64,000 nt of DNA from Candidatus Desulfovibrio gallistercoris. GTDB taxonomy: Bacteria > Desulfobacterota > Desulfovibrionia > Desulfovibrionales > Desulfovibrionaceae. Of the stretch, positions 1 through 64,000 are shown piece by piece. The position numbers and the translations under genes were made by a program. Positions within the stretch are counted from its first letter, which is position 1, and each line of letters starts with the position of its first letter. The notes beneath the pieces were generated by a model, which searched no databases, was not told the origin of the DNA, and saw only the letters and a program-made list of their open reading frames with translations. Location: NCBI GenBank assembly GCA_019118745.1, contig DWYJ01000017.1, positions 46,613-110,612 on the forward strand. Reading direction: 5' to 3'.

Positions 1-45
1 ACATGCCCGTGCCGCTGTCCCGGACGACCGGGAGAGGAGGAAAAC

Positions 46-531
46 ATGCCGCAAGGGCTCATTCTGGGATTTTGCCGTTTGTGGAAAGCCGGGCTTTCGC
101 CCATCATGCCGGGGACCTGCGGTACGGCGGTAGCCTGCCTGCTGGCGCCGTGGCTCTTTTTGCCCCTGTCGCCGTGGGGGCGCATAGCGCTGCTTGTGCT
201 CCTCTTCGTGCTGGGGGGGCTTGCCGCCTCCCGTGCGGAGGTGCTGCTGGGGCGCAGCGATCCCGACGAGGTGGTCATCGACGAGCTGGTGGGGGTATGG
301 CTGGTGCTGCTGCCCTTTGCCTATGAGGCGAAGGGCTTCCCGTGGCCGCTGCTGCTCGTGGCCTTTATCCTTTTCCGCATCTTCGACATAGCCAAGCCCG
401 GCCCTGTCCGCGCCGCGGAGCGCTGGCTGCCCGGCGGCTGGGGCGTGATGCTGGACGACGTGGTGGCCGGCTTCCTGGCCATGCTTTGCCTGTGCGTGCT
501 GTACGGCTTCGCGGGCGACAGTCTTCTGTAG
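46..531 (+). CDS. pgpA: Phosphatidylglycerophosphatase A
   Basis: Dephosphorylates phosphatidylglycerol phosphate to phosphatidylglycerol in the inner membrane, the last step of PG synthesis. The 161-residue protein has the family landmarks: PGTCGT near residues 22-27, an acidic DPDEVVIDE stretch at 72-80, FDIAKPGP at 113-120 and DDVVAG at 137-142, among several hydrophobic segments. Length is normal for the family. The ATG follows AGGAGG at a spacing of five bases. A strong terminator lies about 70 bases after the stop. The gene upstream is cut by the window edge; the first 45 bases do not identify it. Confidence 0.93.
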   Translation: MPQGLILGFCRLWKAGLSPIMPGTCGTAVACLLAPWLFLPLSPWGRIALLVLLFVLGGLAASRAEVLLGRSDPDEVVIDELVGVWLVLLPFAYEAKGFPWPLLLVAFILFRIFDIAKPGPVRAAERWLPGGWGVMLDDVVAGFLAMLCLCVLYGFAGDSLL

Positions 532-602
532 GGCGGCACGCTGCGCAGCCGCCTGGCGTTTTGTCTTTTCCAACGGTAAAACGCTGCCGCGCAGGAAAGG
601 AA

Positions 603-636
603 ACGGGCCATCATTGCTGATGGCCCGTCGTTTTTT
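603..636 (+). terminator. Rho-independent terminator of pgpA
   Basis: An 11-bp perfect stem (ACGGGCCATCA / TGATGGCCCGT) with a 4-base loop is followed after two bases by six T. It sits just downstream of pgpA on the plus strand. Confidence 0.85.
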
Positions 637-651
637 GGCGTATCGTGACGC

Positions 652-713
652 GGAGCATTTCCCGTTTGGAGCGCTTTGCGTTTCAAATCGTCCTTTCCAA
701 GGACAAACGCGCT
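652..713 (+). repeat. MITE-like dispersed repeat, short internally deleted copy (R1)
   Basis: Starts GGAGCATTTCCCGTTTGGA and ends CCAAGGACAAACGCGCTA, so both termini of the family are present but the roughly 85-bp middle is missing. It lies between pgpA and the 3' end of the Lys-rich protein gene on the opposite strand. Related copies are at 5663, 13541, 26054, 36355, 37448 and 54848. Confidence 0.6.
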
Positions 714-1890
714 ATTGCCGGGGCGCCGCCTGGGTATCGTCTTCGGCCGCGTCGGGGGCTTGCGGATCAAAATCGATGACGCGCCCCTGCAACCAGACGT
801 AGGCGTCGATCTCGTCGCCGGCCTTGGGTTCGTAGTCCTTCAGCACCATTTTCGAGGCGTAGACCGGCAGGAGCATGGGCTCGCGCTCATCGAAGGGGAA
901 ACGCAGGTACATGAGCGTGATGGGCATCTGCTCCAGGGCGCCCTGCCGCACTTCCTCCACTTCCGCGCGGATCTGGTATTCGCAGAAGCGGCGGCCCGGC
1001 ATGATCATCCGCCGCCCCTTCATGCTCACCTTGAGCGGCGGCACATCCAGCCGTCCCGTACCGGGATGGGCGGCCAGCCAGTCGGCGGCGTAGGCTTCGT
1101 ACTGCGGGCCCTGGGTGATGGTCACGTCGTCCAGCAGGGCCTTGCGCACGGCAAAACACAGACCGGCCAGCGTAAAGGTGTGCGTGATGCCGGGGGTGAG
1201 GTCATCCTTGTCCCGGATATACAGGGGATCAAAAAACCACATGGGGTTCTTCCCCTCGATCATGGACACGGCCACATCGGCGCCGGCCCCGGTTTCCCAG
1301 GGGTGCACGCTCTCCACCGTCAGATCGTTGGGCTGGCCTTCCAGCAGGGGCACGGCGTCGCAGGGACGGAGCTGCCCGCCTTCCTCCTCGGCCCGCATGA
1401 GCACGGAGGCCCGCAGAGCCTCCTCGCGGGGCCAGGCCATGAGGACGTATTCCTTGCCGCTGCGTTTCCACTGCCACGAGGGGCGGGTCCCCCCTTCGTG
1501 CAGGACGGTGCTGATGACCTGCGGCATGAGGGCCGCGGGATTACGGCCAAGCACGACGGCCCAGGCATCGCCCAGTCCTTCGGCATGGGTGCGGTTGGCC
1601 CCGCTGACGATGGCCTGCACCTGCTCCGGCGTGAGTTCGGGATGCTCGGCATCCAGCGGCTGCAACGCTTCCGTTTCCTCGCGTGCAGGCTGGGCCGTTT
1701 CGGGCGACGGGGCGGCCTCGGCTTTTTCGGCCTTTTTGGCCTTCTTGCTCTTGTCGGCCTTCTCGCTCTTCTCCGCCTTGTCGGTCTTTTCCGCGGCGCT
1801 CTTCTTTTCCTTGCCGGGTTTTTCGGCCTTGGGAGCCTTCTTTTTCTTTTCTTCCACGGGCTGCTCAGTATTTTCGCTTTTCTTGGGCAT
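712..1890 (-). CDS. Conserved protein of unknown function with a Lys/Ala/Glu-rich N-terminus
   Basis: I do not recognise this 392-residue protein. Residues 1 to about 75 are a charged low-complexity tail (repeated KADKSEKA and KKAEKAE-like units, probably disordered or coiled). Residues from about 80 to 375 look folded, with no signal peptide or transmembrane helix, so it is probably cytoplasmic. It follows pnp by 79 bases on the same strand and may be the last gene of the truB-rpsO-pnp unit. The basic tail could bind nucleic acid, which is only inference from composition and neighbours. Confidence 0.75.
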   Translation of the reverse strand: MPKKSENTEQPVEEKKKKAPKAEKPGKEKKSAAEKTDKAEKSEKADKSKKAKKAEKAEAAPSPETAQPAREETEALQPLDAEHPELTPEQVQAIVSGANRTHAEGLGDAWAVVLGRNPAALMPQVISTVLHEGGTRPSWQWKRSGKEYVLMAWPREEALRASVLMRAEEEGGQLRPCDAVPLLEGQPNDLTVESVHPWETGAGADVAVSMIEGKNPMWFFDPLYIRDKDDLTPGITHTFTLAGLCFAVRKALLDDVTITQGPQYEAYAADWLAAHPGTGRLDVPPLKVSMKGRRMIMPGRRFCEYQIRAEVEEVRQGALEQMPITLMYLRFPFDEREPMLLPVYASKMVLKDYEPKAGDEIDAYVWLQGRVIDFDPQAPDAAEDDTQAAPRQ

Positions 1891-1969
1891 AGATTTCCCC
1901 GTTCTTTCCGCCTCAGCGAAAGGGGCGCGGAACAGGCCTGCCGTCCCGCGCCGTTATCTGCTCATGGGC

Positions 1970-4207
1970 CTACTGGCCGCGCCGGTCTCCCCGGTCGCCG
2001 CGGCCGCCGCGGCCGTGCCGTTCCCCGCGGTCGCCCCGGTCGCCCCTGTCGCCGCGGCTGCGCTGCGGACGGGCGGTCTCCTCGGGGTTCCAGGGGTGGC
2101 CCTGCTCTTCCAGCAGGACGGCCTTGCGGCTGGCGCGGATACGGTCGCCGTTGATCTCGATGACCTTGACCACCATGTCCTCGCCGATGCGTGCGACGTC
2201 GCCGGGCTGTTCCACGCGGTTCACATCCAGCTGGGAGACGTGCACGAGCGCTTCCACATTGGGCAGCACTTCCACGATGGCGCCGATCTCCATGATCTTC
2301 TTGACCTTGGCGGTGTAGTTCTTGCCCAGTTCGGGCCGCTGGTCATAGTAGCTGATCATCTCGCGGGCCTTGTCCAGCGCGTCGGCCGTGGGGGCGAAGA
2401 TGGACACGCGGCCGGAGTCTTCGATATCCACGGAAGCGCCGGTGGCCGTGGTGATGGCCTTGATGTTCTTGCCGCCGGGGCCGATGACCAGGCGGATGAT
2501 GTCGGGATTGACATAGAGTTCCGCGTGCTGGGGCGCGTAGCGGGAGAGTTCCTTGCGCGGTTCGGCGATGACCTTGGCCATCTCCGCGAGGATGTGCAGG
2601 CGGCCTTCATGGGCCTGCTGCATGGCCTGGCGCATGATCTCCGTGGTCAGGCCGGTGATCTTGATGTCCATCTGGACGCCGGTGACGCCTTCAGCGGTGC
2701 CGGCGATCTTGAAGTCCATATCGCCGAGGGCGTCCTCGTCGCCGAGGATGTCGGTCAGCACGATGAACTTGTCGCCTTCCTTGATGAGGCCCATGGCCAC
2801 GCCGGCCACAGGGGCGCTCACGGGCACGCCCGCGTCCATGAGCGAGAGCGAGCCGCCGCAGACCGCCGCCATGGAGGACGAACCGTTGGATTCCACGGTC
2901 TCGGCCACCACGCGCAGGGTGAAGGGGAAGTCCGCGTCGGCGGGCAGGATGGGCCGCAGGGATTTTTCGGCCAGCGCTCCGTGGCCGATCTCGCGACGGG
3001 AGACGCGCACGGGCTTGACTTCGCCCACGCTGAAGGGCGGGAAGTTGTAATGCAGCATGAAGCGCTTGGTCACGTCGCCGTTCAGGCCGTCCATACGCTG
3101 TTCATCGGTGGAGGAGCCCAGGGTGGTGACCACCAGCGACTTGGTCTCGCCGCGCCGGAAGAGCGCCGAACCGTGGGCGCGGGGCAGCAGGCCGGTCTGG
3201 ATCTGGATGGGGCGCACCGTCTTGGTGTCGCGGCCGTCGATGCGGATGCCCTCATTGACGATGCGGGCGCGGACGATGGTCTTTTCCAGCGCGCCGAGGA
3301 TATCGCCCACTTCGCGCAGTTCTTCGCTCTCGGCCCAGGCCGGATCGGCCTTGAGGGCCTCCATGACCTTGTCCTTCACGTCCTTGCGGGCATCCTTGCG
3401 GGCCATCTTGTCCGGCACGCGCAGGGCGGCCTCGATGCCGGCCTCACGGGCGAGCTCTTCCACGCGGGCCACGAGCACGGGATTGTCCTCGTGGGGCGTG
3501 AAGGGCATCTTTTCCTTGCCGGCCAGTTCGCGCAGCTTGAGCTGCGCGGCGATGAGGGGCTGGATCTCCTTGCGGCCCCATTCCAGCGCGTCGATGATGA
3601 TGTCTTCGGGCACGAAGCGGGCTTCGCCCTCCACCATGGTCAGGGCATCGGCCGAGGCGGCGAAGACGATGTTCAGATCGCTCTTTTCCTGCTCCTCATA
3701 GGTGGGGTTGAGCACGAACTGTCCGTCGATGCGGCCGATGCGGCCACCGGCCACCGGGCCCTCAAAGGGCAGGGGCGAGAGCAGCACCGCGGCCGAAGCG
3801 CCGGTGAGCGCCAGCACGTCGGGCTCGTTTTCCGGATCGGCGGAGATGACGCTGGCCAGCACCTGCACGTCCTCGTTGAGGCCCTTGGGGAAGAGCGGAC
3901 GGATGGGACGGTCGATGAGGCGGGAGACGAGGGTCTCACGCTCGGAGGGGCGGCCGATCTCGCGCCGGAAGAAGCTGCCGGGGATGCGCCCGGCGGCATA
4001 CATCTTTTCGGAATATTCCACGGTCAGCGGGAAAAAGCCTTTGTCGTTCTCCAGCGGCTGCGAGCAGACGGTGACCAGCACCACCGTGCCGCCGCACTGC
4101 ACCCAGACGGCCCCGTGGGCCTGATTGGCCAGGCGTCCGGTCTCGAAGATGATTTCCTTGCCGCCGACCATGGCGGTGACGCGGGTCGGATTGAACATAT
4201 CAGACAT
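1970..4207 (-). CDS. pnp: Polyribonucleotide nucleotidyltransferase (PNPase)
   Basis: 3'-to-5' phosphorolytic exoribonuclease of mRNA decay. The 745-residue protein has two RNase PH-like domains, then a KH domain (VIGPGGKNIKAITTATGAS) and an S1 domain (GKNYTAKVKKIMEIGAIVEVLP). The start at MSDMF matches the family; the frame is open further upstream but that is not needed. It lies 164 bases after rpsO, the classical rpsO-pnp arrangement. After S1 there is an unusual tail of RGD/RGE/RGR repeats of about 30 residues, which probably adds RNA affinity. Confidence 0.97.
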   Translation of the reverse strand: MSDMFNPTRVTAMVGGKEIIFETGRLANQAHGAVWVQCGGTVVLVTVCSQPLENDKGFFPLTVEYSEKMYAAGRIPGSFFRREIGRPSERETLVSRLIDRPIRPLFPKGLNEDVQVLASVISADPENEPDVLALTGASAAVLLSPLPFEGPVAGGRIGRIDGQFVLNPTYEEQEKSDLNIVFAASADALTMVEGEARFVPEDIIIDALEWGRKEIQPLIAAQLKLRELAGKEKMPFTPHEDNPVLVARVEELAREAGIEAALRVPDKMARKDARKDVKDKVMEALKADPAWAESEELREVGDILGALEKTIVRARIVNEGIRIDGRDTKTVRPIQIQTGLLPRAHGSALFRRGETKSLVVTTLGSSTDEQRMDGLNGDVTKRFMLHYNFPPFSVGEVKPVRVSRREIGHGALAEKSLRPILPADADFPFTLRVVAETVESNGSSSMAAVCGGSLSLMDAGVPVSAPVAGVAMGLIKEGDKFIVLTDILGDEDALGDMDFKIAGTAEGVTGVQMDIKITGLTTEIMRQAMQQAHEGRLHILAEMAKVIAEPRKELSRYAPQHAELYVNPDIIRLVIGPGGKNIKAITTATGASVDIEDSGRVSIFAPTADALDKAREMISYYDQRPELGKNYTAKVKKIMEIGAIVEVLPNVEALVHVSQLDVNRVEQPGDVARIGEDMVVKVIEINGDRIRASRKAVLLEEQGHPWNPEETARPQRSRGDRGDRGDRGERHGRGGRGDRGDRRGQ

Positions 4208-4332
4208 GGTATTTCCTTGATGAAGGGGATTCCGCCAAAAACCGGCCTGAACGTTGCGCGCCGGCTTTTCCCGGACCCCCCTTCCTGCGTTGTGCCCCGT
4301 CGCCGGGGCGTTTCCTGCCGCAAAAGGCGGCA

Positions 4333-4357
4333 GGGGGAGCCGCGCCGCGGCTCCCCC
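4333..4357 (-). promoter_or_regulatory. Long GC-rich palindrome in the rpsO-pnp spacer
   Basis: GGGGGAGCCGCG and CGCGGCTCCCCC form a perfect palindrome between rpsO and pnp. In E. coli the same spacer carries RNase III-cleaved hairpins through which PNPase controls its own message. By position this is a candidate for the same role, or it may be a weak terminator after rpsO. No T-run follows directly on the minus strand, which favours processing over termination. Confidence 0.55.
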
Positions 4358-4371
4358 TCCGAAACAATGGA

Positions 4372-4641
4372 TTACTTGCGCAGCCCCAGCTTCTCGATGA
4401 GGGCACGGTAGCGCTGGATATCCTTCTTCTTGAGGTAGTTCAGGATCTTGCGGCGCTGACCCACCAGCTTGAGCAGGCCGGTGCGGGAGTGGAAGTCCTT
4501 CTTGTGCACCTTGAAATGGCCGGTCAGGCCTTCGATGCGGGCGGTCAGCAGGGCCACCTGCACCTCGGGGGAACCGGTGTCCCCTTCGTGTTTGGCGTGA
4601 GCGTCGATAACGGCCTTTTTCTGATTGGCATCCATCACCAC
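4372..4641 (-). CDS. rpsO: 30S ribosomal protein S15
   Basis: Binds 16S rRNA in the platform of the small subunit. The C-terminal part has the S15 signature ([36 protein letters not shown]). I chose the GTG at 4641 (protein begins MVMDANQ). AAGGAG lies seven bases before it, whereas the in-frame ATG at 4635 would be 13 bases away, and the GTG start gives 89 residues, the usual S15 length. It lies between truB and pnp in the conserved order. Confidence 0.95.
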
Positions 4642-4667
4642 AGCAGTTCTCCTTATAAGGAAGAGGG

Positions 4668-5576
4668 TTAGTTCCAAAGCCCCCGCAACACGGCCCAGCA
4701 GTCGCCTTGCGGCAGTTCCCGGCGTTCGGCGAGGGCCAGTTCGCAGCCCGCTTCCATGAGCAGGGCGCGGCAGCCTTCGCCGCGGCAGGGCACCGTCTGC
4801 CCGTTGCGGATGCGCCGCGCCTCGTCCGGCGTGAGATCCACGCGCGGCCAGTGGGGCAGGGCTTCCGCCAGGGGGCGCAGGCCACGGACCATGCACGCCG
4901 GGTCCGCCGTGATGGCGTCCAGCGACACGGCCGCATCCAGGCCGAAGGGGTGGCTGTACTCGCGGGTCAGTTCCGTGAGCACGGCTCCGCACCCAAGTCG
5001 TTTCCCCAAGCTGTGGGCCAGGGAACGTATATAGGTGCCGGAACTGCAGGCGACCCGAAAGCGTACAAGCGGGAGGGCCATTTCCAGCACTTCCGCCTGC
5101 GAAATCTCCATGCGTTTGATCTTGACCGGCGTCTCCACGCCCTTGCGGGCCAGTTTGTAGAGGGGCTGCCCCTCATGCTTGGCCGCCGAGTATGCGGGCA
5201 CTTCCTGCTCCGTCAGCTCCCGCCAGGCGCTGACTTCGGCGCGGACGGCCGCCTCGCTCACATCCTGCCACGGCAGTTCGCGCAGGATCTGTCCCTGGCT
5301 GTCCCAGGTGTCGCTTTCCTGCCCGAGGCGAAGGACGCCGCTGTAGACCTTGCCGCCGTCCGCCAGCAGGTGCGAGGCGATCTTGGTCCCCTGTCCGAGC
5401 AGCACCAGCAGGACGCCGGAAGCCAGCGGGTCAAGGGTGCCGGCGTGGCCGATCTTTTTCTGTCCCAGACGTTTGAGCACCGAAAGGCAACGGGCGGAAG
5501 TGGGACCGGACGGCTTGTCGAGCACCAGCACGCCATGCAGCTGCGGCAGGGCAGGAGAGTTTTGCTTGGTCATCAT
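4668..5576 (-). CDS. truB: tRNA pseudouridine(55) synthase
   Basis: Makes pseudouridine 55 in the T-loop of tRNAs. The 302-residue protein has the catalytic [14 protein letters not shown] motif near residues 38-51 with the nucleophilic Asp, plus [19 protein letters not shown] and [11 protein letters not shown] blocks. The start is one of two adjacent ATG codons (5576 or 5573); the Shine-Dalgarno sequence is weak. It is followed by rpsO and pnp on the same strand. A 224-base gap holding a repeat copy separates it from the HprK/PqqD gene upstream, so it may have its own promoter. Confidence 0.95.
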
Positions 5577-5662
5577 ACGCAATGCACCAATATACCTGTG
5601 ACAGGGCCACAAGTCAAAGCTTTTCCGGCAGAGGAACCGGCTCCATACGACGGGTGCGGGGC

Positions 5663-5785
5663 TAGAGCATTTTGCCTTTGAAAAACAAAATGCGAGGCGG
5701 CGGTGCAGCGCCGTCCGGCCCAAATCAAGTGGAAAAACCGCGTTTTTCCGCGAAGCGCCAAGCGTTCCAAGCGGAAAATGCGCTA
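5663..5785 (-). repeat. MITE-like dispersed repeat (R2)
   Basis: A 123-bp copy bounded by TAGAGCATTTTGCCTTTG and CCAAGCGGAAAATGCGCTA, which are imperfect inverted termini. The interior has the family core (GGCGGCGGTGCAGCGCCG and GGAAAAACCGCGTTTTTCC). It lies in the gap between the HprK/PqqD gene and truB. Orientation is opposite to the copies at 36355 and 37448. Confidence 0.75.
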
Positions 5786-5800
5786 TTCGACGGGGGCCGT

Positions 5801-7174
5801 TCAGGACGTCTCCACCTGTTCGAGGAAACCGGCTGCGCAAAGGCGCTGCCGCAGAGCCGTCACGTCCCGGCGGATACGGGGAAGGCCCGCCTGGGGGAAG
5901 GCTTCGGCCAGCAGGGCGGCCAGTTCCGCATCGCTGCCCGGTTCCTCCCAGAGCTGCCAGAGCGCGCACCCCATACCGTTGAGCCGGAAGACGCGGCCGT
6001 CCCGTCCGGCGGCCTCCTCGTCCCGCGCCAGGAAGCCCCCGGCGGCATCCTGCCGGAAGATGACGCCGGGACGCTGCCGCCAGGCGGCGGGAAGGGCGTC
6101 GGGGGGTCGGCGCACGCCGCGAGCGTGACGGCGGCGAAACGCCCGTGGTGGCCGTACGCCCTCACGCGGCGGGCAAGGCGCGGCAAGGTCGTCTGTCACA
6201 GCCGGGACGACGGGCTGGGGCTGCGGCAGGCCGGGGGAGAAGGCGGCGGCCTGCCAGCCGTCCAGCAGGGCGGCGGCCTCGTCCAGCGTTCGGTAGCGCA
6301 GCACGCGGCAGGGGACGCGCTGGAGCAGGTCGCAGGCCGTGCGCAGGGCAAGGCCGGCCCGGCCGTCCCGCAACAGGAAGCGCAGCAGCAGATCCCGCAT
6401 GTCGTCCTGCCGGGCTTGCGGCAACAGGCCGCAGGCGGCGGCCGGATCTTCCTGTCTGTCCAGGATGACGACGGCATCCACCGGCAGGAGCGTCCCCCAC
6501 GGCAGCATGGGCAGGCGTGCGGGATCGCAGCAAAGATAGTAGTCGTCGCCGCAGGCGGCGTAGGGCGAGGACGGGCCCCGCAGGGGGGCGAGGCTCTCGC
6601 ACTCCGGCAGCGGGAGCCGCAGGCGGGGGGCAAAACCGTAGGAGAAAAGCTCTCCCGCCGGACTCAGCGCCAGCATGTCGTCCCCAAGGCCCTGCCAGCC
6701 GTCCAGCAGCAGACGGGCCATGAGCGCGCTTTTACCTGCCTTGTGCGTGCCGCAGAAGAGGACGGTGCGCCCGTCGCGGACGGCTGCGGCGGCATGGATG
6801 CCCATTTGGCTGGTATGCTGCGTCTCGTAGACGGCGACGAGCTCCACGGCGAGCGTGCAGGCCAGACAGGTCAGGCTCGGTTCAAGGCTGTAGCCCGGCC
6901 GCAACCGGGCTACGGCATCCTGCGGATGGAACGGCGTGAAATCCGTGGCTTCCGGGCTTGCCCCGTGCAGCCGGAAAGCTCCGCCCGCCAGCGGCTCCAC
7001 CAGGAAGCTGGGGGACGTTCCCGTCGCAATGGCCGGGATGTGGTGCGGCCAGCAGCCCAGCACCCGGCGGAGCGCGCGCAGGAGCGCGTCCGTCCCCTCA
7101 GCCGCGCCGGGCAGCAGGCGTACGGGCCCCGGTATCCCCCGGAAGCAGATATCCCGGCTGGTTGCTGTCGGCAT
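5801..7174 (-). CDS. HPr-kinase-like ATPase fused to a PqqD/RRE domain
   Basis: 457 residues. The middle resembles HPr kinase-type P-loop proteins: GIHAAA at about 125, a Walker A GTHKAGKS at 142-149 and LGDDMLAL at 163-170. The last 90 residues look like PqqD, the RiPP precursor recognition element (VFRLNGMGCALWQLWEE, then a DVTALRQRL helix). HprK-like kinases are known to modify serine in some lasso peptides, and PqqD domains bind RiPP leader peptides. No asparagine synthetase or radical SAM partner is present. It starts 18 bases after the stop of a small Tat-leader protein, without a clear ribosome site, so it is probably coupled. The likely job is modification of the two small proteins upstream, by inference only. 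Cytoplasmic. Confidence 0.8.
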   Translation of the reverse strand: MPTATSRDICFRGIPGPVRLLPGAAEGTDALLRALRRVLGCWPHHIPAIATGTSPSFLVEPLAGGAFRLHGASPEATDFTPFHPQDAVARLRPGYSLEPSLTCLACTLAVELVAVYETQHTSQMGIHAAAAVRDGRTVLFCGTHKAGKSALMARLLLDGWQGLGDDMLALSPAGELFSYGFAPRLRLPLPECESLAPLRGPSSPYAACGDDYYLCCDPARLPMLPWGTLLPVDAVVILDRQEDPAAACGLLPQARQDDMRDLLLRFLLRDGRAGLALRTACDLLQRVPCRVLRYRTLDEAAALLDGWQAAAFSPGLPQPQPVVPAVTDDLAAPCPPREGVRPPRAFRRRHARGVRRPPDALPAAWRQRPGVIFRQDAAGGFLARDEEAAGRDGRVFRLNGMGCALWQLWEEPGSDAELAALLAEAFPQAGLPRIRRDVTALRQRLCAAGFLEQVETS

Positions 7175-7192
7175 GCGTGGTCTGACCGTCGG

Positions 7193-7537
7193 TTAATTGG
7201 GACGGAAGCCGCCGCCGTGCGAGGGCGCGGTGCCGCCACGATAGCCTCCGGCTCCACCGGTGGGCCCCTGGTAGCCGCTGGGCGCGGGGCCGCTCTGGTA
7301 GCCGCCGCCGGGATGCCCGTAATAGCTGTGCCGGGACCGCGGGCTGCGATAGGTGCGGCGGGAGCGAGGGCTGCGGTAGGTATGATAGGAATGGGCCTGG
7401 GCCTCGTCCAGCCCCAATAGGGTGGGGGCGGTGTAGGCCATGCCGGCGGCCACAAGGCCAAGCAGGAAGCGGCGGCGGCTGCTGCCGGCGGCCGGTTGCC
7501 GAGTTGCGGTGTTGTCGCGTTGTTGCTGTTGGGACAT
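7193..7537 (-). CDS. Small Tat-leader protein with RS/RSP and Gly-rich tail (candidate substrate 1)
   Basis: 114 residues starting at MSQQQQ; AGGGAG lies seven bases before the ATG. A twin-arginine signal (SRRRFLLGLVAAGMAY) leads into TAPTLLGLDEAQA, with a plausible AxA cleavage site near residue 47. The exported part has RSPRSRRTYRSPRSR repeats, then a Gly/Pro/Tyr-rich end (GGGYQSGPAPSGYQGPTGG). The leader is almost identical to that of the gene at 7708-8157, while the tails differ. Such tails resemble SR-type phosphorylation substrates or RiPP cores. No named family was recognised. Confidence 0.75.
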   Translation of the reverse strand: MSQQQQRDNTATRQPAAGSSRRRFLLGLVAAGMAYTAPTLLGLDEAQAHSYHTYRSPRSRRTYRSPRSRHSYYGHPGGGYQSGPAPSGYQGPTGGAGGYRGGTAPSHGGGFRPN

Positions 7538-7707
7538 GGGCTGACTCCCTGTGCGGCAGCGGCCGGCGCATGCCTCCATGCGCGCTCCGCTGGTATGGTG
7601 TTGAGGACAGCGTTGTGTATACCGCGGGCGGCGTCAGAAAAGCGTCAGCCCGCACGGCGGGCGTTCGGGCGGCAGGCCAGGGAGCCTGCCGCCCGGTTTC
7701 ATGTCAG

Positions 7708-8157
7708 CTACGTGTCGCGGCGCGGGCCGTCCGGCCTTCTGTGATCGCGGTCAAGGCCTTCGAAACGCTTTACGTTCTCGCCTGGCCTGCCGTCACGGCG
7801 GGAAGGCCGCGTCCTGTAGCGGTCACGCGGTTCCGGCCTGCCCGGATGGGGCCCGCCGGGCCGTCTGCTGGGCCGTGTCCGTCCGGGACGGGTGCGGCCG
7901 GGCCGGGTACGGTCGGGACGACGACGGCTGGGGCGCGTGCGTCTGGTCCGGCGGCGGTTGCTGGGCCGGGTCCGCCGGGTGCGACGCCTGTTGGAATGCC
8001 TCTTCCACGGTTCGGCCTCGGCCTCATCCAGCCCCAGCAGGGTGGGGGTGACGTAGGCCAGACCGGCGGCCACGAGGCCCAGCAGGAAACGGCGCCGGTC
8101 AGATGGCGTCCGTTCCGGTTCATCGACAGTGTTCTGCACTCGTTCATGCTCGTTCAT
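7708..8157 (-). CDS. Small Tat-leader protein with Arg/Thr/Pro repeats (candidate substrate 2)
   Basis: 149 residues; AGGAGGG lies four bases before the ATG. The N-terminus carries DRRRFLLGLVAAGLAY followed by VTPTLLGLDEAEA, a near copy of the leader of the next gene. The remainder is extremely basic: SNRRRTRRTRPS occurs twice in tandem, then RTRPGRTRPGRTRPSRR, then a less regular charged end. Export through Tat with cleavage after AEA is the natural reading. It begins 50 bases after the nrnA stop on the same strand. Function unknown; the shared leader and adjacency suggest that both small proteins are handled by the HprK/PqqD protein. Confidence 0.75.
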   Translation of the reverse strand: MNEHERVQNTVDEPERTPSDRRRFLLGLVAAGLAYVTPTLLGLDEAEAEPWKRHSNRRRTRRTRPSNRRRTRRTRPSRRRPDRTRPGRTRPGRTRPSRRPGGPHPGRPEPRDRYRTRPSRRDGRPGENVKRFEGLDRDHRRPDGPRRDT

Positions 8158-8207
8158 GATTCCCTCCTGTCATGGAGCATTGCTGAGCTTTCCTGTCAGC
8201 CATGCTG

Positions 8208-9206
8208 TCAAAGGACGGCAGCGACAGCCCTGGTCAGCGTTTCGGCCGCCTGCGCGGCCTCCATGCGCAGGGTGCCTCCTGCCGCGTTCCGGTGTCCGCC
8301 GCCTCCCAATGCGGCGGCGGCAGCCCGTACATCCGTTTCGCCGAAGGAGCGCAAGCTGAATTTGTGGATGCCCGGCGCGTCCTCGCGCAGCAGGGCGGCC
8401 GCCCGCACGCCGGCAAGGCGGCGCATCTGTTCCACAAAGCCTTCCAGGTCTTCCTTGGTTGCTCCACAGCTCTGTAAATCATCCAACTGAACGGCACAAA
8501 AGGCAAGCGTTCCGTCGGTCAAAAGTTGTATGCGCTGCATGAGCCGGGCCCAGAGGCGCATCTTCCCCATGCTCCAGCAGTTTTCCAACTGTTGCCGCAA
8601 CAGGGGGATGTCGCAGCCGTTCTCGACCAGGTGAGCCGCCAGATGCAGGACCGCCGCGCTGGTGTTGCCGTGAGCGAAACCGCCCGTATCCGTGATGAGG
8701 CCCAGGGCCAGGGCCTGACCGAGCCTGCCCTCCAGCGGCAGGCCGGCGCTGATGGCCACATAGGCCACGAGCTGCGCCGTGGCGGCGGCCTGCGGTTCGA
8801 TCCAGTTGGCCAGGCTGCCCATGCCGTCGCTGCCCAGGTGATGGTCGATGTTGCAGGTGGTCAGGCCGGGCAGGGCCTTTTCCAGCTCGTCGCCGAGCCG
8901 GTGCGGTTCGCCGCAGTCCAGCAGCACCGCGGCGGCGGGGCGGAAGGGCAGGCGCTGCAGACTGTCGTGCACGCAGCCGGGCAAGGGGAGGAAGCCGAGG
9001 TAGGGCGGCACGCCGCTTTTGCTGTAGAGCACGCATTCCTTGCCCAGACCTTGCAGCAGGCAGCCCGTGGCCGCCACGGAGCCGAGCGCGTCCCCGTCCG
9101 GATTGACATGCCCGGCGATGATGACGCGGTCCAGCCCGCGCAGGGCGTCGGCCATGCGCGCGGCCGGGGCGCGCCAGGCGTCGGGGATAAGCTCAGTCGG
9201 CTGCAT
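8208..9206 (-). CDS. nrnA: DHH-family phosphoesterase, NrnA type
   Basis: Bifunctional nanoRNase/pApA and 3'-phosphoadenosine 5'-phosphate phosphatase. The 332-residue protein shows AGHVNPDGDALGS near residue 32, VLLDCGEP, the IDHHLGSDGMG block that names the family, GLITDTGGF, and the C-terminal DHHA1 GGGGHRNAAGG. Length fits NrnA. Its start overlaps the end of the DUF503 gene by 14 bases. Removal of pAp matters in cells making PAPS; in sulfate reducers nanoRNA degradation is the likelier role. Confidence 0.9.
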   Translation of the reverse strand: MQPTELIPDAWRAPAARMADALRGLDRVIIAGHVNPDGDALGSVAATGCLLQGLGKECVLYSKSGVPPYLGFLPLPGCVHDSLQRLPFRPAAAVLLDCGEPHRLGDELEKALPGLTTCNIDHHLGSDGMGSLANWIEPQAAATAQLVAYVAISAGLPLEGRLGQALALGLITDTGGFAHGNTSAAVLHLAAHLVENGCDIPLLRQQLENCWSMGKMRLWARLMQRIQLLTDGTLAFCAVQLDDLQSCGATKEDLEGFVEQMRRLAGVRAAALLREDAPGIHKFSLRSFGETDVRAAAAALGGGGHRNAAGGTLRMEAAQAAETLTRAVAAVL

Positions 9207-9492
9207 AGATCTCCACCTCGCTCTCGATCATTTCTTCCGGGCAGACGGCCTCCATCATCAGGGCGCATTTGTCCATGCGGCTGCGCAGATGGCTCTCGCT
9301 GTTGGACAGGGACACCACGGCCAGCCGCAGGCGGGTGAGGCTGTCCTCCGTACCGGCCTCGGCCACGGCCACATTGAAGCGGTTGCGCACCTTTTGCTTG
9401 AGGCTGTTGGCCACGCGGCGCTTGGCCTTGAGATTGTCGTTGCCGTGCAGGGCGAATTCCACCGTCAGCACGGCCATGAACATCATTGACAT
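9193..9492 (-). CDS. DUF503 (YlxP-like) protein
   Basis: 99 residues from MSMMFMAVLTVEFALHG; AGAGAGG lies just before the ATG at 9492. The pattern of a short beta strand, DNLKAKRR and a KVRNRFNVAVAE block is that of the DUF503 family, which sits beside infB and rbfA in many bacteria and is thought to touch ribosome maturation. Here it is the first gene of the minus-strand operon and runs straight into nrnA. rbfA is not found between them. Confidence 0.85.
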   Translation of the reverse strand: MSMMFMAVLTVEFALHGNDNLKAKRRVANSLKQKVRNRFNVAVAEAGTEDSLTRLRLAVVSLSNSESHLRSRMDKCALMMEAVCPEEMIESEVEIYAAD

Positions 9493-9707
9493 TTTGCCTC
9501 TCTTTTGCGTATCTGCCGCGACTATGCCCAAATGCCTCCGTTCCCGCAAGGGGAGCGGGCGCGGAAGAGGGCATGCGTCCCGGCGGCATCCGCTCCGTGT
9601 GCGGCTTGACACTGCTGTTGAATTTGAATACACGTAAAATGCTCGGAATAATGTTTTTTCTCAGGGAAAAGAACCGTCCCCGCCGGGTCTGGTGAAGGAA
9701 GCGCGAT

Positions 9708-10238
9708 ATGGATTTTGGAAGCAGTTTGCGGAAGCACAGAAAGGAAAGAAAGTTGACGCTGGCTGCACTGGGCAAGCTGACCGGCCTGTCCATCTCCTAT
9801 CTCAGCAAACTGGAGAACGGCGTCTCCACGCCTTCGCTGGCGAATATGCAGAAGCTGTGCGAAGCCCTGCAGATCTCCATGATCGATCTGCTGGATGAAC
9901 GCTTTCCCAGCGGCGAGAAGATCCTGGCCCGCTATAACGAGCAGCCGAACATTTTTTCCACCGAGTCCGGCGTGCTGTACAATACCCTGTTCGACAAGTC
10001 CCCCAAGGCCAAGATCGTCAGCATGATCATCGACGAGGACAATTTTCAGGAAGAGATGTCCTGGGGCCATCACTACGATGAATTCGGCATCGTGGTGGAG
10101 GGGGCCATGAATCTGGTCATTGGCGAGGATTCTTACGCCATGACGCCGGGAGACGTCATCTTCATCAAGGCGCACACCATCCACAAGTACCGCAAGACCG
10201 CTCCGGGACGCTGCGTCTCTTTCTGGATATACGTGTGA
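9708..10238 (+). CDS. XRE-family HTH regulator with C-terminal cupin domain
   Basis: 176 residues. The N-terminal helix-turn-helix (RKERKLTLAALGKLTGLSIS) spans about residues 10-60 and a cupin fold spans 105-175 (EFGIVVEGAMNLVIGEDSY, then MTPGDVIFIKAHTIHKYR). HTH-cupin proteins of this size usually control amino acid or small-molecule catabolism and sense a ligand in the cupin. It is divergent from the DUF503 operon and convergent with the MFS/serine dehydratase operon, for which it is the obvious candidate regulator. A TTGACA at 9606-9611 could be its -35 box. Confidence 0.9.
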   Translation: MDFGSSLRKHRKERKLTLAALGKLTGLSISYLSKLENGVSTPSLANMQKLCEALQISMIDLLDERFPSGEKILARYNEQPNIFSTESGVLYNTLFDKSPKAKIVSMIIDEDNFQEEMSWGHHYDEFGIVVEGAMNLVIGEDSYAMTPGDVIFIKAHTIHKYRKTAPGRCVSFWIYV

Positions 10239-10295
10239 GGCGCTGCGGCGCAGCACGTCTTTTCTCCGCCGGCTTCCGTACCCGGCAGGAGTGAG

Positions 10296-10331
10296 AAAAG
10301 CCCCTTGCGGCAGTTGCCGCAGGGGGCTTTT
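10296..10331. terminator. Bidirectional terminator between regulator and MFS gene
   Basis: A 17-bp near-perfect stem (AAAAGCCCCTTGCGGCA / TGCCGCAGGGGGCTTTT) flanked by A and T runs. It serves the plus-strand regulator and, reversed, the minus-strand MFS gene. Confidence 0.85.
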
Positions 10332-10385
10332 CGTGAGGAGGAGAGGGGCGGCAGACGCTGAAGGTCTGCCGCTCCCCGGCTGGTG

Positions 10386-11681
10386 TCAGGCGTTGGGGGT
10401 GAGGAACTTCTTGTTGGTCTCCGGGGCGAACATCTGGCAGATGAGCCCACCTGCCACCAGGGCCGCGATGCAGCCGGCCAGGGCGGCATTGGTGCCCCAG
10501 GCGTCAAGCACGATGGGGAGCAGGAAGGTCGCCCCCGCCGCGCCTATGCGGCTGCAGGCGATGGTGAAGCCGATGCCGCAGCCCCGGATCTCCGTGGGGA
10601 AGAGTTCGGGCGGGTAGGCGTATTCCAGCACCGATGCCGCGGCGATGGTGAAGCTGAAGACGGAGATCAGTAGGGTGATGGCCATCGCCGAGGACGTGGG
10701 CACGAAAATGATGGCCAGCAGCGCCAGCGCGCAGAGGTAGAACGTCGAGATCAGGAAGCCCCGGCGGGAGACCTTGTCCACGATCCAGGTGCCGAACATG
10801 ACCCCGGCAAAGAGGAAGACGTTGAAGACGATGCCCGAGGTATAGGGGTCTTCCATGTTGAAGTTCTTGAAAATGATGGGCAGGAAGATGCTGAGCGAAA
10901 AGTAGGGGATGACCTGGAAGGCGTAGAAGGAACCGGAAACGAGGCTTCTGGTGCGCCAGCGGGGACTGAAGAGATCCTGCCAGCCGAGTTGCGTGGTCTG
11001 CTGCGGCAGGGGCGGGATGCAGTAGCCTTCGCCGAGGTGCGTGCGGATGACCTGTTGCGCGTCCGCCTCACGATTCTTGCCCATGAGCCAGATGGGGGAT
11101 TCCGGGGTGCCGTAGCGCACGAAGAGCGAGATGAAGGACGGCACCGCGCAGCTCAGCAGGATCCAGCGCCAGCCGGCCTCTTGCAGGAAGTAGCCCGTGA
11201 TGTAGGCGCTGACGTAGCCTGCGGCCCAAATGGCCTGCATGAAGCCCAGCGCCCTGGCCCGCTGCTTGAGCGGCGTCCATTCGCTGACCAGAGTGACGCC
11301 CACGGCGTAATCCGCGCCGATGGCCAGCCCCAGCAGCAGTCGCAGAGCCAGCAGCTGGCCCGCGCTGCTGACGAAGTACTGCAGGATGGAGACGGCGGCA
11401 AAGATCAGCATGGTATACTGATAGATGGCCTGACGTCCGAAGCGGTCGACGATGGGGCCGGCAAAGAGACTGCCGAACATGAGGCCGAACAGGGATGCCG
11501 CGCCGATGAGGCCCAGCGTCCAGGATGTCAGACCCAGTTCTGTGGTGGCCAGGCTGAGGGCGATGCCGATGGAGCCGAGCATGAAGCCATCGCTGTACTG
11601 ACCGAACACCCCGCCCAGCAAGACCTTCCAGTGGAGCCTGCCAAAAGGCGCTTCTTCATAACTGACGGAAACTGTGGACAT
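10386..11681 (-). CDS. MFS transporter, sugar/organic-acid porter type
   Basis: 431 residues with 12 hydrophobic segments in two halves. Family motifs are GPIVDRFGRQ in the loop between helices 2 and 3, RLLLGLAIGADYAVG in helix 4 and YPPELFPTEIRGCGIG in the second half, the last typical of the metabolite:H+ symporter and sugar porter groups. AAAGGAGGT lies six bases before the ATG at 11681. It starts 13 bases after serine dehydratase on the same strand, so serine or a related compound is a reasonable substrate guess, but the sequence does not prove it. Confidence 0.85.
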   Translation of the reverse strand: MSTVSVSYEEAPFGRLHWKVLLGGVFGQYSDGFMLGSIGIALSLATTELGLTSWTLGLIGAASLFGLMFGSLFAGPIVDRFGRQAIYQYTMLIFAAVSILQYFVSSAGQLLALRLLLGLAIGADYAVGVTLVSEWTPLKQRARALGFMQAIWAAGYVSAYITGYFLQEAGWRWILLSCAVPSFISLFVRYGTPESPIWLMGKNREADAQQVIRTHLGEGYCIPPLPQQTTQLGWQDLFSPRWRTRSLVSGSFYAFQVIPYFSLSIFLPIIFKNFNMEDPYTSGIVFNVFLFAGVMFGTWIVDKVSRRGFLISTFYLCALALLAIIFVPTSSAMAITLLISVFSFTIAAASVLEYAYPPELFPTEIRGCGIGFTIACSRIGAAGATFLLPIVLDAWGTNAALAGCIAALVAGGLICQMFAPETNKKFLTPNA

Positions 11682-11694
11682 GGAGCGACCTCCT

Positions 11695-13275
11695 TTATCT
11701 GGTTTGCTGTCGTTTTGCCTGAAGATCCGTTTCGATCTGCCGTGCCTTTGCCGTGAGGCAGAGGCCGCCGAGGCCGGTGCAGCGCAGCTCGCGGGGCAGC
11801 ATGGTCCCCACCGAGTACATGGCCTGAATGGTCTGATCCAGGGGGATGACCGCATCAAAACCGGCATGCGCCATATTGGCGGCGATGAAGGAATTGCCCA
11901 CGGCAGTGGAGTTTCGATTGATGCAGGGGATGTCGACGCAGCCCGCCACGGGGTCGCAGACGAGCCCCAGCATGTTTTGCAGGGCCAGTGAGGCCCCCTG
12001 CAGGGCCGTGCGGACATCGCTGCCCAGATAATGCGAGACGATGGCGGCCCCCATGCAGCTTGCCGCGCCGATCTCCGCCTGGCAGGCCGCCACTTCGGCC
12101 GCGAACGTGGCCTGGCTGGCAATGAAGACGCCCACAAGGCCGGCGCAGAGCAGCGCTTTTGCGGCTTCCTGCTCGTCTGTCTCGCCAAGGCCCGTGAGGC
12201 CGAAGAGGATACCGGGGATGACTCCGCAGGAACCGGCGGTCGGGGCGGCCACCACACGGCCCATGGCGCTGTTGTTCTCCATGACGGCAGTGGCGTAGAT
12301 GATGCCGCGCCCGATATGCCCCATGTCCGTCATGCTCCCGGCGCGGGCATGCAGCTTGGCCGCGCTGGGCGTGATGAAGCCTGCGCTTTCCAGCCCCTCG
12401 CCCAGACCGGCGGTGATGGCCTCCCGCATGATCCTCACAAGGCGCGCCGCATAGGCCAGCACTTCTTCTTCCGTCCAGCCGCTGCGGGCGCATTCGTAGC
12501 GTACGGCCGCCTGCCAAAGCGGCATGGGCGAAGTTTCCAGAAAGTGCTGCAGTTCCTCCGCCGTACGGAAGGGCGTCCTGTCCTCCGGCTGGGCCGTCAC
12601 CGGCAGGATGGCCGGCACGTGCATGAAGTTGATGCCCTGCTCCCGGCTGGCAGCCGCAAGGCATTGCATCAGCTCTGCGGACGGACTCTGCGTGAGGCCG
12701 ATATGCAGCAGCTCGCCGTCTCGCGTCCGGCTGAGGACATGCTCAAGCCCCGCCAGCAGCGGCGTCAGCGCGTCCAGACGTCCGGCCTCGCCGTCGGGCG
12801 CAAGGAAAAGGAGCTCGTGGGCGTCGCCGGCGCAGTTCAGGGCGTGGCCGTTGAGCGAACGGACGGCGAACATGCCGCCGCCCACGGACCACGAGCTGAC
12901 GGAAAGCCTTCTGCCGCTGGCCGCGTCGGCGAGTTCGACGACGCTCAGGTTGGGATGATCGAGCGGCATGTCCACGATCTCGATGGACAGCGTGATGCCT
13001 TTTTCCTTCAGGCGGACAAGGGAGTGGCGGAAGTCGGGATCAGTGACCTCCATACCGAGCAGGCCGGCGACCAGGGCGATGTCCGATTTTTGCCCCTTAT
13101 AGACGCCCGCATAGGAGCCCTTTTGCGGAAAAAGGATGCGAACGGCGGAGAACTGCGGCATCAGATGATGGATAAAGTAGCCGATCCTCCACGGGCCTGC
13201 CGTGTGCGAACTGGACGGCCCCGTCATGATGGGCCCCAGAACGTCGTTGAAAATGCTCACTGCCGGGGATTGCAT
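11695..13275 (-). CDS. sdaA: L-serine ammonia-lyase, iron-sulfur type, single chain
   Basis: Deaminates L-serine to pyruvate and ammonia using a [4Fe-4S] cluster. The beta domain comes first (GPIMTGPSSSHTAGPWRIG) and the alpha domain second (SAGFITPSAAKLHARAG, APTAGSCGVIPG, LVCDPVAGCVDIPC), giving 526 residues. The cluster cysteines SCG, DPVAGC and PCINRN are present. The start at MQSPAV has GAGGT four bases upstream. The open frame extends 30 codons further, but only through AT-rich palindromic operator-like DNA, so I rejected that extension. Transcribed with the MFS transporter. Confidence 0.93.
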   Translation of the reverse strand: MQSPAVSIFNDVLGPIMTGPSSSHTAGPWRIGYFIHHLMPQFSAVRILFPQKGSYAGVYKGQKSDIALVAGLLGMEVTDPDFRHSLVRLKEKGITLSIEIVDMPLDHPNLSVVELADAASGRRLSVSSWSVGGGMFAVRSLNGHALNCAGDAHELLFLAPDGEAGRLDALTPLLAGLEHVLSRTRDGELLHIGLTQSPSAELMQCLAAASREQGINFMHVPAILPVTAQPEDRTPFRTAEELQHFLETSPMPLWQAAVRYECARSGWTEEEVLAYAARLVRIMREAITAGLGEGLESAGFITPSAAKLHARAGSMTDMGHIGRGIIYATAVMENNSAMGRVVAAPTAGSCGVIPGILFGLTGLGETDEQEAAKALLCAGLVGVFIASQATFAAEVAACQAEIGAASCMGAAIVSHYLGSDVRTALQGASLALQNMLGLVCDPVAGCVDIPCINRNSTAVGNSFIAANMAHAGFDAVIPLDQTIQAMYSVGTMLPRELRCTGLGGLCLTAKARQIETDLQAKRQQTR

Positions 13276-13295
13276 GTTGACCTCATATTTTTTTA

Positions 13296-13422
13296 TTGGA
13301 AAATTTTTCTCGATTTTTTTCTCAAAATTTGTCTTAACTGGCTTTTTGGAGGGAAAATTTTCCAATGAGATACTTTTTCTTGTTACTATGGAGAATTTTC
13401 CTATGAGTCAATAAAATTTTCC
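13296..13422. promoter_or_regulatory. Four GGAAAATTTTCC-type operator-like sites upstream of sdaA
   Basis: Sites at 13296-13308 (TTGGAAAATTTTT), 13352-13363 (GGAAAATTTTCC), 13390-13401 (GGAGAATTTTCC) and 13413-13422 (AAAATTTTCC). Three are followed by a shared ATGA-like extension in the same orientation; the first is inverted. Centre distances are about 54, 38 and 21 bases, the last equal to two helical turns. The block lies in the AT-rich promoter region of the serine dehydratase/MFS operon. The HTH-cupin protein at 9708 is the natural candidate binder. Confidence 0.6.
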
Positions 13423-13540
13423 AAATGAAGGAAAAAACTAGGGGGTTTTGTCGCTCCCAAAGGCAAAAACTTCAGAGGTCAGCACAGGACTTGCCGACAG
13501 AAACTCATTGGAAGCACAGGATTTTTTCTGAAATGAGAGA

Positions 13541-13585
13541 TCGTACGGTTGGACGCGCAAGGCGTTCCAAACGGAAAATGCTCTA
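13541..13585 (-). repeat. MITE-like dispersed repeat, one-end fragment (R3)
   Basis: Ends CGTTCCAAACGGAAAATGCTCTA, the same terminus as the copies at 5663 and 26054 in the same orientation. The remainder of the element is not recognisable. It lies between the sdaA promoter region and the terminator of the flx-hdr operon. Confidence 0.55.
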
Positions 13586-13631
13586 AGAAGAAGCGGCTGC
13601 GCGAGAGAAGGGGCAGTCGCGCGGTGGGGAT

Positions 13632-13663
13632 AAAAAAAGGCGGTGGAGCCAGGCTCCACCGCC
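13632..13663 (-). terminator. Terminator of the hdr-flx operon
   Basis: GGCGGTGGAGCC and GGCTCCACCGCC form a perfect 12-bp stem with a one-base loop. On the minus strand it is followed by seven T. It lies 27 bases after the flxA stop. Confidence 0.88.
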
Positions 13664-13689
13664 ATATGTGAGGCATCACGCCGCGGGAA

Positions 13690-14577
13690 CTAGAGTTCCG
13701 GCGGCAGACCGTTGAGCTGCTTCAGCGTGAAGACGGGGCCGTCGATGCAGACATAGTGGCTGCCGATGTTGCAGCGGCCGCAGATGCCGATGCCGCACTT
13801 CATGCGCTTTTCCAGCGTGGTCACGATGTTCTCATGCTGGAAGCCCAGCTTTTCCAGGGCCTGCAGCGTGAACTTGATCATGATCGGCGGGCCGCAGAGC
13901 ACGGCCACGCAGTTGTCCGGCTTGGGGCCGATCTCGGTCAGCACGTTGGGGATGAGGCCCACCTTGTGCTGCCAGCCTTCGGCCGGATTGTCGATGCAGA
14001 GGTGGCAATCCAGGTCGGGATTGTCCAGCCAGCCCTGCAGCTCGTAGCTGAAGGCCATATCGCTGGGGCTCTTGGCGCCGTACAGCAGGCTGACCTTGCC
14101 GTAATCCTTCTTGCGTTCGAGGATGTGCAGCATGATGGTACGGATAGGAGCCATACCGATGCCGCCGCCCACGAAGAAGATGTTTTTGCCCTTCCAGTCC
14201 TCGTAGGGGAAGAAGTTGCCAAGGGGAGCGCGCACGCCCACCTTGTCCCCGGCGGAGAGGCGGTGGATGGTGGAGGTCACTTCACCGGCCTGCATGACGG
14301 AGAACTGGAGGTAATCCTTCATGGACGGCGGCGAATTGATGACGAAGGTGGACTCGCCGGCGCCGAAGACCGAGAGCTGGCCCACCTGGCCGGGTTCGTA
14401 CTTGAAATTGGCCATCTGCTCAGGATCGTCGATCACGACGCGAATGGTCTTGATGTTGCCCGTTTCCTGAATGGTTTCCACCACAGTGGCCGCCATGGGC
14501 TTGTAGGGATTGCCCTGCGGGAGCGGACGGGGGGTCAGCTCGCGCAGCATCCCTTCCTTTTTGCTTTGAGTCGCCAT
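13690..14577 (-). CDS. flxA: FlxA: FAD/NAD(P)H-binding subunit of the Flx-Hdr complex
   Basis: 295 residues related to anaerobic sulfite reductase subunit B and ferredoxin-NADP reductases. An FAD-binding barrel comes first (STFVINSPPS), then the NAD fold (FFVGGGIGMAPIRTIMLH and VAVLCGPPIMIKFTLQAL) and a C-terminal [2Fe-2S] motif (MKCGIGICGRCNIG...YVCIDGPV). In the Flx-Hdr complex of sulfate reducers this subunit links the NADH pool to HdrA flavin-based electron bifurcation involving ferredoxin and the DsrC disulfide. It is the last gene of the operon, 10 bases after flxB. Confidence 0.9.
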   Translation of the reverse strand: MATQSKKEGMLRELTPRPLPQGNPYKPMAATVVETIQETGNIKTIRVVIDDPEQMANFKYEPGQVGQLSVFGAGESTFVINSPPSMKDYLQFSVMQAGEVTSTIHRLSAGDKVGVRAPLGNFFPYEDWKGKNIFFVGGGIGMAPIRTIMLHILERKKDYGKVSLLYGAKSPSDMAFSYELQGWLDNPDLDCHLCIDNPAEGWQHKVGLIPNVLTEIGPKPDNCVAVLCGPPIMIKFTLQALEKLGFQHENIVTTLEKRMKCGIGICGRCNIGSHYVCIDGPVFTLKQLNGLPPEL

Positions 14578-14587
14578 GTCTTAACCT

Positions 14588-15655
14588 CTACTTAGCGGCC
14601 TTGTCGGCGTTGATGGCATCCAGCACGATCTGGCGAATGTCCAGGCTCACGGGGCAGTTGCTGATGCAGCGGCCGCAGCCGTTGCAGGAGAAGGTTCCCC
14701 AGTTCTCCGGATAGGTGGAGAACTTGTGGGAGACGCGGTTACGCATGCGCAGGGCCTTTTCCATACGCGTGTTGTGACCGCTGGCCTCGCGGGTGAACAG
14801 GGGCGACATGCAGTTGTCCCAGGTCCGCAGGCGGCGTCCGCCCTTTTCGCTGGTGGCTTCGCCTTCGTCCGTGATGTTGAAGCAGTAGCAGGTGGGGCAG
14901 AAGTAGGTGCAGGCCCCGCAGGACAGGCAGCGGTCGGTCTCGCGGGTCCAGAAGTCCACATCGGTGAACTTGGCCGCCACCTTGGCCGGCGCGTCCTTGA
15001 GGTTGGGGGCCTTGACCAGCGTGGCCCACGCAGCCTTGCGCACATCTTCCATTTCCTTGAAGCGGTCCGCGCCGTCATCAAGGCCGCTGCCTTCCAGCAG
15101 GGCGTCGCCCTTGGGGGTGATGCCCTGGAGGATGTAGCCGTCGCTGAGTTCGGTCATCAGGATGTCGGAACCTTCCGGAGAGGAAGGACCGCCGCCCACC
15201 CAGTGGCAGAAACAGGTGTTGCAGCCGCTGTTGCAGGTGAGGGTGATGACGGTCAGCTTTTCACGCCGCGCCTTGTAGTAGGGGTCGGCGATGGGGCCTT
15301 TCAGATAGGGACGGTCCAGCGTGACGTAGCCGCGGGCGTCGCAGGGACGGGCCGCAAAGACGACCGTGGTCTCGGCCTGCGGGGTGTCGTCCAGTTCCAG
15401 CTTGACGTTCTGCGGATTGGCCTTGTCCTTGACCTTGCGGTAGCTGACAAGGGTCTCGCACTGGGGCAGCACGGCGGCCTTGGCGGGCACGGTGGCCTTT
15501 TCCAGCGTGAATTCCTTGCCTTCCTTCCACGGTTCGAAGACCACGGAACGCTTGTCGGCGGGCTTCACCACAGGGGCCAGCACACGGGCGTCCTTGGAGA
15601 GGTGAGCCAGAAACGCCGGGAGGCCCTCAGGCTTTACAAATCGGGTGATGCTCAT
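14588..15655 (-). CDS. flxB: FlxB: 4Fe-4S subunit of the Flx-Hdr complex
   Basis: 355 residues, similar to anaerobic sulfite reductase subunit A. Two [4Fe-4S] motifs sit in the C-terminal half (CLSCGACTYFCPTCYC and CNGCGRCISNCPV); upstream there is another Cys group (CNSGCNTCFC). The ATG at 15655 overlaps the stop of the preceding gene in an ATGA and has GGGAG five bases upstream, so I prefer it to the GTG two codons earlier. It passes electrons between FlxA and the FlxC/HdrA clusters. Cytoplasmic. Confidence 0.9.
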   Translation of the reverse strand: MSITRFVKPEGLPAFLAHLSKDARVLAPVVKPADKRSVVFEPWKEGKEFTLEKATVPAKAAVLPQCETLVSYRKVKDKANPQNVKLELDDTPQAETTVVFAARPCDARGYVTLDRPYLKGPIADPYYKARREKLTVITLTCNSGCNTCFCHWVGGGPSSPEGSDILMTELSDGYILQGITPKGDALLEGSGLDDGADRFKEMEDVRKAAWATLVKAPNLKDAPAKVAAKFTDVDFWTRETDRCLSCGACTYFCPTCYCFNITDEGEATSEKGGRRLRTWDNCMSPLFTREASGHNTRMEKALRMRNRVSHKFSTYPENWGTFSCNGCGRCISNCPVSLDIRQIVLDAINADKAAK

Positions 15656-17100
15656 TTCCACTCCCTCTCATGAATGTTCTTTTCTTCCACTTCGTAGCCC
15701 AAGAGCGGCGGAACGGCTTCGGGATCGACGCCGGACTTGTAGCCGTCAAAGAGCTGACCCACGGCGCGGGCGATCTGCTGGCGCAGGGCCAGGATCGGGA
15801 TGCCCACGGGGCAGGCGCGCTGGCACTCGCCGCAGCCGGTGCAGCGGCCGGCCAGGTGCATGGCATGGATCGTCTGGAAGAAGAGTTTGTCGCGGGTGCT
15901 GTCTTCCTGCGAGATCCAGTGCGGTTCGCGGCTCTCCGCGATGCAGTAGTCGCGGCAGACGCACATGGGACAGGCGTTGCGGCAGGCATAGCAGCGGATG
16001 CAGCGTTCCATCTGGCCGCGCCAGAAGGCGAGGCGCTCGTCCAGGCTCATGGAGTCGAGCAGGGCCAGTTCCGGCGGGGTGTAGGGGCCGGGCTTCACTT
16101 CGGTGGGCGTGCCGATGAGGGTGTCGGAGAGCACCGCGGTGGGCATGGTGCAGCCGTAGCACTTGCCCTGCGCGAAGTCGTTCATGCAGAAGCGGTGTTC
16201 CTTGCCGTCGGCGGTGATGGTCACGCCGGCTTCGTCATACTCCACCTTGTCGATGGTGGTGTAGCGGCCCAGTTCCTGATTGACGCGGGCCATATCCAGC
16301 GTGCCCTCGCAGGGCATGGCGAAGATGGTCACGTCCTCGCGGTTGATCAGGTTTTCCTGCAGCAGTTCCACCACGGATTTGGCGTCGCAGCCCTTCACCA
16401 CGATGCCCACCTTCTTGCCCTTGTACTGGGGTAGGTAGACGGCGGGGTTGTTGACGTTGAAGGGGCCCCACACCAGCTTGTCCACGTCTTCGGGCGTACG
16501 CATGAAGAGCGGCACGGTGCGGGCGGCGTCGTAGCCCTGCTGCCAGCCGATGACCACGTCCAGTTCGGGCAGCTTGGCCTTGATGGCGGCCTTGAGCTCG
16601 TCCAGCTTGTTTTTCTGGCCGGTGCCCAGGGGACGCAGCGAGGTCAGCGCCATGTCCACCACCTTGAGCAGCGGTTCCGGATCTTCCAGACGGGGAGCCG
16701 GGCCCAGGTCATGGATGCGCTTGGTGAAGGTCTGCACCACATGCTGCCAGCGCTGGCCTTCGGAAGCGGACACCCAGGTGTACTCGAAACGACGGTCGTC
16801 GATGCCGAGCACGGGCAGGAACTGCTTCAGCACTTCCAGGCGGCGGCGGGCGTAGAAGTTGCCCGCGGCATAGTGGCAGTCGCGCGGATGGCAGCCGGAG
16901 ACCAGCACGCCGTCAGCGCCGTTGAGCAGGGCTTTCACGATGAAGAGCGGATCGATGCGGCCCGAGCAGGGGACGCGGATGATACGCAGGTCGGTGGGCT
17001 GTCCCGCACGGGCCGTACCGGCGGTGTCGGCACCGCCGTAGGAACACCAGTTGCAGAGAAAACCCACAATTCGCAGTTCTTTGCCGTTCAGCACTGGCAT
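15652..17100 (-). CDS. flxCD: FlxCD fusion: MvhD-like [2Fe-2S] domain plus 4Fe-4S/F420-type domain
   Basis: 482 residues joining two subunits. Residues 1-140 match MvhD/FlxD (LCNWCSYGGADTAG, RVPCSGRIDP, VSGCHPRDCHYAAGN). From about 150 on it resembles FlxC: an FrhB-like region (GIVVKGCDAKSVVELLQEN) followed by two [4Fe-4S] motifs (CIRCYACRNACPMCVC and CTGCGECQRACPVGI). Flx subunits are usually listed as four proteins, so this is a translational fusion of C and D. It overlaps hdrA by 13 bases and flxB by four. Confidence 0.88.
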   Translation of the reverse strand: MPVLNGKELRIVGFLCNWCSYGGADTAGTARAGQPTDLRIIRVPCSGRIDPLFIVKALLNGADGVLVSGCHPRDCHYAAGNFYARRRLEVLKQFLPVLGIDDRRFEYTWVSASEGQRWQHVVQTFTKRIHDLGPAPRLEDPEPLLKVVDMALTSLRPLGTGQKNKLDELKAAIKAKLPELDVVIGWQQGYDAARTVPLFMRTPEDVDKLVWGPFNVNNPAVYLPQYKGKKVGIVVKGCDAKSVVELLQENLINREDVTIFAMPCEGTLDMARVNQELGRYTTIDKVEYDEAGVTITADGKEHRFCMNDFAQGKCYGCTMPTAVLSDTLIGTPTEVKPGPYTPPELALLDSMSLDERLAFWRGQMERCIRCYACRNACPMCVCRDYCIAESREPHWISQEDSTRDKLFFQTIHAMHLAGRCTGCGECQRACPVGIPILALRQQIARAVGQLFDGYKSGVDPEAVPPLLGYEVEEKNIHEREWK

Positions 17101-19049
17101 AGCGTGTTAACCTCCGCAAGAATCTGGTTGTCGGTGGCGTGAGAGAGCTGGATGGCGCCCTGCGGACAGGTGGAGGTGCAGAGACCGCAGCCCTGGCAGA
17201 CGGTTTCGATGACCTGAGCGTACATCTTGCCGCGGAACTCCACTTCCTTGATGGCGCCGAAGGGGCAGCAGCGGATGCACTTGCCGCAGTCCACGCAGCG
17301 CTTCATGTCCACGCTGGCGATCTGCGGGTCGTTCTCCAGCTTGTCCTTGGAGAAGAGGCCCAGCACCTTGGCGGCGGCGGCGGAACCCTGGGCCACGGAG
17401 GCCGGGATGTCCTTGACGCCCTGGCAGACGCCCGCCAGATACACGCCGGCGGTATTGGTCTCCACAGGCTTCAGCTTGACGTGGCTTTCCAGGAAGAAGC
17501 CGTAGCTGTCGTAGGAGATACGCAGCTTTTCGGCCAGCTTGGGCGAGCCCTTGGCGGCTTCCACGCCCACGGCCAGCACCACGAGGTCGGCCTTGATCTC
17601 CACGCCTTCGCCGAGCAGCGTATCCACGCCGCGGACGATGAGGTGGCCTTCGCCGTCAGGGTAGATCTTGGACACGCGGCCGCGGATGTATTCCGTACCG
17701 TATTCTTCCATGGCGCGGCGGGTGAACTCGTCGTAGATCTTCCCGTTGGCGCGGATATCCATGTAGAAGACGAAGGATTTGGAATCCGGGATGTGGTCCT
17801 TGGTCAGGATGGCCTGCTTGGCGGTGTACATGCAGCAGAAGCCGGAGCAGTACGGACGGCCGATGGAGCGGTCACGCGAGCCCACGCACTGGATGAACAC
17901 GATGTTCTTGGGTTCCTTGCCGTCGGAAGGACGCTTGATGTGCCCTTCGGTGGGGCCGGAAGCCGAGAGCAGGCGCTCGTACTGCAGGGAGGTCACCACG
18001 TCGGGGTAGCGTCCGCCGCCGTATTCTTCATAGACCGTCCAGTCCATGAGGTCGTAACCGGTGGCGGCCACGATGCAGCCCACTTCCTCGGTGATGATCT
18101 CATCCTGCTGTTCGTAGTTGATGGCGCCGGTGGGGCAGACCTTGGCGCACACGCCGCATTTGCCCTTGGTGAGCTGGCGGCAGTGTTCGGGATTGATGAC
18201 GGCCTTCTTCGGGATGGCCTGCGGGAAGGCGATGTTGATGGCCGTGGTGGGGCCCACCAGTTCGTTGAAGGTGTCCGGCGTTTTCTTGGCCGGGCACTTT
18301 TCCGTGCAGGCGCCGCAGCCGGTGCACTTGTCCCAGTCCACATAGGTGGCGCGCTTGCGGATCTTGATGCTGAAGTTACCCACGTAGCCGGAGATGTCTT
18401 CCACCTCGGACTTGGCGTACAGCGTGATGTTGGGATGCTGGGCCACGTCCACCATCTTGGGGCCGAGGATACAGGCCGAGCAGTCGACGGTGGGGAAGGT
18501 CTTGTCGAGCTTGGCCATCTTGCCGCCGATGGTGGCTTCGCGTTCCACGAGCACCACCTGGATGCCGCCTTCGGCGCAGTCAAGGGCGGCCTGGATGCCG
18601 GCCACGCCCGCGCCGATGATCAGCACGCGCTTGTTGACGTCGAAGGATTTGGCCTTCAGGGGCTTGTCGTTGCGCAGCTTGGCCACGGCGATCTGGACGA
18701 GTTCGGTCGCCTTGTTGGTGTTGGCTTCCTTGTCCTTGCCGATCCAGGAGACATGCTCGCGGATGTTGGCCATTTCGAACATGTAGCGGTTCAGGCCGGC
18801 GCGTTCCACCGTGCGGCGGAAGGTCGGCTCATGGATGCGGGGGCTGCAGGAGGCGACCACCACGCCGTCGAGCTTGTGCTCGTGGATGGCGGCCTCGATG
18901 GCCGCCTGTCCCGGCTCGGCGCAGGTGTACATGATGTCCTGGGCCAGCACCACATCGGGGAACATCCGCGCATTCTCGGCCACCTTGGCGCAGTCCACGG
19001 TGCCGGCGATATTGCTGCCGCAATGGCAGATGAAGACGCCTATTCTCAT
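17088..19049 (-). CDS. hdrA: Heterodisulfide reductase-like subunit A (bifurcating flavoprotein)
   Basis: 653 residues. N-terminal Cys motif (VFICHCGSNIAGTVD), FAD-binding VLIIGAGVAGIQAALD at about 143-158, several [4Fe-4S] motifs (CTGCGACTEKCPAKK, CGVCAKVCPTGAI), the CVGSRD and YCSGFCCMYTAKQA blocks near the FAD, and two C-terminal ferredoxin clusters (CVDCGKCIRCCPFGA, CQGCGLCTSTCPQGA). HdrA carries the FAD that bifurcates electrons between a high- and a low-potential acceptor. Start and stop overlap the neighbours (ATGA with hdrB), consistent with coupled translation. Confidence 0.93.
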   Translation of the reverse strand: MRIGVFICHCGSNIAGTVDCAKVAENARMFPDVVLAQDIMYTCAEPGQAAIEAAIHEHKLDGVVVASCSPRIHEPTFRRTVERAGLNRYMFEMANIREHVSWIGKDKEANTNKATELVQIAVAKLRNDKPLKAKSFDVNKRVLIIGAGVAGIQAALDCAEGGIQVVLVEREATIGGKMAKLDKTFPTVDCSACILGPKMVDVAQHPNITLYAKSEVEDISGYVGNFSIKIRKRATYVDWDKCTGCGACTEKCPAKKTPDTFNELVGPTTAINIAFPQAIPKKAVINPEHCRQLTKGKCGVCAKVCPTGAINYEQQDEIITEEVGCIVAATGYDLMDWTVYEEYGGGRYPDVVTSLQYERLLSASGPTEGHIKRPSDGKEPKNIVFIQCVGSRDRSIGRPYCSGFCCMYTAKQAILTKDHIPDSKSFVFYMDIRANGKIYDEFTRRAMEEYGTEYIRGRVSKIYPDGEGHLIVRGVDTLLGEGVEIKADLVVLAVGVEAAKGSPKLAEKLRISYDSYGFFLESHVKLKPVETNTAGVYLAGVCQGVKDIPASVAQGSAAAAKVLGLFSKDKLENDPQIASVDMKRCVDCGKCIRCCPFGAIKEVEFRGKMYAQVIETVCQGCGLCTSTCPQGAIQLSHATDNQILAEVNTLCQC

Positions 19050-19954
19050 GCCTTGTCTCCTTCGGGAGCCTTGCTGTAGGCAGCAGGCTGATCCAGCTTG
19101 CGCAGCAGATTGTCGGCGCTGACGCAGAGTTTATCCAGCCCGAGCGCGCTGGGCGCGAGGCCGAAGGCGATGCCCATGAGCTGGGTGTAGTAGAGCACCG
19201 GCATGCTGAAGGCGACGCCCGCTTCCTTGGCCGCCTGCTGCTGGCGCAGGTCGAGGTTCATCTGGCAGAGCGGACAGGCCACGACCACGGCATCCACGCC
19301 CAGCATGGTGGCCAGGTTGAGGATGCGGCCGGTCAGGCGGGCCGTCATGGCGCGTTCGGGGATGCCGTAGGAGGCGCCGCAGCATTCGGTCTTGAGGGGG
19401 AAGTCCACCATTTCCGCGCCGCAGGCGGTGAGCAGGCTCTCCATGAGGGTGGGGTTCTCGGGATCGCCGAACTCCATGACCTCGTGCGGACGGCTCATGA
19501 GGCAGCCGTAGTAGGCGGCCAGCTTGAGGCCGGCCAGCGGCTTGCGCACGCGCGCGGCGATGGCGTCGGTGTCGTAGGCGCGGGCGATGCCCTGCATGAC
19601 CGAAAGGGCTTCGGGCAGGTTCTCGGACAGAGGTTCATCGAGCAGCTCGTTCACGCCCGCGCGGAATTCGGGGTTCTCCAGACGCTTGGCCGCGTGGCGC
19701 AGGTTGGAGAGGCAGCTCGGACAGGGCGTCAGCACCATGTCGGCTTTCTGCCGGGCGGCGAGGTCGAGGTTGCGCGCGCTCAGAGCGCCGGAAAGCTGGG
19801 TGTCCACGGCATGGGCGGGCGTGGAGCCGCAGCAGCTCCAGCCGGGGATCTCTTCCATCTGCATGCCCAGCGCGGCGCAGACGGCCTGCGTGGACTTTTC
19901 GTAGTCGGCGGACGATCCCGTCGCCGAGCAGCCGGGATAGTAGGCTATTTTCAT
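19046..19954 (-). CDS. hdrB: Heterodisulfide reductase-like subunit B
   Basis: 302 residues with the two cysteine-rich CCG domains that hold the noncubane [4Fe-4S] clusters and reduce disulfides: PGCSATGSS, GWSCCGSTP and TPCPSCLSNLR, then YYGCLMSRP, KTECCGASYG and CPLCQMNLD. In sulfate reducers the physiological disulfide is thought to be DsrC-linked. ATGA overlap with hdrA after it and hdrC before it. Cytoplasmic. Confidence 0.93.
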   Translation of the reverse strand: MKIAYYPGCSATGSSADYEKSTQAVCAALGMQMEEIPGWSCCGSTPAHAVDTQLSGALSARNLDLAARQKADMVLTPCPSCLSNLRHAAKRLENPEFRAGVNELLDEPLSENLPEALSVMQGIARAYDTDAIAARVRKPLAGLKLAAYYGCLMSRPHEVMEFGDPENPTLMESLLTACGAEMVDFPLKTECCGASYGIPERAMTARLTGRILNLATMLGVDAVVVACPLCQMNLDLRQQQAAKEAGVAFSMPVLYYTQLMGIAFGLAPSALGLDKLCVSADNLLRKLDQPAAYSKAPEGDKA

Positions 19955-20535
19955 GCGCGCACCCCCTGACGATTGGCGCGTTCCTGATAGCGCTTGAAGA
20001 TGCGGCCCACGGCTTCGGCTCCCTCTTCAGGCGTCTTGTGGGGCTTGAAGCCGAGCTTGCCCTTGGCCAGAGCGGCGGGGGCAAGGTCCACGTCGGTGAA
20101 CACACGCATGGAGCGCAGCATGTAGAGCACCATGGTGCCGATCTCGTAGGTACGGCCGTACTTGCGCACCGTGGCGAGGAAGGAAGTCCAGAATTTGTCC
20201 ACCTTGGGCACGGTCACAATGCCTTCCTTGCGGGCCATGTGCCGCAGGGTCTCCATCACGCCGGCAACGTCGATGTTGTTGGGGCAACGCTGACTACAGG
20301 TGGAACAGGAAAGGCACATCCAGATGGAACGGGAATTCAGCACCTTGTTTTTCAGGCCCAGCTGCACGCCGCGCATGACCTGATTGACCTGCAGGTCGTA
20401 GACGAAGCCTGCGGGGCAACCGGCAGTGCAGTTGCCGCACTGGTAACAGGTGGAAATCCTCTGACCGCTCTGGGCGTCCACTGCCGCCGTGAAGTCGGTA
20501 TCGCGCATCCGGCTTAGTTCAATGGCGTCGTTCAT
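19951..20535 (-). CDS. hdrC: Heterodisulfide reductase-like subunit C
   Basis: 194 residues with two [4Fe-4S] motifs (CYQCGNCTAGCPAG near residue 30 and CLSCSTCSQRCPNN near 74) followed by a helical C-terminus. It wires HdrA to HdrB. It is the first gene of the seven-function operon, so the promoter should lie in the 141-base gap to aroQ, where a short palindrome is seen at 20582. Confidence 0.92.
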   Translation of the reverse strand: MNDAIELSRMRDTDFTAAVDAQSGQRISTCYQCGNCTAGCPAGFVYDLQVNQVMRGVQLGLKNKVLNSRSIWMCLSCSTCSQRCPNNIDVAGVMETLRHMARKEGIVTVPKVDKFWTSFLATVRKYGRTYEIGTMVLYMLRSMRVFTDVDLAPAALAKGKLGFKPHKTPEEGAEAVGRIFKRYQERANRQGVRA

Positions 20536-20581
20536 GGGATCTCACAGGGTTAAAGTCTGAAGGACCGGGGCGTAGCCAAAT

Positions 20582-20595
20582 TTAGGTTGTCCTAA
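20582..20595. promoter_or_regulatory. Inverted repeat TTAGG-N4-CCTAA upstream of hdrC
   Basis: A perfect 5-bp inverted repeat with a four-base spacer lies 47 bases before the hdrC start. Its position fits an operator or promoter element of the hdr-flx operon. The regulator is not evident; it does not fit the Rex consensus. Confidence 0.35.
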
Positions 20596-20676
20596 CGCAA
20601 GGACAGGAAAAAATCCAGCCTTCTGCCCGCCTCTGCCGTTTTTTTCACGAGGAAATATGTCCGCTTCGCGCGGCCG

Positions 20677-21129
20677 CTACCGGCCGGCGGCCAGCGCATG
20701 CACCGCCCGCAGGCCGAGCAGGTAGCTGTGCGGCCCGAAGCCGGCGATGCTGCCCGCGCTCACCCGCGCCAGCACCGATTCGTGCCGGAAGCTCTCGCGC
20801 GCGTGCACATTGGACATGTGCACCTCCACCACCGGGATGGACAGCATGCCCAGCGCGTCCATGATGGCGTAGCTGTAATGCGTCCAGGCCCCGGCGTTGA
20901 TGACGATGCCGCGTGTGCCGTCATCGAGGGCCTGATGGATGCGTTCCACCATCCGGCCTTCATGGTTGGTCTGGAAGATGTCCAGCCGCACGTCGAGCTC
21001 CTCGGCCAGCGAGCGCAGCGCGGCGTCGATCTCGGCAAGGGTGCTGGTGCCGTACTGGGCGGGATCGCGGCGGCCGAACATGTTGAGGTTGACGCCGTGC
21101 AGGATCAGGTAGTCGTGCATGTCGCTCAC
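20677..21129 (-). CDS. aroQ: 3-dehydroquinate dehydratase, type II
   Basis: Third step of the shikimate pathway. The 150-residue protein has the type II pattern: ILHGVNLNMFGRRDPAQYG with the active-site Tyr, QTNHEGRMVERIH, VINAGAWTHYSYA and PVVEVHMSNVHARE with the catalytic His and its neighbours. The ATG overlaps the aroE stop (ATGA), so both are read from one message. Confidence 0.95.
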   Translation of the reverse strand: MSDMHDYLILHGVNLNMFGRRDPAQYGTSTLAEIDAALRSLAEELDVRLDIFQTNHEGRMVERIHQALDDGTRGIVINAGAWTHYSYAIMDALGMLSIPVVEVHMSNVHARESFRHESVLARVSAGSIAGFGPHSYLLGLRAVHALAAGR

Positions 21130-21980
21130 CTCCGTTCTTCGCCGCCATGCAGGGCCGCTTCCAGCGCCTGCCGGGCCGTCGCGGGCAGATGCTCGCCCGT
21201 CCAGAGGAAAAACTGCGCATCGGCCTGGGCGTGGAACATCTCCAGCCCGCCCAGCGTCTGCCAGCCCGCCGCCTCGGCCTCGGCCAGGAAGCGCGTCCGC
21301 AGGGGGTTGTAGACGATATCGTACGCCAGCCCCGTACGGCCTTGCGCGCGGGCCGGCGCGAAGTCGTAGGGCGTCTCGTCTTCGGCCTTGCCGCGCATGC
21401 CGAGAGGCGTGGCGTTGATGATCAGGCCGGCGGGCACGTCATGCCGGTCCTGCCAGGCGACGGCCTGCATGCCGAAGGCTTCCGCAAGGGGGAGATGCGT
21501 CCGGTCGGAGGGGGTGCAGATGCTGCAGGCGCTGAAGCCGTGGGCCCGCAGACCCGCGGCGGCCGCTCGGGCCGCGCCGCCCGCGCCGAGCAGCAGCACG
21601 GGCATGTCTCTGGGCAGGTCGCGCGCCAGCAGGGGCGCCATGAAGCCCGTCACGTCGGTATTCTCGCCGCACAGGCGGTCATCCCGCCAGTAGAGGGTGT
21701 TGACCGCGCCCACAGCGCGGGCCGGCTCGCTGATCTCGTCCAGGTGCGGCATGATGGCGACCTTGTGCGGGATGGTGACCGAACAGCCGCGCATGCGCAG
21801 CAGGCGGAAGCTGTCCACAAAGGCCGCCAGCCGTTCCGGGGCGATCTCCCAGCGCATGTAGACGGCGGCACGCCCCAGCGTCTGAAAGGCCGTATTATGG
21901 ATGAGCGGGCTGAGGCTCTGGCCCAGGGGCCAGCCGATGACGCCGTAAAGCTCGACGGGAAGAAAGGGGGCTTGCTGCAT
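21126..21980 (-). CDS. aroE: Shikimate dehydrogenase
   Basis: Reduces 3-dehydroshikimate with NADPH. 284 residues from MQQAPFL, with GGAG seven bases before the ATG; the longer open frame upstream has no such signal. Motifs are YGVIGWPLGQSLSPLIHN, GCSVTIPHKVA with the catalytic Lys, ENTDVTGF, the nucleotide-binding GAGGAARAAAAGL and INATPLGM. It is the first gene of a short aroE-aroQ unit. Confidence 0.95.
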   Translation of the reverse strand: MQQAPFLPVELYGVIGWPLGQSLSPLIHNTAFQTLGRAAVYMRWEIAPERLAAFVDSFRLLRMRGCSVTIPHKVAIMPHLDEISEPARAVGAVNTLYWRDDRLCGENTDVTGFMAPLLARDLPRDMPVLLLGAGGAARAAAAGLRAHGFSACSICTPSDRTHLPLAEAFGMQAVAWQDRHDVPAGLIINATPLGMRGKAEDETPYDFAPARAQGRTGLAYDIVYNPLRTRFLAEAEAAGWQTLGGLEMFHAQADAQFFLWTGEHLPATARQALEAALHGGEERR

Positions 21981-22118
21981 GACTACACTCCGCGGACAGA
22001 AGCGTAGTATATCCCATTCCGCAGCAGGGCGCAATGGGCTGCCCCATGGAGCGGCGGACGGCGCGGAGCATCACGAGGCGGGCGCTTGCGCAAAAAGGGA
22101 ATTTTTTGCCGCAGACCC

Positions 22119-22152
22119 AAAAAAAGCGCCTTTCCCCAGGGGGAAAGGCGCT
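22119..22152 (-). terminator. Terminator of flgE
   Basis: AGCGCCTTTCCCC pairs with GGGGAAAGGCGCT around a short loop, and on the minus strand seven T follow. It ends 22 bases beyond the flgE stop. Confidence 0.88.
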
Positions 22153-22173
22153 GGCAGGGACGTTCGGGACAGG

Positions 22174-23727
22174 TTACGAGCGCTTGATCTCCATAGCCTT
22201 CTGCAGCATGGTGTCCGCCGTGGTGACGACCTTGCTGTTGGACTGGAAGCCGCGCTGGGTGATGATCATATTGACCATCTCCGTGGAGAGGTCCACGTTG
22301 GAACCTTCGATGTTGTAGGCATTGATGGTGCCGTAGTTCTCGGTGCCGGCGCGCCCCATCTCCATCTGGCCGCAGTCTTGCGTCGCGCTGAAGAGGTTGT
22401 TGCCCTCGCGGTAGAGGTTGTCCTCGGCGGTGAAGCGGCAGACGGGGATCTCCCACATCTTGATGTTCTGGCCGTTGGAGTAGTAGCCGACGATGTCGCC
22501 CTCGGTGGTGATGTCGTAGGCGGTCAGTCGGCCGGAGGTGTAGCCGTCCTGAGAAGCGCGGGACTGGTAGGAATTGCCCGCAAAGGCCGTGGTGGCGCGA
22601 TTGCTGACCACGGCATCCGCGCCCATGCCGGGCAGCAGGGCGTCGTCGGTGCCCACCGCGGCGGCAGTGGCCGGCGCGTTTTCCCAGCCGCCGGCGGTGA
22701 TGCCGAAGTTGACGCCCACGGACTGGCCGTTGAGCGTGAACTGGGGCACGCCGCCGGAAAGGCTTGCCGGCGTCCAGGTGGTGAGATCCTTGTTGCCTTC
22801 TTCCGTGGGCGTGAAGGCGGACATGCTCTTGAGCGTGCCGTCACTGTTGAAGTGCAGGGTGCCGCTCATGAGCAGGCCGGCCCCTTCGGGCAGGGACTGC
22901 GGATTGGTGGGATCTTCGCGGTTGGCCTCATCGATGGCGTCCTGCATCTGTTCCACCACGGTGGAGCTGGCCAGCACGAATTCCACGATGGTCTCGTTGG
23001 GGTCGGAAGGCGCGCGGTCGAAATACGCCGTCACTTCCACCGGATTGCCCTCGGCGTCATACAGCGTGATGGGCATCTGGTAGCTGGCCCCGGTATTGCT
23101 GATGGGCGGGTTGGTCGTGGCGTTGTAGGACTGCTGGAGCGCAAAATAGGGGTCGGTCTCGCTGACGCAGTTGTCCGTATCGAAACCAAGGTTGAACTGC
23201 CATTCGATCTGGCTGGTGGGCTTGGCCGTCAGCACTTCGAAGGCGCTCATCTGGATGGGCTCCACCGTATTGGAGAGGTTGCCCTGACTGTCGTAGCGGT
23301 AGCCGCTGACGGAATAGCCCTGCGGGTTGCGCAGATAGCCCTCGTTATCGGTGATGAAGTCCCCGGCGCGCGTATAGTAGGCATTGCCGGTGGCGTCATC
23401 CACCACCTGGAAGTACCCCTTGCCGTTGAGGGCAAGGTCCGTCACCGTATTGGAGGATTCAAAGCCGCCCTGGGTGAAGATGGTGCGGATGGTGTCCACC
23501 TGCACGCCGTGACCGGTCTGCCCCAGCGCCACCTTGGAGTCTTCCTGATTGTCCCACCAGCCCCCCATTCCGGCCTGGGTGGTGTACATGATGTCGGAAA
23601 ACAGGATGCTTTGCTGCTTATAGCCAATGGTGCTGGAATTGGCGATATTGTTGCTGACCACCTGCATGCCCGTACTCAGGGCCTTCATGCCGGTAGCGCC
23701 TATATAAAGAGCAGAATTCACAGGCAA
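22174..23727 (-). CDS. flgE: Flagellar hook protein
   Basis: 517 residues, with the flagellar rod/hook N-terminal signature (LSTGMQVVSNNIANSSTIGYK) and the matching C-terminal helix (NYGTINAYNIEGSNVDLSTE...MVNMIITQRGFQSNSK). The central region is longer than in enteric FlgE, as is common in this group. Hook subunits are exported by the flagellar type III system and have no cleavable signal. The gene stands alone here, far from flgFGAH at 56725, with its own terminator. Confidence 0.93.
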   Translation of the reverse strand: MPVNSALYIGATGMKALSTGMQVVSNNIANSSTIGYKQQSILFSDIMYTTQAGMGGWWDNQEDSKVALGQTGHGVQVDTIRTIFTQGGFESSNTVTDLALNGKGYFQVVDDATGNAYYTRAGDFITDNEGYLRNPQGYSVSGYRYDSQGNLSNTVEPIQMSAFEVLTAKPTSQIEWQFNLGFDTDNCVSETDPYFALQQSYNATTNPPISNTGASYQMPITLYDAEGNPVEVTAYFDRAPSDPNETIVEFVLASSTVVEQMQDAIDEANREDPTNPQSLPEGAGLLMSGTLHFNSDGTLKSMSAFTPTEEGNKDLTTWTPASLSGGVPQFTLNGQSVGVNFGITAGGWENAPATAAAVGTDDALLPGMGADAVVSNRATTAFAGNSYQSRASQDGYTSGRLTAYDITTEGDIVGYYSNGQNIKMWEIPVCRFTAEDNLYREGNNLFSATQDCGQMEMGRAGTENYGTINAYNIEGSNVDLSTEMVNMIITQRGFQSNSKVVTTADTMLQKAMEIKRS

Positions 23728-23842
23728 CTCCTTCCTTTTGCCGTTCTCGTGCCGGCGGCATCAGCAGGCCGGCCGCAACGGGAGAACGCCGGGAGGAAAA
23801 TTTTTCCTCCCGGTACGTTGTAATATGCAAGATGCGTGCCCT

Positions 23843-24259
23843 TTACTGGGCCTGTTCCGGTCCGCTGACCGGCATGCCCTCCTGCTGCCACTGCTTGAAG
23901 CCTTTCGCAAGATGGTACAGCGGGCCGAGGCCGGCCTCCTCGAAATATTCCAGCGCCTGCGACGAGCGGTTGCCGGAGCGGCAATACAGCAGGATGGGCG
24001 TGTTCTTGGGCAGCTCGGCCAGATGGAATTCAAAGCGCGGGCTGAAAAAGTCCAGATTGCGCGCGTTGGGGATGTGTCCCGCGCGGTATTCGTCAGGCGT
24101 GCGGATATCGAGGATGATCAGGCCGTCGGGGGGGGAGGCGATGAGCTCCCTGGCCTCGGCGCTGGTGATATCCTTTTGGGCAAGAGCTTCCAGAGGCATA
24201 AGGCAGACCAGCGTGAGCAACAGGGTGAGGAAAAGGGGCGCTTGCGGGAAAACGCGCAT
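23843..24259 (-). CDS. Exported rhodanese-domain protein
   Basis: 138 residues with an N-terminal signal peptide (hydrophobic core LFLTLLLTLVCLMPLEALA, likely cut after ALA) and one rhodanese fold. The active-site loop is CRSGNRS with the sulfur-accepting Cys; DIRTPDEYRAGHIPNARNLDF is the conserved substrate-side block. It probably binds or moves sulfane sulfur in the periplasm. It starts eight bases after the aminotransferase gene on the same strand. Confidence 0.88.
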   Translation of the reverse strand: MRVFPQAPLFLTLLLTLVCLMPLEALAQKDITSAEARELIASPPDGLIILDIRTPDEYRAGHIPNARNLDFFSPRFEFHLAELPKNTPILLYCRSGNRSSQALEYFEEAGLGPLYHLAKGFKQWQQEGMPVSGPEQAQ

Positions 24260-24267
24260 ACGTCCTC

Positions 24268-25455
24268 CTAAAAAGCCGCCCGGGCCGCGGCAAAGCCGTC
24301 GGCGGCGCGGCGGATGACCTTTTCATCCACGCAGAAGGCCAGGCGGAAATGGCCGGGGTAGCCGAAGCCGCTGCCCGGCACGGCGAGGACGCGCTCTTCC
24401 AGCAGGCGGTTCACGAAGGCCACATCGTCGCCGCCCGGCGCCTTGGGGAAGAAGTAGAAGGCCCCGGCAGGCATCTGGTAGTCGTAGCCCGCGGCGTCGA
24501 GCACTTCGCTCATGGCCTTGCGGCGTGCCGCGTAGATGGAAAGATCCACCTGGCTGCCCAGGGCGGCCGCCATGATGTGCTGGCCCACCACCGGCGGATT
24601 GACGAAGCCGAGGATGCGGTTGGTGAGCGTGAGGGCGGCCATGAGCGTGCCATGCTCCTGCAGCAGCGGCGAAACGGCCACATAGCCCACGCGCTCGCCG
24701 GGCAGGGAGAGGCTCTTGGAGAAGGAGCTGATGACCACGGCATAGGGATACAGCGGCAGGACGGAAGGCACTTCCACCCCGTCATAGGCCAGGAAGCGGT
24801 AGGGCTCGTCGGCGATGAGCCAGATGGGCTTGCCGAACTGGCGGCTCTTGCGTTCCAGCAGGCTCGTGATGGCTTCGATCTGGCTGCGGGTATAGACGAC
24901 GCCCGTGGGATTGTGCGGCGAATTGATGAGCAGGACGCGCGTCTTTTCGCTGATGGCCGCCTCCAGGGCGTCCATGTCCGGAGCAAAGGTGTCGGGCAGG
25001 CTGTTCACGGCCCGCAGGCTGCCGCCGTGATTGGCGACATAGAAGCCGTATTCCACGAAATAGGGGGCAAAGGTCAGCATCTCTTCGCCGGGATTGATGA
25101 CGGCGCGCAAAAAGGCGTTGAGGCCGCCCGCCGCGCCGCAGCTCAGCAGCACATGATCGCCGTCGAGCGTACAGCCCTGCTCCTGCGAAAGATGTTCGGC
25201 CAGACGCTGCCGGGCCCAGGGGAAACCGGCATTGGCCATATAGCCGAAGGCAAAGGGTTCACCGGCATGTTCGGCAAAGTCCCGCAGGCCTTTGGCCACG
25301 GCGGGCGGCGCGGGCAGGTCGGGATTGCCCAGGCTGAAATCATAGACATTGTCTGCGCCGTATTTGGCCTTGAGCTGGCCCCCGGCCTCGAACATGCGGC
25401 GGATCCAGGAGGCGTGCTCAAGGTAGCCCGTGACGCTATCGGCAAGGATGGACAT
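24268..25455 (-). CDS. PLP-dependent aminotransferase, class I/II
   Basis: 395 residues, fold type I. LGNPDLPAPPAV near the N-terminus, NSPHNPTGVVYT with the PLP-contact Asn, IADEPYRFLAYDG, and SSFSKSLSLPGERVGYVA with the Schiff-base Lys. The start at MSILAD has AGGAG seven bases upstream. The family includes aspartate and alanine-type enzymes; substrate cannot be set from sequence alone. Followed by the rhodanese gene. Confidence 0.9.
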   Translation of the reverse strand: MSILADSVTGYLEHASWIRRMFEAGGQLKAKYGADNVYDFSLGNPDLPAPPAVAKGLRDFAEHAGEPFAFGYMANAGFPWARQRLAEHLSQEQGCTLDGDHVLLSCGAAGGLNAFLRAVINPGEEMLTFAPYFVEYGFYVANHGGSLRAVNSLPDTFAPDMDALEAAISEKTRVLLINSPHNPTGVVYTRSQIEAITSLLERKSRQFGKPIWLIADEPYRFLAYDGVEVPSVLPLYPYAVVISSFSKSLSLPGERVGYVAVSPLLQEHGTLMAALTLTNRILGFVNPPVVGQHIMAAALGSQVDLSIYAARRKAMSEVLDAAGYDYQMPAGAFYFFPKAPGGDDVAFVNRLLEERVLAVPGSGFGYPGHFRLAFCVDEKVIRRAADGFAAARAAF

Positions 25456-25545
25456 GGTGGAACTCCTAAACAAGTTGTCAATCAGTGGGGGATTGGTTAT
25501 ACCGTGGAAATGCGATGTTTTGCAATTCCTATGAGGGAGGACGTC

Positions 25546-25986
25546 ATGCGGAAATTTATCATAGGCCGATGGGGGCTGACAGCCGGCGCTCTTCTGCTCA
25601 TGACCGGGCTTGCCGGTTGCGGCGGCAAACAGGAGGTCGCCGAGACGGCGCCGCAGGGCATGACCGTGGAGGTGGAAATCCATCCCGTGCATCGTTGTTC
25701 GCGGCTTTCCCCCGCCATCCTGGTGACCGATGTGCCCAGGGGAACCTCGTATTTTGACGTGCGCCTCGTGGAGATGGAGCCCGTGGAGCGCCTGCTCGGC
25801 GGCGGCACGTGGAGCAATGACGGTTCCGGCAAGATCGCCGAAGGCGGCCTGACCAAGCTCTATTCCGGCCCCTGCCCGCCGGCGGGCGAGGAGCGCCGCT
25901 ATTCCTACGTGATCTCCGCCATGCCTTTCGGCGGCGGGCAGCCGTTGAGCGTACGTACGGCGGAGATCCTCGTGGAGGGCGAATAG
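25546..25986 (+). CDS. PEBP/YbhB-like lipoprotein
   Basis: 146 residues. The N-terminus is a lipoprotein signal with lipobox LAGC, so the mature protein should be lipid-anchored. The body resembles the phosphatidylethanolamine-binding (YbhB) family: SYFDVRLVEME, LYSGPCPPAGEERRYSYVISAM. It is shorter than typical members, lacking much of the ligand-loop region. GGGAGG precedes the ATG by five bases. Divergent from the aminotransferase. Confidence 0.75.
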   Translation: MRKFIIGRWGLTAGALLLMTGLAGCGGKQEVAETAPQGMTVEVEIHPVHRCSRLSPAILVTDVPRGTSYFDVRLVEMEPVERLLGGGTWSNDGSGKIAEGGLTKLYSGPCPPAGEERRYSYVISAMPFGGGQPLSVRTAEILVEGE

Positions 25987-26015
25987 CCGCCAGACTTTTT
26001 TGTGTGCTGCAAGCG

Positions 26016-26054
26016 ACGGCAGGTGGTCCCGCGGGATCGCCTGCCGTTTTTTTT
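26016..26054 (+). terminator. Terminator of the PEBP-like lipoprotein gene
   Basis: ACGGCAGG pairs with CCTGCCGT across a 17-base region that can itself pair (CCCGCGGG), followed by eight T. Confidence 0.85.
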
Positions 26055-26203
26055 AGCGCGTTTCGCGTTTGAAAAAGGTGAGACGCGAGGCGGCGGCACA
26101 GCTCCGCCCGGCCAAAACCAGGCGGAAAACCGCGCTTTTTCCGCAAAACGACAGGTCGCATGGTGTTTTGAAACGCCACGCGTTTCAAACGGAAAATGCT
26201 CTA
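26054..26203 (-). repeat. MITE-like dispersed repeat, full-length copy (R4)
   Basis: About 150 bp from TAGCGCGTTTCGCGTTTG to CGTTTCAAACGGAAAATGCTCTA, with the internal core GAGGCGGCGGCACAGC and GGAAAACCGCGCTTTTTCC. It lies between the terminators of the lipoprotein gene and the EPSPS-like gene and fills most of that 339-base gap. Confidence 0.8.
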
Positions 26204-26238
26204 TGGCGGCCGGCGGCGTGCCCGTCGTACGTCTGCCG

Positions 26239-26272
26239 AAAAAAAGGACCACCCGCGCATGGCGGATGGTCC
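26239..26272 (-). terminator. Terminator of the EPSPS-like gene
   Basis: On the minus strand GGACCATCCGC pairs with GCGGGTGGTCC (one G-U) around a 3-4 base loop and is followed by seven T. Confidence 0.85.
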
Positions 26273-26325
26273 CGGACGATCAGAGGTCACGTGGCGAATC
26301 GTCAATGACGGATCGCCATCGCGGA

Positions 26326-28023
26326 TCAGTAGTCATCTTCCGGCAGATCGGGGATGTCGGCCAGGGCGCTGGTGATGATGCGCCGCCGCTGCCGCTGGAC
26401 AGGCGCGGCAGGCGCGGGCTCCCGTTCCATCTTCGGCGCGGGCAGGCCGTTGTAGAGCGTCCAGAAGGCCGGATACAGCGTGGTGATGATGCCGGGATTG
26501 CCGAGCCGCACCTGCCGCTTGTCCCTGGCGCAGGCGGCCAGCGCCAGCGCCAGCGCCCAGACGGGGGTGGGGGCGTTCCAGCCCCGGCCCACGGCGGTTC
26601 CGGCGCTTTCCTCCTCGCTTTGCGGGCGCAGCACGCCATTGTCCACAGCGAGGTGGAGCGCCGTGCAGAAGCTCGTCATGTCGGTACGGAAGTCTTCTCC
26701 GCCCCGGTCGAGCAGTTCCGCCGGCAGGGCGGCGGAGCCGTGCCGCAGGGCGGCCTGCGCCAGCAGCGCCAGCGGCAGGGGCAGCCACTCATCCGGGAAG
26801 TCCTCGGGCAGGGCCAGGCCGGCGGGGGCGGCGGCCAGCGGCGAGGCTTGCGTCAATTCGATGACGGGCGTCTCTCCCTTCTCGCTGCGCGGGGCGCAGC
26901 CGAAACGGCGCAGCAGTTCCCAGCCGGCTTGTGCGGCGGGCGTCTGCGGCCAGACCCCTTCCAGACGCACCGTACCGCCCAGCGAGGGCGAGAGCGCCAG
27001 CAAAAGCAGGCCCAGCTCCGCCTCCAGCGGCAGCCGGGGCCGCTGCGGCAGGGCGGACAGGCCAGGCGTCACGCAGATACGGTCCCCTTCGCGGCGGACG
27101 TCCGCCCCGGCCTGCTCCAGGATGGGCAGGGTGCGGGCAAAGACGACAGCCCGCGCGGACATGGCGGCAAGGTCCAGGCAGAGGGGCTGCGCGTAGAAGG
27201 GCGCGGCCAGCAGGATGCCTTCGGCCAGTTCCACCGGCGCATCGGCGGGCAGGCGGACCGTGTCCGGCAGGACGCCGGAGCATTCGAGGCGGACAGGCAG
27301 ACCGTCGGATTTGGGCACGGCCTGGATCAGGCGAGCGCCCATCTGGCCCGCAAAACGCCGGGCCACGGAAAAGTCCGCGAAGCGCAGGTCGGCGTCTCCC
27401 ACGAACTTGGCGCGGGAGGGGCGTCCCAGATAATGCCCCAGGATCAGGTAGAAATTCCAGGCGCTGCACCCCACGTGCACGACCTTGTCGGGCGCGCCCA
27501 GCGGCGCGGCGGACATGACGCTCACGCCGTCGTTCTCGCGGGTGAGCGCGGCGCCCAGCTGGTTGAGCATCTTGACGCAGTCCACGATGGGGTCGTTCAT
27601 CAGGCAGGGTTCGAGGCGCAGCGGCCGTCCGGCCGCCGCCGCCAGATAGAGCCAGGCGCGGGTGTCGCGGCAGGCCAGCGGCGCGCGCATGGCGAGGCTG
27701 ACCGGGGCCGTGGCGGGCGCGAGATTGAAGGCCGGACGCTTGTCGGCGGGCTCATCTTCAGGCCGGGGGAGGAACTCCACTTCCTGCATGAGCGTGAAAA
27801 GACGGCTGCTCAGGCGGGGATCCCGGCTGACGCGCGAGGCCGCGGCTTCCCAGGCTTCACGCAGGAATTTTTCTTCCGCGGGGTCCAGATGCCCCTTGGC
27901 GGTGTGCATGCGCCGCAGCAGGTTGTGACGGCGCATGAGCAGGCGCAGGATATCGCGGTCAATCTCGCAAACGGATTCCCGCAGGCTCTTGCGGGGACGG
28001 TTCTCGGTAGCGTGCTCGCTCAT
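26326..28023 (-). CDS. EPSP-synthase-like protein with chorismate-mutase-like N-terminus, active site degenerate
   Basis: 565 residues. Residues about 10-90 look like an AroQ-type chorismate mutase helix bundle (LRESVCEIDRDILRLLMRRH). From about 115 on the shape is that of EPSP synthase: TRAWLYLAAAAGRP, GDADLRFADFSVARRF, LAEGILLAAPFY and PGIITTLYPAFW match its blocks in order. The residues that bind PEP and shikimate-3-phosphate are not kept: LPGSKS reads APLACRD, the NAGTAMRP loop reads GCSAWNFYL, and SSQF reads VELA. This is probably a noncatalytic homologue or one with another substrate. AAGGA lies six bases before the ATG. No shikimate gene is adjacent. Confidence 0.75.
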   Translation of the reverse strand: MSEHATENRPRKSLRESVCEIDRDILRLLMRRHNLLRRMHTAKGHLDPAEEKFLREAWEAAASRVSRDPRLSSRLFTLMQEVEFLPRPEDEPADKRPAFNLAPATAPVSLAMRAPLACRDTRAWLYLAAAAGRPLRLEPCLMNDPIVDCVKMLNQLGAALTRENDGVSVMSAAPLGAPDKVVHVGCSAWNFYLILGHYLGRPSRAKFVGDADLRFADFSVARRFAGQMGARLIQAVPKSDGLPVRLECSGVLPDTVRLPADAPVELAEGILLAAPFYAQPLCLDLAAMSARAVVFARTLPILEQAGADVRREGDRICVTPGLSALPQRPRLPLEAELGLLLLALSPSLGGTVRLEGVWPQTPAAQAGWELLRRFGCAPRSEKGETPVIELTQASPLAAAPAGLALPEDFPDEWLPLPLALLAQAALRHGSAALPAELLDRGGEDFRTDMTSFCTALHLAVDNGVLRPQSEEESAGTAVGRGWNAPTPVWALALALAACARDKRQVRLGNPGIITTLYPAFWTLYNGLPAPKMEREPAPAAPVQRQRRRIITSALADIPDLPEDDY

Positions 28024-28159
28024 GATGGTTCCTTGGGGAGGGGATGGCCTGCCGGGCGGCATCAGGCAGCCACGCCGCAGGGTTGCGCCCGTTTCTCTAG
28101 CCTGAATTCGCCCGGCTGGCAAGCGGATACGCGGGCAGGCGGACGCCGGGCGGCGGGGG

Positions 28160-29248
28160 TCAGTCCGCCGACAGGATGACGGAAAGCGCGCTGAACCAGG
28201 CATGTGCCTCCATGCCCGGGGCAAGGGAGGGCCGGTGGTCGTCCTCCTGCAGGATGCAGACGCGTCCGCCGTCGGCAAGGCGCAGCACGATCTCCCGCCA
28301 GCGCTGATCGCTGCGCAGTTGTTCCACTTCTCCCCGGAAGTGCGTGGCGTCGGGCGGAGGCGGGCAGCCGTCTCCGGCAAGATGGACCTGCGGGGCCTTG
28401 ATCTGGGCGGCGAGACGGCAGCCCTCGCGGATGTCGAGCTGGAGGCGGCTGGTCTCGGTGATGATGGCCGTCAACAGCAGGCCGCCGGGCGTGATGAGCT
28501 CCACGCGGCAGGCCAGCCCGCAGGGCGCGCAGCGCAGCACCCGCCCGGAAAAGGTGTTGCGGGCGCTGCTGCGGGGGGCGCTGTCCTCTCCCTGTATCCG
28601 CTGCCGCAGCAGGGACGCCATGCCCGCCGCAGGCGCGGCGTCCTCGTGCCTGCCGCGTCCCAGGAAGGCATCCACCAGCGCGGGAGAGAGACCGTGCCGC
28701 CGCAGTTCCCGCGCGCGGTTGTGACGCAGGCTGCGGGCGGACAGCAGCCCGGCGGGGAAACCGCAGGCCCGGCCGCACTGGGCAAGGGTACGGCGGATGA
28801 GGCTGCTGTCGCAGGGCAGGGAGGCCAGCGCGGCCAGAAAGGCGGGGTCTTCCAGGCGGTCATGCAGGGCGCGGCCCAGGGGCAGCGGGAGAGGGACGAG
28901 ACGGTCCGGCCGCCCGCGGACGTGCAGGCAGTTCCGTTGCCAGTCCCAGTCCTCGGGGCGCAGGGAAAGGGCCTCGACCAGCCGCAGGCCGCCGTAGCGC
29001 AACAGCAGGAAAAGGAGCCAGAGGCGCAGCCGGGCCTGCCGGTCGCGAACGGTGCGGGCCCCGGCGCAACGCTCCTCGAACCAGCGTTCCGCCGCGCGGC
29101 ATTCCGTCACGGAAAGCGCCGGTCGGGCCGCGCCCGTCTGCTCGTCGTCCGCGGGCAGCAGGCGGCGGCGCAGCCACTCCCTGTCCTGCAGGCTCAGGGA
29201 GCGCCAAAGGTTTTCCAGACGTTCACGATCTCGCTGCGCATTTTTCAT
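28160..29248 (-). CDS. tunR: TunR-type regulator: inactive tyrosine-recombinase fold plus TOBE domains
   Basis: About 362 residues. The N-terminal two-thirds resemble a phage-integrase catalytic domain (RYGGLRLVEALSLRPEDW, SLRHNRARELRRHGLS) but the LGH His and the nucleophilic Tyr are absent, so it should bind DNA without cutting. Two Mop/TOBE-like domains follow (NTFSGRVLRCAPCGLACRVEL and HFRGEVEQLRSDQRW), the oxyanion sensors of molybdate and tungstate proteins. This architecture is that of TunR in sulfate reducers. Divergent from modABC. Start MKNAQRD at 29248 is preferred; a second ATG at 29266 is possible and neither has a good ribosome site. Confidence 0.85.
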   Translation of the reverse strand: MKNAQRDRERLENLWRSLSLQDREWLRRRLLPADDEQTGAARPALSVTECRAAERWFEERCAGARTVRDRQARLRLWLLFLLLRYGGLRLVEALSLRPEDWDWQRNCLHVRGRPDRLVPLPLPLGRALHDRLEDPAFLAALASLPCDSSLIRRTLAQCGRACGFPAGLLSARSLRHNRARELRRHGLSPALVDAFLGRGRHEDAAPAAGMASLLRQRIQGEDSAPRSSARNTFSGRVLRCAPCGLACRVELITPGGLLLTAIITETSRLQLDIREGCRLAAQIKAPQVHLAGDGCPPPPDATHFRGEVEQLRSDQRWREIVLRLADGGRVCILQEDDHRPSLAPGMEAHAWFSALSVILSAD

Positions 29249-29273
29249 GATATATAATGTTAGCATGAAAAAT
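29240..29273. promoter_or_regulatory. Perfect 10-bp inverted repeat over the tunR start
   Basis: ATTTTTCATG and CATGAAAAAT are separated by 14 AT-rich bases. The left arm contains the tunR start codon. Position and symmetry suggest an operator for TunR itself or its promoter. It lies about 134 bases before modA. Confidence 0.6.
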
Positions 29274-29406
29274 CAGGATGATGCAAGGATTTCCCTTGTC
29301 ACGCTTTTTGCGCTGATCGTGAGAGGTTTGCCAAAGCGGCGCAGGCCGGGCAAGGTAGGCCCACGCTGTGAGACAGCAGCATGTTTTCAACCCAAGGAGC
29401 GTTGCG

Positions 29407-30180
29407 ATGCGCGGGATCGGTTCGCTGTGGACGGGAAAGGCGCGCCTGGCCGCCTGCCTGTTCGGACTCTGGCTGGTGATGGGCGCTGCGGCGGCCCAGG
29501 CCGAAGAGATGGTCGTCTCTGGCGCGGCCAGTCTGACCAATGCGTTTGGCGAGCTCAAAGCTCTGTATGAAAAAAAACATCCCGGACTGACGGTCCATAC
29601 GAATTATGCCGCCTCCAATCCGCTGCTCAAGCAGATGCAGGAAGGCGCTCCGGTGGACGTTTTCGCCTCGGCGGACCAGGAGACGATGGACAAGGCCGAG
29701 AAGACGGGGCTCATCGATCCGGCGACGCGGCGTGATTTCGTCTGCAACGAGCTGGTGCTCATCGTGCCCAAGGGGAGCAGGAAGCCGGCCGGCATGTCCG
29801 AACTTTCGGGATGCGGGCGCATAGCGGTGGGGAATCCCGACTCCGTTCCCGCAGGCCGCTATGCCCGCGAATCCCTGACCCAGGCAGGGCTGTGGGAGGC
29901 GCTGGCCCCCCGGCTCATCATGGGCAACAGCGTGCGTCAGGTGCTGGATTATGTGGCGCGCGGCGAGGTGGATGCCGGTTTCGTTTACGCGACAGACGCC
30001 CGGCAGATGGCCGGCAAGGTGGACGTGGCGTTCGTGGCCAAGGGCCACAAGCCCGTGCTCTATCCTGTGGCTGTGGCGACCACCGGCAAGAACGCCGCGC
30101 AGGGCAAGGCCTTTGTGGACTTCCTGCTCTCTTCGGAAGGGGGCGAGGTCCTGGCCCGGTACGGGTTCTCCCGGCCCTAG
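29407..30180 (+). CDS. modA: Molybdate/tungstate ABC transporter, periplasmic binding protein
   Basis: 257 residues with a signal peptide (hydrophobic LAACLFGLWLVMGAAAAQA, cleaved near AQA). Mature ModA pattern: VVSGAASLTNAFGELK, APVDVFASADQ, and GNPDSVPAGRYARESL, the oxyanion-binding segment, then EVDAGFVYATDA. AAGGAG lies seven bases before the ATG. First gene of modABC, divergent from tunR. Molybdenum or tungsten serves formate dehydrogenases and similar enzymes in sulfate reducers. Confidence 0.93.
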   Translation: MRGIGSLWTGKARLAACLFGLWLVMGAAAAQAEEMVVSGAASLTNAFGELKALYEKKHPGLTVHTNYAASNPLLKQMQEGAPVDVFASADQETMDKAEKTGLIDPATRRDFVCNELVLIVPKGSRKPAGMSELSGCGRIAVGNPDSVPAGRYARESLTQAGLWEALAPRLIMGNSVRQVLDYVARGEVDAGFVYATDARQMAGKVDVAFVAKGHKPVLYPVAVATTGKNAAQGKAFVDFLLSSEGGEVLARYGFSRP

Positions 30181-30273
30181 AGGCGTCTGGGCAATCCGGC
30201 CTGATGGCGGATCACGCGGGGCGGCATCCTTACACTCCGGGATGCCTCCCCGTCCGTGCGTTGCGGATACGGC

Positions 30274-31053
30274 ATGAACGAATTCCCCCTCCTGGATCCT
30301 CTGCTGCTGTCGCTGCGGGTCGCGGCCCTGGCGACGCTTTGCTCGTCCCTCGGCGCGCTCCTGCTGGCCTGGAAGCTCTCCCGGCGGCGCGGGGCCCTGC
30401 CCTCCGTGCTGGATGCCTTCTGCGCCCTGCCGCTGGTGCTGCCGCCCACGGTCGTGGGCTATTACCTTATATTGTTGCTCGGGCGGCGCGGTCTGGTGGG
30501 GCAGTGGCTGGCCGAGGCGGGCATAAGCCTGATCTTCTCCTGGCAGGGCGCTGTGGTGGCCGCCACGGTGGTGGTCTTCCCCCTGATCTACAAATCGGCA
30601 CGGGCCGCGCTGGAGCAGGTGGACGGCCGCCTGGAGGATGCCGCCCGTACGCTGGGGGCAGGGGAGTGGCGTATTTTTCTGACCATCTCGCTCCCGCTGG
30701 CCTGGCGCGGCATCTTTGCGGGCATCATGCTGGCCTTTGCCCGCGGCATGGGCGAGTTCGGGGCCACGCTCATGCTGGCCGGCAATATCCCCGGCAGGAC
30801 GCAGACGCTGGCGCTGGCCATCTATGACGCCTTCCAGGCGGGGAATGACGCCAGGGCCACGCTGCTCGTGCTGGTCACATCGGCGTTGTGCATGGGCCTG
30901 CTGGCCGGGGCGGAGCTCCTCGTGCGGCTGCGCCGCCGCACGCGCGCCACGCGGGCCGCACGACCACAGCGGCGGCTGACGGGCAGGCTCCTGCGGCAGG
31001 AGGCCTGCGCCGCAGGGGAGGGAGGGCTCCCCCAACGGCGGCCGGCATGCTAG
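30274..31053 (+). CDS. modB: Molybdate/tungstate ABC transporter, permease
   Basis: About 259 residues with five to six membrane helices and the permease EAA loop (LEDAARTLGAGEWRIFLTISLPLAWRGI). MGEFGATLMLAGNIPGRTQT is the ModB signature. The ATG at 30274 is my choice; a GTG six codons earlier is also open, and neither has a strong ribosome site. The C-terminal 40 residues are Arg-rich and longer than usual. It overlaps modC by seven bases. Confidence 0.92.
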   Translation: MNEFPLLDPLLLSLRVAALATLCSSLGALLLAWKLSRRRGALPSVLDAFCALPLVLPPTVVGYYLILLLGRRGLVGQWLAEAGISLIFSWQGAVVAATVVVFPLIYKSARAALEQVDGRLEDAARTLGAGEWRIFLTISLPLAWRGIFAGIMLAFARGMGEFGATLMLAGNIPGRTQTLALAIYDAFQAGNDARATLLVLVTSALCMGLLAGAELLVRLRRRTRATRAARPQRRLTGRLLRQEACAAGEGGLPQRRPAC

Positions 31054-31808
31054 AGCTGCGCCTTTTCCTTGAACTGGCCGGCGGCGGCAGCCGCTTTTGT
31101 CTGGACGTGGACTATGCTCTGTCCCTGCGGCAGGGCCCGGTCGTCCTCTTCGGGGCCTCCGGCTCCGGCAAGTCCCTTACCCTGCAATGTCTGGCCGGGC
31201 TCGCGCGGCCAGACAGCGGACGCATCTGTCTGCAGGGCGATGTATTGTTCGATTCTTCACAAAATATCTGCCAGCCGGCGCGGGACCGCCGTCTGGGCTA
31301 CATGTTCCAGGAATATGCCCTTTTCCCGCATCTGTCCGTGCTGGCCAATGTGGCCTATGCCCGCAGCGGCGGGCGCGTGTGGCGGCCGAACCCCGACCTG
31401 CGGGATGAGGCCCTGCACATGCTGGACCGGCTCGGTCTGGCCCACCTCGCGGAGAGCAAGCCGGGGGAGATCTCGGGCGGGCAGCGGCAGCGTGTGGCAC
31501 TGGCCCGCGCGCTGTTCTCGCGGCCGCGCCTGCTGCTGCTGGACGAACCCTTTTCCGCGCTGGACCCGCTCTTGCGCGAACGCCTGCGCGGCGAGCTGGC
31601 GGAGCGGCTGCGGGAAGCGGGCATCCCGCTGCTCATGATCACGCATGATCCGCTCGATGTGGAGGCCTTTGCCGCCTCGCTGGTCGTCTATGCCGGGGGC
31701 AGGGCACGCGTGGTGGAGGGATATGCCGCCATGCGCCGCGGCTTCCCCGATACGCGCGCCTGTCTGACCGCTTTGCTCGGCAGCATGGGCCAGCGACAGG
31801 AAGTGTGA
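31047..31808 (+). CDS. modC: Molybdate/tungstate ABC transporter, ATPase
   Basis: 253 residues. Walker A FGASGSGKS, signature ISGGQRQRVALARAL and Walker B LLLLDEPFSALD. Enteric ModC is about 350 residues and has a C-terminal TOBE domain; this protein ends soon after the ABC domain, so oxyanion sensing must lie elsewhere, most likely in TunR. It starts inside the end of modB. Confidence 0.92.
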   Translation: MLELRLFLELAGGGSRFCLDVDYALSLRQGPVVLFGASGSGKSLTLQCLAGLARPDSGRICLQGDVLFDSSQNICQPARDRRLGYMFQEYALFPHLSVLANVAYARSGGRVWRPNPDLRDEALHMLDRLGLAHLAESKPGEISGGQRQRVALARALFSRPRLLLLDEPFSALDPLLRERLRGELAERLREAGIPLLMITHDPLDVEAFAASLVVYAGGRARVVEGYAAMRRGFPDTRACLTALLGSMGQRQEV

Positions 31809-31932
31809 AAGATGCTCAATTTTTCCGGCAGGATGGGGGCCGCTCCGGCTGCCACGATGGGCGGCGGAAAATCTGTGAAAAAAAATTTTATGTGGAATTA
31901 CGAGAAGCTGAAGCCATTTTTGAGCACGACGG

Positions 31933-31962
31933 TTGACATGTTCCGCGCTTCCGTCGTATGAA
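31933..31962 (+). promoter_or_regulatory. Sigma70-type promoter of xsc
   Basis: TTGACA at 31933-31938 and TATGAA at 31957-31962, spacing 18. An A/T-rich block (AAAAAAAATTTTATG, around 31880) lies about 40 bases upstream. It would give an RNA leader of about 145 bases before xsc. Confidence 0.6.
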
Positions 31963-32115
31963 GAGTCATCCAAGCTCCCACCCGGTGGGGGCACGACCGG
32001 TACGCCTTGTGCCGGTCAGGGACAACCGAAGAGTTCGGGTTCCACGCACGCGGCGGGCTTGCCCCTGCAAGCGTGGTTGTGTTCACAATAAACAGTGTGC
32101 ATAAGGAGTTTAATT
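31963..32115 (+). ncRNA. Structured 5' leader of xsc, five successive hairpins
   Basis: Hairpins I see in order: GCTCCCAC/GTGGGGGC; GACCGGTAC/GTGCCGGTC with loop GCCTT; AACCGAA/TTCGGGTT with one bulge; CCACGC/GCGTGG enclosing GGGCTTGCCC; and TTGTG/CACAA. The ribosome site AAGGAG follows 14 bases after the last. I do not recognise a known riboswitch. It may stabilise this apparently highly expressed message or sense a ligand. Confidence 0.45.
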
Positions 32116-33858
32116 ATGCCTAAGATGACTCCCAGTGAGGCGATGGCCGAAGTCCTGGTGGAAGAAGGCGTCAAACACGTCAGCGGTATCCTCGGTTCCG
32201 CTTACATGGACCTGCTGGACCTGTTCCCCGCCGCCGGCATCGACTTCATCTCCGTGCGTCATGAGCAGACCGCTGGCCACATGGAAGACGCTTTCTGCCG
32301 TCTGACCGGCAAAGCCGGTGTGGTGATCGGCCAGAACGGCCCCGGCATCACCAACTACGTGACCGCCGTGGCCACTGCCAACATGGCTCACACCCCGATG
32401 GTCATCATCTCCCCCAGCGCCGGTTCCGCTTCCATCGGTTGGGACGGCTTCCAGGAATGCGACACGTGGAACCTGTTCAAACCCGTGACCAAGGCTTCCC
32501 TGCGCGTGCCTCATCCCAAGCGCGCCGCCGACGTGCTGCGCACCGCTTTCCGCAGCGCCTACGCCCTGCGTGGCCCGGTGCTCGTGGACGTGCCGCGTGA
32601 CTACTTCTACGGCGAACTGGATGAAGAAATCCTGAAGCCCAGCCAGTACCGCGTCGCCCCCGGCGGCATCGGCAACCCGGAACAGTTCAAGCACGCTGTG
32701 GAAGTGCTGAAGGCCGCCAAGAAGCCCGTGATCGTGGCCGGCCGCGGCGTGGTTGACGCCGACTGCGTGGAAACCGTGAAAGCCCTGGCCGAACACCTCG
32801 GCGCCCCGGTTGCCTGCACCTACCTGCACAACGACGCCTTCCCCTGCGACCATCCGCTGTGGACGGGCCCCATCGGCTACATGGGTTCCCATGCCGCCAT
32901 GCGCATCATGCAGGACGCCGACGTCATCCTGGCCATCGGTACCCGCCTGTCCTACTTCGGCACCCTGCCCCAGGACGGCATTAACTACTTCCCGAAGACC
33001 GCCAAGATCGTGCAGATCGACATCAACCCGCTGCACATCGCCAAGACCCACCCGATCACCGTGGGCCTGTGCGCCGACGCTGGCGACGCCTCCGTGGAAC
33101 TGCTGAAGCAGCTGCGTGAAGCCACCAAGCCCTGCGCCGATCTGACCTCCGTGTACAACCGCGTGAAGTCCGAACTGGAAGTGTGGTTCAAGGAAATCGA
33201 CGAGATCGCCAACGAGCCCACCATCGAAGGCCGTATGCATCCCCGCAAGGCCCTGGAAGTGGTCGGCAAGTTCGTGACCGACAACAACGTGATTGCCACC
33301 ACCGACATCGGCAACACCTCCTCCACCGCCAACAGCTACCTGCGTTTCAAGAATCCGAAACGCCACATCGCTACCCTGACCTTCGGTAACACCGGCTTCG
33401 CTTACCAGGCTGCCCTGGGTGCCCAGCTGGCCTGCCCCGAAGACACCGTGCTCTCCATCGCCGGCGACGGCGCTTGGGGCATGAGCCTCTTCGAAGTGCC
33501 CACCGCTTGCCAGTTCAACCTGCCCGTCATCGCCACCGTGTACAACAACGGTGCCTGGTGCGCGGAAAAGAAGAACCAGGTGGACTTCTACAACAACCGC
33601 TTCGTGGGCGCGGACATCTGGTCCAAGTCCTACGCGAAAATCGCCGAAGCCATGGGCGCCGACGGCTACACCGTCAACACCCAGAAGGATCTGGCCGAAG
33701 CCCTCGAGGCCGCCAAGAAGAACCGTCGTCCTGCCGTGATCGAAATCATGACCGACGGTACCCGTCTGGCCCCGCCCTTCCGCCGCGACGCTCTGGCTCT
33801 GCCCACCCGCTTCCTGCCCAAGTACGAACACCTGGACAAGAAGCACTTCGCGAAGTAA
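32116..33858 (+). CDS. xsc: Sulfoacetaldehyde acetyltransferase
   Basis: ThDP-dependent; converts sulfoacetaldehyde plus phosphate to acetyl phosphate and sulfite. 580 residues with the ThDP fold: [14 protein letters not shown] with the catalytic Glu50, [20 protein letters not shown], and the ThDP motif [20 protein letters not shown]...[12 protein letters not shown]. Length and sequence fit Xsc rather than acetolactate synthase. AAGGAG lies seven bases before the ATG. Codon choice is much more uniform (CGT/CGC, AAC, GGC/GGT, CTG) than in the neighbours, suggesting very high expression. Sulfite would feed dissimilatory sulfite reductase and acetyl phosphate would give ATP. No taurine aminotransferase or dehydrogenase lies in the window. 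Confidence 0.93.
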
Positions 33859-33905
33859 GCGAATTGCGACTGCAAGCGACCCCGCCTCGGGCGGGGTCGC
33901 CCATA

Positions 33906-33934
33906 GGGCGGGAAGGTTTTCCCGCCCTTTTTTT
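33906..33934 (+). terminator. Terminator of xsc
   Basis: GGGCGGGAA and TTCCCGCCC with a 4-base loop, then seven T. A second strong stem (GCGACCCCGC / GCGGGGTCGC, 33876-33900) lies just before it. Confidence 0.88.
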
Positions 33935-34137
33935 ATACTGTCCGGTGCCGCCGGACGGGACAGGGACAGAAAGGCGAGCCTGCATGTGTGATTTGCCGGC
34001 CTGAGGCCGGGAGGTTTGCTTTCGTGGCAGGCGCGGACGCGCCGTGCCACAGCGAAATCAACACCACGTAACGACCGCAGTTCACGCATGGTCATGGCCT
34101 GCGTTGCCGTGCGCCATGCCAGCGGAGGAGGTACTCG

Positions 34138-34974
34138 ATGAAGCCCTTTCTGAAGCGCGAACCCTATACCGGGCCGGTACAGGCCATCATCCTTGACTGG
34201 GCCGGAACCACGGTGGATCACGGCTGTCGTGGCCCGGTCGCCGTGTTCTCTCGTGCGTTCGAGCAGTACGGCATCGTCCCCACTGTGGAAGAAGTGCGCG
34301 GCCCCATGGGCAAGGACAAGCGCGAGCATGTGCAGTGCATGCTGCATATGGACCGCATCGCCGCCCTCTGGAAGGATGAGCACGGCGCGCTGCCGGATGA
34401 ATCCGTGACTGACAAGATCTACTCGCTGGTGCAGGAACTCATGCCGGAAACGCTGGCCGACTACGCCACGCCGGTGCCGGGCTGGGTGGAGGCCTGCAAC
34501 GCGCTGAAAGCCCGCGGCATCAAGATCGGCTCCTGCACGGGCTATACGCGGGACATGGTCGTGCGCCTGGAACCGCGCGCCGCCGCGCTGGGCTATGTGC
34601 CGGACGCCTTCGTGACCTCGGATGAAGTGCCCGTGGGGCGTCCCTGGCCCTGGATGGCCTATCTCAACTGCCAGCGCCTGGGCGTCCATCCGCTGGAGTC
34701 CTGCATCAAGGTGGGCGACACCGTGGCCGACATCGAGGAAGGCATCAATGCCGGTATGTGGGTCGTGGGCGTGACGCGCACCAGCAATGCCCTGGGTCTC
34801 ACGGAAGAGGAGGCCGCCGCCATGCCGCCTGCCGAACTGGCGGCCAGGGAAGAGGCCTTTGCCGAAGTGCTGCGCAAGGCCGGGGCGCATTATGTTTTGC
34901 ACAGCGTTGCCGATCTGCCGGACCTCGTGCCTGTGATCGAGGCGCGACTCAAAGCGGCTGAACGGCCCTGGTAG
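34138..34974 (+). CDS. phnX: Phosphonoacetaldehyde hydrolase (phosphonatase)
   Basis: HAD-family enzyme that splits phosphonoacetaldehyde to acetaldehyde and phosphate. 278 residues. The nucleophile loop is ILDWAGTTVDHG and the Schiff-base Lys lies in RGPMGKDKREHV, aligned with the known phosphonatase lysine. IKIGSCTGYTRDMV, VGRPWPWMAYLN and KVGDTVADIEEGINAGMW are family blocks. GGAGGAGG lies upstream of the ATG. It follows xsc by 279 bases on the same strand but behind a terminator, so it has its own promoter. No phnW transaminase is nearby. Confidence 0.92.
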   Translation: MKPFLKREPYTGPVQAIILDWAGTTVDHGCRGPVAVFSRAFEQYGIVPTVEEVRGPMGKDKREHVQCMLHMDRIAALWKDEHGALPDESVTDKIYSLVQELMPETLADYATPVPGWVEACNALKARGIKIGSCTGYTRDMVVRLEPRAAALGYVPDAFVTSDEVPVGRPWPWMAYLNCQRLGVHPLESCIKVGDTVADIEEGINAGMWVVGVTRTSNALGLTEEEAAAMPPAELAAREEAFAEVLRKAGAHYVLHSVADLPDLVPVIEARLKAAERPW

Positions 34975-35064
34975 GCTGCGACAGGTAAAGAACGGTGCGG
35001 GCGGAAGCTTGAGACAGGCTTTCGCCCGCGCTTCACGTCAGGGCGTCAACCATTTGGGAGGCTC

Positions 35065-36357
35065 ATGGGCTGCTCGCTTCGTTATCAACATCTCTGGAAT
35101 ATGGAGAGTCTGTACTTTTACCTGCTGATTTTTGTGATCTTTTTTTTCCTGCTTGGAGGGGTCTCCATTTTGCATACGCTGCAGCATGTGGCGTTGCGTA
35201 CAGAGGAGGGCCCCTTTGCCAGAGAGCTTCGTGAAGCGGATCGCTTTCGCAGGGAGCTGCTTTTCGTTTTGCGGCACGAGGAGCCGTCCTCGGCTGAGAA
35301 TTCGGCGACGTTTGCGGAGAAAAATCTGTGCCGGGTAGACGCAGAGCGGCTGGGCCTGACTTCGCCACTGCCTCTGCTGGTGCCTGGGGAAACGGTAGGC
35401 TTTCGTTGGCAGGATACCCCGCCGGATACCAGAGGCGATGGCATACTTGTCGGGCCGGGCCCCGTGGATCTATGGCTGGGCCAAAAATTGAGCGAAAGCG
35501 ATTGGAAAACATTCGGCACGGCGATGGAACGGCTCTTACAGCGCCAGTGGAGGCCTGCCGCTGTGACCGAGGTGTCGGACGGACCCGATGACGCCCTGCT
35601 GCGCCGGATATGGATTGCGAAGGTGGTGGACCCGGCAAGCGGCCGGGAGATGGTGCAGGCCTGGGCCGTCACCCCCGCCTATGAGGGCATCCCCCTGTTT
35701 TTCTTTGCGCAGCGGACGGTACGCGGCGATACCGCAACGGCGGTAGCCGTGGTGACGGAAAGCCTGCGCAGCCTGATGGACGAAGCCTTGCCGTACGGCC
35801 GGCTGGAGCAGATGGAAAGGAATGCCGTCTGCGCGCTGGCCCTAAACAATCCGTTATTGTTGTGCGCTCTGCTCATCGGCTGGTTTTTTGCCAGGGAACT
35901 CGGCTTTGTGCTGCTGTGTGCAGTGGGGCTGGCCACCATCTTTACGCTGGGCTGCAAGCTCCTTGAGTTGCTGGGCGTGCCCATTTCCGTAAATCTCACG
36001 TTGCTGGTGGAGTTTTTCTCCCTCAATAGCCTGCTTTGCATAGGCGTTGCGCTGGCAGCGGCTGTGGCAGGCCGCCTGTGTCGCGGCCGCCAGCTTGAGG
36101 AGGAGGTCCGGCAGGTGGAGAGCGAGGTCATCCAGCGGCTTGAGGGGCAGGCCGAATTGTCGAAGCAGGAGGAATTCCTGCTCGGCATGGCCCGCAGCCG
36201 GAAGGGACGGTGCTGGATGCAATCGGCCCTTGCTGTGGGCATGCTGGTCATGCTCTGGCTGGGGATTTTCGCGACGCCGCAAGTGTGCAGCGAAAATGCC
36301 TATAGCGGCGTCCCGCAGGTGGTTGCCCGGCTTGAAGAGATGACGTCCGCACGCTAG
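35065..36357 (+). CDS. Membrane protein of unknown function
   Basis: 430 residues, not recognised. One N-terminal membrane segment (about residues 16-37), a soluble stretch of about 220 residues, then hydrophobic segments near 260-300 and 309-337, a charged coiled-coil-like part (EEEVRQVESEVIQRLEGQAE) and a last segment at 383-403. GGGAGG precedes the ATG at 35065 by three bases; an ATG at 35101 is an alternative. The TAG stop is also the first three bases of a repeat copy. It sits next to a PoNi-type immunity gene on the other strand. No function is inferred. Confidence 0.75.
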   Translation: MGCSLRYQHLWNMESLYFYLLIFVIFFFLLGGVSILHTLQHVALRTEEGPFARELREADRFRRELLFVLRHEEPSSAENSATFAEKNLCRVDAERLGLTSPLPLLVPGETVGFRWQDTPPDTRGDGILVGPGPVDLWLGQKLSESDWKTFGTAMERLLQRQWRPAAVTEVSDGPDDALLRRIWIAKVVDPASGREMVQAWAVTPAYEGIPLFFFAQRTVRGDTATAVAVVTESLRSLMDEALPYGRLEQMERNAVCALALNNPLLLCALLIGWFFARELGFVLLCAVGLATIFTLGCKLLELLGVPISVNLTLLVEFFSLNSLLCIGVALAAAVAGRLCRGRQLEEEVRQVESEVIQRLEGQAELSKQEEFLLGMARSRKGRCWMQSALAVGMLVMLWLGIFATPQVCSENAYSGVPQVVARLEEMTSAR

Positions 36358-36502
36358 AGCATTTTCCGTTTGAAGCGCGAAGTGTTTCAAACCATGAGGC
36401 CAGGCGTTTCGCGGGAAAAGCGCGGTTTTTTCCGCTCACTTTCGGCCGGGCGGAGCTGTGCCGCCACCGCGTATTTTGCCTTTTTCAAAGGCAAAACGCT
36501 CC
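36355..36502 (+). repeat. MITE-like dispersed repeat, full-length copy (R5)
   Basis: About 148 bp from TAGAGCATTTTCCGTTTGAA to TTCAAAGGCAAAACGCTC. The core has GGAAAAGCGCGGTTTTTTCC and GGCGGAGCTGTGCCGCC. Its first TAG ends the membrane-protein gene, so the repeat begins exactly at a stop codon. Confidence 0.8.
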
Positions 36503-36603
36503 AACAGGCCCTGGCCGTTTCGCAAAAGTTATGGCAGTCAACGCCGACAGGCCGCTCACATGTCGTTCTCTCGGCATGTGGGCGGCCTGTCGGCATGGCG
36601 TGG

Positions 36604-37428
36604 TCACTCCCTGCGCAAGGGCGGCACTCTTTCCGCTATTTCCTTGTGCCAGCCCTGTTCCCTGCAGTAGTCCACCATGTCGCGCGGGTAGTAGGGCATG
36701 TCGCGGTAGCCGCTGTCGTCCAGATCATTGATGATGGTCAGCATACCGGTCTCAAAAGCCCAGTAGCCGAGATGCGCAGAGGGACTGAACGAATGCCGTT
36801 CACGCCAGAAGCATCCCCTGATGGCTTTGCTCTTGTACCAGCGCTTGAGATACGCTTTCATGGCGTTTTGCTGGTCTTCCTTGCTCCCTGTGAGGGAGTC
36901 ATACAAAATGCCATAGGGGTCTTCATGCAATAGCCCCGCCTGTTTTCCCGGAAAATCGGGTATGCCGAGAGTATGGAACAGGGTAGAGACGAAGCGGTCC
37001 TCGCCGTCTTTGGGGTCCCGGCTGACATACCCGGCAAGGATATCCAGACATTCCGGCAGATCGAACAGCACTGCCCAGCTTGTGAGCAGCATGGTGTAGT
37101 AGTAGGCGTCCGGCTCCCAGAGTTTGAAACTCTTTTCCGGAAAGGCTTCTTTATGGCGTTGCAGATCTTCCAAGATATATTTCACGCGCTCACGCAGGCC
37201 GACCAGAGGGTCACCGGCGGAATAGCTCATCCATGTGCCTTGGATAAGCCTGTATACACGCCAAAAACTGATCTGGCGTGCGCCATCCGGGCCATATTTG
37301 GGGTCGATCTGGGCACGATCTTCCACAAACTTTTCGCTGGTAAACATGGTCTCGGTATTTTCCTGGCACTCTGCATAGGCCTCTTCTGTAATAAAGGGAT
37401 CACGTCTTCTTTCTTCAATGGGCTGCAT
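36604..37428 (-). CDS. PoNi-type immunity protein (DUF1910/DUF1911)
   Basis: 274 residues from MQPIEERRR with AGGAGAGG upstream. The C-terminal part has the DUF1911 pattern (HLGYWAFETGMLTIINDLDD, then YYPRDMVDYC), and the middle, with YYYTMLLTSWAVLFDL, fits DUF1910. Such proteins protect against PoNe-family DNase effectors of type VI or related secretion systems. No effector or secretion gene is nearby, so this is an orphan immunity gene. Base composition is visibly lower in GC than its neighbours, and repeat copies lie on both sides, so horizontal gain is likely. Confidence 0.75.
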   Translation of the reverse strand: MQPIEERRRDPFITEEAYAECQENTETMFTSEKFVEDRAQIDPKYGPDGARQISFWRVYRLIQGTWMSYSAGDPLVGLRERVKYILEDLQRHKEAFPEKSFKLWEPDAYYYTMLLTSWAVLFDLPECLDILAGYVSRDPKDGEDRFVSTLFHTLGIPDFPGKQAGLLHEDPYGILYDSLTGSKEDQQNAMKAYLKRWYKSKAIRGCFWRERHSFSPSAHLGYWAFETGMLTIINDLDDSGYRDMPYYPRDMVDYCREQGWHKEIAERVPPLRRE

Positions 37429-37447
37429 ATTTCCTCTCCTGTCATTG

Positions 37448-37565
37448 TAGAGCATTTTCAGTTTGAAACGCTTCGCGTTTCGCACCATACGGTCTGGCGC
37501 TTCGCGGGAAAGGCGCGGCTTTTCCGCTTGGTTTGGGCCGGGCGGTGCTGTGCCGCCGCCCCGTG
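37448..37565 (+). repeat. MITE-like dispersed repeat, one end decayed (R6)
   Basis: Begins TAGAGCATTTTCAGTTTGAA and keeps the core GGAAAGGCGCGGCTTTTCC and GCTGTGCCGCC; the far terminus is lost. It lies just upstream of the immunity gene, in direct orientation with the copy at 36355. The remainder of the gap to the tRNA-Ser terminator (37566-37888) has AT-rich promoter-like DNA near 37590-37612 and no gene I can support. Confidence 0.65.
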
Positions 37566-37888
37566 CAACGTTCCACGGTTTGTTGAGGTAAATTTTATAA
37601 ATAATTTAATGGATAAGACGGATTAGTCGTACGCGCTCCGCTTCCCCTTGGGGCGAGGGGCCTGGTGTCCCCGACTCTTCCCCCCAAGCAAGTAATGAAT
37701 AGTGTCAACAGCCCCTGGGGCATCGTTCTGTTTATCGAGTAGCAGGGAAGCAACGGATATTGCGGCATGAGCATTCCGGCCGCTGCGTTTGCTTCCCAGA
37801 TGCCATCGCCATGCGGCCCCTTCGTCCAGCGGGGCCTGCGACTCATGGAAGGCGAGAGCCGCTGTTCGGGTGTCCGTCGGAAGATACG

Positions 37889-37920
37889 AAAAAAGGCAGT
37901 CGGTAAAAACCAACTGCCTT
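37889..37920 (-). terminator. Terminator of tRNA-Ser(GCT)
   Basis: On the minus strand AAGGCAGT pairs with ACTGCCTT around a 12-base loop, followed by a T run. It lies just past the tRNA 3' end. Confidence 0.8.
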
Positions 37921-37928
37921 GCTTCCTG

Positions 37929-38024
<96 letters not shown>

Positions 38025-38184
38025 CAATGCGACGATGCACATTGCGAAAAGTACCCTACGCCCTGATGCCACATCTGTCAAGCCACTTTCTGCGGCAATC
38101 TGCGGCCCGGCAGGGCGCGCCCCATGCGTTGACCCCTTTGTCCGGCTTGCGTATATTGACCGTTCATCTATTGCGAGGGATGCC

Positions 38185-39903
38185 ATGAGCGAAACAAGCC
38201 TTTCTGTGAATGCCCCGGAAGAGGGTGAAGCCGCCTCCCGGCCCGGCGTGGACTTCGTGCGGGCCGCCATTATGGAAGACAATGCCTCCGGCCGTTTCGG
38301 CGGCAAGGTGCATACGCGCTTTCCTCCTGAGCCCAACGGCTATCTGCATCTGGGGCATGCCAAGTCCATCTGCCTGAATTTCGGCGTGGCTCGCGAATTC
38401 GGCGGGCTGTGCAATCTGCGCTTTGACGATACCAACCCCACCAAGGAAGATACCGAGTACGTGGACGCCATCCGCGAGGACGTGCGCTGGCTGGGCGGGG
38501 ACTGGCAGGACAGGGAGTTCTACGCGTCCAACTATTTTGAACAGCTTTACGCCTACGCCGAAGAGCTGATCAAGATGGGCAAGGCCTACGTGGATGACTT
38601 GAACGCCGACGAGATCCGCGAGTACCGCGGCACGCTTACCCGCCCCGGCAAGGAAAGCCCCTGCCGCAACCGCAGCGTGGAGGAGAATCTGGATCTTTTC
38701 CGCCGCATGCGCGCCGGGGAATTTGCCGACGGCGAGCATGTGCTGCGGGCCAAGATCGACATGGCCTCGCCCAATCTCGTCATGCGCGACCCCACCCTGT
38801 ACCGCATCCGCCATGCCCACCATCATCGCACGGGGGATGCCTGGTGCATCTATCCCATGTATGACTTCACGCACTGCCTGTCGGATTCCATCGAGGGCAT
38901 CACGCATTCCCTCTGTACGCTGGAATTCGTCAACAACCGCGAGCTCTACGACTGGGTGCTGGATACGCTGGGCCTCTACCATCCGCAGCAGATGGAATTT
39001 GCCCGCCTGAGCCTCACGCACACCGTGCTGTCCAAGCGCAAGCTCATCCAGCTCGTGCAGGAAGGCCACGTGCGCGGCTGGGACGACCCGCGCATGCCCA
39101 CGCTCTGCGGCCTGCGTCGTCGCGGCGTGCCGCCGGAAGCCCTGCATGACTTCTGCCGCCGCATCGGTCTGGCCCGCGCGGATTCCGCCGTGGAATACTC
39201 GCTGCTGGAATTCTGCATCCGCGAGTATCTCAACGCGCACACGGCGCGGGTCATGGCCGTGCTCGATCCGGTGAAGGTGATCATCGAGAATTATCCCGAA
39301 GGGCAGGAGGAGTCCTTCGACATGCCCTATCATCCCGAAGACGCCGCCTACGGCACACGGCAGGTGCCGTTTTCACGGGAACTCTGGATCGAGCGGGACG
39401 ACTTCCGGCAGGATCCGCCCAAGAAGTATTTCCGCCTTGCGCCCGGAGCCGAGGTGCGCCTGCGCTACGCCTACTTCATCACCTGCCGTGAAGCGGTGTA
39501 CGATGCTGACGGCGTGCTCAAGGAGCTGCGTTGCACCTATGACCCTGAGAGCCGGGGCGGGCAGAGCCCGGACGGCCGCAAGGTCAAGGGCACCATCCAC
39601 TGGGTCAGCGCGGCCCATGCGCTGCCGGCCACGGTGCGGCTCTATGATCACCTCTTCGCCGCGGAAAATCCCAACGCCATGCCCGAAGGCCAGACCTTCC
39701 TGGACGCGCTCAATCCCGATTCCCTGCGAGAGGTGACCGCCATGCTGGAGCCCGCCCTTGCCGGCCTGCCTGTGGGCCAGACCGTGCAGTTCGAGCGCCT
39801 GGGCTACTTCTGCAAGGATGCGGACAGCACGGACGCGCGGCCGGTCTTCAACCGGACTGTGGGTCTGCGGGACAGCTGGGCCAAGATGGAAAAGAAAGGC
39901 TAG
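38185..39903 (+). CDS. glnS: Glutaminyl-tRNA synthetase
   Basis: Charges tRNA-Gln. 572 residues from MSETSLS with GAGGG five bases upstream; the frame stays open much further upstream only because it runs antisense through the tRNA-Ser gene. Class I motifs are [15 protein letters not shown] (HIGH box) and VLSKRKL (KMSKS box). The anticodon-binding beta barrels follow ([32 protein letters not shown]). Having GlnRS rather than the amidotransferase route is common in this group. Confidence 0.96.
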
Positions 39904-39955
39904 GCTGTGAGGGCTTGACAAGAACGCCTCGTCAGCGTACACAACAACTCTCAAC

Positions 39956-40031
39956 GGGTCGTTAACTCAGTAGGTAGAGTATCTGCCTTTTAAGCAGAGA
40001 GTCGCAGGTTCGATCCCCGCACGACCCACCA
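39956..40031 (+). tRNA. tRNA-Lys (anticodon TTT)
   Basis: 76 bases with encoded CCA. Acceptor GGGTCGT/ACGACCC, anticodon stem TCTGC/GCAGA with loop CTTTTAA, T-arm GCAGGTTCGATCCCCGC. It starts 52 bases after glnS. Confidence 0.96.
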
Positions 40032-40040
40032 TGAGCATCA

Positions 40041-40072
40041 GGCTCTTGCGCAAGCGCGCAAGAGCCTTTTTT
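40041..40072 (+). terminator. Terminator of tRNA-Lys
   Basis: GGCTCTTGCGC and GCGCAAGAGCC form an 11-bp perfect stem with a 4-base loop, followed by six T. Confidence 0.92.
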
Positions 40073-40102
40073 GTTAGGGAAAAAGTCAGGTAACGCGGGC
40101 AA

Positions 40103-40132
40103 CAAAAAAAGCCCGCCGGTTTCCCGGCGGGC
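40103..40132 (-). terminator. Terminator on the minus strand just outside the element, probably the original one of tRNA-Ser(CGA)
   Basis: GCCCGCCGG and CCGGCGGGC pair with a short loop; on the minus strand eight T follow. It lies 9 bases outside the left attachment site. Without the integrated element it would stand just beyond the 3' end of tRNA-Ser(CGA). Confidence 0.75.
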
Positions 40133-40141
40133 GGACGAGCA

Positions 40142-40157
40142 TGTGGCGGAGAGGGTG
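40142..40157. repeat. Left attachment site (attL)
   Basis: Sixteen bases identical to 48272-48287 within tRNA-Ser(CGA). Past four mismatches a further TCGAA also matches, giving a 25-base partial copy of the tRNA 3' end. No tRNA can be formed here. Confidence 0.85.
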
Positions 40158-40453
40158 ACCCTCGAATGCTTTTTGCAACATGATTATTTTAATGGAGAAA
40201 ATGAGCTGTAAAAAATCATCATCCCCACAAATATACCCACAAAACAAAAAATGTCCCCCCTTTTGGGTGAGGGGCCTTTTTGTCGGTTTGACAGTACACG
40301 GCGATCAGGTCGGAGGCAATGCCCGCGGCTTCGGCATGGCACGTTCATGGGGTTATTTTTCCGGCAGGGGGGCAGCCGCCCCGCGTACTTTTCAGGATTG
40401 AACATACATCCCCAATATCCCCAGAATTGCCATTTCCTGGTTGCCGGGCAACG

Positions 40454-40480
40454 AAAAAGCCGCCCCATTCGAGGCGGCGT
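40454..40480 (-). terminator. Terminator of hicAB
   Basis: GCCGCC and GGCGGC pair with an 8-base loop and on the minus strand five T follow. It lies 30 bases past hicB. The rest of 40158-40453 shows only short open frames and no gene I can support. Confidence 0.7.
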
Positions 40481-40509
40481 TTAGACGACGGAAGGGCAGA
40501 GGCGTGGCA

Positions 40510-40920
40510 TCAGGCGTAGGCTTGCGCCGCCGCCGCAAGGAAGCCGCTGCGGGTCATGCCGTGGGCGCGGGCCTTGCTGTCGATCCGCTTCAGGACGTGT
40601 TCAGGAAAAGAGACGTTGACGCGCACAAGGCGCTCGGTTTCCTCGTCGCACGGGACAAGCTGCAACAATGTCCCCTCCGGCAGGGCAAGCCCTTCCTCCT
40701 TGCACCATTCGGCAATGGCCGCCCGGGCGTGTGCCGCGTCCGACGGTTCCGGCAACGGTTCCCCGTCCTCAAGCATGGCTTTCACCCTGCCGGACAGAGC
40801 CTCCGAAGCGGCGGAAAAGGCCGCGCACAAGTCGTCCCCCTGCGTTGCCAGCTCAAAGTCCGCAAAAAGCACCGACCACGTTTCCCCGTCAGGGATAAAT
40901 GCCGCAAAATAGGTCTTCAT
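40510..40920 (-). CDS. hicB: HicB antitoxin
   Basis: 136 residues. The N-terminal partially degraded RNase H fold (FAAFIPDGETWSVLFADFELATQGDDL) is the HicA-neutralising part; the C-terminus ends in a ribbon-helix-helix DNA-binding segment (RVNVSFPEHVLKRIDSKARAHGMTRSGFL). It overlaps hicA by four bases. It should repress the operon at the palindrome at 41124. Such modules stabilise mobile elements or act in phage defence. Confidence 0.9.
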   Translation of the reverse strand: MKTYFAAFIPDGETWSVLFADFELATQGDDLCAAFSAASEALSGRVKAMLEDGEPLPEPSDAAHARAAIAEWCKEEGLALPEGTLLQLVPCDEETERLVRVNVSFPEHVLKRIDSKARAHGMTRSGFLAAAAQAYA

Positions 40921-41114
40921 TTCGTGTTCCTCAGCATGACGCCGGATTGCCGCTCAATGGATTTGATGACGAATATCCCCAGCTCTTTCTTGGGGTGGGG
41001 AACCGTCGTTTTTCCGCTTTTCGTGGGGTGCTTGAAATGCCAATGGTCACCCTCCGTCGAAACATGGAACCAACCATCGTCAAGAAGCTTCCGAATGACT
41101 TCCCTGCTGTTCAT
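40917..41114 (-). CDS. hicA: HicA mRNA-interferase toxin
   Basis: 65 residues from MNSREVIRKLLDDGW, the usual HicA beginning. The catalytic His lies in EGDHWHFKHPT, and TTVPHPKKELG is conserved. A GTG two codons earlier is in frame but the ATG at 41114 matches the family. No clear Shine-Dalgarno sequence precedes it, which would keep toxin translation low. First gene of the pair. Confidence 0.92.
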   Translation of the reverse strand: MNSREVIRKLLDDGWFHVSTEGDHWHFKHPTKSGKTTVPHPKKELGIFVIKSIERQSGVMLRNTK

Positions 41115-41123
41115 GGACACATA

Positions 41124-41142
41124 TTACACATTTTTTGTGTAA
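41124..41142. promoter_or_regulatory. Operator palindrome of hicAB
   Basis: TTACACA and TGTGTAA, a perfect 7-bp inverted repeat with a five-base spacer, lies nine bases before the hicA start. It fits the binding site of a ribbon-helix-helix HicB. Confidence 0.7.
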
Positions 41143-41330
41143 GGCGCAATGCTTTCACCATGCAAGCAGTCGTTCCCGCCAGGGGGCAGGGGCCACATAC
41201 TGTGCAGACCCTTGGGAGGGGCGTCCATAGTGTGGATTCTCCGTAGGCGGGGGCAGGGGGACGGAATTGGATTCCGGCCCTTGGCAAGGGTCGCAGTTCA
41301 TTTGCTGCCCTTTGCCCGTCAACGCCTCCC

Positions 41331-41588
41331 TTTTTTGGGGGTCAACGGTGTTGACCTGCCGTTGACTTTCCCCGCTGCGGGTACGGGAGGTTGACAGTCC
41401 CCCTTTTTTTTGTGGTTTACACCGTCAACCAAGCCGTTAACTTTCCCCTTGCCGGGCATGGTGGCCGGAGGGTCACATCCGTTGTGGCCCCCTGTGGCTT
41501 CTTTTTTGGGGGTTGCACCCCGCAACCACCCCGCAACCTTGGCAGAGCATCCGGCAGCGGCCTTTTTTTGGGGGTCGCACCCTGCGAC
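41331..41588. repeat. Four-unit covarying hairpin array
   Basis: Each unit is a T run (6-8), usually G4-5, then a short inverted repeat with a loop of 3-5 bases: 41340-41356 GGTCAAC/GTTGACC, 41414-41430 GGTTTAC/GTCAACC (one mismatch), 41511-41527 GGTTGC/GCAACC, 41574-41588 GTCGCA/TGCGAC. Stems differ in sequence but keep pairing. T runs start at 41331, 41404, 41502 and 41563. Located in the 592-base gap between hicA and the small membrane-protein gene, where I find no convincing gene. Confidence 0.6.
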
Positions 41589-41667
41589 TTGTCCCGCCGT
41601 CCCCCGTGATGACGCCCGCCACCAGTGCCGTCAAAACGGCCCACAATGGCCGCCTGCGCTGCCAAAA

Positions 41668-41695
41668 TGAAAAAGGCCGGAGTTTCCCGGCCTTT
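41668..41695 (-). terminator. Terminator of the element's main operon
   Basis: AAAGGCCGG and CCGGCCTTT pair with a 6-base loop; on the minus strand a T run follows. It lies 12 bases beyond the last gene of the operon. Confidence 0.8.
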
Positions 41696-41706
41696 CCTTT
41701 TTCGTC

Positions 41707-41952
41707 TCAGAACGCCGCTATGGCGTAACCAAAGGGTATGGCAAGCATGAGGGCGACCAGCGCCAGCAGGACGCCACCCCCGGCAAGGCAGAGCCGCCCC
41801 CGCAATCGGCGGGCGTCCGTCTCCTGCCGTGCCCAGCGTTCGCGAATGTCCCTTATGTGCCGTTCGTCATCCGACAGCCCCGAGTCGCGGTTAATGACAA
41901 TCTGCGCCACGCTGGAACCGTCGGGGGAGACGCTGCGGATCACCTCCATCAC
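41707..41952 (-). CDS. Small single-pass membrane protein
   Basis: 81 residues, not recognised. A charged N-terminal half (ERHIRDIRERWARQETDARR) is followed by one hydrophobic helix (LCLAGGGVLLALVALMLAI) near the C-terminus. Its ATG overlaps the previous stop by four bases, which supports it being a real gene at the end of the element operon. Confidence 0.65.
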   Translation of the reverse strand: MMEVIRSVSPDGSSVAQIVINRDSGLSDDERHIRDIRERWARQETDARRLRGRLCLAGGGVLLALVALMLAIPFGYAIAAF

Positions 41953-42389
41953 AGTTCCACCTCCGGGAAGCTGAAGGGGCGGCCCAGCTTGTCGAAGTCG
42001 ACGCGCCGTTTCGCCAGGGCCATAACGGCGTCGGCGTCACTGACGGCCAGTTGCCCGGCCCCCACTTTTTCCAGCAGGAAGGCGGCCAGCTCTCCCAGCT
42101 CCCGGTCGGTTTTCGGCAGCGGCATGGCCTCGAGGCAATCCAGCGGCGGCGTGCCGGGCTTCTGGCGCGGCATGGCCAGCGTGACGAGGCATTTCAGGGC
42201 GTCGGCGTCGCCCGCTTCGGCTGCCTCAATCATCATCGGCAAGCCCCGCTCCTGAACCCACTGCCGCGCCTGCGTCAAGACCGCGTTTGCGCTCCCCTTC
42301 GGGCGTCCCGGCCCGGCGGGGCAGCCTTTGGCAAAGCGCCCGCCAGCGTCACGGCCCGAGCTGTTTTCCACCGTTTTCCTATCGGTCAT
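41949..42389 (-). CDS. DUF5681-like protein
   Basis: 146 residues. The start has the GRFAKGCPAGPGRPKGSAN motif typical of DUF5681 proteins, which are found in prophages and mobile elements; the remainder is helical and without further recognised motifs. It overlaps the upstream gene in a TAATG. A DNA-associated function is possible but unproven. Confidence 0.7.
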   Translation of the reverse strand: MTDRKTVENSSGRDAGGRFAKGCPAGPGRPKGSANAVLTQARQWVQERGLPMMIEAAEAGDADALKCLVTLAMPRQKPGTPPLDCLEAMPLPKTDRELGELAAFLLEKVGAGQLAVSDADAVMALAKRRVDFDKLGRPFSFPEVEL

Positions 42390-43093
42390 TAGGCCACCTC
42401 CCGCCGCCGTGCGGCTTCCTGCGCCCGCAAAAAGTCATCCGCGTGGGAGCGGGGCAGGCCGCAGGCTGAGACGAGGGCCATCGGGAAGCGGCGTTCATGC
42501 TCTTCCAGCCCGGAGAGCAGCGCGTCCAGCCGTTTCAGTTGTTCGACGGCGGCAGGCACAACGGCCTTTGCCCGCGCGTCTTGGACTCGGGAGAGGTATT
42601 CATCCGGCAGCAGGGGAAGCGGCCCGGATTCCAAAGCCCGTTGGATTTCCGGTCCGCCGTCGGCATGGAACTGGACGCGCTGCGCTTCCGGTTGTTCCCG
42701 CGCCACGCGCCGCACTTCCTGCGCCCGGAGTTCGGCCAGGATCGGATCTCCCTCAACGGGAAGCGTGCGGGCCTCCTGTACGCGCTGGAAGGCCGTTTCC
42801 CGCTCCTTTCGCAGGGCCGCCAGCATATCGGGATTGATCGCGATCTGTGCCCGCCCCGCCATGCGTTCGGCATAAAGCTCCCGGAGCTTCCCGGCTTTTC
42901 CCGACGCGGAAAGGTTGTTGTCGTTGTTGATCCGTGCGGCTTCCTCGCGAACCTGAACCACAAGCGCCTCGTGCCGTTCGGCGGATTTGAACAGGATTTC
43001 CGCGCCCACGTTGTGAGAGAGAACCTTGCCCCCGTCCAGATCGTCCATTGCGGAAACAAAGCCGTGCAAAGTCGTTGCGATCGAACTTTTCAT
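42389..43093 (-). CDS. Element protein of unknown function, mostly helical
   Basis: 234 residues from MKSSIATTLHG with GGAGG five bases before the ATG. A long charged helical middle (KAGKLRELYAERMAGRAQIAI, RKERETAFQRVQEAR) resembles phage accessory or scaffold-like proteins, but no family is recognised. The longer open frame upstream reads through noncoding DNA and was not used. Confidence 0.7.
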   Translation of the reverse strand: MKSSIATTLHGFVSAMDDLDGGKVLSHNVGAEILFKSAERHEALVVQVREEAARINNDNNLSASGKAGKLRELYAERMAGRAQIAINPDMLAALRKERETAFQRVQEARTLPVEGDPILAELRAQEVRRVAREQPEAQRVQFHADGGPEIQRALESGPLPLLPDEYLSRVQDARAKAVVPAAVEQLKRLDALLSGLEEHERRFPMALVSACGLPRSHADDFLRAQEAARRREVA

Positions 43094-43250
43094 GATAGCC
43101 TCCATTTTGTAGTTTGAATATATTTCAGGCGCATTTTCATATGACACCTTCTGCATATGAAATAGCGTGTACCAGATTTTTCCCGCTTGTAACAGATGAC
43201 GCAATGGCGCTTTCCGCATGAGGGGCAGAATGAAACAATGGGTTTCTGGC

Positions 43251-43781
43251 TCATGCTCTCTCCCCAAGGCGTACCCGACGCGGCAGATGCTCAAGGCACA
43301 TGTCCCGCAGCAGGGCGGGCAGGTTGTCTTGCGCAAAGCGCAGGGCGGCGGTCTTCTCCGAGGCCAGCAATCCGGCATCCGGGTAGAGCACCAGCCCGCC
43401 GCCGTCATCCTCCGGCCACACGGCGCAATGGTACTCCCGGTTCAGGGTGTGCAGCACCGGCCACGGATGCGGCGCGGCAGTGAGTTGAGGGGACGGGGTC
43501 GGGGAGGTGAAAAATTGCCTAATCCTATCGAACGGCGAATTTTCATCCTGCCGGTTCAATGCTGTTTTTCCGGCAGTCGTTACCCCTGTCCGGGGCGATA
43601 CCAGTTGCCCTCTCAACTGGTTCGCCGACGCGCTAACTGGTCTCGCCATTTTTCCCTTAACTGGTTTCAACCGGTCTTCAACCGGTTCGGCGATGCCAGT
43701 TGAAAAACCGGCTTGTATCAAGGCTTTCAGGCTGAACGTATTTCCTTCTCGCGTGTAACTGGTCTCGCTGCTCATGGGCAT
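43251..43781 (-). CDS. Element protein of unknown function
   Basis: 176 residues from MPMSSETSY with GAGGA close upstream; an ATG two codons later is possible. No domain is recognised. The C-terminal half has a compact segment (EYHCAVWPEDDGGGLVLYPDAG) that looks folded, while the N-terminal half is low in structure. It follows the primase gene by 73 bases and its 5' region is rich in repeated AACTGG-like short motifs. Confidence 0.55.
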   Translation of the reverse strand: MPMSSETSYTREGNTFSLKALIQAGFSTGIAEPVEDRLKPVKGKMARPVSASANQLRGQLVSPRTGVTTAGKTALNRQDENSPFDRIRQFFTSPTPSPQLTAAPHPWPVLHTLNREYHCAVWPEDDGGGLVLYPDAGLLASEKTAALRFAQDNLPALLRDMCLEHLPRRVRLGERA

Positions 43782-43854
43782 TTTCCTCAACTGGCCTTAC
43801 TGGCACGCCCTATAGGGGGTGAACCAGTAAGACCAGTTAGAATTTCAGCGTTGA

Positions 43855-45822
43855 TCACTCCTTTTTTCGATGCGTTCCAGCCCCGCCCCTTGACCGGGGG
43901 AAGCTCTTGCCCTGCGCCTCAAAAAATTGCCTAATCCTGCGTATGCGGGTTCTCCCCACATGGTCGTCTTTCAGCTCTTCGGCTATTTCGCGTTCGGAAC
44001 AACCGGCTTCCAGAAGTTCAAGCACTCGCTGCTCCACAAGGTCGGCAACCTTGCGCGTCGTCCAGGAACATTGCCCCTGCTCGTCAATGGACAGCATGGC
44101 CTCGAAAGGTTCCGTGTCCTCTCCGTACAGGCCCCGCGCCTTGGTGAAATGGACCTCGAAACGCGCCCCCTGTTCGGCTCTGTAGTCGCTCGGACGCTTC
44201 AACTCGATAACGGTGTCGAGGATGTCCTCTTTTGCGCCTGTGCCGCGCTGTGAGCCGTTTTTCCCGGCATGGTGGACAAGCAGCACGGATATTCCCCGCC
44301 GCCGCAGGGCAAGCAGCCACTCTTGAACAGGAACCCATGAGTCGGAATCATTTTCTTTACCAGTTCGGGCAAGCGTCGCCAGATTGTCCACCACCACGAG
44401 GGCCACGTCGTCAAGAAACTGCTCCACCGCTTCCTGTCCTTCCCTTGTCCCGAGGTTCGGCATGGGGCCGTCCTGCTCGTCAGGCGTAAGGATTCGCAGC
44501 ATGTCGGGGTCGGTAATGTCGCTATCCGCGCTTATGGCGATGCTCTTCAAACGCTCTTGCAAGGTGACTGCGGGCATTTCGCCGTCAATGTACAGTACGC
44601 GGGCGGGGCGTGGGGCGAACCACCGTCCGAACACGCCGCCGCCGCTTGCCACAGCGTAGGCGCAGGACAGGGCAAAGAACGTCTTACCCACCCCCCGCAT
44701 GGCGAAGATCATGCTCAGGGACTGAACAGCCAGCACGGGCGCAAGGATCATTTCGCGCGGCGGGTAATCCCGTGTGATAAGTTCCTCAATGTTCAGGCAA
44801 CGGTACTTGTTGCCTTTCTCCGGCACGGGGCAGGCGTCCCCCTCCTTGCGGGTCGCCTCCACCGCCTGCCGCACCCCCCAACGGTCAGCCGCCACCTTGC
44901 CAAATTCGGCGGGCGACACGGCGGCCTGAATCAGCGCGGAAAGCTGGTCGGAATCCCAGCCCTCTTTGACGGCATCGGCCGCGTCCCACGTTTCGCGGAC
45001 ACCAGCCGGGGGAACGACGATCCGTACCCCGGCGGCCCCCGTCCGGCCTGCCGCCTCGGCAACGCTCAGGGCAGCCCCCGCCCCCGGCGCGTCAGCATCC
45101 GGCCAATAGGTGAATTTTCGTCCGGCAAGGGGTGAGAAGTTTTGCCCCCACACACCCTTGCATCCGCCATACAGCCCCAAAACGGCCACATTTGGCCCCA
45201 GAACGCCTTGAAGGGCATCGGCCTTACCTTCCCCCTCAACCAACACAATGGAGCTTGTCGCGGTGTTTTCGGCCAATTTGTGCAAGCCGTACAACGGGCG
45301 CGGCGTGGGGAAGCCCTGCCAGCGCCACCCGGCGGAGGTGAAGACGCGCGGGCAAAACTCCTTGCGGCTCTTGCCGCGCTGGTCGGTTTCGTCCAGGTTG
45401 AACCGGCAAACGTAGCCCAGCAGGCAGCCCGCCGTGTCCCGGTATTCCCAATGGGCAGCGGGCTGCCCGTGTCTGGGGTGGCGGAGCTGAGGACGCGGGG
45501 CGTCTTCCGGCACGGGCATGAGGACTTCCGGCTTTGCTGCCGCTTTGTCGGGTTGACGTGGGGAAGGCTTGCCGTCGGGCAGTCCCAAGGCTTCGCGCGC
45601 CTCCTGCCGGGACAGGTGACGGAATTTTTCGAGGAAGTCCGACGCAAAGCCCTTTGCGTCACACTGGCGGCAGAAGTACCGGCCTTTGCCGTCCTGTCCC
45701 CCGTCCGTCACGACGACAAAGCGGTCCGTGCCGCCGCACCACGGGCACGGGCCTGCCCATTCCGTGTCGGTTTTGTGCTTGAAGGCTTCGCGTTGGGGGA
45801 GGAGGTCGAGCAGGCTACTCAT
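43855..45822 (-). CDS. Primase-helicase: zinc finger, TOPRIM-like and RecA-like ATPase domains
   Basis: 655 residues. An N-terminal zinc ribbon has Cys26, Cys29, Cys51 and Cys54 (CPWC, CRQC). A TOPRIM-like part follows (VEGEGKADAL near 195 and PDADAPG near 241). The C-terminal half is a RepA/RecA-like ATPase with Walker A RGVGKT near 376-381, VLYIDGEM near 409 and a Walker B-like LVVVDNLATL. The end has a helix-turn-helix-like segment (CSEREIAEELKDDHVGRTRI). Such fusions replicate phage satellites and plasmids. It overlaps the upstream gene by eight bases. Confidence 0.85.
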   Translation of the reverse strand: MSSLLDLLPQREAFKHKTDTEWAGPCPWCGGTDRFVVVTDGGQDGKGRYFCRQCDAKGFASDFLEKFRHLSRQEAREALGLPDGKPSPRQPDKAAAKPEVLMPVPEDAPRPQLRHPRHGQPAAHWEYRDTAGCLLGYVCRFNLDETDQRGKSRKEFCPRVFTSAGWRWQGFPTPRPLYGLHKLAENTATSSIVLVEGEGKADALQGVLGPNVAVLGLYGGCKGVWGQNFSPLAGRKFTYWPDADAPGAGAALSVAEAAGRTGAAGVRIVVPPAGVRETWDAADAVKEGWDSDQLSALIQAAVSPAEFGKVAADRWGVRQAVEATRKEGDACPVPEKGNKYRCLNIEELITRDYPPREMILAPVLAVQSLSMIFAMRGVGKTFFALSCAYAVASGGGVFGRWFAPRPARVLYIDGEMPAVTLQERLKSIAISADSDITDPDMLRILTPDEQDGPMPNLGTREGQEAVEQFLDDVALVVVDNLATLARTGKENDSDSWVPVQEWLLALRRRGISVLLVHHAGKNGSQRGTGAKEDILDTVIELKRPSDYRAEQGARFEVHFTKARGLYGEDTEPFEAMLSIDEQGQCSWTTRKVADLVEQRVLELLEAGCSEREIAEELKDDHVGRTRIRRIRQFFEAQGKSFPRSRGGAGTHRKKE

Positions 45823-46312
45823 GACGGCCCCCGGCCTTTTCCAGCTCGCGGGCCAGACGGCAGAGAAGCGCCGCCTGCGCGCTGGCCTTGTCGAGGCCGT
45901 CGCCCCACTGCCTTTCTACATCGTTGAAGGCCCCGTCCAGCACCTCCCCGATGAAGGGGCGGGCAATGGGAGAGGCGTACCCCTCATCGGAGCAGAGGCG
46001 CGGCAGCAGGGCGTAGCCCACCCGCCGCAGGTCAGCCAGGGCCTGCCGGTAGGCGGTCAGCCCAGCCGCGGCCCTTTGCAGCGCATCACGCGCGGCCAGG
46101 GCCTCGGCATACAGCGAAGGCGCAGGGGCCGCCGTGGGGCGGTCAGTCCCAGCCAGGCAAGCGCAGCCTTCCGGCATGGTGGGCTGTTCCGTCCGATCGT
46201 CCGGCAGGCGCAGGGCGTTCTTGCGCCGGAAGACGCGGCGGCAGGCGGCAGCGGTAGTGCCGGCGGTATTCAGCGCGGGGCAGGGGGAGAGGGTTTCAAG
46301 CTGACTACGCAT
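45815..46312 (-). CDS. Element protein of unknown function
   Basis: 165 residues, not recognised. The C-terminal part is helical (ALAARDALQRAAAGLTAYRQAL) and acidic-basic mixed; the N-terminal 50 residues are Arg- and Cys-containing and poorly structured. It overlaps alpA upstream and the primase gene downstream by eight bases each, so it is an integral part of the replication operon. Confidence 0.65.
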   Translation of the reverse strand: MRSQLETLSPCPALNTAGTTAAACRRVFRRKNALRLPDDRTEQPTMPEGCACLAGTDRPTAAPAPSLYAEALAARDALQRAAAGLTAYRQALADLRRVGYALLPRLCSDEGYASPIARPFIGEVLDGAFNDVERQWGDGLDKASAQAALLCRLARELEKAGGRHE

Positions 46313-46514
46313 GACGGCCCCCCTTCGGGAAGCCGTTGCGTATCAATTGCTCAATTTCGGAGAGCCGCCAGCCGACGCCGCGCACCCCAACGCGCTGCGG
46401 TTTGGGCAGGATGCCGAACTTGACCCAGCGGTAGACGCTCGCCGTGCTGACGCCGCCCAGCAGGGCCTTCAGTTCCGGCAGGCGGACAAGGCGGTCAGGT
46501 GCTTGGTTGGACAT
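46305..46514 (-). CDS. AlpA-family helix-turn-helix regulator
   Basis: 69 residues. MerR/AlpA-type winged helix: LVRLPELKALLGGVSTASVYRWVKFG, then GWRLSEIEQLIRNG. AlpA proteins switch on excision or replication of integrated elements. AAAGGAGG precedes the ATG. First gene of the minus-strand replication operon. Confidence 0.88.
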   Translation of the reverse strand: MSNQAPDRLVRLPELKALLGGVSTASVYRWVKFGILPKPQRVGVRGVGWRLSEIEQLIRNGFPKGGRHA

Positions 46515-46941
46515 AAAAGTCCTCCTTTAGCCCACGGCGTCGGGAGGATACTTCTTGCCCTAAGGATGGATTGAGGATAGTACAAGAGTATTCCTTCCCG
46601 CTTCGGCGGGCTGGTTTATTTGGTTGGCGCTGAGGTATGGGAAGCGGAAAAATCCACACACATAGCGCTGACATTTGGGCCGCCCTGCGCCAACAGGACG
46701 GGCCGTTTTCTTCCGGGGCCGCCTCTCGCCAAAGGGGCGGCCCCGTTCACGTTTCTTTTATTTTAGCAACGATTTCTCCCGACTTGTCAACGCTGAAAAA
46801 GAACTATCATTACTAACCATAGGGAATCATTGTCTATTTAATCTGGAATTTCTAACTATAAAATCAATGAAGCCTTTTTATTATATTTTTTTTATTGAAG
46901 AAATTTGCCATATGGCAAACCAGTGAAAGGCTTTCTTGCGT
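46515..46941. promoter_or_regulatory. Noncoding AT-rich control region between alpA and int
   Basis: 427 bases without a supported gene. The part 46750-46930 is strikingly AT-rich for this genome and should contain the alpA operon promoter. A perfect 16-bp palindrome TTTGCCATATGGCAAA lies at 46904-46919, 22 bases past the int stop. It may be a binding site for AlpA or for the integrase/excisionase. Confidence 0.5.
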
Positions 46942-48084
46942 TCATTCCGACTTTTCAAGAATGCTCCCCCACCAGTCAAACAGCAGGCGCTTTTCCTTTT
47001 CATAATCCGCCCGGTTGTAGGCCGCGCGCACTTCATCCTTTTCCGCGTGGGCAAGGGCCGCCTCGATCACGTCAGGCCGGGCAATCCCGGCTTCATTGGC
47101 CAGGCTGGAAAGGGTGCTGCGGAAGCCGTGGCTTGTGTGCCGTCCGGCATAGCCAAGGCTCTTCAGTGCCGCGTTGAGCGTGTTTTCACTCAGGGGGCGG
47201 CCCGTGCGTCCGGGAAAGAGGTATCCCGCCTTTTCGGGGCGTTCCCGCTCGATTTCCGCAAGCACGGCACACGCCACGCTGTTCAGGGGCACAACGTGCT
47301 GCCGCCTGCTCTTCATCTTGGCGGCGGGTATCGTCCACGTCCTGTTTTGCAGGTCGATTTCTTCCCATGTTGCCGCCCGCACATTCCCGGGCCGGGCAGC
47401 CGTAGCGACCAGAAAGAGCAGGGCGCGGCGCACGTCCGGCGCTCCCCAGTATCCCCGGATGGACTCCATCAGCCCGGCAAAGGCGGCGGGTTCGACAATG
47501 GCGGGAAAGTGCTTTCTGGCAGGACGGCGCAGCGCCTGCCCCACAAAGGCGGCGGGGTCAGCCGTGATGATGCCGCAGGCGGCCCCGTGGCGGAAAATGG
47601 CGGACAGGTATTGGCGAAGGCGCTTGGCGGTCTCCGGCGCACGATCCGAAACGGGCCGCAGCGTTTCCAGAATCATGGGGGCCGTGATGTCCGGCAGGGG
47701 CAGATTGCCCAGCCGGGGGAACACGTCCTTTTCCAGCCGCCTGCCGATGTCCGCCGCATGGGCGGGCGTGATCTCGCTTTGACGCACGGTCAACCAGTCC
47801 TTGGCGACTTCGGCAAGAGACGGCAGGTTCTCCGCCTTTGCGGGCTGGCCCCGCCGCAGGCGCTGGCGCATCTCTTCGGCAAGGCGTCGGGCCTCGGCAA
47901 GGGAAATTTCGCCATAGGCCCCCACCCGGAACATTTGTTCCCGCCCGCCAACGCGAGTCCGCAGGTAAAAGGTCTTGGTTCCGGTATGCGTGACCAGCAG
48001 GGTCAGGCCGTGCCCGTCGGCATACTTGGCAACGCCCGCTTGCGGAGCCTTCAGGTTGCGAATCTTGGTGTCCGTCAAGGCCAT
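46942..48084 (-). CDS. int: Tyrosine integrase, P4 type
   Basis: 380 residues from MALTDTKIRNLKAP, the usual P4-type start with the DUF4102 arm-binding domain. Catalytic residues are visible: ATAARPGNVRAATW with the first Arg, HTSHGFRSTLSSLA with HxxR, ALAHAEKDEVRAAYNR with the last His and the nucleophilic Tyr. It is adjacent to the tRNA-Ser attachment site, as expected. The longer open frame upstream lacks a ribosome site. Confidence 0.93.
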   Translation of the reverse strand: MALTDTKIRNLKAPQAGVAKYADGHGLTLLVTHTGTKTFYLRTRVGGREQMFRVGAYGEISLAEARRLAEEMRQRLRRGQPAKAENLPSLAEVAKDWLTVRQSEITPAHAADIGRRLEKDVFPRLGNLPLPDITAPMILETLRPVSDRAPETAKRLRQYLSAIFRHGAACGIITADPAAFVGQALRRPARKHFPAIVEPAAFAGLMESIRGYWGAPDVRRALLFLVATAARPGNVRAATWEEIDLQNRTWTIPAAKMKSRRQHVVPLNSVACAVLAEIERERPEKAGYLFPGRTGRPLSENTLNAALKSLGYAGRHTSHGFRSTLSSLANEAGIARPDVIEAALAHAEKDEVRAAYNRADYEKEKRLLFDWWGSILEKSE

Positions 48085-48192
48085 GTTTTCGCCCTTTGTG
48101 GGTATGATTCCCGACGCCCATTGCGCCGTTCCCGGAAACATACCCGCAAAAGCGGGAGAAGGCAAAAGCACTTGTGAGAAGATATGAAACAA

Positions 48193-48240
48193 GAAAGCCC
48201 TCTGATAAAGCCTGTATTTTCGGCTTCTTAGAGGGCTTTT
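48193..48240 (-). terminator. Element-borne terminator beyond tRNA-Ser(CGA)
   Basis: AAGCCCTCT and AGAGGGCTT enclose a secondary stem, and a T-rich stretch follows on the minus strand. It lies about 34 bases past the tRNA 3' end, inside the element, and can replace the chromosomal terminator displaced to 40103. Confidence 0.65.
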
Positions 48241-48271
48241 GAGACGTTTTGAGAAGGTGTGAAAAGTGCTT

Positions 48272-48287
48272 TGTGGCGGAGAGGGTG
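48272..48287. repeat. Right attachment site (attR) within tRNA-Ser(CGA)
   Basis: Sixteen bases identical to 40142-40157, covering the CCA, discriminator and acceptor stem 3' side of the tRNA. The tRNA remains complete on this side. Confidence 0.85.
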
Positions 48288-48368
48288 GGATTCGAACCCA
48301 CGTACCGGCTATTAACCGATAACTCGATTTCGAGTCGAGCGCGTTACGGCCAACTTCGCTACCTCTCC
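48274..48368 (-). tRNA. tRNA-Ser (anticodon CGA)
   Basis: 95 bases with encoded CCA. Acceptor GGAGAGG/CCTCTCC, anticodon stem CTCGA/TCGAG with loop CTCGAAA, long variable arm, T-arm GTGGGTTCGAATCCCAC. Target of the integrated element. Confidence 0.95.
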
Positions 48369-48461
48369 GCTCGTATGTATGTGGCTAAGCCACAGGCCGA
48401 AAATCTTCTTTAGCCTAAAACGGCCGCGCTGACAAGTGCTGTTTTGGGCCGGGGCCCGGCG

Positions 48462-49277
48462 TCAATGGCCGATGACTTCCATGACCTGCAGAGCTTCGGG
48501 CTGTTTGGCATTGCCCTGGAGCGCACGGGTGGCCATCTCCTCGGCCTTGAGGCGTTTTCCCCATTTCAGGTACATGAGGGCCATGCGGCCGAAGGTGTTG
48601 GGGTGCCCGCCAAAGGTACGCAGGATGGCGTTGTAGACCGTTTCGCACTTCTCAAATTCGTTGATGGCCGTATAGCAGTTGACGGCCCCCACATAGGCCC
48701 GCACGTCGCGCGGATGCTTCTGGATGGACTCTTCAAAGATTTCGCCGGCATCCGCATACTGTTTGGCCGTCTGGAGGAGCTGCCCCACCTGGACGAGGAT
48801 ATCGGGGTCCTCGCTGAATTCTTCGGCGGCGCGCTTGAGGTAGGCGCGTCCCTTGCCGAACTGTCCCTCCTGGAGCAGCTTGACCCCGCTGTTGAGCAGG
48901 GACTTCTTGCGTTCGAGCCGGGCTTCCTTTTCCTGGCGGCTCTTGTCCTCCACTTCCTGGAGCAGGATGCGCGCCAGTCCTTCCAGCACCGTGGCGAGCA
49001 TGAGCTCCTTGCCCTGCTGATAGGGGATCTTGCGCGGTTTCCCCGTGTGGTTGGGATCAAGAAGATGCTGCATGCCCTGATGACGGATGAGGGTGTTGAG
49101 GAATTCCCCCAGCTGGATGTCGATCTCGGCGCGTGCGGATCGGGTGAGCTTGACTTCCGAGTACTGACGCATGGCCGTGGCCATGGCCTTCAGGGAGCGG
49201 GGCAGCTCTTCGCGGCGCAGATAGCCCTTGGCACGGGCGATATTTTCGCGCAGTTCCTTTGGGGGTGTGTTCAGCAT
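48462..49277 (-). CDS. Tetratricopeptide-repeat protein
   Basis: 271 residues, no signal peptide. The C-terminal half has at least three TPR-like units (GKGRAYLKRAAEEFSEDPDI, ADAGEIFEESIQKHPRDVRA, EKCETVYNAILRTFGGHPNT). The N-terminal 110 residues are a separate helical domain with basic residues. Its start overlaps the nadD stop by seven bases. Probably a scaffold for protein contacts; the partner is unknown. Confidence 0.85.
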   Translation of the reverse strand: MLNTPPKELRENIARAKGYLRREELPRSLKAMATAMRQYSEVKLTRSARAEIDIQLGEFLNTLIRHQGMQHLLDPNHTGKPRKIPYQQGKELMLATVLEGLARILLQEVEDKSRQEKEARLERKKSLLNSGVKLLQEGQFGKGRAYLKRAAEEFSEDPDILVQVGQLLQTAKQYADAGEIFEESIQKHPRDVRAYVGAVNCYTAINEFEKCETVYNAILRTFGGHPNTFGRMALMYLKWGKRLKAEEMATRALQGNAKQPEALQVMEVIGH

Positions 49278-49987
49278 GGCAATCCATCACTTTTCCAATG
49301 TTCCGCCACTTCCGCGTGGCGGATGCGCAGCAGTTCGTCCACGGCGCGGGGAATCAGAAAATCCACATTCTGTCGTCTGAGCCAGCGCTCCCGGATGCGG
49401 GATGCGCTCACCGCCAGCCACGGCAGGGGCAGGTAGTGGGCCAGTCCGCCGCCGGCCAGAGCCAGGCACCGGCTGCCCGGCAGCTCGGGCGCAACGTCGC
49501 GGGTGCCCGGCCAGAGGCGGTGTGCCGCCTGCACGAACGGCTCTTCCGTCTGCTCGCCGCGCGCCACGACGATGAACTGGCAGAGCCGCGGCAATTCGAG
49601 GCCCCGGTGCCAAGTATGCAGGAGCGCAAAATCCGGCGTCCCGATGACGAAATACAGTTCGCGGCCCGGCAGTTTCTCCCGATAGCGGGACAGGGTATCC
49701 CAGGTGTAGGAATATCCCTGGCGCTCCCCCTCCTCTTCGCTGACGCTGATGCCGGGCAGTCCGCGCACGGCGGCGCGCGTCATCTCCGCGCGCAGGGCAA
49801 AGGGGAGCAGGCTGTCCGCCCGTTTGTGCGGCGGATTGCCGCACGGCACGAGCACCAGCGAATCCACCAGCGTGCCGAGGGCTTCGCGCACTTCGATGGC
49901 AAGGCGCAGATGCCCTATGTGCGGCGGATTGAAACTGCCGCCCAGCAGCGCGCGTCCCGGCGGACGCTGTTCCGGGCTGTCCAGCAT
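49271..49987 (-). CDS. nadD: Nicotinate-nucleotide adenylyltransferase
   Basis: Adenylates nicotinate mononucleotide in NAD synthesis. 238 residues with GGSFNPPHIGHLRLA (the T/HxGH motif), VPCGNPPHK, FVIGTPDFALLHTWH and the C-terminal VSASRIRERW that matches the ISSTxIR motif. It follows proA by one base on the same strand, an order seen in many relatives. Confidence 0.94.
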   Translation of the reverse strand: MLDSPEQRPPGRALLGGSFNPPHIGHLRLAIEVREALGTLVDSLVLVPCGNPPHKRADSLLPFALRAEMTRAAVRGLPGISVSEEEGERQGYSYTWDTLSRYREKLPGRELYFVIGTPDFALLHTWHRGLELPRLCQFIVVARGEQTEEPFVQAAHRLWPGTRDVAPELPGSRCLALAGGGLAHYLPLPWLAVSASRIRERWLRRQNVDFLIPRAVDELLRIRHAEVAEHWKSDGLPC

Positions 49988-49988
49988 G

Positions 49989-51254
49989 CTATGCGCGTAC
50001 CTGTCCCTGCCCCAGCACCATGAATTTGGTCGTCGTCAGCTCCTGCACGCCCATGGGGCCGTAAGCGTGCAGCTTGGACGTGGAAATGCCGATCTCCGCC
50101 CCCAGTCCCAGTTGGCCGCCGTCGTTGAAGCGTGTCGAAGCATTGACGCCGACCATGGACGCGTCGGCCTCCCGCACGAAGCGCATGGCGTGGGCGTGAT
50201 CGTTGGTGCAGATCACTTCCGTATGCTGCGAGCCGTAGCGGGCGATATGGTCAAGGGCCGCATCCAGCGAGTCCACCACCCGTACCGCCAGCACCAGCGC
50301 ATGGAATTCCTGTCCCAGATCCTCTTCCCGCTGGGGGACCGCCGTGGGCCCGAGCAGGGGGAGGGACTGCGCGCAGGCGCGGAACTCCACGCCCGCACCG
50401 CCCAGACGCCGGGCGATGCGCGGCAGGAAGGCCGCCGCCACATCCTTGTGGACCAGCAGGCATTCCAGCGCATTGCAGACGCCGGGCCGCTGGACCTTGC
50501 CGTTGAAGACGATCTCTTCCGCCGCGTCGAGGTCCGCCGAAGCATCGACAAAAACATGGCACACGCCCTTGAAGTGCTTGAGCACGGGCATGGTGGCGGC
50601 CTCGGTGACGGCGCGGACCAGATTTTCCCCGCCGCGCGGGATCATGACGTCGATATAGCGGTCAAGTTTGCACAGCGCGGTCACGGCGGCATGATCCGTA
50701 CTGGTGACGAGCTGGGCGGCATCCGGCGGCAATCCGGCTTTCGTCAAAGCTTCCTGCAATATTTGCGCCAATGCCGTGTTGGACTGGATGGCCTCGCTGC
50801 CTCCCCGCAGGATGACGGCATTGCCCGCCTTGAGGCAGAGGATGGCCGCGTCGATGGTGACATTGGGCCGGGCCTCGTAGATCATGGCGATGACGCCCAG
50901 GGGCACGCGCATCTTGCCGACCAGCAGGCCGTTGGGCCGCTGCCACTGGCTGTCCAGCGCGCCCACGGGGTCCGGCATGGCGGCCACATGGCGGCAGGCG
51001 CGCGCCATGTCCGCAAGGATGGCGGGCGTCAGCGTCAGCCGGTCCAGGCGGGGGGCGTCAAGGCCTCTGGCGCGGGCCGCTTCCACGTCACGGGCATTGA
51101 CGGCCAGCAGCTCGTCCGCCCGCTCTTCCAGCAGGCGGGCCAGTTCTTCCAGCGCGGCCGTCTTGGCCGCCGGGGCGGCGCTGCCCACCACACGCGAGGC
51201 CGCACGGGCCCGTTCGCCCAGCCGGGCCATCTCTTCCGCAAGCGTCATCGGCAT
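49989..51254 (-). CDS. proA: Gamma-glutamyl phosphate reductase
   Basis: Second step of proline synthesis. 421 residues of the aldehyde dehydrogenase fold: PLGVIAMIYEARPNVTID, GNAVILRGGSEAIQSN, IPRGGENLVRAV, and the catalytic Cys in RPGVCNALECLLVH; C-terminal GISTSKLHAYGPMGVQELTT. Length is normal. proB is not in the window. Confidence 0.95.
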   Translation of the reverse strand: MPMTLAEEMARLGERARAASRVVGSAAPAAKTAALEELARLLEERADELLAVNARDVEAARARGLDAPRLDRLTLTPAILADMARACRHVAAMPDPVGALDSQWQRPNGLLVGKMRVPLGVIAMIYEARPNVTIDAAILCLKAGNAVILRGGSEAIQSNTALAQILQEALTKAGLPPDAAQLVTSTDHAAVTALCKLDRYIDVMIPRGGENLVRAVTEAATMPVLKHFKGVCHVFVDASADLDAAEEIVFNGKVQRPGVCNALECLLVHKDVAAAFLPRIARRLGGAGVEFRACAQSLPLLGPTAVPQREEDLGQEFHALVLAVRVVDSLDAALDHIARYGSQHTEVICTNDHAHAMRFVREADASMVGVNASTRFNDGGQLGLGAEIGISTSKLHAYGPMGVQELTTTKFMVLGQGQVRA

Positions 51255-51435
51255 CTCCCTTGCATTCGGTAACGGATGAATTCCTTGATTATACGCACTG
51301 CGCGGGCCAAGGGCAAGCCATTGCCCATGCGCAAATTATTTTGACAGGTCAGGGCTTGTGACCTATCTTTACTTCCTTGGCGTCCGCTCCGCAGGAGCAC
51401 GACACGCCTGTATTTTGCGCCAAAGGAGCCCGTTG

Positions 51436-52164
51436 ATGCAACCTACCCCTTCCACGCCCGGTTCGACGCCTTCCTCGACCCTGCTTACCGACCTGCGCGC
51501 CGAAGTCGGCGCCGAAAGCGCGCCGCTTTTGCAGTTCATCCTGCGGCATGCCGGCCTGATCGCCTGCGGCGTCGGGCTGTTCGTGCTCGTGCTGGTGGGA
51601 GCGGGCATCTGGAGCTGGCGCAGTGACGTCGCCAAAGAAGAGGCGCAGGCCGAGCTTGCGCGCCTTTCTCTTACTCTTAAAGGAGAAGAGCGCACCAAGG
51701 CCCTGGGCGAACTGGCCGCCAGGGTCCCCTCGGACATGCGTTTCGCCGTGCTGTCCGCGCAGGCGCAGAGCGCCGCGGAATCGCAGGACTGGGCCCAGGC
51801 GGCGCGCATCTACGGCGAGGCCGCCCGTCTGGACAGCGAAGGCAGCCTGGGGCTGGCCGCTCTGTTCGCCCAGTGCGGGGCCCTCATGAACGCCGGTACG
51901 CCCGAAAGCGCGTCCGAAGCGCTGGCCGTGCTCCAGGCCCTGACCGGCCGGGTGGGCGCTGCGGAGAAGGACGTCCTCCTGCGCATGCAGGCGGAAGCCG
52001 CCCAGGCTGCCGGCCGTACCGATGTGGCCGCGGCCGCTTTCGATGAGTTGGCCAAGAGCGGGGACAAGGACGACCAGGCCTATTACCGCTACCGTGCCGC
52101 CGCGCTGCGCGGTACGGATGCCGCCGCCCCGGAAGCGCCGGCGGACAAGAAGCAGGATTCCTGA
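51436..52164 (+). CDS. Membrane-anchored TPR-like protein (YfgM-like)
   Basis: 242 residues from MQPTPS with AAAGGAG seven bases before the ATG. One membrane helix (LIACGVGLFVLVLVGAGIW) near residues 40-60 precedes a periplasmic Ala-rich helical region of TPR-like pairs (WAQAARIYGEAARLD, SASEALAVLQAL, DVAAAAFDELAK). The form resembles YfgM/ancillary SecYEG proteins, but assignment is by architecture only. An open frame upstream to 51358 has no ribosome site. Confidence 0.75.
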   Translation: MQPTPSTPGSTPSSTLLTDLRAEVGAESAPLLQFILRHAGLIACGVGLFVLVLVGAGIWSWRSDVAKEEAQAELARLSLTLKGEERTKALGELAARVPSDMRFAVLSAQAQSAAESQDWAQAARIYGEAARLDSEGSLGLAALFAQCGALMNAGTPESASEALAVLQALTGRVGAAEKDVLLRMQAEAAQAAGRTDVAAAAFDELAKSGDKDDQAYYRYRAAALRGTDAAAPEAPADKKQDS

Positions 52165-52356
52165 GTGCGCCGCCCGTGAGAACGGGAAGCCTTCGCAGGC
52201 GATGCGCCGGGCGATCGCCGGCAACGCTGCGACGGCATGCCGCAAGGCCGGTCCCCCGGCGGGGACGCCCTGCGGAAAGCCTGCTCCACGGCGGGCAGGG
52301 CGGCGCGTCCCGGCCCCGGATGCATCCATTTCCGACATCATCTTCAAGGAGAGGCC

Positions 52357-54213
52357 ATGAGCAAAAATCCCTTGCTGGACGGGTGCCGCGGCGAGCGGCA
52401 TTTGTTGCTTGGCAATGAGGCCATTGTCCGCGGCGCGCTGGAAGCCGGCGTGCACATGATTTCCTGCTATCCGGGCACGCCCTCGTCCGAAGTGCCGGAC
52501 ACCTTCCGCCGCCTCGGCGGCGAGGGGCGCTACCGCCTGGAATATTCCGTCAATGAGAAGGTCGCCTTCGAGGTGGCCGCCGGCAGTGCCCTGGCAGGGG
52601 CCATGAGCCTTGTCACCATGAAGCATGTGGGGCTCAACGTGGCGGCGGACCCCCTGTTCACCGCCGCCTATACCGGCATGCCCGGCGGGCTGGTGGTGCT
52701 GAGCGCCGACGACCCCGGCTGTCATTCCAGCCAGAACGAGCAGGATAACCGCGCCTATGCCCGCGCCGCCATGCTGCCCTGTCTGGAGCCGGTCTCCGCG
52801 CAGGAAGCGCACGACATGACCCGCGAGGCCTTCCGGCTGGCGCGGGAGCTGCAGCAGCCCGTCCTCCTGCGCACGACGACCCGCGTGAACCATATGCGCG
52901 GCCCGGTGGAGTTCGACGATCTGCCCGCGGCGCAGCCGCTGGTGCCCTTCGAGCGCGATCCGGGGCGCTTCGTGCCCGTCCCTGCCGTGGCCCGCAAGCG
53001 GCATGCCGCCGTGCTGGACATTCTGGAAAAGGCCCGCGCCCTTGCCGAAAGCAGCCGCTTCAATATCGAACGCGCCAGCAACGCGAGCACGCGTCTGGGG
53101 ATCATCGCCAGCGGCGTGGCGCGCAACTATCTTGCCGACGCCCTGACGGCCGGCGGCTGGGACGACAAGGTGCGGGTGCTGGAGCTCGGCATGACCTGGC
53201 CCCTGCCGGAAAAGCGTCTCGTGGCCTTCCTGGAGCAGTGCGACCGCGTGCTCGTGCTGGAAGAAGGGCCCGCCCTGCTGGAGCGCGACGTGCGCGCCCT
53301 TGCCCAGCGTGAAGGCTGCAAGGCCCGGCTGGAAGGCAAGACGGACGGCTTCACCGAACTGGGCGAGCTCTCCACCACGCTCGTGCTGCGGCGTCTGGCG
53401 GAATTCCTTGATTGCCCCTGTCCGGTCAAGGGCGGCAACGCGCAGGCCCTGGATCTGCCCGGCCGTCCGCCGAACCTCTGCGCGGGCTGCTCGCACCGGG
53501 CGGTCTTCCATGCCGTGCGGCAGCTCTTCGGTGACGACGCCTATTATTCCAGCGACATCGGTTGTTACACCCTCGGCATGCTGCCGCCGCTCAAGTGCGC
53601 GGACTTCCTCGTCTGCATGGGCTCTTCCATCTCGGCGGGCAGCGGTTTCGCCAGGGCCTCCGGCAAGACGGTGGTGGCCTTCATCGGCGACTCCACTTTC
53701 TTCCATTCCGGCATGACCGGCCTGGCCAACGCGGTCTTCAACCGGCACGACATCATCGTGGTCATCCTCGACAACGGCACTACCGCCATGACCGGTCATC
53801 AGCCCAATCCGGGCATGGTGCAGGAGATGCTGGGCGAGGGCGCGGCCCATCTGGACATCGAGTCCATCGTGCGCGGCATGGGCGTGGCCTGCTGCCGCAA
53901 GGTCAGGGCCTTCAACCTCAAGGCCGTCACTTCGGCGCTGGAAGAGATGCGTGCGCAGAAGGGCGTGCGGGTACTCATCGCCGAGGAGCCTTGCGCCCTC
54001 TATGCCCGCCGTCAGCTCAAGAAGACGCAGCCGCAGGTGGCGGTGGTGAAGGAGCAGGGCCCGGATGCCGTGCACTGCCTGGAAACGCTGGCCTGTCCCG
54101 CCTTCTACCGGGATGGCGAGGCGCTCGCCGTCGATGAAAGTCTCTGTTCGGGCTGCATGGTCTGCCTGCAGGTCGGTCCCAAGTCCTTCAAGGCCAGACG
54201 CCGCGACGTTTAG
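52357..54213 (+). CDS. iorA: Indolepyruvate:ferredoxin oxidoreductase, alpha subunit
   Basis: Oxidatively decarboxylates aryl pyruvates to aryl acetyl-CoA with ferredoxin. 618 residues: SCYPGTPSSEVPDTF, VTMKHVGLNVAADP, CAGCSHRAVFHAVRQ and the ThDP motif IGDSTFFHSGMTGLAN...NGTTAMTGHQPNPG. The usual C-terminal ferredoxin domain is reduced to CSGCMVCLQVGP, where the fourth Cys of the first cluster is replaced and the second cluster is missing. AAGGAG precedes the ATG. iorB follows by 31 bases. Confidence 0.93.
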   Translation: MSKNPLLDGCRGERHLLLGNEAIVRGALEAGVHMISCYPGTPSSEVPDTFRRLGGEGRYRLEYSVNEKVAFEVAAGSALAGAMSLVTMKHVGLNVAADPLFTAAYTGMPGGLVVLSADDPGCHSSQNEQDNRAYARAAMLPCLEPVSAQEAHDMTREAFRLARELQQPVLLRTTTRVNHMRGPVEFDDLPAAQPLVPFERDPGRFVPVPAVARKRHAAVLDILEKARALAESSRFNIERASNASTRLGIIASGVARNYLADALTAGGWDDKVRVLELGMTWPLPEKRLVAFLEQCDRVLVLEEGPALLERDVRALAQREGCKARLEGKTDGFTELGELSTTLVLRRLAEFLDCPCPVKGGNAQALDLPGRPPNLCAGCSHRAVFHAVRQLFGDDAYYSSDIGCYTLGMLPPLKCADFLVCMGSSISAGSGFARASGKTVVAFIGDSTFFHSGMTGLANAVFNRHDIIVVILDNGTTAMTGHQPNPGMVQEMLGEGAAHLDIESIVRGMGVACCRKVRAFNLKAVTSALEEMRAQKGVRVLIAEEPCALYARRQLKKTQPQVAVVKEQGPDAVHCLETLACPAFYRDGEALAVDESLCSGCMVCLQVGPKSFKARRRDV

Positions 54214-54244
54214 CCCTGTGCCGTTGTCCAACACGAGGTTTCCC

Positions 54245-54850
54245 ATGACTACAGACAAGCAGAAAAGAATGCGCATCTACTTTACCGGTGTGGGCGGACA
54301 GGGAACGCTGACGGCCACGACCCTGCTGGCCCGGACGGCCATGGACGCCGGTCTTGACGTCGTGGCCGGCGAGGTGCACGGCATGGCCCAGCGCGGCGGC
54401 GTGGTGGAGTCCGTGCTTTTGCTCGGCGGCTGGCGCTCCCCCAAGCTGGACCTTGGCGAGGCCGATGTGCTGCTGGGTTTCGAACCGCTGGAGACCCTGC
54501 GCGGCCTGCCCTACCTGCGGGCCGGAGGGGCCGTCTTTTCCAGCGCCGACCCGCTGCCGCCCCTGAGCGTCTCGCTGGGCGGGGCCAGCTATCCCGCGCT
54601 GGAAGAGGTGGAGGCCCAGACGCGTCGCGTGGCCGGTCAGTGCCATTTCGTGCCCTGCCGCGAGCTGGGGCTCAAGGCCGGTTCCGCGCAGGCGGGCAAT
54701 ACGGTGCTGCTCAGCGTGGCCTGCGCATCCGGCATCCTGCCTTTCGGGGTGGATGCGCTGGAGGCGGCCATCAGCAAATACCTGCCGGCCAAGTTGCAGG
54801 CCGCCAACCTGAAAGCCCTGGAACTGGGCATGGCGGCGCTGCGCATCTAG
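54245..54850 (+). CDS. iorB: Indolepyruvate:ferredoxin oxidoreductase, beta subunit
   Basis: 201 residues of the gamma/beta pyruvate-ferredoxin oxidoreductase fold: FTGVGGQGTLTATTLLART, EVHGMAQRGGVVESVLLLG and NTVLLSVACASGILPF. GAGGT lies five bases before the ATG. The TAG stop is the beginning of a repeat copy, as in the gene ending at 36357. Works with IorA in amino acid breakdown. Confidence 0.93.
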   Translation: MTTDKQKRMRIYFTGVGGQGTLTATTLLARTAMDAGLDVVAGEVHGMAQRGGVVESVLLLGGWRSPKLDLGEADVLLGFEPLETLRGLPYLRAGGAVFSSADPLPPLSVSLGGASYPALEEVEAQTRRVAGQCHFVPCRELGLKAGSAQAGNTVLLSVACASGILPFGVDALEAAISKYLPAKLQAANLKALELGMAALRI

Positions 54851-54935
54851 AGCAATTTCAGCGTGAACTGCTGTGCGCTTCAAGCCATACGGCCTGCCGT
54901 TTCGCGTGTTGCCTTTATCAACGGCATAGTGCTCT
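54848..54935 (+). repeat. MITE-like dispersed repeat, internally deleted copy (R7)
   Basis: 88 bp from TAGAGCAATTTCAGCGTGAA to GCATAGTGCTCT. Termini and the CCATACGGCCTGCCGTTTCGCG segment match the copy at 37448; the GGAAAAGCGCGG core is missing. Its first TAG is the stop codon of iorB. Confidence 0.6.
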
Positions 54936-55001
54936 CGTGTAGGCATCTGACGCGACCATATCGAGGCGTCCGGCGGCAGTCAGTACCGTGCGGTGCCGGG
55001 T

Positions 55002-55046
55002 AAAAATAAGGAGGGCCTCCCCACTGGGGAGGCCCTCCTTATTTTT
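55002..55046. terminator. Bidirectional terminator between iorB and the AGCS symporter
   Basis: AAAAATAAGGAGGGCCTCCC and GGGGAGGCCCTCCTTATTTTT form a 20-bp stem with a 4-base loop, flanked by A and T runs on both sides. The two genes converge here. Confidence 0.93.
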
Positions 55047-55080
55047 GGGCATGCCGTTAGGTGCTGTGCCGGCCGGCGGC

Positions 55081-56448
55081 TCACTCCAGCTCGGGATAGC
55101 GCTTGATGAAGCGGTTCTCGTAGTCGTCCAGCGACTTGGAGACGATCTTGGCCAGGCCGATGAGGGCCACGAGGTTGGGCAGCACCATGAGGCCGTTGAA
55201 CAGGTCGGCCAGTTCCCAGACCAGCGTGACCTTGAGCGTCGCGCCGAGCACGATGAAGCTCATGACCACCAGGCGGTACGGCGTCAGCGCCTTGCGTCCG
55301 AACAGGTACTTGATGTTCTGTTCACCAAAGAAGTACCAGCCGATGATGGTGGAGAAGGCAAAGAAAAAGAGGATGATAGCCACATAGGCGTTGCCGAGGC
55401 CGCCCAGGGCGGAGCTGAAGGCCCGCTGGGTCAGCACCACGCCGGTCACGTTGCCGCCCATGACGCCGGTGGACAGCACCACAAAGGCGGACAGCGAGCA
55501 GATGATGACCGTGATGAACACGCCCATGATGGCGGCAAAGCCCTGCATGACCGGATGGAGCACCTTGCTCACGGCATGGGCATGCGGGGTGGAGCCCATG
55601 CCCGCCTCATTGGAGAAGAGCCCGCGGGCTATGCCGTAGCGCATGGCCTCCTGCACGGTGGCGCCCGCCACGCCGCCCACAGCGGCCTCGGCCGAAAAGG
55701 CATAGTGGAAGATGTCCTTGAGGCACTGGAGGAAGGCCTCGCCGTGCGTGGCCAGGATATAGATGCCGCCCACCAGATAGAGGGCGGCCATGACCGGCAC
55801 GAGCTTTTCCGTCACGGCGGCCAGCCGTCCGATGCCGCCAAAGAAGACGATGCCGGCCAGCACCGCCACCACGACGCCCACCACGGGCGCGGGCACGGCA
55901 AAGGCCGTCACGAAGGCGTCCGCGATGGAATTGGACTGCACCATGTTCCCCACACAGCCCAGCGCGATGATGATGGCCACGGCAAAGAAGGTGGCCAGCG
56001 TCTTGCTGCCGATGCCCTTGCGGATGTAGTAGGCGGGCCCGCCCACCACATGGCCGGCTTCGTCACGGTCCTTGAAGGTGATGGCAAGGATGGCCTCGGC
56101 GAAGATGGTGGCCATGCCGAAAAAGGCCGCGATCCACATCCAGAAGATGGCGCCGGGCCCGCCGGTCACCAGGGCGGTGGCCATACCGACCATGTTGCCG
56201 GTGCCGACCTGAGCGGCAACGGCCGTGGCCAGCGCCTGGAAGGAGCTCATGCCCTGACCGGAGGCCTTTTCGCCGCGCAGGGAGAAGCCCCCGCAGACAT
56301 GCCGGACGCAGGCGCCGAATTTGCGTACCTGCACGGCCCTCAGGCGCAGGGTATAGTAGAGTCCGGTGCCGCAGAGCAGAGGGATGAGGCAGTACGGCCC
56401 CCAGAGGAAGGAGTTGATGGCCTGGACCAGCTGGGTGAGTGCATCCAT
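55081..56448 (-). CDS. AGCS-family sodium:alanine/glycine symporter
   Basis: 455 residues with about ten to eleven membrane helices. AGCS motifs: FQALATAVAAQVGTGNMVGMA, GGPGAIFWMWIAAFFGMAT, GLFSNEAGMGSTPHAHAVS and GWYFFGEQNIKYLFG. Takes up alanine or glycine with Na+. The start at MDALTQ gives the family length; the ribosome site is weak. Convergent with iorB. Confidence 0.93.
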   Translation of the reverse strand: MDALTQLVQAINSFLWGPYCLIPLLCGTGLYYTLRLRAVQVRKFGACVRHVCGGFSLRGEKASGQGMSSFQALATAVAAQVGTGNMVGMATALVTGGPGAIFWMWIAAFFGMATIFAEAILAITFKDRDEAGHVVGGPAYYIRKGIGSKTLATFFAVAIIIALGCVGNMVQSNSIADAFVTAFAVPAPVVGVVVAVLAGIVFFGGIGRLAAVTEKLVPVMAALYLVGGIYILATHGEAFLQCLKDIFHYAFSAEAAVGGVAGATVQEAMRYGIARGLFSNEAGMGSTPHAHAVSKVLHPVMQGFAAIMGVFITVIICSLSAFVVLSTGVMGGNVTGVVLTQRAFSSALGGLGNAYVAIILFFFAFSTIIGWYFFGEQNIKYLFGRKALTPYRLVVMSFIVLGATLKVTLVWELADLFNGLMVLPNLVALIGLAKIVSKSLDDYENRFIKRYPELE

Positions 56449-56724
56449 ATGATTCTCGCAGAAGGGCAGCGGCGGAGTGCCGTTCCCGTTGAGGGTTGAC
56501 GACAGGGCCCGCTGGCGGCGCAAACGGCCCCGCCAGCGGGCGGTGCACATTATGTAGCGCAAGGCGTCCGCGCTGAAAAGATGCCGGAGGACGTTTCCTG
56601 TGCCGGGCGGCAGGGCGACCGGACCTTGGCCCGCTTTTTGCTATCCCCCTCCCGATAGTGTTGTCCGTTCGTCGGGGCCATGCCGCCGCGGCGGGCAGCA
56701 GGAGACGTCAACCAAGGAGTTGTC

Positions 56725-57519
56725 ATGCAAGATGCAATGTTTAGCAGCCTTTTCGGGGCGCTGACCACCGAGCACCGCATGAGTTTCATCGCCAATAATT
56801 TGGCGAATGTGAATACTTCGGGCTACAAGCAGACCAAACTGGCGTTCAAGGATACCATGGCGTCCTTCGCGCACGATGAGATCCGCGAACCGCTCATGAA
56901 CCTGAAGAGCGACCCCCTCTTCCCCGAACCCAAAAACATGGTCCGCCCGCGTATCGCCGTGTCGAAGATCGACTTTACGCAAGGTTCCATGCGCTTCACC
57001 GGGGACCCGCTCGATCTGGGCATAGCGGGGGAGAACGCCTTTTTCCGCGTGGCGACGCCTAATGGCAACAATTTGACGCGCAGCGGGCATTTCGTCCTGT
57101 CCGGCGACGGGACGATCATGACGCCGCAGGGCTGGCCGTTGCAGGGGGTGGGAGGCAACATCGTCATCCCCGAAGGGACGCGCAATATCGCCATCGCCAG
57201 CGACGGCACCGTCTCCGCAGACGGCGAAGCCGTCGGGCAGATAGCCCTGGTGCAGGTGGACAATCCCCAGAACCTCCAGAAGCTGGGGAGAAACCTCTAT
57301 CAGCCTGTGGAAAACGTGCAGGTGCAGGAGATGGATGCCTACGCCCAGGGCGCTACGGTGGAGCAGGGCTACATCGAGGCCGCCAACGTGGATGTGGTCA
57401 CCGAGATGGTGAACATGATCGAAGTGCAGCGGCAGTTCGAAGCGTACCAGAAGGTCATGCAGTCCACGGATTCCCTGGACAGGCAGGCCTACCAGCAGGT
57501 GGGCAAGCGTAACGGCTAG
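56725..57519 (+). CDS. flgF: Flagellar basal-body rod protein FlgF
   Basis: 264 residues. N-terminal rod signature (MSFIANNLANVNTSGYKQTK) and C-terminal QGYIEAANVDVVTEMVNMIE; the middle has LGIAGENAFFRVATPNGN. Proximal rod component, exported by the flagellar apparatus. AAGGAG lies five bases before the ATG. First gene of flgF-flgG-flgA-flgH. Confidence 0.94.
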   Translation: MQDAMFSSLFGALTTEHRMSFIANNLANVNTSGYKQTKLAFKDTMASFAHDEIREPLMNLKSDPLFPEPKNMVRPRIAVSKIDFTQGSMRFTGDPLDLGIAGENAFFRVATPNGNNLTRSGHFVLSGDGTIMTPQGWPLQGVGGNIVIPEGTRNIAIASDGTVSADGEAVGQIALVQVDNPQNLQKLGRNLYQPVENVQVQEMDAYAQGATVEQGYIEAANVDVVTEMVNMIEVQRQFEAYQKVMQSTDSLDRQAYQQVGKRNG

Positions 57520-57665
57520 TCCCGGATACGGCTGACGGCACGCCGTCCTGACGGGGCGGCAGGCCGCCCGCGGAGGCTCTTCCCGCCGGGGAGGGCTCGC
57601 GGCGTGCGGTCAGGCGCGATGATGAAGACAACAACACGCACGCGTGCGAAAGGAGCGATGGCCTT

Positions 57666-58451
57666 ATGATGCGTTCTTTGTGGACGGGCGCCAGCGGTAT
57701 GGTGGCGCAGCAGCTGAATATCGACGTTATTTCCAACAACCTCGCCAACGTGAACACCACGGGCTTCAAGAAGAGCCGCGCCGAGTTCGAGGATCTCATG
57801 TACCAGAACATGAAGATCGCCGGCTCCATCACGGAAGGTGACAACATCCTGCCCGTGGGCATCCAGGTGGGCATGGGCGTCCGGCCCACGGCGGTGCACA
57901 AGTTCTTCACCCAGGGGGACTTCCAGAACACCGGCAACGCGCTGGACGTGGCCATTGAAGGCGACGGCTTCTTTCAGGTGGATGTCAACGGCGAGCTGAT
58001 GTACACCCGCTCCGGCTCCTTCAAGCTCAATCAGGACGGTACCGTGGTGACGGCCAACGGCTACATCCTGCAGCCGGAATTCGCCGTCCCGGCGGAGACC
58101 AAGAACATCTCCATCTCCGCTTCCGGGCACATCGCGGCCCTGGATGCCGAAGGGCAGGAGATCGCCGCGGCGGAGATCCCGCTCTATACCTTCATCAATC
58201 CGGCGGGTCTGGACGCGCGCGGCCGCAACCTCTACACCCCCACCGAAGCTTCCGGCGACGAAGTGGAAGGCGTGCCCGGCACGGACAACGTCGGTACGCT
58301 GGCGCAGGGCTTCCTGGAAATGTCCAACGTGGAAGTGGTGGACGAAATGGTCAACATGATCGTGGGCCAGCGCGCCTACGAAGTGAACTCCAAGGCCATC
58401 CAGACCTCCGACTCCATGCTGGGGACGGCGGTACAGCTCAAGCGCAGCTAA
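57666..58451 (+). CDS. flgG: Flagellar distal rod protein FlgG
   Basis: 261 residues: MRSLWTGASGMVAQQLNID, VISNNLANVNTTGFKKSRAE, VAIEGDGFFQV and the C-terminal GFLEMSNVEVVDEMVNMIVG. Length matches FlgG. It follows flgF by 146 bases. The rod runs through the L and P rings, whose genes partly follow. Confidence 0.95.
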   Translation: MMRSLWTGASGMVAQQLNIDVISNNLANVNTTGFKKSRAEFEDLMYQNMKIAGSITEGDNILPVGIQVGMGVRPTAVHKFFTQGDFQNTGNALDVAIEGDGFFQVDVNGELMYTRSGSFKLNQDGTVVTANGYILQPEFAVPAETKNISISASGHIAALDAEGQEIAAAEIPLYTFINPAGLDARGRNLYTPTEASGDEVEGVPGTDNVGTLAQGFLEMSNVEVVDEMVNMIVGQRAYEVNSKAIQTSDSMLGTAVQLKRS

Positions 58452-58465
58452 GGTTTTTGGGGAGT

Positions 58466-59755
58466 ATGACGCGCGTGTGCAGACGAGCGGGGGAATGGTC
58501 CGGCCGGCGGGGCTGGTCGCTCCGGGGCGGTATGGCGGTTCTGGCAGGGGTGCTCTGCCTGGCGTTCGCCTGCTGCATCGCCCTGGAAAGCGCGTGCCTT
58601 GCCGCCGTCATCCCCGATGCCGTCTGGCAGGACAACGACCGCAACCATCGCCGGTCGCCCAGCCAGATAAAGCGGCAGCTGCGTTCGCCTGAAGTTCGTG
58701 CCGCCCGCCTGCCCCTTGATGGGGCGGAGCGGGTCGGCAGCGGCAATGAAGATGCCTCCGTCGCGGAGGAGCAGGCCGCGCGGGCTGCCCGCGTCCGCTC
58801 GCAGATCGCGCAGGCCCCGGCCCCGCCGGGCGAAGCCTCGGATCTGCAGATGCTGGGGCAGAACGACTGGCGCCTGAAGATCGAGAGCGCGGCCGTGGCG
58901 CTCAACGATTCCGTCTTTCTGGGGGATATCGCCACGCCGCTGGGGCATATGGACGAGGCCCTCTGGCAGGAGCTCAGCCGCAAGGCCCTCTGGGCCGCCC
59001 CCGAGCAGGAAGGCAAGCCCATGCAGGTCAACCGTTCGCGCCTCTCGCAGGCGTTGCGGCAGGCCCTGGGCAAGGATGTGGCCGGGCGTTGCATCCTGCC
59101 GACGTCGCTGGTCATCCAGCGGGGCGGGCTGGTCTTTCGGGAAGATGTGTTGCGGGACTATGTGGTCAAGAGTTTGACGCCGCAGCTTTCGGCCATGCCG
59201 GGCGAAGCGCAGCTCACGGAATTTCGACTGCCGGAGTACATCTTTCTGGAGCACGCCCAGCAGCAGATCCAGCTGGAGCCCGGCAAGCTGGCCCCCGGGC
59301 GCATCACCCTGCGTTTCGCCGTCAAGGAAGCGGACGGTTCGGTGTTGCGGCGTGTGGCCGGGACGGTCAATCTGCAACTCTGGGTCACGGTGCCCGCCGC
59401 CATGCGCATCATGAGCAAGGGGGAGAACCTGACTCCCGACGCGGTCACCTTCATGAGGGTCAATGCCGCCACGCTCAAGGATATGCCGTGGGATGGCCAG
59501 GGCGGTCCGTGGCGGCTGGCCAGGGGGCTTTCCGCCGGGGAGCCCATCCTCCAGAGCGACCTGCAGAGCCAGCTCATGGTGCGGCGCGGCGATGTGGTCA
59601 CCCTGATCTACGCCCGCGGCAACCTGCGCATGACCACGCAGGCGGAGGCCCTGAGCGACGGCGAGCCCGGCGGCACCATCGCGGTGAGGAATCTGCAATC
59701 CAAGAAACAGGTGTACGCCAAGGTCAAGGACGGCGGCACTGTGATAATCGAGTAG
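58466..59755 (+). CDS. flgA: P-ring assembly chaperone FlgA, long form
   Basis: About 429 residues, much longer than enteric FlgA (about 220). An N-terminal membrane/signal segment (MAVLAGVLCLAFACCIAL) is followed by about 170 residues of Arg/Ala-rich linker and a domain of unknown role; the SAF/FlgA domain is at the C-terminus (MRIMSKGENLTPDAVTFMRV, RLARGLSAGEPILQSDL, VVTLIYARGNLRMTTQAEAL, AVRNLQSKKQVYAKV). The ATG at 58466 is uncertain; GGGGAG is very close and TTG at 58457 is an alternative. Confidence 0.88.
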   Translation: MTRVCRRAGEWSGRRGWSLRGGMAVLAGVLCLAFACCIALESACLAAVIPDAVWQDNDRNHRRSPSQIKRQLRSPEVRAARLPLDGAERVGSGNEDASVAEEQAARAARVRSQIAQAPAPPGEASDLQMLGQNDWRLKIESAAVALNDSVFLGDIATPLGHMDEALWQELSRKALWAAPEQEGKPMQVNRSRLSQALRQALGKDVAGRCILPTSLVIQRGGLVFREDVLRDYVVKSLTPQLSAMPGEAQLTEFRLPEYIFLEHAQQQIQLEPGKLAPGRITLRFAVKEADGSVLRRVAGTVNLQLWVTVPAAMRIMSKGENLTPDAVTFMRVNAATLKDMPWDGQGGPWRLARGLSAGEPILQSDLQSQLMVRRGDVVTLIYARGNLRMTTQAEALSDGEPGGTIAVRNLQSKKQVYAKVKDGGTVIIE

Positions 59756-59768
59756 AGGAGAACATGGT

Positions 59769-60467
59769 ATGAAGACTCGTTTTGGCATTCTGGCCCTGGG
59801 GCTCGTCTTCATGTTCTGCAGCGCCTGCGGCAACGGCGGTGCAAGTCGCCGTCCGGGGCTGCAGAATCCTGTGGGTCCGCCGCAGGAATATCCGCAGGAG
59901 ACCAGCGGAGCCAACAACCCCGGTTCCCTGTTTGCCGCCAGTGACGGCGACACCCTCTTTTCCGATGCCCGCGCGCGCCGCGTGGGGGATATCGTGGTGG
60001 TCAAACTGGTGGAAAACACCAAGGCCCAGAACAAGGTCGAGACCACGGCCGACAAGGACAGCAACAACAATTACGCGGTCAATGCCTTTTTCAATGTGCC
60101 CAAGATCGCCGGCGTCGTGCCCGTGGGGACGCCGACCTTGAATACCAATTCGGTCAGCGACCTGAGCGGCACAGGCAAGACCAAGCGCGAGAACTACGTG
60201 ACCACCTCCATGGCGGCCCGCGTCATCCGCGTGTTGCCGGGCGGCATGCTCCAGATCGAGGGCGCGCGTGAGATCCGCGTCAACGAAGAAACGGAATACA
60301 TGGTGGTGCGCGGTCTTATCCGGTCCAAGGACGTGGATGCCGACAACAGCATCCTGTCCACCCAGATCGCGGACGCCAGCATCGAGTATTACGGCAAGGG
60401 CGTGCTTTCCGACAAGCAGAAGCCCGGCTGGTTCACTCGCCTGATGGATAACGTTTGGCCCTTCTGA
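59769..60467 (+). CDS. flgH: Flagellar L-ring protein FlgH
   Basis: 232 residues with a lipoprotein signal (lipobox-like CSACG near residue 18-20). Conserved FlgH blocks: NNPGSLFAASDGDTLFSDA, RVGDIVVVKLVENTKAQNK, VLPGGMLQIEGAREIRVNEE, IRSKDVDADNSILSTQIADA and GKGVLSDKQKPGW. Forms the outer-membrane ring. It is the last gene of this cluster; a terminator follows and flgI is not present here. Confidence 0.94.
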   Translation: MKTRFGILALGLVFMFCSACGNGGASRRPGLQNPVGPPQEYPQETSGANNPGSLFAASDGDTLFSDARARRVGDIVVVKLVENTKAQNKVETTADKDSNNNYAVNAFFNVPKIAGVVPVGTPTLNTNSVSDLSGTGKTKRENYVTTSMAARVIRVLPGGMLQIEGAREIRVNEETEYMVVRGLIRSKDVDADNSILSTQIADASIEYYGKGVLSDKQKPGWFTRLMDNVWPF

Positions 60468-60491
60468 TGTGCCGTCGGCAGACGGCATACA

Positions 60492-60519
60492 GGGGCGGGG
60501 TCTTCCCCGCCCCTTTTTT
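60492..60519 (+). terminator. Terminator of the flgFGAH operon
   Basis: GGGGCGGGG and CCCCGCCCC pair with a 4-base loop, followed by six T. Confidence 0.9.
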
Positions 60520-60716
60520 GTTGCATGGGCATATGAGTTCTTTGGCTTGCAGCACCTTTACAGGGTGTTTTTCATTCTTGAATGTATGATCCGTGTTGTC
60601 TGTATGCTATAAAAAATTTTTGCAGATGTCGTGCATATAAAATATTTGTGTATAATTGATTGAGTGTCTTTTTTACAGATGAAAGGGCGCATCCTGTTGC
60701 GGGATGCGCCCTTTTA
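60520..60716 (+). other. AT-rich noncoding stretch ending in a second terminator
   Basis: About 165 AT-rich bases with a TATAAT at 60651 and TATAAA-like boxes near 60608, then a hairpin AAGGGCGCATCC / GGATGCGCCCTT at 60683-60713 followed by TTTT. There is no open reading frame I can support. It could hold a small RNA, or be a backup terminator for flgH and, reversed, for rlmB. Confidence 0.4.
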
Positions 60717-60909
60717 CATTTTATATAATGATTTCCTAAGCTTTTTCTAGACTTATTTTTCTCGCCAAAAGAAAAATTTTGGCTATGGTGAAAGGAAATG
60801 GAGAGAAAGCGGAATGCCGTCGATGCCATACATCGTTTCCTGGCTGCCTGTACGCGGCGGCCGTCCCGCCGGGGAAATGCCGGCAGGACGCGCGGCGGGC
60901 ATCTCCGCT

Positions 60910-61692
60910 TCAGGCGCGGCGCTGCCGGGCCGCCAGTCCCAGCAGGATGGCGCCGGCCTGCGCCACGTTGAGAGAATCGAAGGAGCGGGCCAGCGGGATA
61001 TGCAGCATCTGCGCGCAGCGCTTGGCCACGCCGGGCCGCAGTCCCTTGTCCTCGTTGCCGAGCACCAGCACGGCAGGCAGGCGCAGGGGTTCCTCAAAGG
61101 CATTGACGGTGGCAGCTCCGCCGCAGCCCGCGCCGTAAATGGTCAAACCCGCTTCTTCGGCACTGTCCAGCGCATGCGCCAGATTGTCGACGCGGGCAAT
61201 GGGGAGCCGTTCCAGCGCGCCCGCCGCCGCCCGCTGTGCGGCAGGGCCGAGGTAGGCGCTGTTATGCCGCGGCAGCAGCATGCCCGCTCCGCCCAGCGCG
61301 TAAAGGGTGCGGCAGAGCGTCCCCAGGTTGCCGGGGTCCTGCACCTGGTCAAGGGCAAGCAGCAGGGGCAGGGGGGCCTCATGCACGGCGGCAAGCACGC
61401 TTTCCAGCGTCTGGAACTCCGTGACGGCGAGGCGGGCCACCACTCCCTGATGGTTGACATGTTCCGCCTGTCCCGCCTGCGCGCCGCGGCACAGCCGGTC
61501 AAGGGCAGCCCCTTCCACCAGCGTGTAACGCAGATGGTTTGCCCGGCAGAGCTCCTGGATCTGCTGCGCTTCACGGCTGCGCAGGCCCTTGCGGCAGTAA
61601 ACGAGATCAATGCGCTGCGGCGCATCGAGCAGAAGCTCCAGCACGGGCTTGATGCCCGGCAGGAGCGGAGCGGAAACAGCATCTTTCATCAT
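60910..61692 (-). CDS. rlmB: SpoU-family RNA 2'-O-methyltransferase (RlmB/TrmH-like)
   Basis: 260 residues. An N-terminal L30e-like substrate-binding part (VLELLLDAPQRIDLVYCRKG) precedes the SPOUT knot: LALDQVQDPGNLGTLCRTL (motif 1 with Asn), VLVLGNEDKGLRP (motif 2) and IPLARSFDSLNVAQAGAILL (motif 3). Closest in form to the 23S rRNA G2251 enzyme. GGAGG lies five bases before the ATG at 61692. Divergent from mltD. Confidence 0.88.
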   Translation of the reverse strand: MMKDAVSAPLLPGIKPVLELLLDAPQRIDLVYCRKGLRSREAQQIQELCRANHLRYTLVEGAALDRLCRGAQAGQAEHVNHQGVVARLAVTEFQTLESVLAAVHEAPLPLLLALDQVQDPGNLGTLCRTLYALGGAGMLLPRHNSAYLGPAAQRAAAGALERLPIARVDNLAHALDSAEEAGLTIYGAGCGGAATVNAFEEPLRLPAVLVLGNEDKGLRPGVAKRCAQMLHIPLARSFDSLNVAQAGAILLGLAARQRRA

Positions 61693-61800
61693 GACGGCCT
61701 CCGGCAGGCGGCTGAGGGTGAGACGGCGTCCATGCCGTAGAAATTTCGTGTCTACGCAGCTTCACGGGCAAAGGCAAGCTGCGGAGCAGGGGAGGCATCC

Positions 61801-63432
61801 ATGAAGGTTTTGTGCGGGAAAAGGGTTTCAGGGCATATTCTGCTGTTGTGCGCCCTGCTGGCGACGTTGCTGCTGAGTGCGTGCTCCTCCAGGCAGGGGA
61901 GCGGGCAGTCCGACATGCCGACGCTGCTCATTCCCGAAAACGAGGACAGCGAACCGCTGACCCCTGCGGAGACGGCCGCCCTGAAGAGCACGGGCCAGAT
62001 CGACCGCAACGTGCCCGCCTCGGCCATGCCCGCCGTGACCGCCCAGTACAAGCACTTCCTCCACAAGGGCCGCCGGACGATGGAGATCTTCTCGCAGCGG
62101 TCGGGGAATTATCTCGGCTATGCCCGGCGTGTCTTCCGTTCGCGCGGCATGCCGGAAGAACTGGCCTATCTCGCCATCGTGGAGAGCGGCTACCGGGCCG
62201 ATGCCAAGTCCCGCGCCGGTGCGGCCGGGGCCTGGCAGTTCATGCCCTATACCGGCATGAAGTACGGCCTTACGCAGGACTGGTGGATGGATGAGCGCCT
62301 CGACCCCTACAAAGCCACCGAAGCCGCCGCCGACTATCTGCAAAAGCTTTACGGGGACTTCCGCGACTGGCCGACCGCCATCGCCGCCTACAATGCCGGA
62401 GAAGGTAAGATGCGCCGCGCCAAGGAAGGCACCGGCTCCCGCAATTTCTATGAAGTCTGCGAACGCAATGCGCGCCTGGACGAAAAAGCCCAGCTCCGTC
62501 CCGAGACCATACAGTATGTGCCGCGTTTCGTGGCCATCAGCAAGATCATGCGCAACCTCGGCCCTCTGGGTTTCACTCCGGTCAATCATGACGCCATGTC
62601 CCAGGTGGAACGCCTGACGGCCCGGCCGGGCACGGACCTCATGGCGCTGAGCAAGGCTTCGGGCATGAGCTGGTCGGACTTCCAGTCTTACAACATGCAC
62701 CATCTCCAGCCCATTTCCTCCACTGAGCGCTCCACCTTCGTCTATGTGCCGCGTCTGCAATCCGCCAAGGCACAGGCCTTCCTGCAACGTTCGGGCGGCA
62801 CCTACGCCAACTGGCGTCCTGCCAAAGTCGCCACCAGCGCCGACAGCTGGGACAGGATCGCCCGGCGCAGCGGCGTCAGCGTGGCCCAGCTTCGCGCGGC
62901 CAATGGCGGCAAGACGAAGATCTACCGGGGCGAGACGGTGCTTGTCCCCCGCAGCGCCGACATGAGCGAGCGGGCCGTGGCCGCCGCCGGTGGACGCACT
63001 ACGGCTCGGGCGGCGGAAAAGCCGGTTCGCGCAAACCGGAGCGGCCAGGGTGCGCCGGCCGGCGTGCATGTGCTGGCCTCCGGCGAGACGCTCTACGGCG
63101 TGGCCCGCAAGTATGGCGTGAGCGTGGGCGAGCTCCAGGCCGCCAATGATATCGACAATCCCGGTAAGGTCCATGTGGGGCAGAAGCTGCGCATCCCCGG
63201 GGCCGGGCAGGCCGGCGCCCGCACGGTGGCCCAGGCCTCTGGCGGCAAGAACCCCGCCGGAAGCATCGGCAAGCGCAAGGGCGGCACGTCGACCTATGTG
63301 GTCAAGGCCAACGACAGCCTGTGGAACATCGCTCGCCGCTACAACGTCAGCGTGGATGATCTCAAGCGCTGGAACGATGTGGACGAGCGCAGCCTGCGGG
63401 TCGGGGATACCTTGGTGGTCAGTTCGCGTTAA
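61801..63432 (+). CDS. mltD: Membrane-bound lytic transglycosylase D with three LysM domains
   Basis: 543 residues. Lipoprotein signal with LLLSACSS lipobox. The SLT catalytic domain covers about residues 110-260 (AYLAIVESGYRADAKS with the catalytic Glu, AAGAWQFMPYTGMKYGL, AIAAYNAGEGKM). Three LysM repeats follow (near 345, 420 and 497), each with a YxV.. or SWDRIA-type start and a W/A-N core. It cleaves peptidoglycan glycan strands during growth or flagellar assembly. A terminator follows the stop. Confidence 0.92.
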   Translation: MKVLCGKRVSGHILLLCALLATLLLSACSSRQGSGQSDMPTLLIPENEDSEPLTPAETAALKSTGQIDRNVPASAMPAVTAQYKHFLHKGRRTMEIFSQRSGNYLGYARRVFRSRGMPEELAYLAIVESGYRADAKSRAGAAGAWQFMPYTGMKYGLTQDWWMDERLDPYKATEAAADYLQKLYGDFRDWPTAIAAYNAGEGKMRRAKEGTGSRNFYEVCERNARLDEKAQLRPETIQYVPRFVAISKIMRNLGPLGFTPVNHDAMSQVERLTARPGTDLMALSKASGMSWSDFQSYNMHHLQPISSTERSTFVYVPRLQSAKAQAFLQRSGGTYANWRPAKVATSADSWDRIARRSGVSVAQLRAANGGKTKIYRGETVLVPRSADMSERAVAAAGGRTTARAAEKPVRANRSGQGAPAGVHVLASGETLYGVARKYGVSVGELQAANDIDNPGKVHVGQKLRIPGAGQAGARTVAQASGGKNPAGSIGKRKGGTSTYVVKANDSLWNIARRYNVSVDDLKRWNDVDERSLRVGDTLVVSSR

Positions 63433-63470
63433 CGTTTGTAGTATAACGTATCCTAACGGAAAAGCAGAAG

Positions 63471-63507
63471 AAGCAGCCCAAGAGGACGAGGGCTGCTTCT
63501 TTTTTTG
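63471..63507 (+). terminator. Terminator of mltD
   Basis: AAGCAGCCC and GGGCTGCTT pair with a 10-base loop, followed after two bases by a run of T. Confidence 0.85.
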
Positions 63508-63528
63508 TGACATTTTGAAAAAAACTTC

Positions 63529-63908
63529 TTGACCTTTGGCGCGAAAGAGTCCATAAACGCTTCTCGCGCCGGGCGGAAGCGGAAAGCGGACGGCCGGGGC
63601 GCGAGTTTGACAAATACAGAGAGTGCGCCGAGACGACGGGCTGACGAAAAGTTGAAAAAGAATTTTTCGAAAGCTGAAAAAAAGTTGTTGACAGCGAGGG
63701 CGGAAACGAATAGGTTCTCACCTCGCGACGACGACAACGCGTCGAGTGAAAGAAAAAATCGAAAAGTGGAAAAAGTTGTTGACAAGCGGTCGAGCTTTGA
63801 GTAGCTTAACGAACCGCGCTGACGAAAACAGCTTCACCGCTTGGATGAAAAAACTTCACGAAAACGAGAAAAAAAGTTGTTGACACGGCGCAGAGAAGTG
63901 AGTTAAAC
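63529..63908 (+). promoter_or_regulatory. Four tandem rrn-type promoters (P1-P4)
   Basis: P1 TTGACC 63529 / ATAAAC 63553 (spacing 18); P2 TTGACA 63688 / TAGGTT 63711 (17); P3 TTGACA 63779 / TAGCTT 63802 (17); P4 TTGACA 63880 / TTAAAC 63903 (17). P2-P4 share AAAGTTG or AAAAGTTGT just before the -35 box, and A-rich UP-like tracts lie upstream of each. The following leader contains TTCATTGACAAGTGAATAG at 63947, as seen before 16S genes. The rRNA operon should start just past the window. Confidence 0.8.
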
Positions 63909-64000
63909 TCACGAAGCGCTGAGGTGGGTGCCGAAAGCGAATGGTTCATTGACAAGTGAATAGCGAGCGGGAAGGAACTTTGAGATTCTGATTTCCGTGC

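Follow-up and report, generated by a model that had tools for sequence, protein, structure and literature searches.

The 64,000-nucleotide stretch of DNA from a Desulfovibrio genome that we analysed, hereafter the window, carries a three-gene cassette set within a same-strand row of housekeeping genes. The gene order on the minus strand is nrnA, TatB, TatA, fusion, truB, rpsO and pnp (the last two named by eye), and the ORF list together with Pfam places the three cassette genes, and only these, in the interval between nrnA and truB. The features are:

8208-9206, minus strand: nrnA, flanking the cassette
7708..8157, minus strand: TatB, Tat-leader protein with an RTRPS-type tail, 149 aa (ORF)
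8014..8157, minus strand: TatB leader, 48 aa, ending in EAEA (leader alignment A2)
8044..8055, minus strand: YVTP of TatB, a YxxP motif and predicted RRE docking site (leader alignment A2)
7193..7537, minus strand: TatA, Tat-leader protein with an RSPRS/Gly-rich tail (ORF; start picked from relatives)
7394..7537, minus strand: TatA leader, 48 aa, ending in EAQA (leader alignment A2)
7424..7435, minus strand: YTAP of TatA, a YxxP motif and predicted RRE docking site (Y35 and P38 invariant in 36/36 aligned leaders)
5801..7174, minus strand: HprK-like kinase / PqqD-RRE fusion, 457 aa
6230..6814, minus strand: HprK-like P-loop domain of the fusion, residues 121-315 (VIA-align range to 1kkl_C)
6794..6796, minus strand: His127, at the alignment position of the His that precedes the P-loop in HprK, invariant in 80/80 loci
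6728..6751, minus strand: Walker A motif GTHKAGKS, residues 142-149, with Lys148 invariant
6677..6682, minus strand: Asp165-Asp166, aligned with the HprK Asp-Asp (alignment of relatives)
5822..6001, minus strand: PqqD / RRE domain, residues 392-451 (Pfam PF05402; profile matches to TfuB1 and TbiB1)
4668-5576, minus strand: truB, flanking the cassette on the other side

The TatA ORF begins at 7579 and stops at 7193, and relatives support a start at 7537. An earlier note on this DNA had described two adjacent small proteins with a near-identical leader and different tails beside a P-loop ATPase joined to a PqqD domain. This observation is confirmed at the locus: the leaders are 58% identical, and one polypeptide carries both GTHKAGKS and the PqqD domain. 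The closest named relative of the fusion stems from an uncultured Desulfovibrio (94%, L020). A window-wide search for repeats, promoters and terminators gave nothing that alters the reading of the cassette. Two related sequences (26053-26203 and 36355-36504; 76-88%) lie inverted to each other about 10 kb apart.

The C-terminal domain of the fusion matches Pfam PqqD with an E-value of 3.9e-9 and 37.2 bits against a gathering score of 23.4, which is also passed by 4/4 fusion relatives tested. The Pfam scan of the fusion did not find an HprK domain, and the NCBIfam model HprK_rel_A (TIGR04352) matched it at E 1e-8 and 34.7 bits, below the curated cut-off of 200; for the N-terminal domain, Pfam and NCBIfam thus yielded no match or matches below cut-off only. 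The family PF27840 is precomputed for many fusion relatives. A profile built from 18 relatives retrieved the HPr kinases 3tqf, 1ko7 and 1jb1, and the same profile also retrieved the lasso RREs TfuB1 and TbiB1. The HprK structural matches share 13-19% sequence identity with the P-loop domain. Moreover, the fusion combines an HprK-fold P-loop domain with the His, P-loop Lys and Asp-Asp of HprK-like kinases, and these catalytic residues are kept in 80/80 fusion loci. Profile and fold therefore place the P-loop domain with HprK, as the earlier note had assumed, but the curated family cut-offs are missed.

TatA and TatB share the leader motif RRRFLLGLVAAG-x-AY-x-x-PTLLGLDEA. Across the 36 leaders of alignment A2 the columns R21, R22, L25, Y35 and P38 are invariant, and the alignment displays the features of Tat substrates, i.e., a twin Arg, a hydrophobic stretch and an AxA site. 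Judged by their letters, the EAQA and EAEA ends are typical putative signal peptidase sites. The Pfam TAT_signal (PF10518) cut-off of 22.7 was not reached by TatA (11.4 bits), TatB gave no match, and 0/8 TAT_signal matches in the window genome reach this cut-off.

For RREs of the PqqD and lasso types, PMC12710340 reports W/Y/LxxP as the bound motif, and PMC13381572 gives [Y/W]xxPx[LVIAFY] as the consensus. We found [YW]xxP in all 36 aligned leaders and in 81/81 leader ORFs of 76 loci (80 Tyr; one Trp in L050, outside A2), a count that arises partly by construction, the search profile having contained YxxP, which does not hold for adjacency. The sixth motif position is Leu in 56 of the 81 leaders, Met in 15, Val in six, and Ile and Phe in two each; Met falls outside the published consensus. 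Among 37 control loci with a generic Tat-signal match, taken from genomes of the window's taxonomic order, none carries [YW]xxP within 30 residues of the RR, though these controls are not taxon-matched and two of them (L140 and L171) are plainly not Tat signals. At L050, both the small protein (WAAP) and a subtilase (WIAP) carry the Trp, which a single RRE reading both leaders would predict, and co-variation with the RRE is possible. In a tethered structural model (TatA stop read through, paired rows), residues 16-32 form a helix, Y35-P38 are irregular and residues 40-42 form a strand, with a pLDDT of about 77 for residues 31-40 and 57 for 41-50; the short modelled strand after YxxP would fit beta-addition to the RRE. 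For the earlier idea of a PqqD domain reading the shared leader, the invariant YxxP thus offers a concrete candidate site, the binding itself staying a prediction.

We scanned species genomes with the fusion profile A1 and obtained 103 relatives, of which 80 were kept (17 Desulfovibrionaceae and 63 other proteobacteria); all were chosen via the pattern [GA][ILF]APRLRLPL, so that members without it are missed. Carriers outside the Desulfovibrionaceae include Halomonas, Rhodobacter, Loktanella, Aliihoeflea, Dongia, Limnobacter and Guyparkeria. A same-strand leader ORF lies upstream of the fusion in 76/80 relatives, and in 60/63 outside the Desulfovibrionaceae (hand count), as found with a profile of nine Desulfovibrio leaders, some of them from genomes among the 80, and a weakest accepted match of E 0.008. 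The exceptions are L066, L069 and L074, where at most 489 bases of upstream sequence are available, and L034 (genome G019), whose leader protein is encoded on a different contig.

Furthermore, we searched whole-genome sets of 61 relatives of the window genome, 81 members of a Halomonas family and 100 of a Loktanella family with A2, whose 36 leaders were picked from the 81 ORFs, and A1. At cut-offs chosen after the results had been seen (leader E≤1e-6, fusion E≤1e-60), 9, 11 and 10 genomes were positive, identically for both searches. Leader and fusion hence occur together in the same 30/242 genomes, with sequences from at least five of them in A2 and from at least six in A1, while the other 212 pass neither search. 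The two genes adjoin in 29 of the 30 as read from coordinates, with G019 as the exception; the contig of G020 stops within the fusion gene, leaving the PqqD part outside the sequence. Fisher tests of co-occurrence gave 5.8e-11, 8e-14 and 6e-14, values that ignore shared ancestry. Two leader matches lie just past the cut-off, G106 (1.4e-6) and G005 (2.2e-6), the latter being a flavodoxin-type Tat protein without YxxP. Weaker A1 matches were partial, and only such matches were present in 14/61 genomes at E≤1e-3 and, at E≤1e-10, in 4/81 and 6/100 genomes of the Halomonas- and Loktanella-family sets. G073 and G152 combine a partial A1 match with a weak, non-adjacent leader match (4.7e-5 and 3.2e-5, respectively).

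The cassette site varies even within the genus, lying between nrnA and truB in G000 and G008 and upstream of an EF-Tu gene in G006 (by eye). This variation speaks for a functional pair rather than for a frozen neighbourhood. The genetic linkage was found in three clades. That a PqqD protein and Tat proteins are neighbours by chance, a reading that would suit a single locus with nothing beyond it, is refuted by the co-occurrence counts, the 29 adjacent pairs and the differing chromosomal sites, and its probability is negligible. The fusion is therefore not one that commonly occurs without such small genes, which would have spoken against the earlier note: every genome with a strong fusion match has the leader.

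The tails behave differently from the leader. Their repeat types comprise RSPRS, RTRPS, YTRPT, SYSRPS, SRPSRPS, SSGSSG, SPTSPP, GGGSGGG and FSRRSFSR. Halomonas carries SYSRPS, Rhodobacter SSGSSG or SPTSPP, and Loktanella SRPSRPS, so the earlier description of RS or RTRP tails does not extend beyond some carriers, and Arg or RS content as a common trait is ruled out by Arg-free tails. We measured composition in 73 of the 76 loci, leaving out L027, L048 and L094 on account of a pattern mismatch. Ser occurs in 73/73 tails (mean 22%, lowest 3%) and Gly likewise in 73/73 (mean 14%, lowest 2%), whereas Thr, Tyr, Arg, Lys, Pro, His and acidic residues are each absent from at least one. This leaves Ser as the sole hydroxyl residue common to all 73 tails. 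Summed Ser and Thr counts are approximate, the leader/tail split being wrong in L044, L050, L062, L076 and L082. The tail of L025 contains 3% Ser and 13% Thr.

The leader is also not confined to small repeat proteins, a further departure from the earlier note. At 14 alphaproteobacterial loci (L033, L037-L039, L041, L043, L050, L055, L065, L073, L075, L083, L085 and L090) a subtilase adjoins the cassette, with Pfam Peptidase_S8 detected in 3/3 tested. At thirteen of these loci the subtilase begins with a Tat/YxxP leader of the same type, followed by a Ser-containing tract; the remaining locus, L075, runs into the end of its contig. Over the 13 loci, the post-leader tract resembles the small-protein tail of its own locus with a mean dipeptide cosine of 0.58 against 0.36 after shuffling (0/5000 shuffles), a likeness to which shared ancestry contributes. 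Two further genomes (L175:2318-3100 and L176:1413-1916) encode a leader and a Ser/Pro tract ahead of a PepSY-like domain, an assignment below Pfam's cut-off. In L175, a response-regulator-like ORF follows this gene.

With these observations at hand, we consider it probable that the fusion docks on YxxP in the Tat leader and phosphorylates tail Ser/Thr before Tat export. The proposal builds on the fold match, the catalytic-residue pattern, the linkage, the RR and YxxP leader and its reuse on subtilases and PepSY-like proteins; from these we infer RRE-YxxP binding, a phospho-Ser/Thr product and modification ahead of export. The PqqD/RRE domain would dock on the invariant YxxP within the Tat signal peptide of the neighbouring small proteins, the fused HprK-like domain would phosphorylate Ser/Thr in their repeat tails before export, and signal peptidase would then cut the leader off at AxA, making a dedicated leader peptidase unnecessary. 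Tat, unlike Sec, exports proteins already finished in the cytoplasm. TatBC must bind the stretch of the Tat signal in which YxxP falls, so docking and export would compete. Gly is as constant as Ser in the tails, so that a kinase substrate cannot be deduced from Ser content alone. Against the kinase reading also stands that the tails lack a fixed Ser position and that some Desulfovibrio tails are Thr-rich, while for LppK, a related kinase, PMC13381572 reports no use of Thr at its site.

The fusion might instead be mainly a Tat proofreading chaperone whose RRE holds the signal peptide and whose ATP turnover releases it, the tails staying unmodified. Chaperones of the DmsD/TorD type, which serve redox-enzyme maturation, bind Tat signals, and a chaperone would suit the linkage of leader and enzyme whereas the tails vary freely. 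We regard this as unlikely given that the HprK-type catalytic residues are conserved in all 80 loci, that every measured tail across three clades contains Ser, and that within a locus the subtilase tract matches the small-protein tail. Overall, the interpretation of the earlier note, a kinase that reads the shared leader, is partly supported.

The nearest known systems are the linear polyphosphorylated peptides (LPPs) of Bacillota (PMC13381572) and the phosphorylated lasso peptides (PadeK/ThcoK/SyanK/PsmK, PMC9266682), and the window cassette fails both on gene content. According to PMC13381572, LPPs resemble the cassette in an HprK-like kinase with an RRE, a YxxP-type leader, several precursors with a conserved N-terminus and a variable C-terminus, a linear product, and leader removal by a signal-peptidase-type enzyme, which is predicted here. 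In contrast, kinase and RRE form one protein in our cassette, the leader is a Tat signal, the carriers are proteobacteria and Desulfovibrionaceae, the tails are repetitive, and the leader is reused on subtilases and PepSY-like proteins. LPP membership was rejected, since a SipW-like peptidase, a discrete RRE, an NTP transferase and an MsbA transporter are missing between nrnA and truB (relatives judged by eye). Phosphorylated lasso clusters, as described in PMC9266682, share the HprK-like kinase with His-Lys-Asp-Asp, its action on the precursor and an RRE (B1) protein, the corresponding roles here being predicted; membership was rejected as the macrolactam cyclase and B2 protease are missing between nrnA and truB (relatives again by eye), and the cassette likewise lacks the conserved C-terminal Ser and has its RRE fused. 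HprK_rel_A and PqqD_rel_X (TIGR04352 and TIGR04353) pair, by their NCBIfam names, an HprK-related domain with a PqqD-family partner, but four fusion relatives score 30-58 bits, far under the HprK_rel_A cut-off of 200, and PqqD is fused here. HPr kinase/phosphorylase shares the P-loop fold and the His/Lys/Asp-Asp pattern but differs in its low identity and in lacking the C-terminal PqqD domain. DUF2063-RRE proteins with DUF2282 precursors also pair an RRE with secreted, signal-peptide-bearing precursors; unlike the cassette, they use Sec signals, and the accessible part of PMC12710340 reports no specific recognition motif and mentions no kinase.

Like other members of the HprK/PEPCK fold, the HprK-like domain might add another or nucleotide-derived group to the tails, or act as a phosphorylase. 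We think this quite unlikely: the assayed HprK-like enzymes of RRE-containing clusters are Ser kinases according to PMC13381572 and PMC9266682, and inspection by eye of the 25 most recurrent neighbour groups revealed no NTP transferase. We judge it very unlikely that the cassette belongs to a larger RiPP pathway with its cyclase, protease or transporter genes at another site. Unlinked maturation genes do exist in some RiPP pathways; in the same 25 groups, however, linkage stood out for just the fusion, the leader proteins and, in alphaproteobacteria, the leader-bearing subtilase, and the rest resembled, on inspection by eye, host neighbours confined to a single clade.

Returning to the proposed kinase, we see an even chance that the cassette represents a new class of Tat-exported RiPP-like phosphoproteins, in which the leader would combine the roles of RiPP leader, export address and quality gate. 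Leader plus Ser-containing tract would then form a movable phosphorylation tag carried by free repeat proteins as well as by subtilases and PepSY proteins, a bacterial counterpart of SR-protein phosphorylation. Open-licence PMC titles and abstract starts contained, among the matches listed, no description of an HprK-PqqD fusion with Tat substrates; in the open-licence literature none joined 'Tat signal peptide', 'RiPP' and 'leader peptide', or 'twin-arginine', 'RiPP recognition element' and 'kinase', and the word kinase is absent from the main text of two RRE surveys. If true, the proposal would join RiPP leader recognition and Tat export, fields unconnected in the papers searched, and add a new bacterial way of labelling proteins ahead of export. 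It predicts exported phosphoproteins, proteases included, for 103 fusion relatives, and the YxxP site offers a rule for spotting further substrates.

It also offers a candidate function for proteins annotated merely as 'PqqD family protein', the label of the enzyme in 6/6 plasmid records. The plasmid copies, found in Paracoccus and Shinella, have genes for an S8 peptidase and a sigma factor as neighbours. In alphaproteobacteria, the cassette is oriented divergently to annotated sigma-factor genes in L180 and L181 and to anti-sigma-like genes (by eye) in L043 and L073, which suggests stress control of this cassette. On the Paracoccus marcusii plasmid (L180:4508-4971), the small leader gene is missing from the gene table, and its ORF appears to switch frame after the leader. 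The Aliihoeflea genome of L038 contains an additional leader ORF with a GGGS tail (L178, contig C42), perhaps belonging to a second cassette.
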